Program-made: the position numbers and the translations under genes
Part shown: positions 1 through 37,050 of the stretch, piece by piece
Layout: every line of letters begins with the position of its first letter
How positions within the stretch are numbered: position 1 is the first letter of the stretch
The notes under the pieces: generated by a model
The model's input: only the letters and a program-made list of their open reading frames with translations
Databases searched by the model: none
Told to the model about the DNA's origin: nothing
IMG/VR virus record: IMGVR_UViG_3300036766_001158
Span: 1 to 37,050 of that record
DNA from: a virus
Direction: 5' to 3' (one strand)
Length of the DNA: 37,050 bases

Positions 1-127
1 GAAGGCTCTTTAGTAATGAATGTAACCAACACTTATTGGGATTTCCCAACTAGTGGGTCTTCGTTTGTTACTGCTGGGGGTGGCAATATCAACATTACTT
101 TTAGGGATGTATTTTTTGCCAGTTCGG
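1..127. repeat. Terminal direct repeat, left copy (circular contig overlap)
   Basis: Bases 1-127 are identical to 36924-37050. A repeat of exactly 127 bases at both contig ends matches a common maximum assembly k-mer, so this is most simply one circular sequence of 36,923 bp written with a 127-base overlap. It lies inside the tailspike coding sequence, which reads in frame across the join. Confidence 0.95.
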
Positions 128-2649
128 TTGGAAGGCAGACACAAGGAGGGACTGTTGTTTTTAACTTTCACAACTGTCAATTTGGTGGAGCAGCAATTTC
201 TTGCGTTAGAGGGGATTACTTTTTTTATAACTGTCAGTCTCCGTCACCTTCTGGATTTGTGGAAAATGACACTGTTGGAGCTCCTGGGAATTTTTACTTT
301 TATGATTGTCAGATCTTCGAAGCTACAGCATCTTCTACCGGAAATAGTAGCAACTGGTGGATAACACAATCGATCGGGCTACTTGATTTATCTGGAGGAA
401 ATACTTTCCGCACAAATGCTGTTTCGGATATATCTACACGCAGCACCATTATTAACGACACCGCCTTGAGTCCCTCTGCGGGTGACGGATTCCTTTATAT
501 TCCGTCATGTGCCGGGGCGCCTTCTGGGACTCCCACAACTTATGGGACAGGGGTTCCAATCGTTTTAGATTCAAGTGGTAGTGCTCTCTATTTTTATAAT
601 GGTAGTTGGCAGGCAGCACTTGCAGCGCCTACTCCTCCTGGGCAGTTATCCTATTTTGCTGACGCAGGTTCATCTCCGTCTGGATGGTTGAAATGTGACG
701 GTTCTGCTGTCTCTCAATCCGCTTATCCGGCTCTATATGCTCAGGTCGGCCTATTAAATACTCCACAAACTGTATGGACCAGTTCAGATATAGGAGGAAT
801 TTCAACTCCAGGTTCTTTTGCGTTCGGAGACTCTAAATTCGTAGTGGATATTGGCAATAATACTGCTGGGTTTTTAATGACTTCAACTGATGGTATTTCT
901 TGGACTGAAACATACAGCCCAGGACTCCTTCGTGTCATTTCGTTTCAAGACACGCTTTTCTTAGCTGGAGCAGCTAATGGATCTTTAAATACCTCTACAG
1001 ATGCTATTACATTTACTCGAAGAACATCGGGGACATCATCACTTATTTATCAATTTTCATTTGGAAATGGCCTGTACTCTTATATAGGGGAACGCGCTTA
1101 TGGGACCTCAACTGATGCGACCACATGGACTCTTAATTCACAGATGAGTCCTTACATGCCTTCTTTTTCTCCAGTTTCAGCTTTTTATTCTTCGAATTAT
1201 TACATTTCTACTAACGTAGCCAATTATACTTCGACTGATGCAGTGACATGGACAACAGCTGATCCATTTATAGGAGGCGCCGCCAATCAATTAGAGTTTC
1301 TTAATTCTTTATATTTAGGAGCCGGAGATTCAGGGGGAATTTTACAGACCTCAACGGATGGTGTAACTTGGACAATTAGAACGTCCGGAACAGCTTCTGC
1401 AATTGACTGTTTTACATTTGGAAATGGTATTTACATTTTTGGGACTGTTGGTGGAGGTTTATCAACATCCACAGATGCAATTACTTGGACATCTCAAACG
1501 TCTGGCACTTCAAGTAGTATTGGTGGATTAGCTTATGGAGCTGGATTAACCGAACAATATGTATATGTGGGAGCCGGAGGAGTGCTTCGCTCTTCAACAG
1601 ATGGTGTAACTTGGACATCTCGTACCTCTGGGACTATTAGCACACTCTCGGGTGTCGCATTTGGAACAGTTTATTTTTACGGAGGATTTGGTGGAGTGTT
1701 GCGAACATCTACTGACGGAATTACATGGGATTCGCAAACAAGTGGTACGACTCAAAATATTCAGAGAGTAATTTATGCAAATGGGACATATCTTTATGTT
1801 ACCCAGGCTGGAGGAACTTTGACATCAAGTGTTGTCGGATCTTCCACTGATGCGATTACTTGGTCTACCGTTTCTCTTGATCCAACTTCATTAAGGGGCA
1901 TAGCTTTTGGAAACTCTAACTATGTAGTTTGTGGCGGAACAGGGGCCGTTTATTCATCGACCGACCTAGTGACTTGGACGTTTAGCCCTGTATCACCAGT
2001 TTTGAATACTGCTAACGTCGTATATGGGTCTAATTTTTATCTAAATGCTAATCAAGATATTGGTAACCCAATTGGTGGTTCATATACTTCAACAGATGGG
2101 ACAGCTTGGGTTTTCTCAAATAGACAAAGTAGAGTTGGATGGGAAGAGGGGATAGGCTGGACTGGTCTAGTTAACGACGGGACTAATTTTATAGCATATG
2201 GCGAAGCGGGCTCTCTTTCAACTTCTACAGATTATGTCACTTGGATAAAACGTAATATAGGGACTGCAATGGACATTACTTCTGTTTATTACGGAGGAAG
2301 TTATGTAGCTTTTGCTGCCAAAACATCTGCATTAAGAAGCTACATGTTTGGGACCTCTTCAGACTATACCACCTGGGAATTAACAGAAGTAGTAAAAGAC
2401 AATTCCCTATCTGGTGTTGGATATAATTTTGGCAATTTGACATATGGAGCGGGGGTTTTTGTGTGTGGTTTGGGTGGCTCAGGAGGAGGGAATGCAAAGA
2501 TATTTACGACAAATTCTATTTACCCTTATGATACATCGACGTCATTTGCTCTCCCAAATGACTCCACCTCTGAGCTCACATTCAGTGGTTATGGAATAAC
2601 AAAAGAGCAGACAAGTGTCTTCAAGAGGAATCTGTACATAAAAACCTAA
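1..2649 (+). CDS. Tailspike/receptor-binding protein, C-terminal 882 codons (start at 36279 across the circle)
   Basis: This is the 3' part of a 1,097-residue protein that begins at 36279; the frame continues through the repeated ends. The N-terminal third (full-length residues about 40-400) is rich in short Gly, Asn, Ser and aromatic repeats, as in right-handed beta-helix spikes. At about residue 425 comes the start of a phage tail-collar domain (GWLKCDGSAVSQSAYPALYA). Then follow about 13 repeats of the form STDxxTW, typical of BNR/sortilin-like beta-propeller blades. The end (STSFALPN, then YIKT) looks like the second half of the collar domain, so the propeller seems inserted into the collar. 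The likely role is host-surface recognition, perhaps glycan binding or cleavage. It is followed 8 bp later by a glycosyltransferase. No catalytic residues could be assigned. Confidence 0.85.
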   Translation, partial: EGSLVMNVTNTYWDFPTSGSSFVTAGGGNINITFRDVFFASSVGRQTQGGTVVFNFHNCQFGGAAISCVRGDYFFYNCQSPSPSGFVENDTVGAPGNFYFYDCQIFEATASSTGNSSNWWITQSIGLLDLSGGNTFRTNAVSDISTRSTIINDTALSPSAGDGFLYIPSCAGAPSGTPTTYGTGVPIVLDSSGSALYFYNGSWQAALAAPTPPGQLSYFADAGSSPSGWLKCDGSAVSQSAYPALYAQVGLLNTPQTVWTSSDIGGISTPGSFAFGDSKFVVDIGNNTAGFLMTSTDGISWTETYSPGLLRVISFQDTLFLAGAANGSLNTSTDAITFTRRTSGTSSLIYQFSFGNGLYSYIGERAYGTSTDATTWTLNSQMSPYMPSFSPVSAFYSSNYYISTNVANYTSTDAVTWTTADPFIGGAANQLEFLNSLYLGAGDSGGILQTSTDGVTWTIRTSGTASAIDCFTFGNGIYIFGTVGGGLSTSTDAITWTSQTSGTSSSIGGLAYGAGLTEQYVYVGAGGVLRSSTDGVTWTSRTSGTISTLSGVAFGTVYFYGGFGGVLRTSTDGITWDSQTSGTTQNIQRVIYANGTYLYVTQAGGTLTSSVVGSSTDAITWSTVSLDPTSLRGIAFGNSNYVVCGGTGAVYSSTDLVTWTFSPVSPVLNTANVVYGSNFYLNANQDIGNPIGGSYTSTDGTAWVFSNRQSRVGWEEGIGWTGLVNDGTNFIAYGEAGSLSTSTDYVTWIKRNIGTAMDITSVYYGGSYVAFAAKTSALRSYMFGTSSDYTTWELTEVVKDNSLSGVGYNFGNLTYGAGVFVCGLGGSGGGNAKIFTTNSIYPYDTSTSFALPNDSTSELTFSGYGITKEQTSVFKRNLYIKT

Positions 2650-2657
2650 AGGACTGT

Positions 2658-3359
2658 ATGCCGAAAGTTTTCATCTGTACTCCAGCTTTCGAAGGAAAAG
2701 TTTATGCTCAATATACCATCGCACTTGCTGAAACGTTTCGTCTTTTGGGCGGTCATGGAATTGAATCTGTATTGAGAATAAGCGTTTCCGGATCTCTTCT
2801 ATGTGCTGAAAGAAACCGCCTTACCGAACAATTCATGCAAACTGACTGTACTCATATGCTGTGTATTGACAGTGATATAGGCTGGCCTCCACAAGCTGTC
2901 ATCGCTATGCTGCAAAGAGATAAAGACTTTATAGCAGGATGTTATCCAGCCAGGACTGAAAAAGTTTTTCTTTTCAGGCCCGTTTTTAATGAAGACAATT
3001 CGCTGAAAGTCAATGTAGAGCAAGGTTTGATTCGCATGACTCATGTACCCGCTGGGTTTATGCTAATAAAGAGAAAAGTCATTGAAAAAATGAGAGAAAA
3101 ATTTCCTGAACTTTATTTCGAACCTAAACATCCAGACAATCATACATCAAAAGGACATTGCCTTTTTCAGACAATGATCATGGATGGAGAGTTTTGGGGA
3201 GAGGATTATGTGTTTTGTCAAAGAGCGATTGAAGCTGGGTTTGAGATCTGGGTAGATCCTATGATTGAATTCGACCATGCTGGAAATAAAGGCGCCCTCT
3301 ATCAAACATTCACAGAAAACAAACCCGAAGCTATCGCTAAACAAGCTTGTCCAACATGA
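2658..3359 (+). CDS. Glycosyltransferase, GT-A fold, phage type
   Basis: This 233-residue protein carries a central HMLCIDSDIGWPP segment (about residues 66-78), whose Asp-rich DSD resembles the metal/nucleotide-sugar binding DXD of GT-A glycosyltransferases. A later GEDYVFCQRA motif resembles the downstream acidic motif of such enzymes. The start is supported by AAAGGA four bases upstream. It sits directly behind the tailspike gene, so it may glycosylate fibres or the host surface; the substrate is unknown. It overlaps the next mini-gene by ATGA. Confidence 0.75.
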   Translation: MPKVFICTPAFEGKVYAQYTIALAETFRLLGGHGIESVLRISVSGSLLCAERNRLTEQFMQTDCTHMLCIDSDIGWPPQAVIAMLQRDKDFIAGCYPARTEKVFLFRPVFNEDNSLKVNVEQGLIRMTHVPAGFMLIKRKVIEKMREKFPELYFEPKHPDNHTSKGHCLFQTMIMDGEFWGEDYVFCQRAIEAGFEIWVDPMIEFDHAGNKGALYQTFTENKPEAIAKQACPT

Positions 3360-3451
3360 GACATTGTGACTGTATCTTTCCTTCAGGCAGAGACAGATTT
3401 TGGGGCTTCCTTCACCTCATATGGCCCTGGCAATGGAGCTTTGATTATTAA
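3356..3451 (+). CDS. 31-residue Trp/aromatic-rich peptide, translationally coupled
   Basis: The ATG overlaps the glycosyltransferase stop as ATGA, the coupling style used throughout this genome. The peptide has a basic/Cys start (MRHCDCIFPSGRDR) and an aromatic hydrophobic tail (FWGFLHLIWPWQWSFDY) with four tryptophans. It is unrecognised; a membrane-active or lysis peptide is possible from composition and from its place at the end of the late block. The call rests on coupling and composition only. Confidence 0.4.
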   Translation: MRHCDCIFPSGRDRFWGFLHLIWPWQWSFDY

Positions 3452-3473
3452 CTAGCTAACAACGGAGATCGTT

Positions 3474-3611
3474 ATGTCTGTTATTCACCAAAAACCAAGA
3501 CACCACCATAGCGACTCTCCTCCGGAAACTAGGCAGCAAATAGTAGTGATGTTGATTTCCATCATGGCTCTGACAGTGTTGTTAGCTTGTCAGGTACTTG
3601 CTAATCGATAA
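3474..3611 (+). CDS. 45-residue single-span membrane protein
   Basis: The ORF starts MSVIHQKPRHHHSD, is basic and hydrophilic for about 22 residues, then has one hydrophobic span (VVMLISIMALTVLLACQVLA) to near the C-terminus. A GGAG lies about six bases before the ATG. It is the last rightward gene of the late block and overlaps the convergent replication gene by 11 bp. Size, topology and position suit a small holin-like or other lysis-accessory protein, but no family is recognised. Confidence 0.55.
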   Translation: MSVIHQKPRHHHSDSPPETRQQIVVMLISIMALTVLLACQVLANR

Positions 3612-4542
3612 GCTTTAACCCCATTTTTCTTAAGCAACCAGTCACTTGCTCCTCAAAGCCACCATCTCCAAACTTGATGTGGGGGCTATTGTTCGGACCA
3701 AAGTTAAACTCGATGTAGTTTTCAGCCACAGTTATGTCGCGATGCCCAGGAAAGGACTTTCCTATTCGTTTAGCGAACTCTCTATCTTTAGATGATCGGT
3801 CGCTCGCCTTAGGCTTGCTAAGGTCTTCTAGAACGGCTCCAATGACCCAATTTTGCATTGCCATGTAATCATTTCCTCCAGTGACTCCCTTTCCAATCTT
3901 CCATTTGGACAGTTTTTCGTAACAAGCTTTTCTCTTGGCCTCTTCTCCGTCACAATTTTTCAACAGAGCATCTTGTTGCTTCTTGGTTAAATGAACCTCT
4001 GGGGCAATTTCCTCTGAGGGTTCTTTTTCTTTTTTTCTCTTAGAAGGAAGAAAAGGAGAGCGCGCCGAAGGCATCGCTATATTTCCTTCTTCTTGGTAAT
4101 TCTTAGAACTTGGTAATTCTTTAGCGTCCTGGTTTTCCGTATCCTGGCGTTCCGTATCCGGATTTTCAGGAAGCGGATAGATACTTAAGGACTTACGTTT
4201 TTCTAAGTCTTGGGTGTTTTTGAATCTTCCGTCGCTTGAAACGGTGTATTTTACTCTCTTTAAGCCGTTTACATAAAATTCTTCTCTTAAAATATATCCG
4301 GCCTGGATTGCTTCGTTCAATATGGCATAGACTTGATCGCGGCCCATGAACTGTTTGCAATGATTGATAAGTTGTCTGGCCTTTATGCTCCACATTGGAG
4401 CGTTAGAAGAAAGGTAGATGATAAGCCAGCGGCAGTTGGGAGAAAGTTCCTGATTACGCAGCAATGCGTTTGGGACTATGCTGTAACCATTCTTAGATTC
4501 TTTGCTGTGATCAACTTCGAAATAAGCATCTTGTTCGCTCAT
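3601..4542 (-). CDS. Replication initiator-like protein with N-terminal winged helix
   Basis: This 313-residue leftward gene has an N-terminal domain (about residues 18-105) with the layout of phage/plasmid replication winged-helix proteins: YSIVPNALLRNQELS, a W-containing helix pair, then EAIQAGYILRE before a beta wing. The middle (about 115-185) is low-complexity, polar and Lys-rich. A C-terminal helical domain includes KKQQDALLKNC and DYMAMQNWVIGAVLED. This resembles lambda O/DnaD-type organisers that load host helicase. It is the only initiator candidate. Iterons were not found inside the gene, and the adjacent intergenic region has inverted repeats. The function is inferred from domain layout. 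Confidence 0.65.
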   Translation of the reverse strand: MSEQDAYFEVDHSKESKNGYSIVPNALLRNQELSPNCRWLIIYLSSNAPMWSIKARQLINHCKQFMGRDQVYAILNEAIQAGYILREEFYVNGLKRVKYTVSSDGRFKNTQDLEKRKSLSIYPLPENPDTERQDTENQDAKELPSSKNYQEEGNIAMPSARSPFLPSKRKKEKEPSEEIAPEVHLTKKQQDALLKNCDGEEAKRKACYEKLSKWKIGKGVTGGNDYMAMQNWVIGAVLEDLSKPKASDRSSKDREFAKRIGKSFPGHRDITVAENYIEFNFGPNNSPHIKFGDGGFEEQVTGCLRKMGLKLID

Positions 4543-4680
4543 AAAGGCCCTTTTGGTTAAGGATCTTGGTGAGTGATTCGTTTCCCCTTGCTTTTTTGCT
4601 TGGTGGAAATTACCCTTGTGGATAAGATACTAGACGTTTTCTTGTTCTAGTGTCCGGTGGTCACTCTCACCAGATCAGCT
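4543..4680. promoter_or_regulatory. Divergent control region/possible origin beside the replication gene
   Basis: This non-coding stretch lies between the leftward replication gene and the rightward gene at 4815. It contains a 6-bp inverted repeat, ACTAGA (4629-4634) and TCTAGT (4646-4651), separated by 11 bases, and a weaker GGTG/CACC pair further right. Such dyads beside an initiator gene could be operators or origin elements. No clear promoter for the leftward gene was found. Confidence 0.4.
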
Positions 4681-4706
4681 AAATGCCCCGCTCAAACGGG
4701 GCATTT
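4681..4706. terminator. Perfect GC-rich hairpin, possible bidirectional terminator or insulator
   Basis: AAATGCCCCG (4681-4690) and CGGGGCATTT (4697-4706) form a perfect 10-bp stem with a 6-base loop. The outer A/T pairs provide a short U-run on both strands. It separates the leftward replication gene from rightward transcription at 4815 and could stop leftward transcripts arriving from the RecT operon. The downstream U-runs are short. Confidence 0.5.
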
Positions 4707-4735
4707 GCATTTCATCCAAGTCTAATCGATATAAT
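4705..4735 (+). promoter_or_regulatory. Candidate sigma70-type promoter for 4815-5491
   Basis: TTGCAT (4705-4710) is followed, after a longer than ideal 19-base spacer, by a consensus TATAAT (4730-4735). It lies about 80 bases upstream of the chosen start at 4815 and just after the hairpin, as expected for the start of a rightward unit. Confidence 0.5.
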
Positions 4736-4814
4736 GTTTTACCTTCCAGATCAACTTTTCTTGCGTCAAAAAACGGAAGTGAAGTACAGTTGTTTGCTTT
4801 CAACGGAGGCTTCT

Positions 4815-5213
4815 ATGCAAACAGACTACCTTTTAGATAAAGTTGGCGAGCTGAAAGAAAAATTCAAAAGCTTCTTTCAGCATCGCAAAAAAATCGCAGC
4901 GCTTGAAAATTTTTCGGTAACCGATCGATTTTCTCACAGAAATTACCTAATGCTTGTCAAGACCTGCATGAACGAAGGATTTCTTGGACATCAAGAGTCA
5001 GACTTCCTGGACTATATGCTCAATCGATATGAGCTGAATTACCTGGATTGGTCGCACAAAACCAAATGGTTAAAATCAGAGATGCGTTCTAGACAATCAA
5101 CCAAACCAGTTCCTGCTCAACGGTACTTTAGCTTCGAGAGGAAGGAGTCTCCTGTGCACGTGCCTTTAGAAATTTTGGCGACCATTAATACACAGAGAGG
5201 GGCAAGAATTTGA
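4815..5213 (+). CDS. Hypothetical basic protein, 132 aa
   Basis: The start is set by GGAGG five bases before the ATG at 4815. A longer frame reaches 4683 but begins inside a hairpin and lacks a ribosome site. The product begins MQTDYLLDKVGELKEKFKSF and has a Lys/Arg-rich helical N-terminus, then mixed helices with several aromatic residues. No domain is recognised. The next gene starts at its stop codon (TGATG), so the two are probably coupled. Confidence 0.6.
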   Translation: MQTDYLLDKVGELKEKFKSFFQHRKKIAALENFSVTDRFSHRNYLMLVKTCMNEGFLGHQESDFLDYMLNRYELNYLDWSHKTKWLKSEMRSRQSTKPVPAQRYFSFERKESPVHVPLEILATINTQRGARI

Positions 5214-5491
5214 TGGATCTTGTACTTTCGGCTCTTCTTTTAGTGGGGATCGTTTTAGTTCTTTATCGCTTGCACCTTATAGAATGCATGGTGGAAAAAG
5301 CAAATACTAATTCGATCCCACCTTTAATTGAGGAGGAATGCGCAAAAAAACCAGGGGCAAACAGAAGGCCAAGAACTGATGAGCAAAAAGAGTTAGCTTC
5401 TAGGCTTAGAAAAGAATGGTGGGCCAAAAAGAAGGCCTCGGACGAGCTTACGACTCCATCCGAGGCGGTAGAGAAACCTAAACAAAATTAA
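5213..5491 (+). CDS. Small membrane protein with cytoplasmic basic tail, 92 aa
   Basis: The ATG at 5213 overlaps the upstream stop. Residues about 3-18 form one hydrophobic span (LVLSALLLVGIVLVLY). The remainder is charged, with a basic segment KELASRLRKEWWAKKKASDE. An N-terminal anchor with a basic tail suggests an inner-membrane protein of unknown role. It overlaps the convergent RecT gene by 4 bp. Confidence 0.6.
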   Translation: MDLVLSALLLVGIVLVLYRLHLIECMVEKANTNSIPPLIEEECAKKPGANRRPRTDEQKELASRLRKEWWAKKKASDELTTPSEAVEKPKQN

Positions 5492-6273
5492 ACAGCGATC
5501 GCCTGTTGCTCTAGCCATTGGGAGAAGGATTTTTTAAACTTGGGTAATATTTCCTCTCTTAAGCATGCAGTCACGATCATTTCTGAAGGCTCTCCTTTAG
5601 CCGCGCATCGAAGAGATACCCACTCTTCTAGGCGCTCTGAAGAGATCCCTTCCTCTTTGAGGCGATTCTTTAGTTCTTCGAAATCCTTCCCGTAAACTTG
5701 GGGCTCTTGAATCGCTTCTTTTACAGAAGAAATCTTCTTTGATTGCTTAAATGCAACTGTATCCACAACAGGTTCGGCTCTGTCCATTTCTTCCGTAGAA
5801 TACAGATTAGCCGTTACAGCGGGGAACGCTTTGCGGATAGCGAGTGCCTCTGCACATTTAGCAATCATCAAATGAGGCTTGTCAGTCCAAAATGCTCCAC
5901 CATAAGATGGCTTATATTCATTGAAAAAAGCTGTGGCGCTCACTTCATGCCATACTCCATCAGGGGTTCTTTTTTTGACATACGCCGTTGAACACAGAAT
6001 GCCTCCTTCTTTATTGTACTGGTAAGAGGGTTCTTTCCCTGGGCTGTAGTTGCCTGTGCGCTCAGCGATAGATCGGAGACCATCGATCCCAACCTGTATA
6101 GTCATCGTGTCTTTTCTCTTCACTGCATAGATTTGCCGAGTCATTGGATCTAGACCTGTGTGTTTGCAAACATGTAGGAATAACTCAAGCTCGTCGTCAG
6201 TTGATCCTTTACAGAAAGTGCGCTTAATCAGCTCTTTTTTTTCATCGATTACTTCTGGTGTCGTTGTGCTCAT
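5488..6273 (-). CDS. recT: RecT-family single-strand annealing protein
   Basis: This 261-residue protein has the RecT layout: an N-terminal segment with ELELFLHVCKHTGLDPM, the core VGIDGLRSIAERTGNYSPG (about residues 77-95), an HEVSATAFFNEY strand region, and the helix MIAKCAEALAIRKAFP (about 137-152). RecT proteins bind single-stranded DNA and anneal complementary strands in phage recombination and replication. A PD-(D/E)XK nuclease in the same leftward block (6782-7345) is the expected exonuclease partner. A TAAGGT ribosome site precedes the ATG. Confidence 0.92.
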   Translation of the reverse strand: MSTTTPEVIDEKKELIKRTFCKGSTDDELELFLHVCKHTGLDPMTRQIYAVKRKDTMTIQVGIDGLRSIAERTGNYSPGKEPSYQYNKEGGILCSTAYVKKRTPDGVWHEVSATAFFNEYKPSYGGAFWTDKPHLMIAKCAEALAIRKAFPAVTANLYSTEEMDRAEPVVDTVAFKQSKKISSVKEAIQEPQVYGKDFEELKNRLKEEGISSERLEEWVSLRCAAKGEPSEMIVTACLREEILPKFKKSFSQWLEQQAIAV

Positions 6274-6327
6274 ACTTTACCTTAAATGTTGTTTTTGTTT
6301 ATGTTGGTCGTGTCTTCAGTAACGCGA

Positions 6328-6507
6328 CTATGTCGTAGGGGTGCAGCAGACGGGCTGCACCTCGATTTTTAATGCAGTGGAGAAAAACCACTTCTCAACT
6401 TCATCGTTCTCTGTGTCTAGGAAGCGATCGTCGATGCATCGCTCACAATCTCCACATTGGCAGAGTTCAAGTTCTTCATCATCAGGTTCTAGTTGCCAAT
6501 TAAGCAT
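6328..6507 (-). CDS. Small acidic Cys-rich, probable zinc-binding protein, 59 aa
   Basis: The ORF begins MLNWQLEPDDEELEL and then has a tight Cys cluster, CQCGDCERC (about residues 16-24), with another Cys pair near the end (PVCCTPTT). The cluster suggests a metal-binding knuckle. It lies between recT and other leftward genes in the recombination block and may be co-transcribed. A weak AGAG site precedes the ATG. Confidence 0.6.
   Translation of the reverse strand: MLNWQLEPDDEELELCQCGDCERCIDDRFLDTENDEVEKWFFSTALKIEVQPVCCTPTT
6338..6370 (+). terminator. Rightward intrinsic terminator inside the leftward operon
   Basis: Bases 6338-6346 and 6355-6363 form a 9-bp stem with one G-U pair on the plus-strand RNA, an 8-base loop, then GA and TTTTT (6366-6370). 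On the minus-strand RNA the wobble becomes a C/A mismatch and there is no U-run. It is therefore oriented against the genes around it and overlaps the 3' end of the 59-residue gene. Confidence 0.55.
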
Positions 6508-6519
6508 AAAGTAAAATCT

Positions 6520-6708
6520 CTAGTTTGTGGTTGGTCTGGCGGACTGTAAACATTTCTTTAGAATGGATTGTAGCTCCTTAGCAACGTTCAGCTCTAGTTC
6601 TAGCATCGTTATCTTGAACTCCTTATCTATCAACTGGGACCTTAAGTCAAAAATTATATTTAAATAATCATGGCTCTTCGATACGCTGGGGTTGTTCATA
6701 TTTATCAC
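6520..6708 (-). CDS. Hypothetical coiled-coil protein, 62 aa, GTG start
   Basis: The GTG at 6708 is chosen because GGAGGT lies four bases upstream; an ATG three codons later (6699) is possible. A longer frame starts at 6744, but it would place this ribosome site inside the gene. The product has a heptad-like helix (IIFDLRSQLIDKEFKITMLE) and ends KKCLQSARPTTN. It is unrecognised. It lies between the Cys-rich gene and the nuclease in the leftward block. Confidence 0.5.
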   Translation of the reverse strand: MINMNNPSVSKSHDYLNIIFDLRSQLIDKEFKITMLELELNVAKELQSILKKCLQSARPTTN

Positions 6709-6731
6709 AAATACCTCCGATTTTTTGTTTT

Positions 6732-6761
6732 CCCTGGGTGTCACAGCACCTGGGGTTTTTT
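6732..6761 (+). terminator. Rightward intrinsic terminator opposing the leftward operon
   Basis: CCCTGGGTG (6732-6740) and CACCTGGGG (6747-6755) pair over all nine positions on plus-strand RNA, using two G-U wobbles, followed by TTTTTT (6756-6761). On minus-strand RNA the two wobbles become C/A mismatches. It therefore folds well only in rightward transcripts although the flanking genes are leftward. Confidence 0.65.
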
Positions 6762-6781
6762 ATAAATGTAGCGTATCATGA

Positions 6782-7345
6782 CTATGGATTAATAGCAACA
6801 TTTTCCCAGAATTCATAGACGGATTGCAAACATTTATCCAGTAAGGTAGCGTCAAGTTTATATTCGAACACTTTAGGCATTCCTCCGTATCTGTCCAACT
6901 TAACAAACAGGGATCTAGGAATGATCATTTTCGTGCTCTCACGAATAAGATAATGATAGAGGTGCGCTTGCATAGGCCATGTGATGGGATTTTCTTTAAC
7001 AGACGTTTTGAAATCGATCAAGACAGCTTCTTCTTCGCCCTTCAGTTTGGAAAGTGCATCGATGCTTCCTGTAAGCATTATACGATCGCAGTAGTACCTT
7101 TTTTCCGTTTCAAGGAATGTGGGTTGGACAGCAACTCTCCATTTATGGAAGCTCTGGAGATAGCCTGCCTCGTTGATATCAACCACGGGGAAGTTCCCCT
7201 TGATTTCTTGCTCGATTGCCTCGTGAATACGCGTGCCGAGCGCAGCCTTTCTATTAAGGACTTTTTCATCAATCCCTCCAAAGTTAGTGAAGGGCTTGAG
7301 GATATCTGACACTCTAGCGTATAATTTCCCGTTATGTTCCCACAT
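6782..7345 (-). CDS. PD-(D/E)XK (RecB/Cas4-like) nuclease
   Basis: The protein has 187 residues with the ordered motifs of the RecB/Cas4 nuclease family: LGTRIHEAIE with its His at residue 41, GSIDAL with Asp at 96, LIDFKTS with Asp 111 and Lys 113, then QAHLYHYL with Gln 126. These form the metal site and the Q-x-x-x-Y helix. Such nucleases pair with RecT-type annealases as 5'-3' exonucleases, in place of RecE or lambda exonuclease. It is the first gene of the leftward block, divergent from the Cro-like gene. An exonuclease role with recT is inferred. Confidence 0.85.
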   Translation of the reverse strand: MWEHNGKLYARVSDILKPFTNFGGIDEKVLNRKAALGTRIHEAIEQEIKGNFPVVDINEAGYLQSFHKWRVAVQPTFLETEKRYYCDRIMLTGSIDALSKLKGEEEAVLIDFKTSVKENPITWPMQAHLYHYLIRESTKMIIPRSLFVKLDRYGGMPKVFEYKLDATLLDKCLQSVYEFWENVAINP

Positions 7346-7352
7346 GCTGACG

Positions 7353-7416
7353 CTTCTTGTTGATAATAAATAGGGATGTTACTATGCTTTGCAGGTAAAT
7401 GTACACAACAAAGAAG
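7353..7416. promoter_or_regulatory. Divergent switch region with distant inverted repeats
   Basis: CTTCTTGTTG (7353-7362) and CAACAAAGAAG (7406-7416) are inverted copies, one base different in length, on either side of the divergent promoter region between the nuclease and Cro-like genes. They may be operator half-sites for one of the two DNA-binding proteins encoded immediately downstream. Confidence 0.4.
7357..7385 (+). promoter_or_regulatory. Promoter for the regulatory operon
   Basis: TTGTTG (7357-7362), an exact 17-base spacer and TACTAT (7380-7385) make a good sigma70-type promoter. Transcription would start near 7391, which excludes an upstream ATG at 7376 and supports translation from 7421. 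Confidence 0.6.
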
Positions 7417-7420
7417 GAAT

Positions 7421-7624
7421 ATGCTCCCTAGGGACTATCTAAACAAATACCGTCTAACGATTAAAGAATTTTCTGGTCGTGTAGGGATAACTCCAGCCTG
7501 TATGTGGCATTATTTGAGCGGCAGAAGAAAACCGTCGCAAAGAACGGCCGAAAAAATGGAAAAAGAAAGCGATGGGATTATTACTGTAATGGAAATGAGA
7601 GGTAAAGATGCTAGAACAAAATGA
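7421..7624 (+). CDS. Cro/YdaS-like helix-turn-helix regulator, 67 aa
   Basis: The start at 7421 follows AAGGA closely and lies downstream of the promoter; a frame from 7376 would start inside the -10 region. The protein has a compact HTH: LTIKEFSGRVGITPACMWHY then LSGRRKPSQRTAEKM, matching Cro/C1 and YdaS-type folds. It is transcribed away from the nuclease/recT block and overlaps the EUO-like gene by 17 bp. It is likely a repressor of the divergent promoters. Confidence 0.75.
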   Translation: MLPRDYLNKYRLTIKEFSGRVGITPACMWHYLSGRRKPSQRTAEKMEKESDGIITVMEMRGKDARTK

Positions 7625-8060
7625 TGAGATTTTCACTCTTGCTCAAGCCGCTGATTACGCGCACGTAGAAAGGCAGGCTATTTTTGTGGCAATAAGAGAC
7701 GGGAAGTTGATTGCGGAGAAAAGACCAAAGGGAGGTTTGTTGTGCTGGTTCGTAAAGCGTTCCGATTTGGATGCTTATCGGGCAAGCAAGTACATCAGAG
7801 ACAAAAGGATTGTGGACGGCCAAAAACTTTTTGATATAGAGAATGGGCGTCTTAGCGTATTTCACTTGTCTAAATTACTGACAAAAAAGCTAAAGAGACC
7901 GTATCCCACAGCTAGGATTTATCATCTTTTATATACGGGTGCCCTTCGCGCCTCAAAAAAAGCAAACGCATGGGTTATTTCGGCAGAAGACGCAGAAAAA
8001 CTCTATTTAAAAGAGAAAGCAGAACGTGAGGCTGAGTCGGGACTTGATCTGCTCGCGTGA
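7608..8060 (+). CDS. EUO-like two-domain DNA-binding regulator
   Basis: The 150-residue protein has two excisionase/MerR-type winged HTH units, residues 9-52 and 81-128. Motifs that recall chlamydial EUO in order and spacing are QAIFVAI (23-29), DLDAYRASKY (53-62), LFDIENG (74-80), GALRASKKANAWVI (111-124) and a charged C-terminal tail with EKAERE. In Chlamydia, EUO is a repressor of late genes active in reticulate bodies. A phage copy could hold the host in the replicative stage or control phage promoters. The similarity is judged from memory, not a search; a generic excisionase-type regulator is the alternative. GAGGT precedes the ATG. It is co-transcribed with the Cro-like gene. Confidence 0.7.
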   Translation: MLEQNDEIFTLAQAADYAHVERQAIFVAIRDGKLIAEKRPKGGLLCWFVKRSDLDAYRASKYIRDKRIVDGQKLFDIENGRLSVFHLSKLLTKKLKRPYPTARIYHLLYTGALRASKKANAWVISAEDAEKLYLKEKAEREAESGLDLLA

Positions 8061-8328
8061 GCTCGCCCGTTTCGCTATCCCATGTGTAAAGGGCGCAAAA
8101 CCTTAGAATCCATGCATCAAAAATGCTTTGCCTGTGCACAAACTCCATATGGCTCCATTCTAACGTTATGTATTCAGAGAGAACAGTATCATATCGAGAA
8201 CTTCGATCAATCAATCTGGTTCTAAAGACTTCCCTTATCCTATCGTATTCACTAATGATCTCTAGATCGTCTTCAAAATTTCTGTAGCAGAGAGCGAATC
8301 TCCTGTCCCAAACAACCACAGCAAGCAT
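7975..8328 (-). CDS. Hypothetical protein, 117 aa, antisense overlap with the EUO-like gene
   Basis: The leftward frame starts after GGGGA with five-base spacing and gives a protein with ordinary composition (WDRRFALCYRNFEDD near the start, TLEWSHMEFVHRQ in the middle, YTWDSETGELTR near the end). It overlaps the 3' end of the EUO-like gene by 86 bp on the opposite strand. No family is recognised. It fills an otherwise gene-free 370-bp stretch, which supports it being real. Confidence 0.5.
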   Translation of the reverse strand: MLAVVVWDRRFALCYRNFEDDLEIISEYDRIREVFRTRLIDRSSRYDTVLSEYITLEWSHMEFVHRQSIFDAWILRFCALYTWDSETGELTRADQVPTQPHVLLSLLNRVFLRLLPK

Positions 8329-8429
8329 AGAATTCCCCGCAGTAGGGAAATATCTTACTTCAAAATAAATTTACTTCACAAAAAAATCTTTAAAAGCTAC
8401 ACCTACCAAAGAACCCGTAGGCTCATAGC

Positions 8430-8864
8430 ATGTACCTTTTTGAAGTAGCAGGCATCCCAGTTCCTCAAAAACAAACTCAATTCGTGAGAAAGACCGGCAT
8501 TGCTTATAACCCTTCGAAGAAGGACGCAGAACAGCTGCAATGGCAAATTCGTCCATATGCCCCAGAAACGCCACTTTCTTGCGCTATCGAGATGCACCTT
8601 ACGTTCTACCTTCCTATACCCAAGGCAACGTCAAGAATTAAGCGCATGCAAATGATGAATGGAATTATTCTGCCAAAAACGAAGCCAGATGTCGACAATC
8701 TCGCCTATTTGGTTACGAATGCGCTAAAAAAAATAGTTTATGATGATGACTCTTTAGTAACGGACTGTATCATCCGTAAGCGTTACAGCGACCGTCCAAG
8801 AACTGTGATTAAAATCATACCAATCGATGAGTTACAACGCGTAGGCGGCCAAGAATGCGTGTAA
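8430..8864 (+). CDS. rusA: RusA-family Holliday junction resolvase
   Basis: The 144-residue protein carries the RusA signature KPDVDNL (residues 85-91) followed by the helix TNALKKIVYDDDSLV with an acidic triplet at 105-107. These Asp residues form the metal-binding active site of the dimer. The N-terminal strand with IPVPQKQTQFVRK is also usual. RusA cuts four-way junctions, consistent with resolving recombination or replication intermediates before packaging and with RecT upstream. The gene overlaps the next by 10 bp. Confidence 0.9.
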   Translation: MYLFEVAGIPVPQKQTQFVRKTGIAYNPSKKDAEQLQWQIRPYAPETPLSCAIEMHLTFYLPIPKATSRIKRMQMMNGIILPKTKPDVDNLAYLVTNALKKIVYDDDSLVTDCIIRKRYSDRPRTVIKIIPIDELQRVGGQECV

Positions 8865-9202
8865 TCTTTGAAGAGGTCGATGGTGAGTATTTCTTCGAGA
8901 TCATTTTAACCCCATATGATCTTGAGAAACTGGATACTTATGGTGGGATCATTGGTGATTTCGCATGGGAAGGCAATGGGGTTAGAGATATCAACGTTTA
9001 TATAAGAAAAGAAAAGGAAAGTGACTCATGCCACTCGTCAAAGGAAAGAAAGCATCCTCAAAAAAGGGGATCTCTGAAAATATCAGAAGGGAAAAACACG
9101 CTCACCCAGAAATGCCAACCAAACAGGCCGTTGCTATCGCTTTTAGCGAAGCGCGCAGGGGCAAAAAGAAAGCTGCCAAAAAAGGAAAGAAGTAATGGTT
9201 AA
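8855..9202 (+). CDS. Hypothetical protein; second half is probably an out-of-frame extension
   Basis: The first 57 residues look like a normal small protein (FEIILTPYDLEKLDTYGG, then GVRDINVYIRKEKESD). From about residue 58 the frame runs over the whole next gene (9028-9195) in another phase, giving a basic low-quality tail. In the phase of that next gene a TGA stands at 9022-9024, where a natural end would be expected. So either the gene has lost its stop by a one-base indel near the A-rich 9003-9022 run, or the overlap is real. It starts inside the rusA end. Confidence 0.45.
   Translation: MRVIFEEVDGEYFFEIILTPYDLEKLDTYGGIIGDFAWEGNGVRDINVYIRKEKESDSCHSSKERKHPQKRGSLKISEGKNTLTQKCQPNRPLLSLLAKRAGAKRKLPKKERSNG
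9028..9195 (+). CDS. DUF6496-type basic phage protein, 55 aa
   Basis: The product begins MPLVKGKKASSKKGISENIR and contains KQAVAIAFSEARRGKK, the typical core of the small Lys-rich DUF6496-type proteins common in phage genomes. It ends in a poly-Lys tail (KKKAAKKGKK). The stop overlaps the next start as TAATG, and GGAAAG lies upstream. The role is unknown; nucleic-acid binding is likely from charge. Confidence 0.75.
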   Translation: MPLVKGKKASSKKGISENIRREKHAHPEMPTKQAVAIAFSEARRGKKKAAKKGKK

Positions 9203-9401
9203 AACACAACTAACTGAATATCAAACATGGTTAAAAAAGCGTAAAAAAGCACATACAGCAAAGACCTTTGCTCAATTTTACGACACAAAGAAAGAGAATA
9301 GCTCTTTAAGAGATATAATCATCGATCTTTACTATGAAGTAGAGAAAGTGCGTCAATCCGTATTGCTTACCATCGCTAGACTAGAGAAAATTGAGGACTA
9401 A
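9195..9401 (+). CDS. Hypothetical protein, 68 aa
   Basis: A TAATG overlap couples it to the DUF6496-type gene. The sequence is basic at the start (WLKKRKKAHTAKTFAQFYD) and then helical (IIIDLYYEVEKVRQSVLLTI). No family is recognised. It belongs to the rightward string of small early or middle genes. Confidence 0.55.
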   Translation: MVKTQLTEYQTWLKKRKKAHTAKTFAQFYDTKKENSSLRDIIIDLYYEVEKVRQSVLLTIARLEKIED

Positions 9402-9402
9402 A

Positions 9403-9648
9403 ATGATTAAGTGGACTTTTGCTTATGAACAAGACTATCTGTCTATCAACGTGTTGGATGAAAAAGAAGATACTCGAATCGCTGCTTTTATGGATGATCC
9501 CGAGGAATTTCTTTTTGTACCTGCTCAAGAAAAGAACGTTTGGATAAACTTGTCTAAGGTAAAAATTGTTAGCAGGGAGACCGTAGATGAAAAAGCAATT
9601 GAAGATGTTGGAATCGTCACAGCTCAAGACCAAAGTAGTCAAAGTTGA
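9403..9648 (+). CDS. Hypothetical acidic protein, 81 aa
   Basis: The ATG at 9403 follows TGAGGA with good spacing; an in-frame TTG at 9391 is less likely. The protein is acidic with alternating strands (MIKWTFAYEQDYLSIN, then EEFLFVPAQEKNVWINLSKV), suggesting a small beta-rich fold. It is unrecognised. Its last 62 bp overlap the next gene. Confidence 0.5.
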   Translation: MIKWTFAYEQDYLSINVLDEKEDTRIAAFMDDPEEFLFVPAQEKNVWINLSKVKIVSRETVDEKAIEDVGIVTAQDQSSQS

Positions 9649-9829
9649 TCTGGATGGCTATTGTGTGTGGGACGAAGAAGATGGCACTCTAATTAATCAT
9701 GGCGGCATGAGAAGGCTCATAAACGTTGTGGCGCAAGAATGCCAAGATCTATGGTTGCTAGATGGGTTTGATGTGGCTGAACATGATGAATCGCTTTTTC
9801 TATTGTATTTTTCAAGGAAAGATTCATAA
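9587..9829 (+). CDS. Hypothetical protein, 80 aa
   Basis: GGGAG lies about seven bases upstream of the ATG. The protein has a short basic N-terminus and a mixed alpha/beta body (VDLDGYCVWDEEDGTLI, then ECQDLWLLDGFDVAEHDES). It overlaps the preceding gene by 62 bp and the following gene by one base (TAATG). It is unrecognised. Confidence 0.5.
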   Translation: MKKQLKMLESSQLKTKVVKVDLDGYCVWDEEDGTLINHGGMRRLINVVAQECQDLWLLDGFDVAEHDESLFLLYFSRKDS

Positions 9830-10014
9830 TGGATGACGAATTCGACTGTATTTTCGCTGCAACGGGCATGAGCATAGGCAAGTGCCCGAAATGCGACTCT
9901 CCAATTGTCTTCGAATTCTTCTCCAATCCAATGGCCTGTATGTGGTGCCAAGCAACGGCATCATGGGAAAACCCACCAACCGATGATGAAAAAGAACAGA
10001 ATTTTCCAACGTAA
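9829..10014 (+). CDS. Zinc-ribbon protein, 61 aa
   Basis: Two Cys pairs, CPKCDSP (about residues 19-25) and CMWCQA (about 37-42), form a compact zinc-ribbon arrangement in an otherwise acidic protein. The start overlaps the upstream stop. Small zinc ribbons are common in phage early regions and often bind nucleic acid or transcription proteins; no specific role can be given. Confidence 0.6.
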   Translation: MDDEFDCIFAATGMSIGKCPKCDSPIVFEFFSNPMACMWCQATASWENPPTDDEKEQNFPT

Positions 10015-10072
10015 CATAAGAACTATTATCAGACGTTAAGGTCCTGATTTTGAACGAAATAAGGAGTTTGCA

Positions 10073-10372
10073 ATGCCAAGTACCCATCAGGTTGACGAGG
10101 TTTTCGATGCCTTTCACTTCGACCAGAAATGCAAAGGATTGAAAATTGATGAAAAATTGCTATATAGGTCGCTGCTGGATCTTCATTCTAAGGCTGATAA
10201 AGCCATCAATATTCTTTGTGATTTAAAGAGAAATATAAATACAGAAAGGACAAAAAAATGTCATACGAAAAAAAGCAATACGAAATCAAAGAACCCAAAG
10301 AAAGTCTCCACTGGATCAATTTCACTACTGGAAAGGTTCTTAAGGAGCTGGAAAAGCAAGGAAAAGAGCTAG
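10073..10372 (+). CDS. Hypothetical protein, 99 aa, with long overlap into the next gene
   Basis: AAGGAG lies about seven bases before the ATG. The first 60 residues (for example LKIDEKLLYRSLLDLHSKAD, then INILCDLKRNIN) look like a helical protein. The last 38 residues lie over the start of the next gene in another phase and are Lys/Ser-rich, so they may be poorly constrained. It is unrecognised. Confidence 0.45.
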   Translation: MPSTHQVDEVFDAFHFDQKCKGLKIDEKLLYRSLLDLHSKADKAINILCDLKRNINTERTKKCHTKKSNTKSKNPKKVSTGSISLLERFLRSWKSKEKS

Positions 10373-10458
10373 AGAATATTTCTGGCTTGTTACGTCAGTT
10401 GAGAGATAAAGATGTACCGATGCGTAAGTCTATTCAGGGAGATGACATTCCGTTTTAG
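10258..10458 (+). CDS. Hypothetical charged helical protein, 66 aa
   Basis: A clear AAGGA precedes the ATG, favouring this frame where it overlaps the preceding gene. The product is helical and charged (TGKVLKELEKQGKELENISG, then LLRQLRDKDV). It ends GDDIPF, recalling acidic C-terminal tips of single-strand-binding proteins, but nothing else supports such a role. Its TAG stop overlaps the TAA stop of the convergent gene. Confidence 0.55.
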   Translation: MSYEKKQYEIKEPKESLHWINFTTGKVLKELEKQGKELENISGLLRQLRDKDVPMRKSIQGDDIPF

Positions 10459-10820
10459 TCCTTTCCGCTTACCCAGTTTTCAGGAGCACAAGACCCTTGA
10501 CCTTCTCTAGTGTCCCATGAATTATCCGGTGGCCTCTGGTACCACGGATCAAATATCTCTGCTGATTGCAAAGCGACCTCATGAAACACAGAATGAACCC
10601 ATTCATGAAACTTCTCCTCACTTCTTTCTGTCTCCCCTAACCATTCCGCATAACTCGGAAACTCGCGATTCCAATCGCCGTTATTGCGGTTAAAGCAATC
10701 ACGATCCAACGCGTATTCCTTGATCGGATCAATTGGCTCACAATCAAAAACAAATGCATAGGCCATAACTCCTGTTAAGACGAATAACGCATAAGAAATA
10801 TTTAAAACAATATTTTTCAT
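10455..10820 (-). CDS. Secreted or membrane-anchored protein, 121 aa
   Basis: The start at 10820 is set by AGAGG five bases upstream; a GTG two codons earlier overlaps that site. An N-terminal hydrophobic segment (IVLNISYALFVLTGVMAYAF, residues about 3-22) suggests a signal peptide or anchor. The rest is acidic and aromatic, with four Cys in the mature part that could form disulphides, and an HEWVHSVFHE segment. The His/Glu pattern is not a proven metalloprotease motif. It is unrecognised; a periplasmic role is inferred. It lies next to the outer-membrane barrel gene, divergently. Confidence 0.6.
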   Translation of the reverse strand: MKNIVLNISYALFVLTGVMAYAFVFDCEPIDPIKEYALDRDCFNRNNGDWNREFPSYAEWLGETERSEEKFHEWVHSVFHEVALQSAEIFDPWYQRPPDNSWDTREGQGSCAPENWVSGKD

Positions 10821-10841
10821 ATTCACCTCTGTCAGAAAAAG

Positions 10842-10847
10842 ATTATA
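10842..10847 (-). promoter_or_regulatory. Possible -10 element for the leftward secreted-protein gene
   Basis: Read leftward this is TATAAT, about 22 bases upstream of the chosen start at 10820. No convincing -35 element lies at the right distance, so the call is weak. Confidence 0.3.
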
Positions 10848-10910
10848 GACGAAAAGCTATTTGATGGCTATTTTGAACTTAGGGACAACTCAAAAACACA
10901 TAAGGACACA

Positions 10911-11720
10911 ATGAAAAAACTGATCTTTAGTCTATTAGCAACACTTTCAACGGCATTCGCAGCCGAAAGCCAAGTGGATCTTCGTATCGATACGAATCCA
11001 CGCGACCTGAACGCTAAATCTTCACTCAATGTATCAACCACAACGGCTGTCTATGTAGAGGAGTCCCACGCGATTCTTATGATGCCTGAAATGAGTTTTT
11101 ACACGAATGGGGGAATTGATTTCTCTGTTACAGGCGCTCACCGACACAGATGGAACAATTGGGTATGGGGCCACACTATGTTCTTTGATCGCACTTATGT
11201 AGATGGAAATTCACTCGATCAAATCGGCACAGGAATGGATCTGCAAACAGATCGCTTTGACTTTCGTGCCAATTATTACCATCCAGCCACACATTATGGG
11301 AATGCTGAATTTGTGGCTTCCAAATGGCTTGATGCTGAAATCTTCTTCAAAACAAAATACTTTGGCGTAGGAACGGGACCTCTCTACAATATTGATATGA
11401 AAGCATGGGCACTCCATAGCCGTATAGTGATACCCCTACGTAATTGCAGCTTAAATTTTGGTGGCATATGTGGATCAGGTGAGCTAGGACAAAGCCAAGC
11501 CGTCTTCTCAATCAGCTTTCATCTCTTTAAGCCTTCTAAAGCCAACAGGCTCATTTCACCTCCCTGTCACGTGCAGAAATCAAATATTTACTACAATTCT
11601 GCCTATTCATTTGAGGGAAAAGACGACACGCAAGTAGTGCTACAGTACAACCCAAATCTCGTCAGCTATATCGAGCAAACTGAGGATGAAGCTACACTTG
11701 GAGATAAAGAGGGCGAATAG
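10911..11720 (+). CDS. Inverse-autotransporter-like outer-membrane beta-barrel, 269 aa
   Basis: The N-terminus is a good signal peptide (MKKLIFSLLATLSTAFAA, cleavage near residue 17-18). The mature part shows amphipathic strands and the intimin/invasin-type inverse-autotransporter barrel signature: HTMFFDRTY (88-96), IGTGMDL (105-111) and RFDFRANYYHP (115-125). The predicted location is the outer membrane. At 269 residues it covers only part of, or a small version of, the usual barrel and carries no passenger domain. Such barrels are, from memory, frequent in environmental Chlamydiota. A phage copy could alter the host surface, exclude other phages or aid release. AAGGA precedes the ATG. It is flanked by a convergent gene and a bidirectional terminator. 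Confidence 0.65.
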   Translation: MKKLIFSLLATLSTAFAAESQVDLRIDTNPRDLNAKSSLNVSTTTAVYVEESHAILMMPEMSFYTNGGIDFSVTGAHRHRWNNWVWGHTMFFDRTYVDGNSLDQIGTGMDLQTDRFDFRANYYHPATHYGNAEFVASKWLDAEIFFKTKYFGVGTGPLYNIDMKAWALHSRIVIPLRNCSLNFGGICGSGELGQSQAVFSISFHLFKPSKANRLISPPCHVQKSNIYYNSAYSFEGKDDTQVVLQYNPNLVSYIEQTEDEATLGDKEGE

Positions 11721-11726
11721 CCCTCT
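11708..11726. terminator. Bidirectional terminator between convergent genes
   Basis: AGAGGGC (11708-11714) and GCCCTCT (11720-11726) form a perfect 7-bp stem with loop GAATA. The rightward barrel gene stops inside it, and the leftward gene at 11725 stops at its edge. A short U-rich stretch follows on each strand. Confidence 0.65.
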
Positions 11727-11922
11727 ATTTCCCTCGGTTAGACTCAATCACACACAAACGAGCGTGAAAGTCTTTCATTTCTTGCGAGATGGCATTTAAA
11801 ATTGCAGTTGTTTGATCTCTTGCCTTCTCAGTATGTCCAGTAGACCATAAAAAGAGCGTTATCGTGGTGCCAATATTGGCAATCGCCACTCCAATAATCG
11901 TAAAAACAGCTACTAAATCCAT
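11725..11922 (-). CDS. Small holin-like membrane protein, paralogue of 32197-32403, 65 aa
   Basis: The start at 11922 is chosen because AGGAG lies seven bases upstream; the frame extends to 11970 without such a site. One hydrophobic span (FTIIGVAIANIGTTITLFLW, residues about 7-27) is followed by a charged helix ending QEMKDFHARLCVIES. The same topology and ending (QEEMKDFHGRLCAIEE) occur at 32197-32403, so the two are paralogues. Both are short leftward genes in otherwise rightward neighbourhoods. A holin/antiholin pair is a plausible but unproven guess. Confidence 0.65.
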   Translation of the reverse strand: MDLVAVFTIIGVAIANIGTTITLFLWSTGHTEKARDQTTAILNAISQEMKDFHARLCVIESNRGK

Positions 11923-11985
11923 TAAAAATCTCCTATGCAAAGGCCTATGGCCAAACAAATTATAACCCACACTGGTATAAACATT

Positions 11986-12222
11986 CTAGGCCTCATGCCT
12001 ATAACAATCGGCTAAATCCATTTGATCTTCTAGCCACTCTTCACTGCCCTCTTCCGGCCCTTCGCATTCAGTTGAATCAAACTCAGCCTCAGCTTGATAC
12101 ATTAACGCATCTTGAACGACACCATCATCTTCAAGTACAACACTGTACTTCTTTTCGTATTCTTCACACAAACGCTCATAGATATTCTCAATAGCGTTCA
12201 ATTCGCTTGATTCTCTGCTCAT
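11986..12222 (-). CDS. Highly acidic small protein, 78 aa
   Basis: The protein is strongly acidic, with long Glu/Asp stretches (for example ECEGPEEGSEEWLEDQMD) and few basic residues. AAGGA lies eight bases upstream of the ATG. Highly acidic small phage proteins often mimic DNA or inhibit host proteins, but no family is recognised here. It lies 63 bp upstream of the holin-like gene on the same strand, so the two may be co-transcribed. Confidence 0.6.
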   Translation of the reverse strand: MSRESSELNAIENIYERLCEEYEKKYSVVLEDDGVVQDALMYQAEAEFDSTECEGPEEGSEEWLEDQMDLADCYRHEA

Positions 12223-12304
12223 GATTCATTCCTTATTTGTTGCTATTATTCACTGGAAGCCATGATAACATTTAGACACCATTTAACACAACACTAGAAA
12301 TTAT

Positions 12305-12335
12305 TTGACTGCAATGCTATGTATGTCAATAGATA
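12305..12335 (+). promoter_or_regulatory. Candidate promoter for the terminase small subunit gene
   Basis: TTGACT (12305-12310) and TAGATA (12330-12335) are separated by 19 bases. The intergenic stretch 12223-12351 is AT-rich and separates leftward from rightward genes, so a promoter is expected here. The long spacer makes this tentative. Confidence 0.4.
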
Positions 12336-12351
12336 AAGAAATGAGTTTACA

Positions 12352-12846
12352 ATGCCTAGAACTAAAGATAAGAAGAAAAGAAAAGTGAAAACCGGCTTCA
12401 AAAGACCAAACAAGTCCATATCTCTAAAAGGCAATCAATATGCTTTAGGACATCATGAAGGAAGGCCTAGAGTTTGGACTGAGGAAGCTATTGAGGTTGA
12501 GAGACAGGCCCTCTTAAAATGGATTAAAGATCCTAAGAATTACATCCTTATTGGATTTGCTAATGAGAGAGATCTACATCCAGAGCAGATCCAAAGGATG
12601 ATGGAATACTCTAAGGAGTTCCGTGATTGTTACGCGCGTGCACGCCAAGTTCAGGAAGAGCGTTTAGTCGATTTAGCTGTCTCACGCAAGGGAGATCCTA
12701 ACTTCATCAAGTTTGTTCTCCAAAACAAGTCTGGTTGGAAGGAAAAGAATGAGATCTCAGGTGATCAAGCCAATCCTTTAGCTGTGATTATGGATCGTAT
12801 AGCTATGAGTTCTAGAGATCCTTTAGAAGATTATGCAGATGAGTGA
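12352..12846 (+). CDS. terS: Terminase small subunit
   Basis: The protein has 164 residues with a basic N-terminus (KDKKKRKVKTGFKRPNKS), a helical centre with EERLVDLAVSRKGDPNFIKF, and a KSGWKEKNEISGD segment usual in phage small terminases just before an acidic tail. Small terminases recognise the packaging site and recruit the large subunit. The large subunit gene follows at 13340 after a 490-bp gap of tiny genes, an unusual separation. Confidence 0.75.
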   Translation: MPRTKDKKKRKVKTGFKRPNKSISLKGNQYALGHHEGRPRVWTEEAIEVERQALLKWIKDPKNYILIGFANERDLHPEQIQRMMEYSKEFRDCYARARQVQEERLVDLAVSRKGDPNFIKFVLQNKSGWKEKNEISGDQANPLAVIMDRIAMSSRDPLEDYADE

Positions 12847-12855
12847 AATATTTAG

Positions 12856-12884
12856 TTGACACTAACGTAGTTTATTGGTAGAAT
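12856..12884 (+). promoter_or_regulatory. Consensus sigma70-type promoter between terS and terL
   Basis: TTGACA (12856-12861), an exact 17-base spacer and TAGAAT (12879-12884) make the best promoter match in the window. It starts 10 bases after the terS stop and points at the structured segment and mini-genes before terL. Confidence 0.8.
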
Positions 12885-12888
12885 CGAG

Positions 12889-12945
12889 CTTGGTAGCGAC
12901 AAGCTTCGCGAAGAGGAACTGAGCGACTCAGCACAAGCGAAGTAG
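12889..12945 (+). ncRNA. Candidate structured small RNA or leader
   Basis: Just downstream of the consensus promoter lies CTTCGC (12904-12909), which can pair with GCGAAG (12937-12942) and enclose a hairpin CTGAG-CGA-CTCAG (12919-12931). The motif TAGAATCGAG flanks it as a direct repeat (12879-12888 and 12943-12952). No ORF covers it. It may be a small RNA, a leader for the mini-genes, or a packaging-site element. There is no terminator after it, so a leader or DNA site is at least as likely as a free RNA. Confidence 0.35.
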
Positions 12946-12984
12946 AATCGAGACCTATGGGAAAAGGGGTGGAGCGGTAGCGTA

Positions 12985-13146
12985 ATGGGAAAGGGGTTTG
13001 ACAAAGAAACTAAGTACCTCTCTCAAAGAAGATGTAAGCACTGCAAGAAACTGATTACCTCTAGATGTTCATGCTCTAGGGGTGCTGACAAAGGAAGGGC
13101 GTGCCATGAGACTGAAAATGATTCTAATCAGCTTGCTTTGTTTTAG
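12985..13146 (+). CDS. Cys-rich zinc-finger-like protein, 53 aa
   Basis: The ORF begins MGKGFDKETKYLSQRR and contains CKHCKK, then CSCSRG and ACHE, giving five Cys and two His in about 25 residues, consistent with a small zinc-binding protein. A GGAG lies about 11 bases upstream, so initiation is weak. It overlaps the following mini-gene by 41 bp. It is unrecognised. Confidence 0.5.
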   Translation: MGKGFDKETKYLSQRRCKHCKKLITSRCSCSRGADKGRACHETENDSNQLALF

Positions 13147-13261
13147 CCTCCCCTGTTGCCACACCCATCCTAGCTACCAGCATAGACCTACCTATGTCAT
13201 CACTGACCTTAGTGTAGAGCCACCTTATTATATAGTTCAAAGGATCGAAATAGATGAATAA
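13106..13261 (+). CDS. Small secreted or lipoprotein-like peptide, 51 aa
   Basis: The N-terminus MRLKMILISLLCFSLPCCHT looks like a signal peptide with a Cys pair at residues 17-18. SLPC is a poor lipobox because of the proline. The mature part is short and polar. Small lipoproteins of this kind include o-spanins (Rz1-like), but no i-spanin partner is seen. AGGAAGGGC lies upstream. The end overlaps the next mini-gene (ATGAATAA). Confidence 0.45.
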   Translation: MRLKMILISLLCFSLPCCHTHPSYQHRPTYVITDLSVEPPYYIVQRIEIDE

Positions 13262-13343
13262 ATGCCCTGTTTGTGGCAGCTTTCTCTATGAGCTTGAAGG
13301 TACGCTATATTGTGATGGCTGCTTGACAAGGCTAGGATTATGA
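13254..13343 (+). CDS. 29-residue zinc-ribbon peptide coupled to terL
   Basis: The ORF starts MNKCPVCGSF and ends YCDGCLTRLGL; two Cys pairs spaced as in a zinc ribbon make up nearly the whole peptide. It overlaps the upstream gene by 8 bp and its stop overlaps the terminase ATG as ATGA. It is probably real given the motif and the tight coupling. It may feed translation into terL. Confidence 0.55.
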   Translation: MNKCPVCGSFLYELEGTLYCDGCLTRLGL

Positions 13344-14848
13344 GCGTTGATCTAATTGGTCTTGAAAAGCACCTCTCTGATCAGTCTTGGCGTTTAAATA
13401 ATCTCTATACCATTGTGGACAAGGAAGGGAAGAATCGCATCTTCAAGTTCAATTGGGCACAGAGAAAGCTTTATGAAAAGATCTGGTACTCCAACATCGT
13501 CCTAAAGGCTCGTCAGCTCGGTATCTCCACCTTTGTTTGTCTTCTCTTCCTCGATAACTGTCTCTTCAAGCCAAATGTCGCTGCTGGGATCATTGCTCAT
13601 ACTAGAGAGGACGCAGAGCATATGTTCAAGCGAATTAAGTTCGCATATGATCAGCTGCCCGATTGCGTGAAGGATGTGAGGAGTGCAACCGTCTCTAGTG
13701 CGAGAGAGCTTGTTTTCAATAACAATTCTAGTCTCCGAGTAGGCACATCGATGCGAGGTAGCACACTGCAATATCTCCATATCAGTGAGTTTGGAAAGAT
13801 CTGTGCTCACTGGCCGGATAAGGCCAGAGAGATTGTGACAGGCTCCCTTAACGCTATTGGGAGCAAGCAATATGTCTTTATTGAGAGCACCGCTGAAGGT
13901 AAGGAAGGCTACTTCTATGATCTCTGCAAGGCTGCTGAGTCTGCTCAGATACAAGCCAAAAAGCTGTCTCCTCTCGATTATCGCTTCCATTTCTTCCCTT
14001 GGTATGATTGCCCTGATTACGCTCAGAACGAACGTATCACAATCCCTAAAGAGATTGAAGAATATTTTGATAAGCTCTATCAAGAAGATATTGAGCTAAC
14101 AGCTGAACAGAAGTCTTGGTATTATTCTAAGCTCCTCGTTCAGAAAGATGACATGAAGAGGGAATATCCTTCAACGCCATCTGAATCATTTGAAAGTGCG
14201 ATTGATGGGAGTTTTTATGCTAAGTGGATACGAGACGCTCGCTTTGAGGGTAGGGTGGGTTCGGTTCCTTGGGACAGGGAATCCCGTGTTAGTTTGGCAT
14301 TCGATCCAGGATATCTCGACTCATGTGCCGTTGTGTTCTTCCAATGTATCGGTCAAGAGATACACATTATCGACTACTATGAAAACTCAGGGGAAGGCCT
14401 TAGCCATTATCTCGAGGTCATCAAGAAGAAACCCTATATCTACGACAGATATTTCGGCCCGCACGATATCGAATCTCACCATTTTAGCACAGGCCTATCA
14501 ACCAAAGAAGTGGGTGCATCTCTCGGTGTCAATTTCATCACCCTTCAAACTCTCAAACTCAGACTTGAAGATGGTATTGAAGCTGTGCGAGGTCTCTTCC
14601 CACGCATTTGGATCGATGAGAAGCACTGCTCAAGACTCATAAAATGTATAGAGAACTATCGAAAAGAGTTTGACGTAAATTATCAAATTTACAAATCTAG
14701 ACCTGTGCACGATCAATTTTCTCATGGTGCAGATGCCCTAAGGTATGCCTGCATTGCCATCAAAACACATGTTGACAGTGCTAAAGGAGACATCTCAGAT
14801 GCAGAAGCAGACCGAATGTACAACAAGTACCATCCCCTCTTCAATTAA
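13340..14848 (+). CDS. terL: Terminase large subunit
   Basis: The protein has 502 residues. The ATPase Walker A variant KARQLGIST is at 56-64 and the Walker B region QYLHISEFGKI at about 144-154. The RNase H-like nuclease domain starts with FDPGYLDSC near residue 320, and the C-terminal HDQFSHGADALRYA near 456 is usual in this family. It pumps DNA into proheads and cuts concatemers. The start overlaps the preceding mini-gene stop (ATGA). It has normal length and no damage. Confidence 0.95.
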   Translation: MSVDLIGLEKHLSDQSWRLNNLYTIVDKEGKNRIFKFNWAQRKLYEKIWYSNIVLKARQLGISTFVCLLFLDNCLFKPNVAAGIIAHTREDAEHMFKRIKFAYDQLPDCVKDVRSATVSSARELVFNNNSSLRVGTSMRGSTLQYLHISEFGKICAHWPDKAREIVTGSLNAIGSKQYVFIESTAEGKEGYFYDLCKAAESAQIQAKKLSPLDYRFHFFPWYDCPDYAQNERITIPKEIEEYFDKLYQEDIELTAEQKSWYYSKLLVQKDDMKREYPSTPSESFESAIDGSFYAKWIRDARFEGRVGSVPWDRESRVSLAFDPGYLDSCAVVFFQCIGQEIHIIDYYENSGEGLSHYLEVIKKKPYIYDRYFGPHDIESHHFSTGLSTKEVGASLGVNFITLQTLKLRLEDGIEAVRGLFPRIWIDEKHCSRLIKCIENYRKEFDVNYQIYKSRPVHDQFSHGADALRYACIAIKTHVDSAKGDISDAEADRMYNKYHPLFN

Positions 14849-14893
14849 CTTTCAGCGCTTTCTGTGGGCCTTCAGTCTTTACCTTGGTGGCAA

Positions 14894-15088
14894 ATGAGTG
14901 AGTGGATAAGTGTTAAAGATAGACTGCCAAAGGAAGGTCGCTTGGTTTTAATTAACAGGATTTACCATCCTTTGTCTTTGGATTATTTAATAGATTTTCC
15001 TAGTAGTCCAAGCATATGGGCTCGACTTCGGGATGATGAGATGTGTCAGGTTACTCATTGGATGGAGTTGCCGGAGCCACCGAAATGA
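14894..15088 (+). CDS. DUF551-type protein, 64 aa
   Basis: The start ATG at 14894 gives MSEWISVKDRLPKEGR, the classic opening of DUF551 proteins, and the product ends VTHWMELPEPPK, their usual close. DUF551 proteins are frequent in phages and of unknown function. The stop overlaps the next start (ATGA). Confidence 0.85.
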   Translation: MSEWISVKDRLPKEGRLVLINRIYHPLSLDYLIDFPSSPSIWARLRDDEMCQVTHWMELPEPPK

Positions 15089-15273
15089 CCCACTCAATCT
15101 CTAGACCTCCTATTAAAGGAGTTGATCTTTACGCTGAAGGATACCGCCATAGATTTGATAGACTTGTGGGGAACGCTCCAATACCCAAAGAAGACCCACA
15201 GGGTAAAGAAGAAGTGTCGGCTACTTCGACGCCTAAAGAGATCCCAACACCTGTTCAGGAGCTACCTAAGTGA
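15085..15273 (+). CDS. Hypothetical protein, 62 aa, Pro/Glu-rich tail
   Basis: An ATGA overlap couples it to the DUF551-type gene, so the start is 15085 rather than 15043. The first half (RPPIKGVDLYAEGYRHRFDR) may be folded; the second half is disordered and rich in Pro, Glu and Thr. It is unrecognised. The next gene starts within its stop (GTGA). Confidence 0.55.
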   Translation: MTHSISRPPIKGVDLYAEGYRHRFDRLVGNAPIPKEDPQGKEEVSATSTPKEIPTPVQELPK

Positions 15274-15536
15274 ACTCGGAGAACCGGAAAGCCATTCGTA
15301 CTTACATAGATGCATTCTGTGCAGCTCATAAAGAGGAGCCGCGTGATGGACGTATCATGATGGTTACTTCGTTCGCTGTGCCGTATGGTTTGTTGGGAGC
15401 TGATGAAAGGATTACCGTTGTGGAAGCTCTTCTAAAATTAATTGATTACATCAAAGAAGAAAAGTTTGAGGATGGGGATGACTTCATCCAATTTATGTTA
15501 GGATTTGCGAGCAACGAGGAATCAAATGGAAATTAG
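15270..15536 (+). CDS. Hypothetical protein, 88 aa, GTG start
   Basis: A GTGA overlap marks the start. The protein is mostly helical (RTYIDAFCAAHKEE, then TVVEALLKLIDYIKEEKFED) and acidic at its end. No family is recognised. It overlaps the GroES-like gene by 11 bp. Confidence 0.55.
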   Translation: MNSENRKAIRTYIDAFCAAHKEEPRDGRIMMVTSFAVPYGLLGADERITVVEALLKLIDYIKEEKFEDGDDFIQFMLGFASNEESNGN

Positions 15537-15780
15537 AGCATTTGGGGAAAGAACGCTGGCTAAACTTGTAGAGCTGCCAGAAAAGAAAAAAGGCATCTTG
15601 ATTACTCCAGAAGCCAAAAAAGAATATCAAGTGGCTCAGGTAATCGACAGCTCTGAACTTTCTGAAGGCATGTATGTCTTTACCAGAAAGTACGCTGGGC
15701 TCCTTATGGAGTACGACGGGATCGAGTATGTTTCGTTTGAGGCCAAAGAGATTTTGGCCTACAGCAAGGAACTGAAATGA
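15526..15780 (+). CDS. GroES-like co-chaperonin, 84 aa
   Basis: The start at 15526 follows GAGGA with good spacing. The sequence reads like a compact GroES: an N-terminal strand IRAFGERTLAKL, a mobile-loop region EKKKGILITPEAK (about residues 19-31), a strand VAQVIDSSELSEGMYV, and the GroES-type end KYAGLLMEYDGIEYVSF then AKEILAYSKE. GroES caps the GroEL ring, and phage versions such as T4 gp31 adapt host GroEL to fold the capsid protein. It is somewhat shorter than bacterial GroES. The identification is by motif reading. Confidence 0.72.
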   Translation: MEIRAFGERTLAKLVELPEKKKGILITPEAKKEYQVAQVIDSSELSEGMYVFTRKYAGLLMEYDGIEYVSFEAKEILAYSKELK

Positions 15781-16052
15781 AAATCGAAGTTGAGGTACTT
15801 GATGACTAGGTAGAGTTGCTTAATAGATTTAGATCGCTCCCTGCTATGATCGGTAAACACATTGGAAGGTTGCCTGAGAGCCTGACGGGTGCCGAGGTGT
15901 ATATCCAGAGCATTGAGCTAAATGTAGCAAGTCTTGAGTTCCAGTGTAAGAAGTGGATATTCGAGACGTCCATTTTTCGAAACCAGTTGTCTGAAATGTT
16001 TAATGACACTCAGATGATCTCTACGAACCCGTCTATTGAAGACGATTATTAA
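15777..16052 (+). pseudogene. Small ORF interrupted by an in-frame amber codon
   Basis: An ATG overlaps the GroES-like stop (ATGA) and opens MKIEVEVLDD, then TAG at 15807-15809, then the same frame continues for 80 residues (VELLNRFRSLPAMIGKHIGR onward) to 16052. A GAG to TAG change would explain it. Alternatives are amber suppression or internal initiation at TTG 15816. TAG is a normal terminator elsewhere in the genome, so global recoding is unlikely. The product is unrecognised and helical. Confidence 0.55.
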
Positions 16053-16070
16053 CCTTAAGTGACTAAGATT

Positions 16071-16487
16071 ATGGATGATTGTGAATTGAATGTTTCTTTT
16101 ATAGCCAAGGCGGGGGTGTTAACTCTTTTTGGTGTTATCTGTGTTACTATAAGTATATGGGGCTACTGCGCCCTAGGAAGAGTTTACAATGTGTGGGCCC
16201 AAGGCAAAGAAGGTGAGGCGGAGCTTGCTAAAGCAGAGTCAAACCGGCAGATTAAGACTTTAGAGGCAAAAGCTTCGATGGAATCTTCTAAGCATTTAGC
16301 TGATGCAGAGATTATTAGGGCTAGAGGCGTGGCTGAAGCAAATAAAATCATTGGTGATTCTCTTAAAGGCAATGAGTCCTACCTTAGGTATTTATGGATT
16401 CATGGCCTAGTGGATGGCAAAAACCAGGTGATTTACGTGCCTACTGAAGCAAATCTACCAATTTTAGAGTCTACTAGGATAAAATGA
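16071..16487 (+). CDS. Membrane protein resembling the C-terminal helix region of SPFH/band-7 proteins
   Basis: From the ATG at 16071 (GTG at 16059 is an alternative) the protein has 138 residues. It has one N-terminal membrane span (AGVLTLFGVICVTISIWGYC), then a long Ala/Glu/Lys coiled coil (GEAELAKAESNRQIKTLEAK, then DAEIIRARGVAEANKI) and a YLRYLWIHGL/VIYVPTEANLPIL end. This matches the part of prohibitin-like SPFH proteins after the SPFH domain, which is itself missing. The role is unknown; membrane scaffolding is inferred. Confidence 0.6.
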   Translation: MDDCELNVSFIAKAGVLTLFGVICVTISIWGYCALGRVYNVWAQGKEGEAELAKAESNRQIKTLEAKASMESSKHLADAEIIRARGVAEANKIIGDSLKGNESYLRYLWIHGLVDGKNQVIYVPTEANLPILESTRIK

Positions 16488-16693
16488 TGTTTAAAGAAGA
16501 ATATGATGATCCGGCTGACCTTCGCACTGTTTGTTATTTCTTGCTTAGCCTATTATTTCTCATCATTTTCTTGTTATGCGCTTACTGGAGTGTTAGGACC
16601 ATTCAAGAACGCGATAGAGAAAGGGATAGAGAACTCTACACGCCGATCGAATGGCAACTTTATAGAGAAGCGGAAAAGGAACAGATGGATTAA
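16484..16693 (+). CDS. Small single-span membrane protein, 69 aa
   Basis: An ATGA overlap links it to the SPFH-like gene. It has an acidic N-terminus, one hydrophobic span (VCYFLLSLLFLIIFLLCAYW, about residues 16-35) and a very charged tail (RTIQERDRERDRELY). The tight coupling suggests that the two membrane proteins work together. A holin-like role is possible by size and topology only. Confidence 0.6.
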   Translation: MMFKEEYDDPADLRTVCYFLLSLLFLIIFLLCAYWSVRTIQERDRERDRELYTPIEWQLYREAEKEQMD

Positions 16694-16704
16694 GGAGATA
16701 GATT

Positions 16705-16980
16705 ATGCCAGCACCTAACCCACCAAGTCAGATAACTTCAGCTGGAGGCAATGGGAACCCATTTGCGGGTCACGGACGTGTATCTGTTCAAGCTCCACCC
16801 CGTTCTAGACCATTTCCATGGCCTTTTCCATATTCTGCAACACAGGGGGCCGTTGGCGGTGCTGGCGGGAAAGGAACTGTGAGCGTAAGTGCTCCTCCTT
16901 ATTATGGCCCGTTCCAAACCTGGTGGCCTTATCAAACGCCTCGTCTAAACGGACTGCCAAATCCAATTGTGAGGGCTTAG
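16705..16980 (+). CDS. Pro/Gly-rich protein, 91 aa
   Basis: A strong AAGGAG lies seven bases before the ATG. The protein is rich in Pro, Gly and aromatics with a repeated motif: GRVSVQAPPRSRPFPWPFPY and GTVSVSAPPYYGPFQTWWPY are two copies of one unit. It is likely disordered and may be a virion or membrane-associated linker. It is followed immediately by a second Pro-rich gene. Confidence 0.6.
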   Translation: MPAPNPPSQITSAGGNGNPFAGHGRVSVQAPPRSRPFPWPFPYSATQGAVGGAGGKGTVSVSAPPYYGPFQTWWPYQTPRLNGLPNPIVRA

Positions 16981-16981
16981 T

Positions 16982-17122
16982 ATGACCGTACAAATCCCAA
17001 TCCCTCCTAGTCCAGTGCCTAGATCTCCGATGAGCCCTATTAGCCAGACGCCCTCTACAACTGGCCCTGCACCTAGGATTCCATGGCCTCCTGGTCCAGC
17101 ACCTAACTTGGTGAACCAGTGA
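16982..17122 (+). CDS. Pro-rich peptide, 46 aa
   Basis: This short ORF has 15 prolines in 46 residues (for example VQIPIPPSPVPRSPMSP). It begins two bases after the preceding Pro-rich gene, and its stop overlaps the next start as GTGA. The composition and coupling support a real gene. The function is unknown. Confidence 0.5.
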   Translation: MTVQIPIPPSPVPRSPMSPISQTPSTTGPAPRIPWPPGPAPNLVNQ

Positions 17123-17424
17123 AAGGTTGTGACATTTGCAACGCTAAACAAAAGACACGCATTGGCTACAGAGACAAGAACCTTTGCAGTGAATGTTTTT
17201 ACGAATATCGAACAATATTCGAAGGCATTCTGTCTAAGCGTACGCAAAAAAGAATTGCTTATGAAGGCACCAATCCGTTACTCTCAGCGTTTAAACGAGG
17301 GTGGGAAGAGGTAGAGAGAGAAAAGGGTTTGGCGCCTCTTCCCGTTCCTCCTTGGGTAGAAGAATTCTACAGTCATATTTACAAAAGACCTAGCACTACG
17401 TGGGACGAAGATGAAATATCTTAA
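17119..17424 (+). CDS. Zinc-finger protein, 101 aa, GTG start
   Basis: A GTGA overlap sets the start. The N-terminus holds CDICNAK and, about 20 residues on, LCSECF, a compact four-Cys zinc site. The rest is helical and charged with a Pro-rich LAPLPVPPWVEEF segment. It is unrecognised, and overlaps the next gene by 14 bp. Confidence 0.6.
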   Translation: MKGCDICNAKQKTRIGYRDKNLCSECFYEYRTIFEGILSKRTQKRIAYEGTNPLLSAFKRGWEEVEREKGLAPLPVPPWVEEFYSHIYKRPSTTWDEDEIS

Positions 17425-17611
17425 GCTCGACAAGTACATCGTTAGCGTCGAAAATATCCATGGCGTCTTAAATAACGTAGTCCCTGGTTCGAAAAAAGGT
17501 CAGATCATCATCACTTATTGTGACAGCATTTCCGCTTGTTTGGATTTCGATAGCCTAGAAATCGCAGTAACTTGCTTCGATAAAATAGCAGAAGCAATGG
17601 GGGCTAGCTAA
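17411..17611 (+). CDS. Hypothetical protein, 66 aa
   Basis: This small alpha/beta protein (LDKYIVSVENIHGVLNNVVP, then GQIIITYCDSISACLDF and a C-terminal helix) is the last gene of the string before the portal. Its shape resembles small PH-like or YopX-like folds, but no family can be named. Confidence 0.5.
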   Translation: MKYLKLDKYIVSVENIHGVLNNVVPGSKKGQIIITYCDSISACLDFDSLEIAVTCFDKIAEAMGAS

Positions 17612-17624
17612 TTCTGCTGTTAAA

Positions 17625-17644
17625 TTTCAATTTAAATATTTACA
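17625..17644 (+). promoter_or_regulatory. Shared 20-base motif upstream of the portal gene
   Basis: TTTCAATTTAAATATTTACA lies 28 bases before the portal start. Seventeen of its 20 bases match 19874-19893, which sits before the next virion gene group. The pair may be a phage late promoter or operator. Confidence 0.45.
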
Positions 17645-17672
17645 ATGGGGTTAAACGTCATAAGGATGAACG

Positions 17673-19733
17673 ATGTCCAACCCCATGTCCAACTACTCTT
17701 CCGATGCTAAAGACTTTACCAACGAGTTCAAAAAGAAAGTAGTGTCCGATCCTAGGTTGGAGTTTCATCAAGACATCGTTCAAGACTTCGGGGAATCTTA
17801 TGAACGTGCCTATCAACTCTGGAATACCTTTTATGCTGAGGCATATAAAGATCTTTCCTATTACCTTGGCAACCAGTGGAGTCTTGAAGAACTATCTTAC
17901 CTCAACAACCAGCGACGCTCCTCTTTTACCTATAACAAGATCCGCCGACTCATCAACTTGGTACAGGGATACCAACGAAAGAACCGACTCTCTACTATTA
18001 TTAGCCCTATTGAAAACGCATCTGATCTCACAGCAGAGATTCAAACAGATGTCATGCAGTACATCATGCAGTCCTCTGACGGATATGAAACGATATCAGA
18101 GGCTTTTAAAGGGGCTCTCACTACTGGCATGTCGTTTGTATCACCATGGATTGACTATAGATCAGATCCCGTCTCGGGAGATATTAGGTTCCACCATGAT
18201 GCCTGGAATGCCGTTATTCTGGATCCATTCCTCACTAAAAAAGACCTCTCGGATTGCTCTTTCATTGCTAGGCGTAAGTTCTTGTCTAGAACAGAGGTAA
18301 TTTCTCTAATCCCTGATAAGCAAGATGTTATTGATCGATTACCTTGGGGGAGTAGGGATGATAAGTTCACTTATATGCCTTATGCGCGTCAGTGGGGCAT
18401 GCAGAAGCTTTTGAACTATACAGAATATTGGAGAACTCGTTGGGAAACCAAGAACGTTCTCGTTGATATGGAAACTGGCGAAACTCGTGAGTGGGATGGC
18501 GATAAAAAGCGCCTACATCTATTTAGACAGATGTTCCCTCAACTAGAAGTGGTGAAAAAGCCAGTTAGATCCGTTGAGTTAGGTATCATCGTCGAAGGGG
18601 AGTTGCTTTATTACGGCAAAGATCCTTTCGGCTTAAATGACTATCCATTCGTACCCTTCTTTGCAATATTTGAGCCTTCATACGATCTTTATACTTGGAA
18701 GATCCAGTCATTGGTACGCATAGTCAGAGATCCGCAGACAGAGCTAAACAAACGCCGTAGTAAGATGGTCGACATTATCGACAACCAATTGAATTCCGGA
18801 TGGATCGCTAAAACAAACTCAGTTTCGAACCCGTCTTCAATGTACAAGTCTGGGCAAGGGCAAGTAGTTTGGCTCAAGCCTGAAGCACAAATGACAGATG
18901 TTCAGCGTCTGCAAGCGCCAGAAATTCCCGCCTCTATGTTCCAACTCGAAAATGAGTTCGAGAAAGATATCATGGAAATCGCTGGAGTTAACTCCGAGCT
19001 CTTTGGTATGGCCGAGAATGATAAGGTCGAAACTGCTGCCACTTTGAGTAGGATGAGGCAGTCTGCTGGATTAATCAATCTACAAGATGTGCTTGATGGG
19101 CTGCGTGAATCTCAGAAACTCTTGGGCCGCAAAGTTCTGAAGATGATGCAGGTCAACTATACGCCAGAGAAGATCAAGATGATCACTAAGAAAGATCCTA
19201 CACCCGAGTTCTTCTCTAAGACTTTCGCTAAGTACGACGTGGTTGTCGAAGAAGGTATCCTAACTGACACACAACGTCAAAGCCAGTTCGTACAACTTAT
19301 GGCGCTCAAGGGAATGGGAGTTGAAATTCCAAATGCACTTATTATTAAGAATAGCAATCTACATGGGAAGAAAGATCTTGAAGAGCTTCTTGCTTCACAG
19401 GCTGAGCAAATGGCTAAGCAAGAACAGATGGCTGCGCAGCTTCAGATGCAAAATCAAGCAACTGTCACGAAGGCCGTCGAAGCAAAAGCTGAGTCAGATA
19501 GATCTCTCGCTGCAGAACGGCTTAACAAGGTTGGATTAGATGCTGCTCTTAGTGCGGAAAGGATCTCCAGAGCCGAAGAAGAAAGAACTGCTGGCGCTCT
19601 CAACTTGATTAAGGCATTGAAAGAACTCGATTCTATGGACTTAGACAATCTCACCAAGAAGTTAGCGCTTATTCGCGAGCTTGAGGGCAAGAATCAACGC
19701 GGCAACGAACAACAACCAGCAGCTGTTGCTTAA
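17673..19733 (+). CDS. Portal protein, P22-like
   Basis: The protein has 686 residues, typical for P22-type portals. It has the usual N-terminal NKIRRLINLVQGYQRKNRLS region, the core FIARRKFLSRTEV and the EIAGVNSELFGM segment (about residue 430-445) that precedes the tunnel helices, and ends in a long Gln/Ala/Glu-rich coiled coil (about 580-680). The dodecameric portal is the DNA gate and terminase docking site. AAGGA precedes the ATG. It is followed by a non-coding gap of 177 bp. Confidence 0.9.
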   Translation: MSNPMSNYSSDAKDFTNEFKKKVVSDPRLEFHQDIVQDFGESYERAYQLWNTFYAEAYKDLSYYLGNQWSLEELSYLNNQRRSSFTYNKIRRLINLVQGYQRKNRLSTIISPIENASDLTAEIQTDVMQYIMQSSDGYETISEAFKGALTTGMSFVSPWIDYRSDPVSGDIRFHHDAWNAVILDPFLTKKDLSDCSFIARRKFLSRTEVISLIPDKQDVIDRLPWGSRDDKFTYMPYARQWGMQKLLNYTEYWRTRWETKNVLVDMETGETREWDGDKKRLHLFRQMFPQLEVVKKPVRSVELGIIVEGELLYYGKDPFGLNDYPFVPFFAIFEPSYDLYTWKIQSLVRIVRDPQTELNKRRSKMVDIIDNQLNSGWIAKTNSVSNPSSMYKSGQGQVVWLKPEAQMTDVQRLQAPEIPASMFQLENEFEKDIMEIAGVNSELFGMAENDKVETAATLSRMRQSAGLINLQDVLDGLRESQKLLGRKVLKMMQVNYTPEKIKMITKKDPTPEFFSKTFAKYDVVVEEGILTDTQRQSQFVQLMALKGMGVEIPNALIIKNSNLHGKKDLEELLASQAEQMAKQEQMAAQLQMQNQATVTKAVEAKAESDRSLAAERLNKVGLDAALSAERISRAEEERTAGALNLIKALKELDSMDLDNLTKKLALIRELEGKNQRGNEQQPAAVA

Positions 19734-19772
19734 GTCTATAAATTTATAAAAGTTATGTTCAAGCATAATCAG

Positions 19773-19799
19773 GGGGACCTCTTGTCCCTCGTTTCTTTC
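19773..19799 (+). terminator. Weak terminator after the portal gene
   Basis: GGGGAC (19773-19778) and GTCCCT (19784-19789) form a 6-bp stem with one G-U pair and a 5-base loop, followed by CGTTTCTTT. The U-run is interrupted. Its place just after the portal gene supports partial termination. Confidence 0.4.
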
Positions 19800-19865
19800 T
19801 ATTGTCCCAATATCGGACCTTTTTCTCCTTATTAATTTTAAATAGTCGTCTAAAAAAAATTCTTT

Positions 19866-19894
19866 GTGTAAACTTTCAATTAGAATGTTTACAC
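19866..19894 (+). promoter_or_regulatory. Inverted repeat/late control site before the scaffold-capsid group
   Basis: GTGTAAAC (19866-19873) and GTTTACAC (19887-19894) are perfect 8-bp inverted copies around a 13-base AT-rich centre that includes TAGAAT. The right part overlaps the 20-base motif shared with 17625-17644. It lies 17 bases before the next gene. It is likely an operator or promoter, or a 5' hairpin in the transcript. Confidence 0.5.
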
Positions 19895-19910
19895 GCAAAA
19901 GGGGCTACAA

Positions 19911-20114
19911 ATGCGAAATAAGCCAATACTGATGGACAAGGATGATGATTATCGCCATCCGGTTCCTCCTAATTCCTATTCAAGGGAATTGGATTCTCGT
20001 GTCCAAGACACTGAACTGCCTTATGGCTATGACACAGAACCACCTCCTGCGGATAGCGGCAACTATAACATGCGCTCTTACGAAACCAAAAATCAGCATC
20101 GTCCGGGGAAGTAA
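19911..20114 (+). CDS. Hypothetical virion-region protein, 67 aa
   Basis: The protein is polar and disordered-looking, rich in Asp, Pro, Tyr and Asn (for example DDDYRHPVPPNSYSRELDSR). AGGGG precedes the ATG, and the stop overlaps the next start (TAATG). It is unrecognised. Confidence 0.55.
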   Translation: MRNKPILMDKDDDYRHPVPPNSYSRELDSRVQDTELPYGYDTEPPPADSGNYNMRSYETKNQHRPGK

Positions 20115-20296
20115 TGGCAAAGAAATGGATCGCTAAGGCGATAGGACATAAAGGCGCACTCAGAAAAGAGCTCGGCGCTAAAAAAGGCAAACCCATTCCA
20201 AAGAAAAAATTGGAAGTGGCTGCGAAGAAGGGAGGCAAGATCGGTAAACGAGCTCGCCTAGCCGAAACACTAAAGAAAATGCATAGAGGCAAGTAA
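20114..20296 (+). CDS. Conserved basic phage protein, 60 aa
   Basis: The sequence MAKKWIAKAIGHKGALRKEL, with KKGGKIGKRARLAETLKK near the end, matches a small Lys/Arg-rich protein found beside capsid genes in many phages of this portal/capsid type (recalled, not searched). It is likely DNA-binding or a capsid interior protein. The start is coupled to the gene before. Confidence 0.7.
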   Translation: MAKKWIAKAIGHKGALRKELGAKKGKPIPKKKLEVAAKKGGKIGKRARLAETLKKMHRGK

Positions 20297-20515
20297 ATGA
20301 AAGCATCAAAACATGCGTCATATAAGAACGAAGTTGATGAGCCCCATGTTCCAAAACATGGACATCAAGAGGCTGGAATGGGCGTACATGACTTCAAAAA
20401 AGAAGCTATGGACATCGCTTACGGCCAAGCTGGCTCTGCGGGCTGTAAGTCTGATGAAAAGAAGTTCAGCAGCCAGATGAAACACTACGATTGGGAAGGC
20501 CCCTCGGAGTATTAA
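20297..20515 (+). CDS. Hypothetical protein, 72 aa
   Basis: It follows directly after the preceding stop (TAAATG). The protein is rich in His, Lys and acidic residues (NEVDEPHVPKHGHQEAGMG) and ends HYDWEGPSEY. It is unrecognised. It sits in the small-gene string between portal and scaffold. Confidence 0.55.
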   Translation: MKASKHASYKNEVDEPHVPKHGHQEAGMGVHDFKKEAMDIAYGQAGSAGCKSDEKKFSSQMKHYDWEGPSEY

Positions 20516-20517
20516 GA

Positions 20518-20883
20518 ATGGCACAAGAAATCGGTGAATCCAGAGAAGCGTGGGGTCAAGACGTATGGGCGAAAGCTCAGGAGTTTGCAAACAACCTCAA
20601 AAGCGACAGGGAACCTTTTTATGTTGTCTACGCTGCAAAGCAAGACAAAGCCAATCCTGGCGTATTTAGACAGTCCTTTCGGTTCTATAGACAACCACCA
20701 CCAAGGATCATTGGTCTTTTGGTCTGGTATGTAGATAACACTCAGGGAGTTTTTAGATTTATGCCGGAGTTATCAATTCCTCCAGACGTTCCGATTGATG
20801 AAGCCCTTCTATCGAAAGATAAGAAGGATGCGTCGCCAGAACTCATGGAAGTCGGTCAGAAGATGGGAATTCTTCTGGCCTGA
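20518..20883 (+). CDS. Hypothetical virion-region protein, 121 aa
   Basis: The start at 20518 follows GGAG at about nine bases; an in-frame ATG at 20491 lies within the preceding gene and lacks a site. The body contains EPFYVVYAAKQDKANPG and RIIGLLVWYVDNTQGVFRF, suggesting a beta-rich fold. It is conserved-looking but unrecognised. It precedes the scaffold gene. Confidence 0.6.
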   Translation: MAQEIGESREAWGQDVWAKAQEFANNLKSDREPFYVVYAAKQDKANPGVFRQSFRFYRQPPPRIIGLLVWYVDNTQGVFRFMPELSIPPDVPIDEALLSKDKKDASPELMEVGQKMGILLA

Positions 20884-20913
20884 GATTAGATCAAGCAACC
20901 AATAGGGAATGCA

Positions 20914-21726
20914 ATGACTATCGATATGAAAGATTATGCGGGCGAATTAGATTCTCCAGCCGCCGTGGAGCAACAACCGTCTAACAGTTACATACGGAAT
21001 GAGCAGGAATATCCTGTGCTTCCTTCTGATACTAAGGCCCCCGAAGCACCAGTAGAAGCGAGAGCTGAATCTGTTGTTGATCAAGTGCCAGTTCAGGAAG
21101 AGTCGCAGGCTCTAAATTTCAAAGCTCTGTCTGAGAGTGTTGAACGATTAAAGGCAGAAAGGGAAGCGGAAAAGCGGGAGCATCAACTCCAACTTGATAT
21201 GCTTCGAGCTAATCTAGTACAGAGAAACACGCAACAAGATCAACCCAAACCAAGAAAGATGTTCGATGGCATGGAAGATGGGGAAATCCCCAATGTCGGA
21301 GAACTTAGACAGGCTTGGAATGAGCGTGAAGTAGCTTACAATGAGAAGATCGAAGAGCTTCAAGTCGCTAGTAACTACCCCGATTATGCCGAAGTATTAA
21401 CAAAGCACGGAAAACGTTTAGCAGAAACTGATCCAGTCTTTTTGCAAGGGCTCCGAGGAGCTGAGAACAAAGCATTGTTTGCATATCAGTATGCAAAACG
21501 AGAACAGCGTTTTCAGGAACTTGAGGCTCAGGTAAGTAATAATAAAGCTCCAAATCCACTATCAACGCCGAGCAATAATGCTCAGAAGATTGTAGACAAC
21601 GCTCGTAAGCCAGGAACTCTGGCACAGGCGGGAGGCCAAAGCGTTCTAAGCAAGGCTGACTACTTCGAAACGATGAGTGATGCAGAGTTTATGAAATACG
21701 CCGGAAAGCATCTAGAGGGGATCTAG
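20914..21726 (+). CDS. Probable scaffolding protein
   Basis: This 270-residue acidic, Gln/Glu/Ala-rich protein lies immediately upstream of the major capsid gene. It has a long predicted coiled coil (KALSESVERLKAEREAEKRE, about residues 69-110), a disordered N-terminal third and a short C-terminal helix ending MKYAGKHLEGI. Position, charge and coiled coil fit a scaffold that directs prohead assembly. No sequence family is recognised. Confidence 0.7.
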   Translation: MTIDMKDYAGELDSPAAVEQQPSNSYIRNEQEYPVLPSDTKAPEAPVEARAESVVDQVPVQEESQALNFKALSESVERLKAEREAEKREHQLQLDMLRANLVQRNTQQDQPKPRKMFDGMEDGEIPNVGELRQAWNEREVAYNEKIEELQVASNYPDYAEVLTKHGKRLAETDPVFLQGLRGAENKALFAYQYAKREQRFQELEAQVSNNKAPNPLSTPSNNAQKIVDNARKPGTLAQAGGQSVLSKADYFETMSDAEFMKYAGKHLEGI

Positions 21727-21742
21727 AAATTAGAGACTAAAA

Positions 21743-22690
21743 ATGGCAATTACTACACTTACTCAACTGCCTCCAGAAGTGCGAACATACTTTGATAGAT
21801 TGTTGCTTGCCCTCGCGAGACCATATTTTATCTATGACCTGTTCGCTCAGAAGAGACAGATTCCACTTAACTCCGGAGATCAAATGGTCTTCCGTAGATA
21901 TGGTACATTAACAGCAGCTGTTGTTCCTCTTACAGATGGACAAACTCCTATGGGAGATCAGTTGTCAGTTACTGACTTTAAAACACAAATCCAATGGTAT
22001 GGTTCATTCTGCACCATCACGGATCAAGTTCAATATGTCGTGCAGGACAGAGTTCTAAATGAAGCAACGAAAGTTCTTTCTCTCCAACTAGGTCTCACGC
22101 TCGATACATTGATCAGAGACATGATGGTTTCTACTGCATCAACAATTGCTTGTGCCGGTGGCTTGAATGGTAATACTCCAACAGAGATTACTGACCAAGA
22201 TATCCAAACAGCAATTGTCGCTTTGAGACAGGGCAACGCCCGCCTCATGACCAATCCTCTACCTGGCGAAAATAAATTCGGTACTGCTCCCGTTCGTAGT
22301 TCTTACTGGGGCTTTATGAGTGTGGATATGCAATCTGACTTGGAAGCTGTTTCTAGCTTCATCCAGGCTGCTAACTATCCAAACCCAATGAATGCTCTCG
22401 AAGCAGAATGGGGTGCAACTCGTAACGTTCGCTGGCTATTGAACACCAACGGCTTTAGCAACGGTGCAACACCAAACGTTTATTCTTCTTTTGTCCTTGG
22501 ACAAGAAGCGTATGGCGTAGTTCGTCTAGGTGCAAAAGAAGCTGAATTTATCGTCAAACCTCTCGGGGCTTCCGGTACAGCAGATCCTTTAAACCAAAGA
22601 GGTACAGTAGGTTACAAATACCCATTTGCAACTCGTATCCTTAATGACAACTGGATTACTAGATTAACTTCAACACTTTCCAGCTCATAA
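21743..22690 (+). CDS. Major capsid protein, N4-gp56 family
   Basis: The protein has 315 residues with typical N4-gp56 family text: TYFDRLLLALARPYFIYDLF near the start, RRYGTLTAAVVPLTDG, LSVTDFKTQIQWYGSFCTIT, VLSLQLGLTLDTLIRDMMVS, and EWGATRNVRWLLN later. These form the HK97-like fold of the head lattice. It lies between scaffold and decoration genes, as usual. It is a likely client of the phage GroES-like protein. Confidence 0.92.
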   Translation: MAITTLTQLPPEVRTYFDRLLLALARPYFIYDLFAQKRQIPLNSGDQMVFRRYGTLTAAVVPLTDGQTPMGDQLSVTDFKTQIQWYGSFCTITDQVQYVVQDRVLNEATKVLSLQLGLTLDTLIRDMMVSTASTIACAGGLNGNTPTEITDQDIQTAIVALRQGNARLMTNPLPGENKFGTAPVRSSYWGFMSVDMQSDLEAVSSFIQAANYPNPMNALEAEWGATRNVRWLLNTNGFSNGATPNVYSSFVLGQEAYGVVRLGAKEAEFIVKPLGASGTADPLNQRGTVGYKYPFATRILNDNWITRLTSTLSSS

Positions 22691-22700
22691 GGAGGACCTA

Positions 22701-23423
22701 ATGGCTATTGTAAAAAAAGGTACTTTAAGTGTTGTCCTTGGTGGGGCTGCTCAGAACTTGGCACTTGGCTTTGTTCCTAGCTATTTCCGCATGGAAAACA
22801 AAACGAAGATCATCGCTAACTCTAACGCCGTTCAAATCGTTGAATGGTGGGATGATATGGTGAATGCATCTGCTTATCTTTGGACTACCACATCAGGCGT
22901 TCCAACGATCAGCTATACCTCAAGTAACGGAGTAACGCCTTATCAGACAGCTGATTCAGCGTTGTATACACCGTCTAATCTGACAATCACTGGCATCAGT
23001 AAAGCTGCTAATGCGAGCATCACTGCTACGCACAACTTTACTTCTGCAGATATCGGTGTGACGGTTGTATCGTTCCATAACGTAGAAGGTATGACTCAGA
23101 TTAACACACTTTCTGGTGTTATTCAGACCGTTACTTCTACTACTAGTTTCACAGTAAACATCAACAGTACAGGATTCACAACTTGGACTGCTGGTGGTAT
23201 TGCGAACGTGGTAACTGGACGTCCAGCTTTGCAGGGCGGTGTTGTATCTGCAACACAAGCTCCTGGGTTTCCACCTTCACAAGCAACAACTTCACAAGTC
23301 CTCAATACAGCTCTGTTTAATGCAGGGTCTATTGGTCTGACTTTGGGATCTAGCTTGATGGTGAATACCAGCGATGTATGGCAATACTATGCCCTACTCG
23401 ATGCTGACTTTACTAGCGCATAA
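22701..23423 (+). CDS. Capsid-associated (decoration-like) protein with an FCCH-like module
   Basis: The protein has 240 residues, with a strong AAGGAGG before the ATG. The first third (VKKGTLSVVLGGAAQNLALG) looks like a beta-sandwich. Residues about 96-170 carry a module with FTSADIGVTVVSF, VEGMTQIN and FTVNINSTGFTTWTAGG, reminiscent of the E1-FCCH-like beta module often fused to phage virion proteins. The next gene contains a second copy. It lies directly after the capsid gene and is closed by a terminator. A decoration or head-surface role is inferred. Confidence 0.65.
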   Translation: MAIVKKGTLSVVLGGAAQNLALGFVPSYFRMENKTKIIANSNAVQIVEWWDDMVNASAYLWTTTSGVPTISYTSSNGVTPYQTADSALYTPSNLTITGISKAANASITATHNFTSADIGVTVVSFHNVEGMTQINTLSGVIQTVTSTTSFTVNINSTGFTTWTAGGIANVVTGRPALQGGVVSATQAPGFPPSQATTSQVLNTALFNAGSIGLTLGSSLMVNTSDVWQYYALLDADFTSA

Positions 23424-23430
23424 CGTTGTG

Positions 23431-23504
23431 GAGACAGTACGAGAACTGTCTCAAGTCAGGCACGGCTTGGCGTGAAATCTGGGGGATAAAACCCCCCGAT
23501 TTTT
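23431..23504 (+). terminator. Hairpin cluster ending in an intrinsic terminator after the capsid operon
   Basis: Three hairpins in a row: GAGACAGT/ACTGTCTC (23431-23438, 23445-23452; perfect 8 bp), a small CACG/CGTG stem, and GGGGG/CCCCC (23481-23485, 23492-23496) with outer TC/GA pairs and TTTTT at 23500-23504. The last is a standard rho-independent terminator; the first two may protect the abundant capsid mRNA. Confidence 0.8.
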
Positions 23505-23524
23505 GTATTAACTTAAGGTGATGA

Positions 23525-23887
23525 ATGGGAAACCCGCCCTCTGTTACATATCCTTCTCCGAACGAGTGGCTAGAAACAGTCTTTCCTATTACAGCGATCA
23601 CCAATGCTTCTCAAGCTCAAGTTACTTGCTCCGCCTACCCATTTGACTCAGCCGATATAGGCATCACTCAAGTGATGTTCAAGCAAGTACAAGGGATGCT
23701 TCCTGTTAATGGAATGCAAGGCTTGATCATAGATGTCATTGATCCATCCAATTTTGTGGTGAACATCAACAGTACCCAATTCCCTGCTTATACAAGTGGT
23801 GGAGTGATCTGCATCGATACTGGAGAACCTCCAGTTGAAACTCAGGGACAGCAGACACTCAACACACCATTTCACAACATTTTATAA
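23525..23887 (+). CDS. FCCH-like module virion protein, 120 aa
   Basis: The protein is essentially one copy of the module in the preceding gene: FDSADIGITQVMF, VQGMLPVNGMQG, FVVNINSTQFPAYTSGG. It has a short N-terminal arm (MGNPPSVTYPSPNEWLE) and a C-terminal tail. The ATG at 23525 is preceded by AAGGTGATGA. It is likely a virion protein that arose by duplication from its neighbour, though it lies beyond the terminator and so may be expressed at another level. Confidence 0.6.
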   Translation: MGNPPSVTYPSPNEWLETVFPITAITNASQAQVTCSAYPFDSADIGITQVMFKQVQGMLPVNGMQGLIIDVIDPSNFVVNINSTQFPAYTSGGVICIDTGEPPVETQGQQTLNTPFHNIL

Positions 23888-23899
23888 ACAAAGGTTTAC

Positions 23900-24310
23900 A
23901 TGGCAAGACCACGCAAGATGCAAAGGTTAAACGAAGCAAAATCAGAAGTGATTGCTGACAATGTTTTAAAACAAGATCCAGACGGATTACCACCAGTAGA
24001 TATGGCTATTCTAGAAAAGGTAGCAGTCGTTAAGATGATGCCTAAGTTCAGAAAGATCGTCTTCTTAAATGGGAGAGATCCTGGATATCCACTTGATTTC
24101 CATTACGCAAGCAAAACTCACCCTCTTAAGATCTACAAGCTCCTGCATGGGCAAGAGTACGATCTGCCAGAGGAAGTTATCGAGCATTTGGAATCATGTG
24201 CTGAACCGCAGTATGCATACAGGAAGGGTCTGGACGGACATCCTCAAATGTTTGTGGAGTCTCGTAAGTTCATATTCCAATGTAGAAACGCGCCCAGAAA
24301 GGCTGCATAG
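23900..24310 (+). CDS. Hypothetical virion-region protein, 136 aa
   Basis: The protein has a basic N-terminus (MARPRKMQRLNEAK), then a mixed alpha/beta body with MMPKFRKIVFLNGRDPGYPL and HPLKIYKLLHGQEYDLPEEV. Proteins of this shape lie between capsid and adaptor genes in related podoviruses (recalled). The function is unknown; a head-tail role is possible. Confidence 0.6.
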   Translation: MARPRKMQRLNEAKSEVIADNVLKQDPDGLPPVDMAILEKVAVVKMMPKFRKIVFLNGRDPGYPLDFHYASKTHPLKIYKLLHGQEYDLPEEVIEHLESCAEPQYAYRKGLDGHPQMFVESRKFIFQCRNAPRKAA

Positions 24311-24318
24311 AGGTTATA

Positions 24319-25221
24319 ATGACGATCCCTCCTTCAACTGCTGGCTGGACTTTTGCAAATATAAAGTCGAAGATTCGGTCCATTACAGGAACCCCAAGTA
24401 CTGATCAATTGTCAGAAGCGCAGGTTGGTGCTTATGCCAATGACTATTTGCAGTACACGATGCCTCATGAGTTAAAGGTTCAGATTGATAATAACTTCCT
24501 AGACTTCAAGACGGTCCCTGGACAGAATGTTTATTCGTTTCCGGGGGCTTTCCTTACCGACTCTCCAGGGGCTTATGCAGATGGTTTCCCGCTCATCTTC
24601 TACCAAGATCCTGATATTTTTTATCAAGATTGGCCACAACAATATAATGTGGATTCAGTGGCTGCTGGCACAGGCTCTCAATTCACTTTTACTGGGAATA
24701 CTCAGGGATTCCCAATCATCGCCGGAAGCTATTTCATTACTGATAGCATCCAGGTTCTCCAAGACGATGGTATTGGGAATTTAGTAGCCGGTAATACGGT
24801 CAGTGTTGGCGGATCAGGAACAATTGATTATGTAACTGGAGCGTTTAGCGCTACATTTATTACAGCTCCTGCAGCTACTTTAACTGTATATGATAAGTAT
24901 ATAGCTTACCAAGGGAATAGACCTCAGGGTGTGCTTTTCTTTGAGAACCAGTTCACGGTAATGCCAGTGCCAGATCAAGTTTATCAAATGAGAATGCAGG
25001 GGTTCATTTTCCCTTCCGCGTTGGTAAACGATTCTGATTTACCACAACAACCAGAGTGGGGTCCTCTCATTGCTTATGGGGCTTCTCTTGAGATCTTTTC
25101 TGATAGGGGGGACACGGCTAGTTTTGAAAGATATGCTCCCATGTTAAAGAGGTATGAAAACGTAGCTCTTAGCCGAACCATTCAACAATATACAGCCGAA
25201 CAAGGTGTACCAAGGTTTTAA
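24319..25221 (+). CDS. Head-to-tail adaptor, P22 gp4-like, with inserted beta domain
   Basis: The 300-residue protein starts with a helical region (FANIKSKIRSITG, SEAQVGAYANDYLQ) and ends with EWGPLIAYGASLEIFSDRGD and a C-terminal helix, as in P22 gp4-like tail accessory factors that extend the portal. P22 gp4 is about 166 residues. Here an extra Gly/Thr-rich segment (about residues 115-195, including GTIDYVTGAFSATF) is inserted. A similar segment occurs in the hub protein at 25828. AGAGG precedes the ATG. Confidence 0.65.
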   Translation: MTIPPSTAGWTFANIKSKIRSITGTPSTDQLSEAQVGAYANDYLQYTMPHELKVQIDNNFLDFKTVPGQNVYSFPGAFLTDSPGAYADGFPLIFYQDPDIFYQDWPQQYNVDSVAAGTGSQFTFTGNTQGFPIIAGSYFITDSIQVLQDDGIGNLVAGNTVSVGGSGTIDYVTGAFSATFITAPAATLTVYDKYIAYQGNRPQGVLFFENQFTVMPVPDQVYQMRMQGFIFPSALVNDSDLPQQPEWGPLIAYGASLEIFSDRGDTASFERYAPMLKRYENVALSRTIQQYTAEQGVPRF

Positions 25222-25222
25222 C

Positions 25223-25831
25223 ATGTCATACAATCCAAATATACCTCAGCCAACTAATTTAATATCCCAGAGTCAGGGGCAAATATTAGCAAATTTTACA
25301 GCCATAGATTCGACTTCTTATGGTTTTTCTAGAGAACATATAACTATCACCAACGTTACCAATGGTGGGTTGCATAAGTTAGCAACGATGCCAGATACCG
25401 CTTCTGTGACACCAGGTGTTGGATATGGTTCTTACTATGCTAGCAAAACAGACACCAATGCTGGTACGGTAACCGCTGCCGTATATAAGAGTGGAGACGC
25501 AACTAGCATTTCTATTTTAAGCTCGATAAAAGCGTGGGGCATTTTCGTTGGAAGCACGTTGGCTATAACAGATGGATTTAATTTCGACTCCGTAACCCGG
25601 GTGTCCGCGTCACCCGGTCAGTATATCATTACTCTGACCAATGCGTTAGACTCACCGATATATGGAGTGCTTGTTGCTACAACTGGAAGCATTTCTGGTG
25701 CAAATATGATAGGTGGTTCAACAAATGCATATAAAATTACAGATGCCTCCCATTTCCAAATATACTGTAAGTCACTAACAGCTACTGCTACGGTCAATGC
25801 AGATGTAACATTTGCGGTATTCCAATTATGA
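25223..25831 (+). CDS. Virion protein, 202 aa
   Basis: The start at 25223 follows AAGG; an in-frame ATG at 25205 lies inside the previous gene. The opening YNPNIPQPTNLISQSQGQIL is typical of a small structural protein seen in this position in many podoviruses (recalled). The rest is beta-rich, Thr/Ser/Gly-dominated (ASPGQYIITLTNALDSPIYG). The stop overlaps the hub gene start (ATGA-type). Exact role unknown. Confidence 0.6.
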   Translation: MSYNPNIPQPTNLISQSQGQILANFTAIDSTSYGFSREHITITNVTNGGLHKLATMPDTASVTPGVGYGSYYASKTDTNAGTVTAAVYKSGDATSISILSSIKAWGIFVGSTLAITDGFNFDSVTRVSASPGQYIITLTNALDSPIYGVLVATTGSISGANMIGGSTNAYKITDASHFQIYCKSLTATATVNADVTFAVFQL

Positions 25832-27795
25832 GCATAGTTTATCAGCCATTTCTGATTTCTGAATTCAAGACTGGTCTTTATGACTACTTACAGCCTTGGA
25901 TTAGACCCGCTGATGCTTTTGAACCACTAGTGAATGCTTACGTATATCGAGGAGTGTTGCAGAAGAGAAATGGGTCTACAGTTTTTGGGGATCAGTTAGA
26001 AGACGAATCTCCAGTAATGGGGATTATGCAATACCAAGACGAATCTACTGGAATAGCGGCTCTGGTTGTTGCTTCCACGAAATTTTTATACTTATACACC
26101 CCTGGATCTGAGACGGATGATGGCACTTTTTCTAAAATAATTTCAGTTGCTGATTCTCCTTTCTGGAGCGGCACAGCCACTAGCTTTGGGAATGCTCATA
26201 GTATACCAACTCTATGGACCAATTTAACCGCATCTACTATTTCAATCACCGATGGTTCAACCACTATTACAGATGATGGGTCTGGAGGATTAGGAAATGG
26301 TGGGATTTTTGCTGCAGGAGGAACAATTAATTATATTACTGGAGTTGTTGCTCTTAACTTCGCAGGAACCACAGAAAATGTAACTCTAGAAATAACCGCT
26401 ACTATTTCTTCAACAGACCCTATATTCACTGGAACGATCCGAAATTTCTTCAACTGGACTAACTGGCAGCCAACATCTTCTATCACTAGCATAGCAACCA
26501 GTTATCTTTACATGACCAACGATGTAGATCCGGTGACTCTTTTTGATGGAGTAAATTTGGCTCGTCCCGGGTTCTATGTAAACGACGTAGGGAACTTAAA
26601 AATAGAACACGCTTTAGACGTGAAGACATACAACAATAGATTGTTGTTGATACGCCCAACTATAACTGGCGAATCGAACCCAGCCAATCAGGATATTTAT
26701 TATAGCGCCAGTTTCAATCCGTTTGACTTTGTTGGTAATGTTGCTGGACATGGAGGCGCGATCTCTGCAGCAACTGGAGATAGAATAATATCATCAGATT
26801 TCTTAAGAGATAACTTGGTGATTGCATTCTCAAATAGTACTTGGAGTTTCCAGATCAGTGGATTAGCTAACCCTCCATTCATCTTCAGAAGGCTTAATAG
26901 CTCAAAGAGCAATAAATGTCCCTATGCCAGCGTTCAGTATGATGAGCGCGTCACTAACCTAGGCTCTACTGGATTCTTAGCTTGTGATGGAGTAAATGTG
27001 CAAAGATTCGACATCCCGATTATTGACTACTACGAATCTCAGATAGCTCAAAATTACTTTAATCAGGATTTTTCTCAAAGATACGATAATTTAACTCAAA
27101 CTTGGATGTTTTATCCATCATATAATGATGAGAACCCTCTTGTAGATTTTGTAGCTCCCGGATCCGACGAGACGCTAGTGTATAATTTCCTTGAGAATAC
27201 TTGGGCCACCTATCAGAATTCATTTCCAATGACCTGTATGGGACTTTTCAATGCCACTTCTGGAACCACATGGGAAGAACTGGATGTTGACCCACAGGAT
27301 CAATGGGAAAATACCCAAGCCCCTTGGTTTAGCTATGGGATACAATCAGAAGCTCCTTTGCTTTTGGGAGGAGATACCGAAGGGAATGTTTATCATCTAG
27401 ACAATCCTATTGCGGTTAGAGATGGGGAATCCAATGAAGAGGATGGAACTTCTTTTAATGTGTCCATAAAAACCACTCGATGGAACCCATTTATGCAATC
27501 TGGAGAAAAAACCCAGTTTGGATACATCGATGTTTATTACAGCAAATCGTCTGTTGATCCTTCCAACCCGATACAAGTTACATTCCAATTCTATGTAGAC
27601 AACAGCACAAACGTAGCTGCGAGTCGTACATTAACCTTCGATGGGCCTGTTGAGTCTGACTACGCTTGGAAAAGGGTCTATTGCAATCTGATGGGAGAGT
27701 TTATTCAGATTGGTATCGATCCTTCCGAAGACGCGCCATTCCAGATTTTAGGATTTGTTCTTTGGGCTAGACCTGCTGGAAGGCTGACTCCATGA
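25828..27795 (+). CDS. Tail hub/packaged-DNA stabilisation protein, P22 gp10-like
   Basis: The protein has 655 residues. The N-terminus with FKTGLYDYLQPWIRPADAFE and NAYVYRGVLQKRNGS is the standard opening of gp10-like hub proteins. Long beta-rich stretches follow, with YNNRLLLIRPT, LVIAFSNSTWSFQISG and WATYQNSFPMTCMG. Residues about 120-195 hold a Gly/Thr-rich insert with GTINYITGVVALNF, similar to the insert in the adaptor gene. It plugs the portal and holds the tailspike. The gene overlaps both neighbours by 4 bp. Confidence 0.75.
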   Translation: MSIVYQPFLISEFKTGLYDYLQPWIRPADAFEPLVNAYVYRGVLQKRNGSTVFGDQLEDESPVMGIMQYQDESTGIAALVVASTKFLYLYTPGSETDDGTFSKIISVADSPFWSGTATSFGNAHSIPTLWTNLTASTISITDGSTTITDDGSGGLGNGGIFAAGGTINYITGVVALNFAGTTENVTLEITATISSTDPIFTGTIRNFFNWTNWQPTSSITSIATSYLYMTNDVDPVTLFDGVNLARPGFYVNDVGNLKIEHALDVKTYNNRLLLIRPTITGESNPANQDIYYSASFNPFDFVGNVAGHGGAISAATGDRIISSDFLRDNLVIAFSNSTWSFQISGLANPPFIFRRLNSSKSNKCPYASVQYDERVTNLGSTGFLACDGVNVQRFDIPIIDYYESQIAQNYFNQDFSQRYDNLTQTWMFYPSYNDENPLVDFVAPGSDETLVYNFLENTWATYQNSFPMTCMGLFNATSGTTWEELDVDPQDQWENTQAPWFSYGIQSEAPLLLGGDTEGNVYHLDNPIAVRDGESNEEDGTSFNVSIKTTRWNPFMQSGEKTQFGYIDVYYSKSSVDPSNPIQVTFQFYVDNSTNVAASRTLTFDGPVESDYAWKRVYCNLMGEFIQIGIDPSEDAPFQILGFVLWARPAGRLTP

Positions 27796-28238
27796 CATCA
27801 CAGTTTAATCCTTTCCTTCAGGGAACTGTGCCTATATCGACCATTATTCCGACTAATGAAGATCTTTTTGTCCCTTATTTTACCAGAACGTACGAGGACT
27901 TGGCCACAGCCATTAACAACAAAGATAATATTTACTTCCAGATCCCCATTAAGAGCACCGCGGCTAATATACCAAACCTACCAAACTTCGGGGCGTTTAT
28001 AGTTTGTGTTAGTGGGTCGGATAGCACGTTGCCAACAATAACGGCGAGTTTGTGTAAGTCATCTTCATCTGTAGCCGGATCTGTAGCCCAGTTAGGTTTC
28101 CAGGCCGGGACAGCTACGTGGGCCGGAAAAGTTTTGACTATTACATCAACAGCCTCTAGTTTTCAGATAGCCCATAACAATACAGGGGTTACCGGTAATT
28201 TCAATATCAAAATAATAGGAACGCAAGGAGCAACATGA
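27792..28238 (+). CDS. Virion protein, 148 aa
   Basis: An ATGA overlap links it to the hub gene. The first part (FNPFLQGTVPISTIIPTNED) is extended; the remainder is beta-rich and Ser/Thr/Gly-rich. Its place between the hub and the acetyltransferase suggests a minor tail protein. It is unrecognised. Confidence 0.55.
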   Translation: MTSQFNPFLQGTVPISTIIPTNEDLFVPYFTRTYEDLATAINNKDNIYFQIPIKSTAANIPNLPNFGAFIVCVSGSDSTLPTITASLCKSSSSVAGSVAQLGFQAGTATWAGKVLTITSTASSFQIAHNNTGVTGNFNIKIIGTQGAT

Positions 28239-28687
28239 CTACCGCAGCGACTGAACCAAAAAGCAGCACGGCAACTATTCCTAAGTTAGAATTCGTGCGC
28301 CTTAAAATACCGCGGTTGATCCCTAAGGAATTGATCGAGGCAGTAAAGGGAAGAACCTTTACTCCAGATCAGTTTATTACATACCAAGAGAGACAGGTGG
28401 ATAGTCCGGGAAACTTTCTTTATGCCCTTATCGACAAGGATAAAAAGATCCAGGGGTATCTTTGGGCAGAACTTAATGGCCTAGACGGCACATTATTTGT
28501 GAACACATTCTCTATATCCAAAGAATACTGGGGAAAAGGATTAGGCATAAAAAAGGCCATTGAGTTCTTGTCTACCTTAAAGGAAAAGACAAAGGCCCCT
28601 AGAGTCTACTGGTGCACCACGAACGAGAAGTTTTTTGCAAAAAATGGATTTAAGCGTTCCAAAATCTCTCTCATGGAATATAATTAA
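28235..28687 (+). CDS. GNAT-family acetyltransferase
   Basis: The 150-residue protein has the GNAT core: LYALIDKDKKIQGYLWAEL (beta strands 3-4), then FSISKEYWGKGLGIKKAIEF, where the G-K-G-x-G loop binds acetyl-CoA, and a C-terminal WCTTNEKFFAKNGFKRSK. Acetyltransferases of this type occur in virion gene clusters of related phages and may modify phage or host proteins; the substrate is unknown. It is coupled to the gene before by ATGA. Confidence 0.8.
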   Translation: MTTAATEPKSSTATIPKLEFVRLKIPRLIPKELIEAVKGRTFTPDQFITYQERQVDSPGNFLYALIDKDKKIQGYLWAELNGLDGTLFVNTFSISKEYWGKGLGIKKAIEFLSTLKEKTKAPRVYWCTTNEKFFAKNGFKRSKISLMEYN

Positions 28688-28710
28688 AAATAAAGGTTAA
28701 TAGGTGAAAA

Positions 28711-29199
28711 ATGGGCCAGTCCAAAGACGGCGGATACATGAAGCAACAAACGCTTCTCCCCGAGCAACTCCAGTCGCTTCTGCAACAACTGATGTCTGGT
28801 GGGTCTAACGCCCAAGCAGCTTCTGAAGGTTATAAGCAGTTCCTTCCTGGTGGGGGAGGTGGAGATGCCATAAAGGCCCAAGCCCAAAGAGACTTTCAAC
28901 AACAAACTATTCCAAGTATACTAAATGCGTTTGGTCCTGGAAGTAAAGGCTCGACATCGTTAAATCAGGCCCTCGCCACCGGAGGAGCGGATCTAAACAC
29001 CAATCTAGCGGCAATGCTTTCGCAAGCGCAATTACAGGCCGCCCATGGGCTAGGAAGTCTAGGACAAAGCCAGCAACAGGGTGCAATAAGCACTCCAGGA
29101 TTCGCGTATATGCAAAGACAGCCACCACTTTGGCAGCAATTACTACAAAGCACTCTTGGGGCCGGTGGTCAGGCTGCTGGTGCATATTTAGGTAGATAA
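28711..29199 (+). CDS. Probable ejection/DNA transfer protein, 162 aa
   Basis: The protein is rich in Gln, Ala and Gly, with patterned segments (QTLLPEQLQSLLQQLMSGG, then NQALATGGADLNTNLAAMLS and AQLQAAHGLGSLGQSQQQ), as in small injected proteins of P22-like phages (gp7-type). AGGTG precedes the ATG. It opens the ejection-protein group; the two large proteins downstream complete the set. The stop overlaps the next start (TAATG). Confidence 0.6.
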   Translation: MGQSKDGGYMKQQTLLPEQLQSLLQQLMSGGSNAQAASEGYKQFLPGGGGGDAIKAQAQRDFQQQTIPSILNAFGPGSKGSTSLNQALATGGADLNTNLAAMLSQAQLQAAHGLGSLGQSQQQGAISTPGFAYMQRQPPLWQQLLQSTLGAGGQAAGAYLGR

Positions 29200-29408
29200 T
29201 GACAAAAAGCAAAAATGTCCTCAATCAGCGTCAATTCAAAAATGGCACAGCTCCAGTTCAGCCTGCGGATGAGTTTGATCGTACATATAGACGAGAACCT
29301 AATCCGCCATCTAATAACAAGAAAAGACAAAGTGTAGCCTTAGGAAAGATGAGCCAAGCAAGACCAGGATTGGCAGGAATGCAAGATTTTAAAAGAAAAA
29401 ATAAATAG
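29199..29408 (+). CDS. Hypothetical basic protein, 69 aa
   Basis: The start is coupled to the upstream gene. The protein is basic, polar and Pro/Asn/Arg-rich (RTYRREPNPPSNNKKRQSVA), probably disordered, and ends MQDFKRKNK. It lies within the ejection-protein group and may be an internal virion protein. It is unrecognised. Confidence 0.5.
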   Translation: MTKSKNVLNQRQFKNGTAPVQPADEFDRTYRREPNPPSNNKKRQSVALGKMSQARPGLAGMQDFKRKNK

Positions 29409-29483
29409 AGAATTTAAAATGAAGTATTTCACCTGTTTAGATGCAACTACTGGCAGAAACTGGGGATATATTGGGAGGTATTT

Positions 29484-30698
29484 ATAGTCCAAGTTTTACC
29501 ATATGTACAGACGCCTCTAGAGCAGTTAACACCTTATATTTCCCAGGCAGCTGGAGCGATAGGCGAGGGGATTGCAAAGAAATCACAACTAGAAAAAATT
29601 AAAAGAAACGAATCTATTTTATTTGACCCAAATGCAACGCCATTACAAAAGGTGGCAGCTTTTTCGTCAATGCCGGAGGAATATAAAAAATCAACCTCTC
29701 CAGTTTGGGCCTCAGTTCTAGGACCACAAGCCCAATCAGAGGCGAGCATAAAAGAATTGCAGAATTGGGGCATTAGTTCTCCCGCTCGTGCTCAACAAGG
29801 CGGCGCTATTAATACACCTCAACAAGTTCCAAATCAACAACTCCAAGGGTCTCAACAAACACAAGTTGCCTCGACGCAACCGGTGCAAAAAAAGACTAAT
29901 GATATTCAGGAGATTCCAGAAGATCAGTTGGTGTCGATGAGTGCTCTTGGAGGCGCTTCTGAGAAGTTTGCTTCAGCAGAAATTAAAAGACGGGAGTCTA
30001 AAGCAAAAAAAGACGAAGCTTTGTGGAATTACAAACCGACTCAAGATTTCATACAAAATATTGAGGAACAGGCTCGTTCTTCAGCTACAGCGACGGAAGT
30101 TTATGACGAGTTTATAAAGTTAGCGCAGTCTGGTGAGATTTCTCCAAGCAAATTACAGAACTTCGCTGCCTCAAAGTTTGGAGAAAAGTTACCTTTTCTA
30201 TATAGTCCAGCAACGGCTCAAGCTAAACTTCTTGAAAAGTTAGAAGCTGCCGGAATGAAAGACATCTTTCCTAGGCCTACAGAACGAGAATTCTTTTTTA
30301 TCAATTCTGCTCAAGCACAGTTAGGAAAAACAGACGCAGCGAACGTTGCCGTTGCGCAATTAAACAAGAGATTTGCTCAAATTCCAATCCGAGCAGCAGA
30401 ATTCACTCAAGATGTAATCAAAGAAAATGGAGGGGTTCCTCCTAGAGATCTTACGGCTAAGGTTAGAAAGAAGATGGATGATTACAGAAAAGATCTCCTG
30501 GACGAATCAGCTTCTATTTCTTTTGAATATGGTGATAAAGCTGACCGAAAAAAATCTGCAGAATTCCTTCACACAAAAGGCAAGGACCTTCCACTGACAG
30601 ATGAAAAAAAAAGAGAGATTTTCAAGATGGCTGGAAATGATCCTAAAGAAGCTCTTAAGTTGGCTATTGAATTAGGATACAAAATTCCAGAGGAATAA
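29484..30698 (+). CDS. Probable ejection protein with an abnormal 5' end
   Basis: The first in-frame ATG is at 29652, but coherent protein sequence continues upstream: VQVLPYVQTPLEQLTPYIS, then QAAGAIGEGIAKKSQLEK. GGGAGG (29473-29478) stands six bases before ATA at 29484, suggesting ATA initiation or a mutated ATG. In a neighbouring phase an ATG at 29441 gives MQLLAETGDILGGI, a natural-looking start, so a one-base indel near 29480 is the alternative. The body is Ala/Gln/Lys-rich and helical (EQARSSATATEVYDEFIKLA), as in injected podovirus proteins. No ATG-started full-length frame exists. Confidence 0.6.
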   Translation: MVQVLPYVQTPLEQLTPYISQAAGAIGEGIAKKSQLEKIKRNESILFDPNATPLQKVAAFSSMPEEYKKSTSPVWASVLGPQAQSEASIKELQNWGISSPARAQQGGAINTPQQVPNQQLQGSQQTQVASTQPVQKKTNDIQEIPEDQLVSMSALGGASEKFASAEIKRRESKAKKDEALWNYKPTQDFIQNIEEQARSSATATEVYDEFIKLAQSGEISPSKLQNFAASKFGEKLPFLYSPATAQAKLLEKLEAAGMKDIFPRPTEREFFFINSAQAQLGKTDAANVAVAQLNKRFAQIPIRAAEFTQDVIKENGGVPPRDLTAKVRKKMDDYRKDLLDESASISFEYGDKADRKKSAEFLHTKGKDLPLTDEKKREIFKMAGNDPKEALKLAIELGYKIPEE

Positions 30699-30700
30699 TA

Positions 30701-32191
30701 ATGGCCAAAAATCCATTCGAAGACATGGTTAGTCCTGACTCACCTCCTATTCCTCAATCATCTAATCCATTTGATGAGCTAGCTTTGCAAGAAAAAAACA
30801 CAATGCATCCAGTAAGAGCTGTTGCTCAACAGACTGGCAGAAAGTTCTTGGCACACGCGATTGCCTCTCCTAGGTCTGCAGTTGAAATATTGTCTTCATT
30901 AGGACATCTCGCAGCTCAAAAAGGCGTTGAACAGGAAATTAAGTCTGGAGAAACTCCACAAGAAGACAAATTCACTGAAAACGTTTTAAAGGTAGTGGAT
31001 TTTCCAAAATATCTTCTGGAGAAGTTTTGGCCGAATGCAGAGTCCGCAGAGAGGGGGATAAAAAAAGTAGCAGAGTTTTTGGGCGCTGAACAGACCCCTA
31101 TAGAACCACAGACACCTGGGCAGGAAAGAGGAGCAAATATTGGCGCCTTCGCGGGTTCCAGTATATTGGGAGGCCCAAAGAAGTTGCTGGAAAGATTAGT
31201 TCTTGGAACTATAGCTGGTATAGGATCTCAAATAGGAAAAGAGGCTATAGGCTCTACTGAAGGGGAATTGGCAGGATCCTTGGCTTTGCCAGCTTTCTTA
31301 TCGTTAGTTTATCAGATAAAGAAAGGGAAGTGGTCCCCGAATGACAAGCAACTTAATGCATTAAAATCTGTCGGAGAAAGTCTAGGGCTTACTGCAGAAG
31401 AAATAACTCCAATTGTACAATCTGAAGCAAAAATAGCTACTTTAGGTAGGGTTGCTACTGCGACTTCCAAATCTACCAGAGCTCTTGAGTCGGCCGAAAT
31501 GAAGTTAGGTCAGGCGTACGAAACGTTGAAATCTGATGCTAAAGCTTTCCCTGGGCTGTCAAGTCAAAGTAGGTCCAAAATGCTAACCGCTTTTGACGAC
31601 ATTGTTACCAATCTTAAAAAATCAGCTCTCCCTCCAGATGAAAAGATAAAGGTAATTAATAAGATTGAAAGCGCCATTAATCATTTCGCAGCAAACGGAG
31701 TTGATGCGCAATCTATTATAGAGACATGGCAAGACGTAAATAAGACGGTAAACTGGCATGCATATGCTGGGGGGAAAAAGGATCTGGCTGCTCTTAAAGC
31801 TCCATTAAAAGAGGCCCTCAATGAGATTGATCCCACTCTTGCAAATAGATTTGAAGACATTAATGCTCTTTGGGGAAAGATGAAGAATATCGGTTCAAAA
31901 ATAACTGACAAGGAGATGAAAAAATGGGTAGATTATGGAGAGGCATACGCGCTTCTAGGTAGTGTTACAAATGCAGTTTTTACCGGGAACTGGGGGCCAG
32001 TAAAAGCTGCTGTAGGCACTGTGGCAGCTAGAAGGCTTGCCAACAAAATGCTCACAGATCCAAAGTATCAAGATCTATACCGAAGATCTGTAAACGCCAT
32101 CAGATCGTCTAGTAAGGCAGAGGGCCTAAAAGTTCTAAAAGAACTGGACTTAGAAGCAGACCAACCAGAAAATGAAAAGAATAACAAGTAA
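30701..32191 (+). CDS. Large ejection protein (P22 gp16/gp20-like position), 496 aa
   Basis: The N-terminus is disordered (NPFEDMVSPDSPPIPQSSNP), and an NPFDEL repeat is typical of injected podovirus proteins. Hydrophobic glycine-rich segments at about residues 140-205 (ERLVLGTIAGIGSQIGKE) could insert into a membrane. Long amphipathic helices make up the C-terminal half. Such proteins leave the virion and form a DNA channel across the cell envelope. It lies 2 bp after the preceding ejection gene. Function by position and composition. Confidence 0.6.
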   Translation: MAKNPFEDMVSPDSPPIPQSSNPFDELALQEKNTMHPVRAVAQQTGRKFLAHAIASPRSAVEILSSLGHLAAQKGVEQEIKSGETPQEDKFTENVLKVVDFPKYLLEKFWPNAESAERGIKKVAEFLGAEQTPIEPQTPGQERGANIGAFAGSSILGGPKKLLERLVLGTIAGIGSQIGKEAIGSTEGELAGSLALPAFLSLVYQIKKGKWSPNDKQLNALKSVGESLGLTAEEITPIVQSEAKIATLGRVATATSKSTRALESAEMKLGQAYETLKSDAKAFPGLSSQSRSKMLTAFDDIVTNLKKSALPPDEKIKVINKIESAINHFAANGVDAQSIIETWQDVNKTVNWHAYAGGKKDLAALKAPLKEALNEIDPTLANRFEDINALWGKMKNIGSKITDKEMKKWVDYGEAYALLGSVTNAVFTGNWGPVKAAVGTVAARRLANKMLTDPKYQDLYRRSVNAIRSSSKAEGLKVLKELDLEADQPENEKNNK

Positions 32192-32196
32192 CGGCA

Positions 32197-32403
32197 CTAT
32201 CGTCTCCTTTCCTCAATGGCACACAATCTGCCATGAAAGTCCTTCATCTCCTCTTGTATTGATCGCATAATATCAATAACATCTCTCCTAAGATCTTTGT
32301 TGTCCTGATCGGCTTTTCGAGAATCAGCTCTAGCTTCAGTTCGGTTCCAAAAAAACAGACCTGCTAATGTAATAACCAGTATTCCGAATTGGGTCCATTC
32401 CAT
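32197..32403 (-). CDS. Small holin-like membrane protein, paralogue of 11725-11922, 68 aa
   Basis: This leftward gene lies inside the rightward virion block. GAGG precedes the ATG by five bases. It has one hydrophobic span (WTQFGILVITLAGLFFW, residues 3-19), then a charged helix ending QEEMKDFHGRLCAIEE. The shared ending and topology make it a paralogue of the protein at 11725-11922. The insertion-like position suggests a moron or a separately timed gene. A holin function is only a guess. Confidence 0.65.
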   Translation of the reverse strand: MEWTQFGILVITLAGLFFWNRTEARADSRKADQDNKDLRRDVIDIMRSIQEEMKDFHGRLCAIEERRR

Positions 32404-32447
32404 AACTTCCTCTCTTTTCCCACATATTTTACACGATCGCTTCTTTC

Positions 32448-32476
32448 TTGTGTACCTATAAAAATAATTTTATTCT
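32448..32476 (+). promoter_or_regulatory. Candidate promoter for the fibre gene block
   Basis: TTGTGT (32448-32453), a 17-base AT-rich spacer and TATTCT (32471-32476) precede the first fibre gene. The leftward gene just upstream breaks transcription from the ejection genes, so a new promoter is expected here. Confidence 0.5.
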
Positions 32477-32518
32477 AAAATAAAGTTAACACCGAATGGC
32501 AAGACAAGGAGTCACCCC

Positions 32519-33907
32519 ATGCCTAGTAATGATCTTTATGGCTTCCCACAGCCACTTTCCCAAGTTTTTCCTGCGCCGATTATCGCGCAAAGAGCTCCTC
32601 TAACATCTGATTTCAGATACCCGATTGGGCAGCAATGGATTGACGAAGTTGGGGATGACGCATATATCCTTGTCGATGTCACTGCCAATTCAGCTACTTG
32701 GAACGTTACAGCAACGACCCCAGGAAACGTTGACACACTGACAGGTAACTCAGGTGGTGCGATTACTCCTTCTGCTGGGAACATCAACGTGATTGGTTCT
32801 GGCGTCCTTGCTTTTGCTGGAGCTGGATCAACTCTCACTGGCTCAATTACCCCAGGAAGTTCTCTCGTAGCAACTATCCAGGGTACATCAGGCGGAGCTC
32901 TTAGTCCTTCTTCAGGAAATATGATCATAACTGGATCTGGAGTAGTGGCTGTTGCTGGATCTGGTCATACTTTGACTATCTCTGTAACACCAGGAACTTC
33001 TTTGCTTTCTACACTTACTGGCGGTTCAGGCGGAGCAATCTCCCCTACAACAGGAAATATTAACCTGGCTGGAACGGCTAATCAGATCGCAACTGCGGGA
33101 TCGGGATCGACAATCACCTTCTCTCTGGTGGGCCCATATACACCAACCACTTATACTGTGCACGGGGTCCTGTTAGGGAACACATCTAGTTCAATTGCGG
33201 TCACCTCGGCTGGTTCTACAGGTCAAGTATTGATTGGTTCTACGAGTGCAGACCCTGCATTCGGAGCTCTGGGAGTTAACTCTGGCCTCACACAACATGG
33301 TGTGTTGCTAGGAGAAAATAACAGCGCGATTGCTGCAACAGGCGCCGGTTCCACAGGACAAGTTCTTATTGGAGCAACAAGTGCTGATCCTGCCTTCGGA
33401 GCTCTCGGGGTTAACTCTAACCTCACCGGACTAGTTCTTGGAAATACTAACAGCGCCTTCACTGCTACGTCATTCGTTGCTGCCGCAGCCTTTACTCCTG
33501 CATTTTCTCTAGGAACCCCTGGGGACGCTACCTGGACTTACTCTTCTAGAGTCGGTCGTTACACACAACTTGGAAGCGTGGTCTTCTTTGTTGCTGAACT
33601 TGTATGGAGTGCATTCACTAACGCTACGGGTTCTGGAAACTGGCAACTTAACATTCCAGTAGTTTCCGGCGCCTTTGCTAGAGCTGGTCAGGTAAACATT
33701 TCTGGCAGTGGTATTGATATCAGCGGTGAAGCAACAAACTTCCCAGTAAATTTTGTCGGTGAGATCGGAAGCGGAGTTTCTCTTGTTGTTCTGTCGGCTC
33801 AAGAGCAAGGAGCTGTTCAGGCGGCATCCGCACTCTTTAGTTTAACCGTTACTCAGGTTAAATCAACAGGAACGTTAACTGCTTCCGGCTTTTACTTTGC
33901 ATCATAA
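32519..33907 (+). CDS. Repetitive tail fibre protein, 462 aa
   Basis: AAGGAG lies seven bases before the ATG. After an N-terminal virion-binding-like segment (about residues 1-75) come three Gly/Ser/Thr-rich repeats of about 45 residues (core SGGAITPSAGNINV), then two 45-residue repeats starting HGVLLG and ending ADPAFGALGVNS, plus a partial third. A C-terminal globular beta domain (from about residue 320: FSLGTPGDATWTYSSRVGRY) probably binds the receptor or another fibre part. The repeat style is common in phages as fibre shaft sequence. Confidence 0.75.
   Translation: MPSNDLYGFPQPLSQVFPAPIIAQRAPLTSDFRYPIGQQWIDEVGDDAYILVDVTANSATWNVTATTPGNVDTLTGNSGGAITPSAGNINVIGSGVLAFAGAGSTLTGSITPGSSLVATIQGTSGGALSPSSGNMIITGSGVVAVAGSGHTLTISVTPGTSLLSTLTGGSGGAISPTTGNINLAGTANQIATAGSGSTITFSLVGPYTPTTYTVHGVLLGNTSSSIAVTSAGSTGQVLIGSTSADPAFGALGVNSGLTQHGVLLGENNSAIAATGAGSTGQVLIGATSADPAFGALGVNSNLTGLVLGNTNSAFTATSFVAAAAFTPAFSLGTPGDATWTYSSRVGRYTQLGSVVFFVAELVWSAFTNATGSGNWQLNIPVVSGAFARAGQVNISGSGIDISGEATNFPVNFVGEIGSGVSLVVLSAQEQGAVQAASALFSLTVTQVKSTGTLTASGFYFAS
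33161..33480 (+). repeat. In-frame tandem repeat in the fibre gene
   Basis: Two 135-bp units (33161-33295 and 33296-33430) encode near-identical 45-residue blocks with the core TGQVLIG and TSADPAFGALGVNS. A shortened third unit follows to about 33480. Such repeats allow shaft length change by recombination. Confidence 0.75.
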
Positions 33908-33921
33908 CCTAAGGAGTTGCG

Positions 33922-34239
33922 ATGTCGACACCAGTCTATAATCAAACGCCTACGGTTCAGAATCGTCCAGCAGGGCGATTAGATTGCCAAGGGAGAGTAA
34001 TCCCCTCTTCGTTTGGCAATATGAGTTTTAGGGGGGAATATACCGGTTCCAATCTAACCTTTTTTGGGTTTGCTCGCCCCGGAGAATCTACTGCTGATGC
34101 TGTGTGGCAGATTGCAAAGCTTGCGTATGGCGTTGGCAACACTCTCATTAGCATTACATGGCCAAAAGATGCCAACGGAAATGCTTCAAATGATTACCAA
34201 TTCGTTTGGGACGATAGGGCCATGTATACCTATGCTTAA
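33922..34239 (+). CDS. Virion-associated protein, 105 aa
   Basis: AAGGAG precedes the ATG. The protein contains LDCQGRVIPSSFGNMSFRGE and ends WDDRAMYTYA, a compact beta-rich small protein set between fibre genes. It may be a fibre chaperone or connector. No family is recognised. Confidence 0.55.
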   Translation: MSTPVYNQTPTVQNRPAGRLDCQGRVIPSSFGNMSFRGEYTGSNLTFFGFARPGESTADAVWQIAKLAYGVGNTLISITWPKDANGNASNDYQFVWDDRAMYTYA

Positions 34240-34248
34240 GGAGAATAA

Positions 34249-34791
34249 ATGAGTTCGCCTAATTTAGTTTTTAATCCATTCACTCAGAATCTAGATTATG
34301 TGGAAGGTAGTGGCGGCGGCGGCGGTGATATTGAGACGATTACTGGGAATGATACGGTTCTCGTTGTACCAAGTGGTAATAATGTAAATGTCGTTGGCTC
34401 AGGAATCTCAACCAGCGGGGTATCTACAGCCGGAAATATCTACACCACAGGCAGTGGGTCTACACTTACTATCAACGAAACTCAAGCTCAATTCATCACT
34501 AACTACACATCTAAAGCATTCATAGATACCCCATATAGCGCCTCACTTACTGACTATTATATTTCCATCAACTCTTCTGGTGGAGTCGTTGTAGTTAAGT
34601 TGCCAAATGCACCAACCACAGGACGACTTTTTGTAGTTAAAGATCGTTCTGGAAACTCTGGAGCTAACCATATAAGCGTCACTACAGTTGGCGGCGCAGT
34701 TCTTTTAGATGGATCAACAAGTTATTCTATCAATGTTAACTATGAATCGGCTTCCTTCTTGTTCAACGGCACTTCATACGAGGTATTCTAA
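34249..34791 (+). CDS. Fibre module protein, type A copy 1, 180 aa
   Basis: The N-terminal part (LVFNPFTQNLDYVEGSGGGG) is a common virion-binding opening for fibre-like proteins. The C-terminal domain (about residues 98-180) has ISINSSGGVVVVKLP, RLFVVKDRSGNSG and SFLFNGTSYEVF. The same domain recurs at 35802-36260. AAGGAG precedes the ATG. Probable role: interchangeable fibre tip or branch. Confidence 0.65.
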   Translation: MSSPNLVFNPFTQNLDYVEGSGGGGGDIETITGNDTVLVVPSGNNVNVVGSGISTSGVSTAGNIYTTGSGSTLTINETQAQFITNYTSKAFIDTPYSASLTDYYISINSSGGVVVVKLPNAPTTGRLFVVKDRSGNSGANHISVTTVGGAVLLDGSTSYSINVNYESASFLFNGTSYEVF

Positions 34792-35279
34792 TGACTTATA
34801 TAGGTTCCGAACCACTTCCAGGTCTAGCAGGAGGAACAGGAGTAACAAATACTGGCCTTACTATTAATCTTGGTAGCGGATCGTCCGGTAAGGTGTTGAC
34901 AAGCGATTTAAGTGGAAACGGAACTTGGCAAACTATTTCGGTGCTTGACATAACATGGAATACAATCACTAGTGCCACTAATCCCAATCCTCTGGCAAAA
35001 AACAATGGATACATTGCGGCTGGCGTCAGCCCATGTATATTCAGTTTGCCAGTTTCTGCTGCCGTAGGAGATACATTTATAATAACAGGGCTGTCGTCGC
35101 TTTTCACGGTAACTCAAAATGCCACCCAATACATCTTTTTGGGTATCGCTTCATCCCTGGCTGGAATTGGTGGTAGCATTACTTCAACTACAGTCTCCGA
35201 TCACGTCCAGATCGTGTGTGTTCAGACGAATATTGCATTTAAGATTACGGATTCTATCGGGAACCTAATATTTATTTAA
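34791..35279 (+). CDS. Fibre module protein, type B copy 1, 162 aa
   Basis: The ATG overlaps the preceding stop (TAATG). A Gly-rich N-terminal segment (GSEPLPGLAGGTGVTNTG) is followed by a beta domain with NNGYIAAGVSPCIFSLP, VTQNATQYIFLGIASS and FKITDSIGNLIFI. This matches in outline the protein at 35289-35774, so the two are diverged duplicates. Fibre role inferred. Confidence 0.6.
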   Translation: MTYIGSEPLPGLAGGTGVTNTGLTINLGSGSSGKVLTSDLSGNGTWQTISVLDITWNTITSATNPNPLAKNNGYIAAGVSPCIFSLPVSAAVGDTFIITGLSSLFTVTQNATQYIFLGIASSLAGIGGSITSTTVSDHVQIVCVQTNIAFKITDSIGNLIFI

Positions 35280-35288
35280 GAGGAAGAT

Positions 35289-35774
35289 ATGGCAACAGGA
35301 AACGCAATTAACGCCAATAGTACTGGCATACAAGCATATGATGGAGCAGGAACATTCTACGGAAGAACGCTTCAGCCAGGAACTGGTATAACAATCAGCA
35401 ATGGCAGTGGAGCGGCTGGAGATCCAACTATCAACGCGACTGGCGGTGGTATAGCATGGGCAGAAACAGCTATTTCTGTAGCCGCTACCAACAACAAAGG
35501 TTGGCAAACTACTGCCATGGGTATTACAATCACTCTTCCAGCAAATGCAGCTGGTCTGATTGAAGGAACCATTGTAGCAGTTCAAGCAACAACAGCTGAT
35601 GTTGTAATTATCCAAGCTAATACAAGCCAATTTATCCATTTGGGTGTTGTGGCTAGTAGTTCGGCTGGAACAGCAACAAGCATCAAGATTGGAGATACGA
35701 TCACTTTGGTCTATCAGTTAAGTACAACTTCTTGGTGGGCTCAAAGTTCCGTTGGGAATTGGGTGATAGCTTAA
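35289..35774 (+). CDS. Fibre module protein, type B copy 2, 161 aa
   Basis: The N-terminus (NAINANSTGIQAYDGAGTF) resembles the start of the type A copy at 35802 (NSVDANQQGIQYLSTGG). The C-terminal domain (NNKGWQTTAMGITITLP, IIQANTSQFIHLGVVASS, WWAQSSVGNWVIA) matches type B copy 1. So it combines one module's head with the other's body. AGAGGAAG precedes the ATG. Confidence 0.6.
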   Translation: MATGNAINANSTGIQAYDGAGTFYGRTLQPGTGITISNGSGAAGDPTINATGGGIAWAETAISVAATNNKGWQTTAMGITITLPANAAGLIEGTIVAVQATTADVVIIQANTSQFIHLGVVASSSAGTATSIKIGDTITLVYQLSTTSWWAQSSVGNWVIA

Positions 35775-35801
35775 TTATAAAAAAAAGCTTACGGTAAAAA
35801 C

Positions 35802-36260
35802 ATGACGATTGCCAATTCTGTAGATGCTAACCAGCAGGGAATACAGTATCTTTCCACAGGGGGGGTATGGAGTGGAGTAGACGCATCATCGGCTACCTAT
35901 GTCCTCATCTCCAATGGGACTGGGATGGCCCCCAGCTTCCAAGCTCCCACTGCTTCAACCATTTTCCCATTGGTTGTAGTTAACACGACGCCATTCACGC
36001 CTGATGCTGTGGCGACCTACTATATGTCGGTCGATACTTCTTCAATGGCAATTACCATACTTTTGCCAGACAACCCAACTATGGGAAAAGCATTTGTAGT
36101 TAAGGATTCAGGCGGGAATTCTCAAACATATAATATCACAGTCACTACAGTCGGCGGTTCAACTCTATTTGAGAATGGAGCTGGTACTTCGATTATAATT
36201 ATGCAAAACTTCCAGGCAATCCAGTTTATTTATAACGGATCGGAATATGAACTATTCTAG
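35802..36260 (+). CDS. Fibre module protein, type A copy 2, 152 aa
   Basis: The C-terminal domain (YYMSVDTSSMAITILLP, KAFVVKDSGGNSQ, IQFIYNGSEYELF) is clearly related to that of the protein at 34249-34791. The N-terminus resembles that of the type B copy 2. It lies just before the tailspike start at 36279. It is likely an exchangeable fibre component. Confidence 0.65.
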   Translation: MTIANSVDANQQGIQYLSTGGVWSGVDASSATYVLISNGTGMAPSFQAPTASTIFPLVVVNTTPFTPDAVATYYMSVDTSSMAITILLPDNPTMGKAFVVKDSGGNSQTYNITVTTVGGSTLFENGAGTSIIIMQNFQAIQFIYNGSEYELF

Positions 36261-36278
36261 AATTAATGAGGCATTCTA

Positions 36279-37050
36279 ATGGGTTATGATGGATTTGGAT
36301 CAACTGGCGACGTACTGACATCTGGTGGATCGCCTAATTTACCTACATACCAACCAGGCGGATCTGGAGTATTTTATTCGATCACACCGTATATAGTTGG
36401 TCCTTCTGGAGATGTTAACGCTCAGTATACTGGAATGACGGCTATCCAAGATGCTATAGATCAGGCGGTCATAGATGGCGCTTCCGATGCTGATCCCAAG
36501 GACATTTACATCAAACCAGGATTATATACCGAAACTTTAGTTGGAGCTGCTGGCATCAGGCTTCTAGGGTTGGGCACTTCTCAAAACATGATACAGCCGG
36601 ACATAGCTCCTCAAGCTGCAGCTCTAATTGTCAGTGTTAGCTGGGCTAGCGGGGTTATGGTCTTTGAGAACTTGGATATAACCGCAGGCTCCGCATCTAT
36701 CATCATCCCAGATACTGGAACTATAGTTGTTAAAAACTGTCAGGTTAATACAGGCACATATTTCATTCGAGCGGACACTGGAAGCGTCAGTTGCTTCCTG
36801 GAAAACGTCACAGCAAAATCCACATCAACCCGTGTATTCGACTTCTTTAACAGTGGCACAACAAATCTCACTATAAACGGATGTTACTTTTCTGGAACCG
36901 CCTTAGCAGCTGAATATGCGGCCGAAGGCTCTTTAGTAATGAATGTAACCAACACTTATTGGGATTTCCCAACTAGTGGGTCTTCGTTTGTTACTGCTGG
37001 GGGTGGCAATATCAACATTACTTTTAGGGATGTATTTTTTGCCAGTTCGG
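36279..37050 (+). CDS. Tailspike/receptor-binding protein, N-terminal part (continues at base 1)
   Basis: GAGG seven bases upstream supports the ATG at 36279. The frame runs to the contig end and continues unbroken at base 1 once the 127-base overlap is removed. Residues 1-30 are a Gly/Ser-rich head-binding-like segment (MGYDGFGSTGDVLTSGGSPN). From about residue 40 comes the opening of a pectate-lyase-like right-handed beta-helix: a helix with AIQDAIDQAVIDG, KDIYIKPGLYTETLVG, GIRLLGLG, then rungs such as VMVFENLDITAG and IVVKNCQVNTG. See the entry at base 1 for the rest. Confidence 0.85.
   Translation, partial: MGYDGFGSTGDVLTSGGSPNLPTYQPGGSGVFYSITPYIVGPSGDVNAQYTGMTAIQDAIDQAVIDGASDADPKDIYIKPGLYTETLVGAAGIRLLGLGTSQNMIQPDIAPQAAALIVSVSWASGVMVFENLDITAGSASIIIPDTGTIVVKNCQVNTGTYFIRADTGSVSCFLENVTAKSTSTRVFDFFNSGTTNLTINGCYFSGTALAAEYAAEGSLVMNVTNTYWDFPTSGSSFVTAGGGNINITFRDVFFASS
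36924..37050. repeat. Terminal direct repeat, right copy
   Basis: Identical to bases 1-127; see the left copy. Coordinates 36924-37050 should be dropped when the circle is closed. Confidence 0.95.

Follow-up and report, generated by a model that had tools for sequence, protein, structure and literature searches.

Does a tailed phage carry its own copy of Euo, the protein that acts as master switch of the life cycle in chlamydiae, and if so, which promoters does the phage protein serve? The question was raised by an initial annotation of a 37,050-base tailed-phage contig (the window, i.e. the whole stretch of DNA analysed; GC 43%), in which one gene product was said to resemble Euo along its whole length. 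The window carries a 127-base repeat at both ends, which suggests that the phage genome is probably circular. Euo has been described as the sole conserved transcription factor unique to Chlamydiae (PMC4989314), and it belongs to the chlamydial core genome, being present in 99% of genomes (PMC8242063). No description of a phage Euo or of an isolated tailed phage of Chlamydiota was found in the open-licence articles searched, and the annotator likewise knew of no described tailed phage with such a gene. The gene and the parts of its product are as follows.

7608..8060, plus strand: EUO-like gene, ATG start, 150 amino acids, tandem wHTH
7629..7787, plus strand: wHTH domain 1 (aa 8-60), excisionase/BldC type, Pfam HTH_17; the recognition helix retains RQAI-VAI
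7716..7757, plus strand: enlarged wing of domain 1 (aa 37-50); the equivalent of Waddlia Euo R47 is not Arg
7848..8054, plus strand: wHTH domain 2 (aa 81-149), MerR/RacA-like, with a long C-terminal helix; the Tyr equivalent to Y100 is retained

The 3' end of the gene is overlapped by an ORF of 117 amino acids on the opposite strand (7975-8328, minus), which may be a real gene or a chance occurrence.

The first comparison was made with a provisional Euo sequence and served as a lead only; all later comparisons were made with Euo proteins translated from genome DNA. The stretches QAIFVAI (aa 23-29), DLDAYRASKY (aa 53-62), LFDIENG (aa 74-80) and GALRASKKANAWVI (aa 111-124) of the phage protein aligned, in this order, with QAIYVAI, DLEDYRRNRY, LFDNEKG and GAMKGERRGSAWVI of a chlamydial Euo (L187). 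The order was thus as originally claimed, but the spacing, which had been called similar, departed from that of Euo at two places: the phage group has an extended wing in domain 1, and 6 residues are inserted ahead of the second recognition helix. When a profile of the phage proteins was compared with a Euo profile, the match had a probability of 100% and an E-value of 1.2e-39 over 127 columns, and the homology extended over the full length, comprising both wHTH domains and the linker. This confirmed the claimed whole-length resemblance. Judged by sequence, the match is far beyond chance, and the assignment of the window protein as a full-length relative of the Euo family is firm.

Structure prediction gave a concordant picture. 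The AlphaFold2 model of the window protein (pLDDT 91.5) consisted of two winged helices in tandem, the tandem TorI/Xis-like wHTH fold predicted for the Euo family, and a model of a chlamydial Euo (from G040, a genome which we take to be C. trachomatis) had the same order of elements. In structure comparison domain 1 matched BldC and mycobacteriophage Xis with a VIA Z of about 8. A search of solved structures by sequence yielded no convincing relative of the window protein. The initial annotation had named generic excisionase or MerR proteins without a Euo-like second domain as the best matches that would speak against it; the profile and structure searches did not have this outcome.

Specificity was tested by searching genome, plasmid and phage collections with the window protein. 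Matches were obtained in 211 of the 234 Chlamydiota genomes (E<=1e-3), most of which gave a single match, and in 0 of 398 Pseudomonadota genomes, a negative control centred on the E. coli type strain. PLSDB plasmids (72,556) gave no match at E<=1, and the INPHARED phage records (50,697) gave just one HTH match of 58 residues (E 0.8). Euo of Chlamydia sp. 17-3921, whose gene adjoins gltX, matched the window protein with E 6e-20; this locus was the only one returned by a scan of 84,980 species genomes, the reach of which was limited by search patterns that the provisional Euo sequence had helped to shape. Pfam places both the phage protein and Euo only in the broad HTH_17 family, as would be expected also if the phage protein were an unrelated tandem HTH_17 protein whose likeness to Euo arose from convergence or low complexity. 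Such an origin is scarcely credible, because the alignment runs from end to end through both domains and the linker motif, at the E-value of the profile comparison, and because none of the Pseudomonadota genomes matched despite the wide distribution of HTH_17 domains (found in 11 of 14 control genomes). The convergence reading was regarded as refuted by this specificity control.

The gene lies in what appears to be the early control region of the phage. The relevant neighbours, and the structural genes used as queries or markers, are listed below.

5488..6273, minus strand: RecT-like single-strand annealing protein
6782..7345, minus strand: PD-(D/E)XK exonuclease, conserved left neighbour
7346..7420, no strand: divergent control region between the exonuclease (minus) and Cro-like/EUO-like (plus) genes, promoter TTGATA-N17-TATGCT at 7360-7388
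7421..7624 (alternative start 7376), plus strand: Cro-like HTH gene, first of the operon; HTH_3 match, E 1e-3, below the Pfam cut-off
8430..8864, plus strand: RusA Holliday-junction resolvase, conserved right neighbour
13340..14848, plus strand: terminase large subunit, the query for related phages and chlamydial prophages
17673..19733, plus strand: portal protein, 77% identical in the Chlamydiota-binned contig L123
21743..22690, plus strand: major capsid protein, the phage-group marker

The gene had been reported to be paired with a Cro-like gene behind a clear promoter. The Cro-like gene was recovered: its ORF overlaps the start of the EUO-like gene by 17 nt, and copies 33-58% identical to it were detected in most related early regions, the exceptions being L210 and L123. 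The promoter was less clear in the window, where 7 promoter-type sites were found against 5.5 +/- 2.6 expected, weak evidence by itself; across ten phages, however, the summed score of the promoter at this position exceeded that of all 500 shuffle sets.

Some other genes of the window were noted in passing. The ORF at 16-2649 (plus) encodes a tail collar/fibre protein in which TSTDG(V/I)TW-like repeats are numerous, and had no match in the related phage loci compared. The product of 10911-11720 (plus) probably carries a signal peptide, judged by eye, and partly matches the inverse-autotransporter beta-barrel family IAT_beta (E 4e-7); it gave weak matches in 10 of 234 Chlamydiota genomes and none in the related phage loci compared, and possibly alters the host surface. 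A Cpn10/GroES-like protein (15505-15780, plus; E 4e-6), found also in several related phages and in L378, with a similar one in L377 (by eye), could be the phage's own co-chaperonin for capsid folding. A GNAT acetyltransferase-like protein is encoded in the structural region (28235-28687, plus) and is 71-79% identical across related phages.

The occurrence of the gene was then followed through related phages. A search with the terminase identified 11 close phage records, 8 of which have an EUO-like gene. The other three (G002, G003 and G007) also lack the exonuclease and RusA genes; they may be fragments, and their lack of the gene was not taken as an absence. Every record that spans the early region has the order exonuclease (minus), Cro-like (plus), EUO-like (plus) and RusA (plus), apart from the two loci without a detected Cro-like gene. 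The capsid protein marks a larger phage group of at least 104 records. Of the 37 long related records, 36 were picked by the capsid protein, and RusA served to pick L248; a Euo-family gene was present in 24, in most cases flanked by a divergent exonuclease gene and RusA and accompanied by a Cro/XRE-type gene, so that it is not peculiar to a single contig. Ten long records without a match were searched again with a broader model and none contained a Euo-family gene, so the gene is not essential to all these phages; L364, for example, has kept the series of exonuclease, Cro-like and RusA genes, but no Euo-like gene lies within it. In the control module the Euo-like gene is therefore frequent but dispensable. 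It also diverges rapidly: identity to the window copy was 34-50%, as against 89-96% for the capsid protein in the same records.

A second lineage (L377 and L378, whose Euo-like proteins are L348 and L349) has an XRE gene followed by the Euo-like gene; a tyrosine recombinase, a ParA-like ATPase and a Cpn10-like protein are encoded close by. Tyrosine recombinase and ParA-like ATPase gene types are also core in chlamydial plasmids, and chlamydial plasmids with phage genes are known (PMC7846284); L377 and L378 could be phage-plasmids. The relatives described here were found by profile, terminase and capsid scans. When viral contigs were scanned with the window protein as a single sequence, nothing was found, the patterns being too strict. 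A scan of these contigs with host-Euo patterns was empty as well, and since host-like phage copies exist, an empty pattern scan cannot be read as absence.

The host is very probably a bacterium of the Chlamydiota. This assignment, made from sequence relationships, is well supported by several observations. Outside phages the Euo family was found, in the genome searches, in Chlamydiota. The contig L123 (G050:C232), 14.7 kb long and part of a Chlamydiota genome, carries the same gene block, with 43-46% identity in the EUO-like protein and 77% in the portal protein, although this contig could be mis-binned. Terminases 46-54% identical to that of the window occur in about a dozen Chlamydiota genomes, two of them on chromosome-size contigs, and capsid relatives 43-49% identical in two other Chlamydiota genomes. 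The phage-type Euo gene was not found in the Chlamydiota genomes with related terminases. Some environmental chlamydiae have CRISPR arrays (PMC8242063). One chromosomal locus with TerS and TerL relatives (L171, G250:C1:718000-737500; TerL 53%) has tyrosine-recombinase-like and DnaB-like genes (by eye) and no recognised capsid genes; it is a prophage remnant or a satellite.

Phylogeny had been proposed as a check of whether the protein nests in Chlamydiota. In a tree of 29 phage and 48 host proteins, L345, L346, L348, L349 and L352 grouped with host Euo and the other 24 phage proteins stood apart (100/95). The same split was obtained without the longest branches (95/97), with four host-like phage proteins inside the host set. 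These trees have strongly unequal rates and no outgroup, and a single phage clade was not rejected (AU p 0.39). The window group thus lies outside chromosomal Euo on a separate deep phage branch; the expected nesting does not apply to the window protein, whereas a second phage group does join host Euo. An earlier suggestion that all phage copies form one separate clade, drawn from a first tree of 10 phage and 69 host proteins, was dropped after 19 phage copies had been added. Transfer of Euo may have proceeded from host to phage or from phage to host. A reading in which present-day phages carry competing Euo versions able to act on the host's cycle is tentative, and we incline against it.

DNA-contact residues were compared next. 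Triple mutation of Y31, R47 and Y100 impairs binding by Waddlia Euo (PMC4989314). In the alignment these columns were Y in 60/60, R in 58/60 and Y in 60/60 host proteins, and F in 7/10, R in 1/10 and Y in 9/10 phage proteins. In the window protein two of the three tested residues are changed, Y31 being replaced by F and R47 being lost in the enlarged wing. Locus L227 has Y, R and Y exactly at Waddlia positions 31, 47 and 100, which supports its identity as Waddlia Euo. Several Chlamydiota genomes (L096, L098, L099, L100, L107, L115, L120, L194) contain two adjacent Euo genes, one of them more diverged.

Taken together, we consider it probable (about 0.62) that the phage-borne Euo-family protein is an early transcription regulator with the phage's own promoters as its main target. 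The EUO-like gene is the second gene of a rightward operon, probably translationally coupled to the Cro-like repressor gene that it overlaps, behind a conserved sigma-70-type promoter facing the leftward recombination genes. The protein would be made early in infection and would bind repeated sites at phage promoters, its own divergent promoter first. Together with the Cro-like protein it may time the switch from early recombination and replication genes to late genes, by analogy with Euo, which times mid and late genes in the bacterium. This role is favoured because the copies diverge much faster than the capsid protein, as regulators co-evolving with their own operators would, and phage targets are favoured because DNA-contact residues have changed. 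Pairing with an XRE/Cro-type gene recurs in the second lineage. Contact with some host Euo promoters is possible, since the protein belongs to the same family; queF and ftsY are among the host targets of Euo. The suggestion that the phage reuses Euo operators in its genome found no support: minimal Euo boxes were not enriched in the window control region, and the 15-bp Waddlia consensus occurred in the phage genome at chance level (7 versus 4.6 +/- 1.9); short, AT-rich boxes such as those published for Euo (PMC4989314) leave these scans with little power. Sites common to the two control regions were absent except in L209. As no operator was found, we infer regulation of phage genes from gene position and divergence only.

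Alternatively, the phage protein might occupy host Euo sites, repress late genes and hold the host in the dividing reticulate-body form for as long as the phage is multiplying. In favour of this reading, Euo of C. trachomatis is a repressor of late genes and an activator of mid genes (PMC10653925), and in Waddlia its targets number more than 100 promoters (PMC4989314). The RQAI-VAI recognition helix and Y100 are retained, and a group of phage copies without the wing insert shares 50-52% identity with host Euo. We nevertheless think it unlikely for the window protein: in its group the Y31 and R47 equivalents are changed and the wing is enlarged, and the fast divergence of the phage copies is less in keeping with a faithful mimic than with a phage-own regulator. 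The case for host mimicry is better for the host-like copies than for that of the window. Less probable by far is an excisionase or recombination directionality factor whose tandem wHTH domains bend DNA at attachment sites. Each domain does resemble Xis/BldC-type wHTH proteins, Euo itself has been compared with TorI (PMC4989314), and the L377 and L378 phages have a tyrosine recombinase. No integrase, however, was recognised among the window proteins scanned, the neighbour of the gene in the early control region is a Cro-like gene rather than an integrase, and the full-length match seen with Euo is not obtained with single-domain Xis proteins.

The occurrence of a Euo family in tailed phages has several uses. 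It provides a genetic marker that ties otherwise host-less environmental phages to Chlamydiota, the phage copies are natural Euo variants with altered DNA-binding residues, and through them ideas on how the chlamydial developmental switch originated can be put to the test.

Among known systems, lambda-type early control regions likewise have a divergent promoter between recombination genes and a Cro-like gene; unlike in these, the second gene in the window encodes a Euo-family protein, and no CI-like repressor was recognised. The top Foldseek rows were TraN of Enterococcus, a double-stranded-DNA-binding conjugation protein (4pm3), which covered most of the length weakly (E 0.008, TM about 0.3) and for which a sequence relation to the phage protein was not found. 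TorI, Xis and BldC (mycobacteriophage Pukovnik Xis, 4j2n; BldC, 6ama/6amk) have a single wHTH with the same fold as each domain of the phage protein, but consist of one domain, without the Euo linker or second domain; Euo itself was predicted to have TorI/Xis-like wHTH domains (PMC4989314). With Euo (C. trachomatis; Waddlia chondrophila, PMC4989314) the phage protein shares the tandem wHTH, the linker motif G..LFD...G..S, the order of elements and Y100. The window copy is about 30-38% identical to Euo, while the phage copies L345, L348 and L349 reach 50-52%. Unlike Euo, the phage protein has an enlarged wing, the 6-residue insert and a short N-terminal tail, and its gene lies between Cro-like and RusA genes, whereas the Euo gene of Chlamydia stands on the chromosome beside gltX. 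The phage gene is a member of the Euo family, not the host orthologue, and represents a phage-borne variant of a family previously described from chlamydial chromosomes only.
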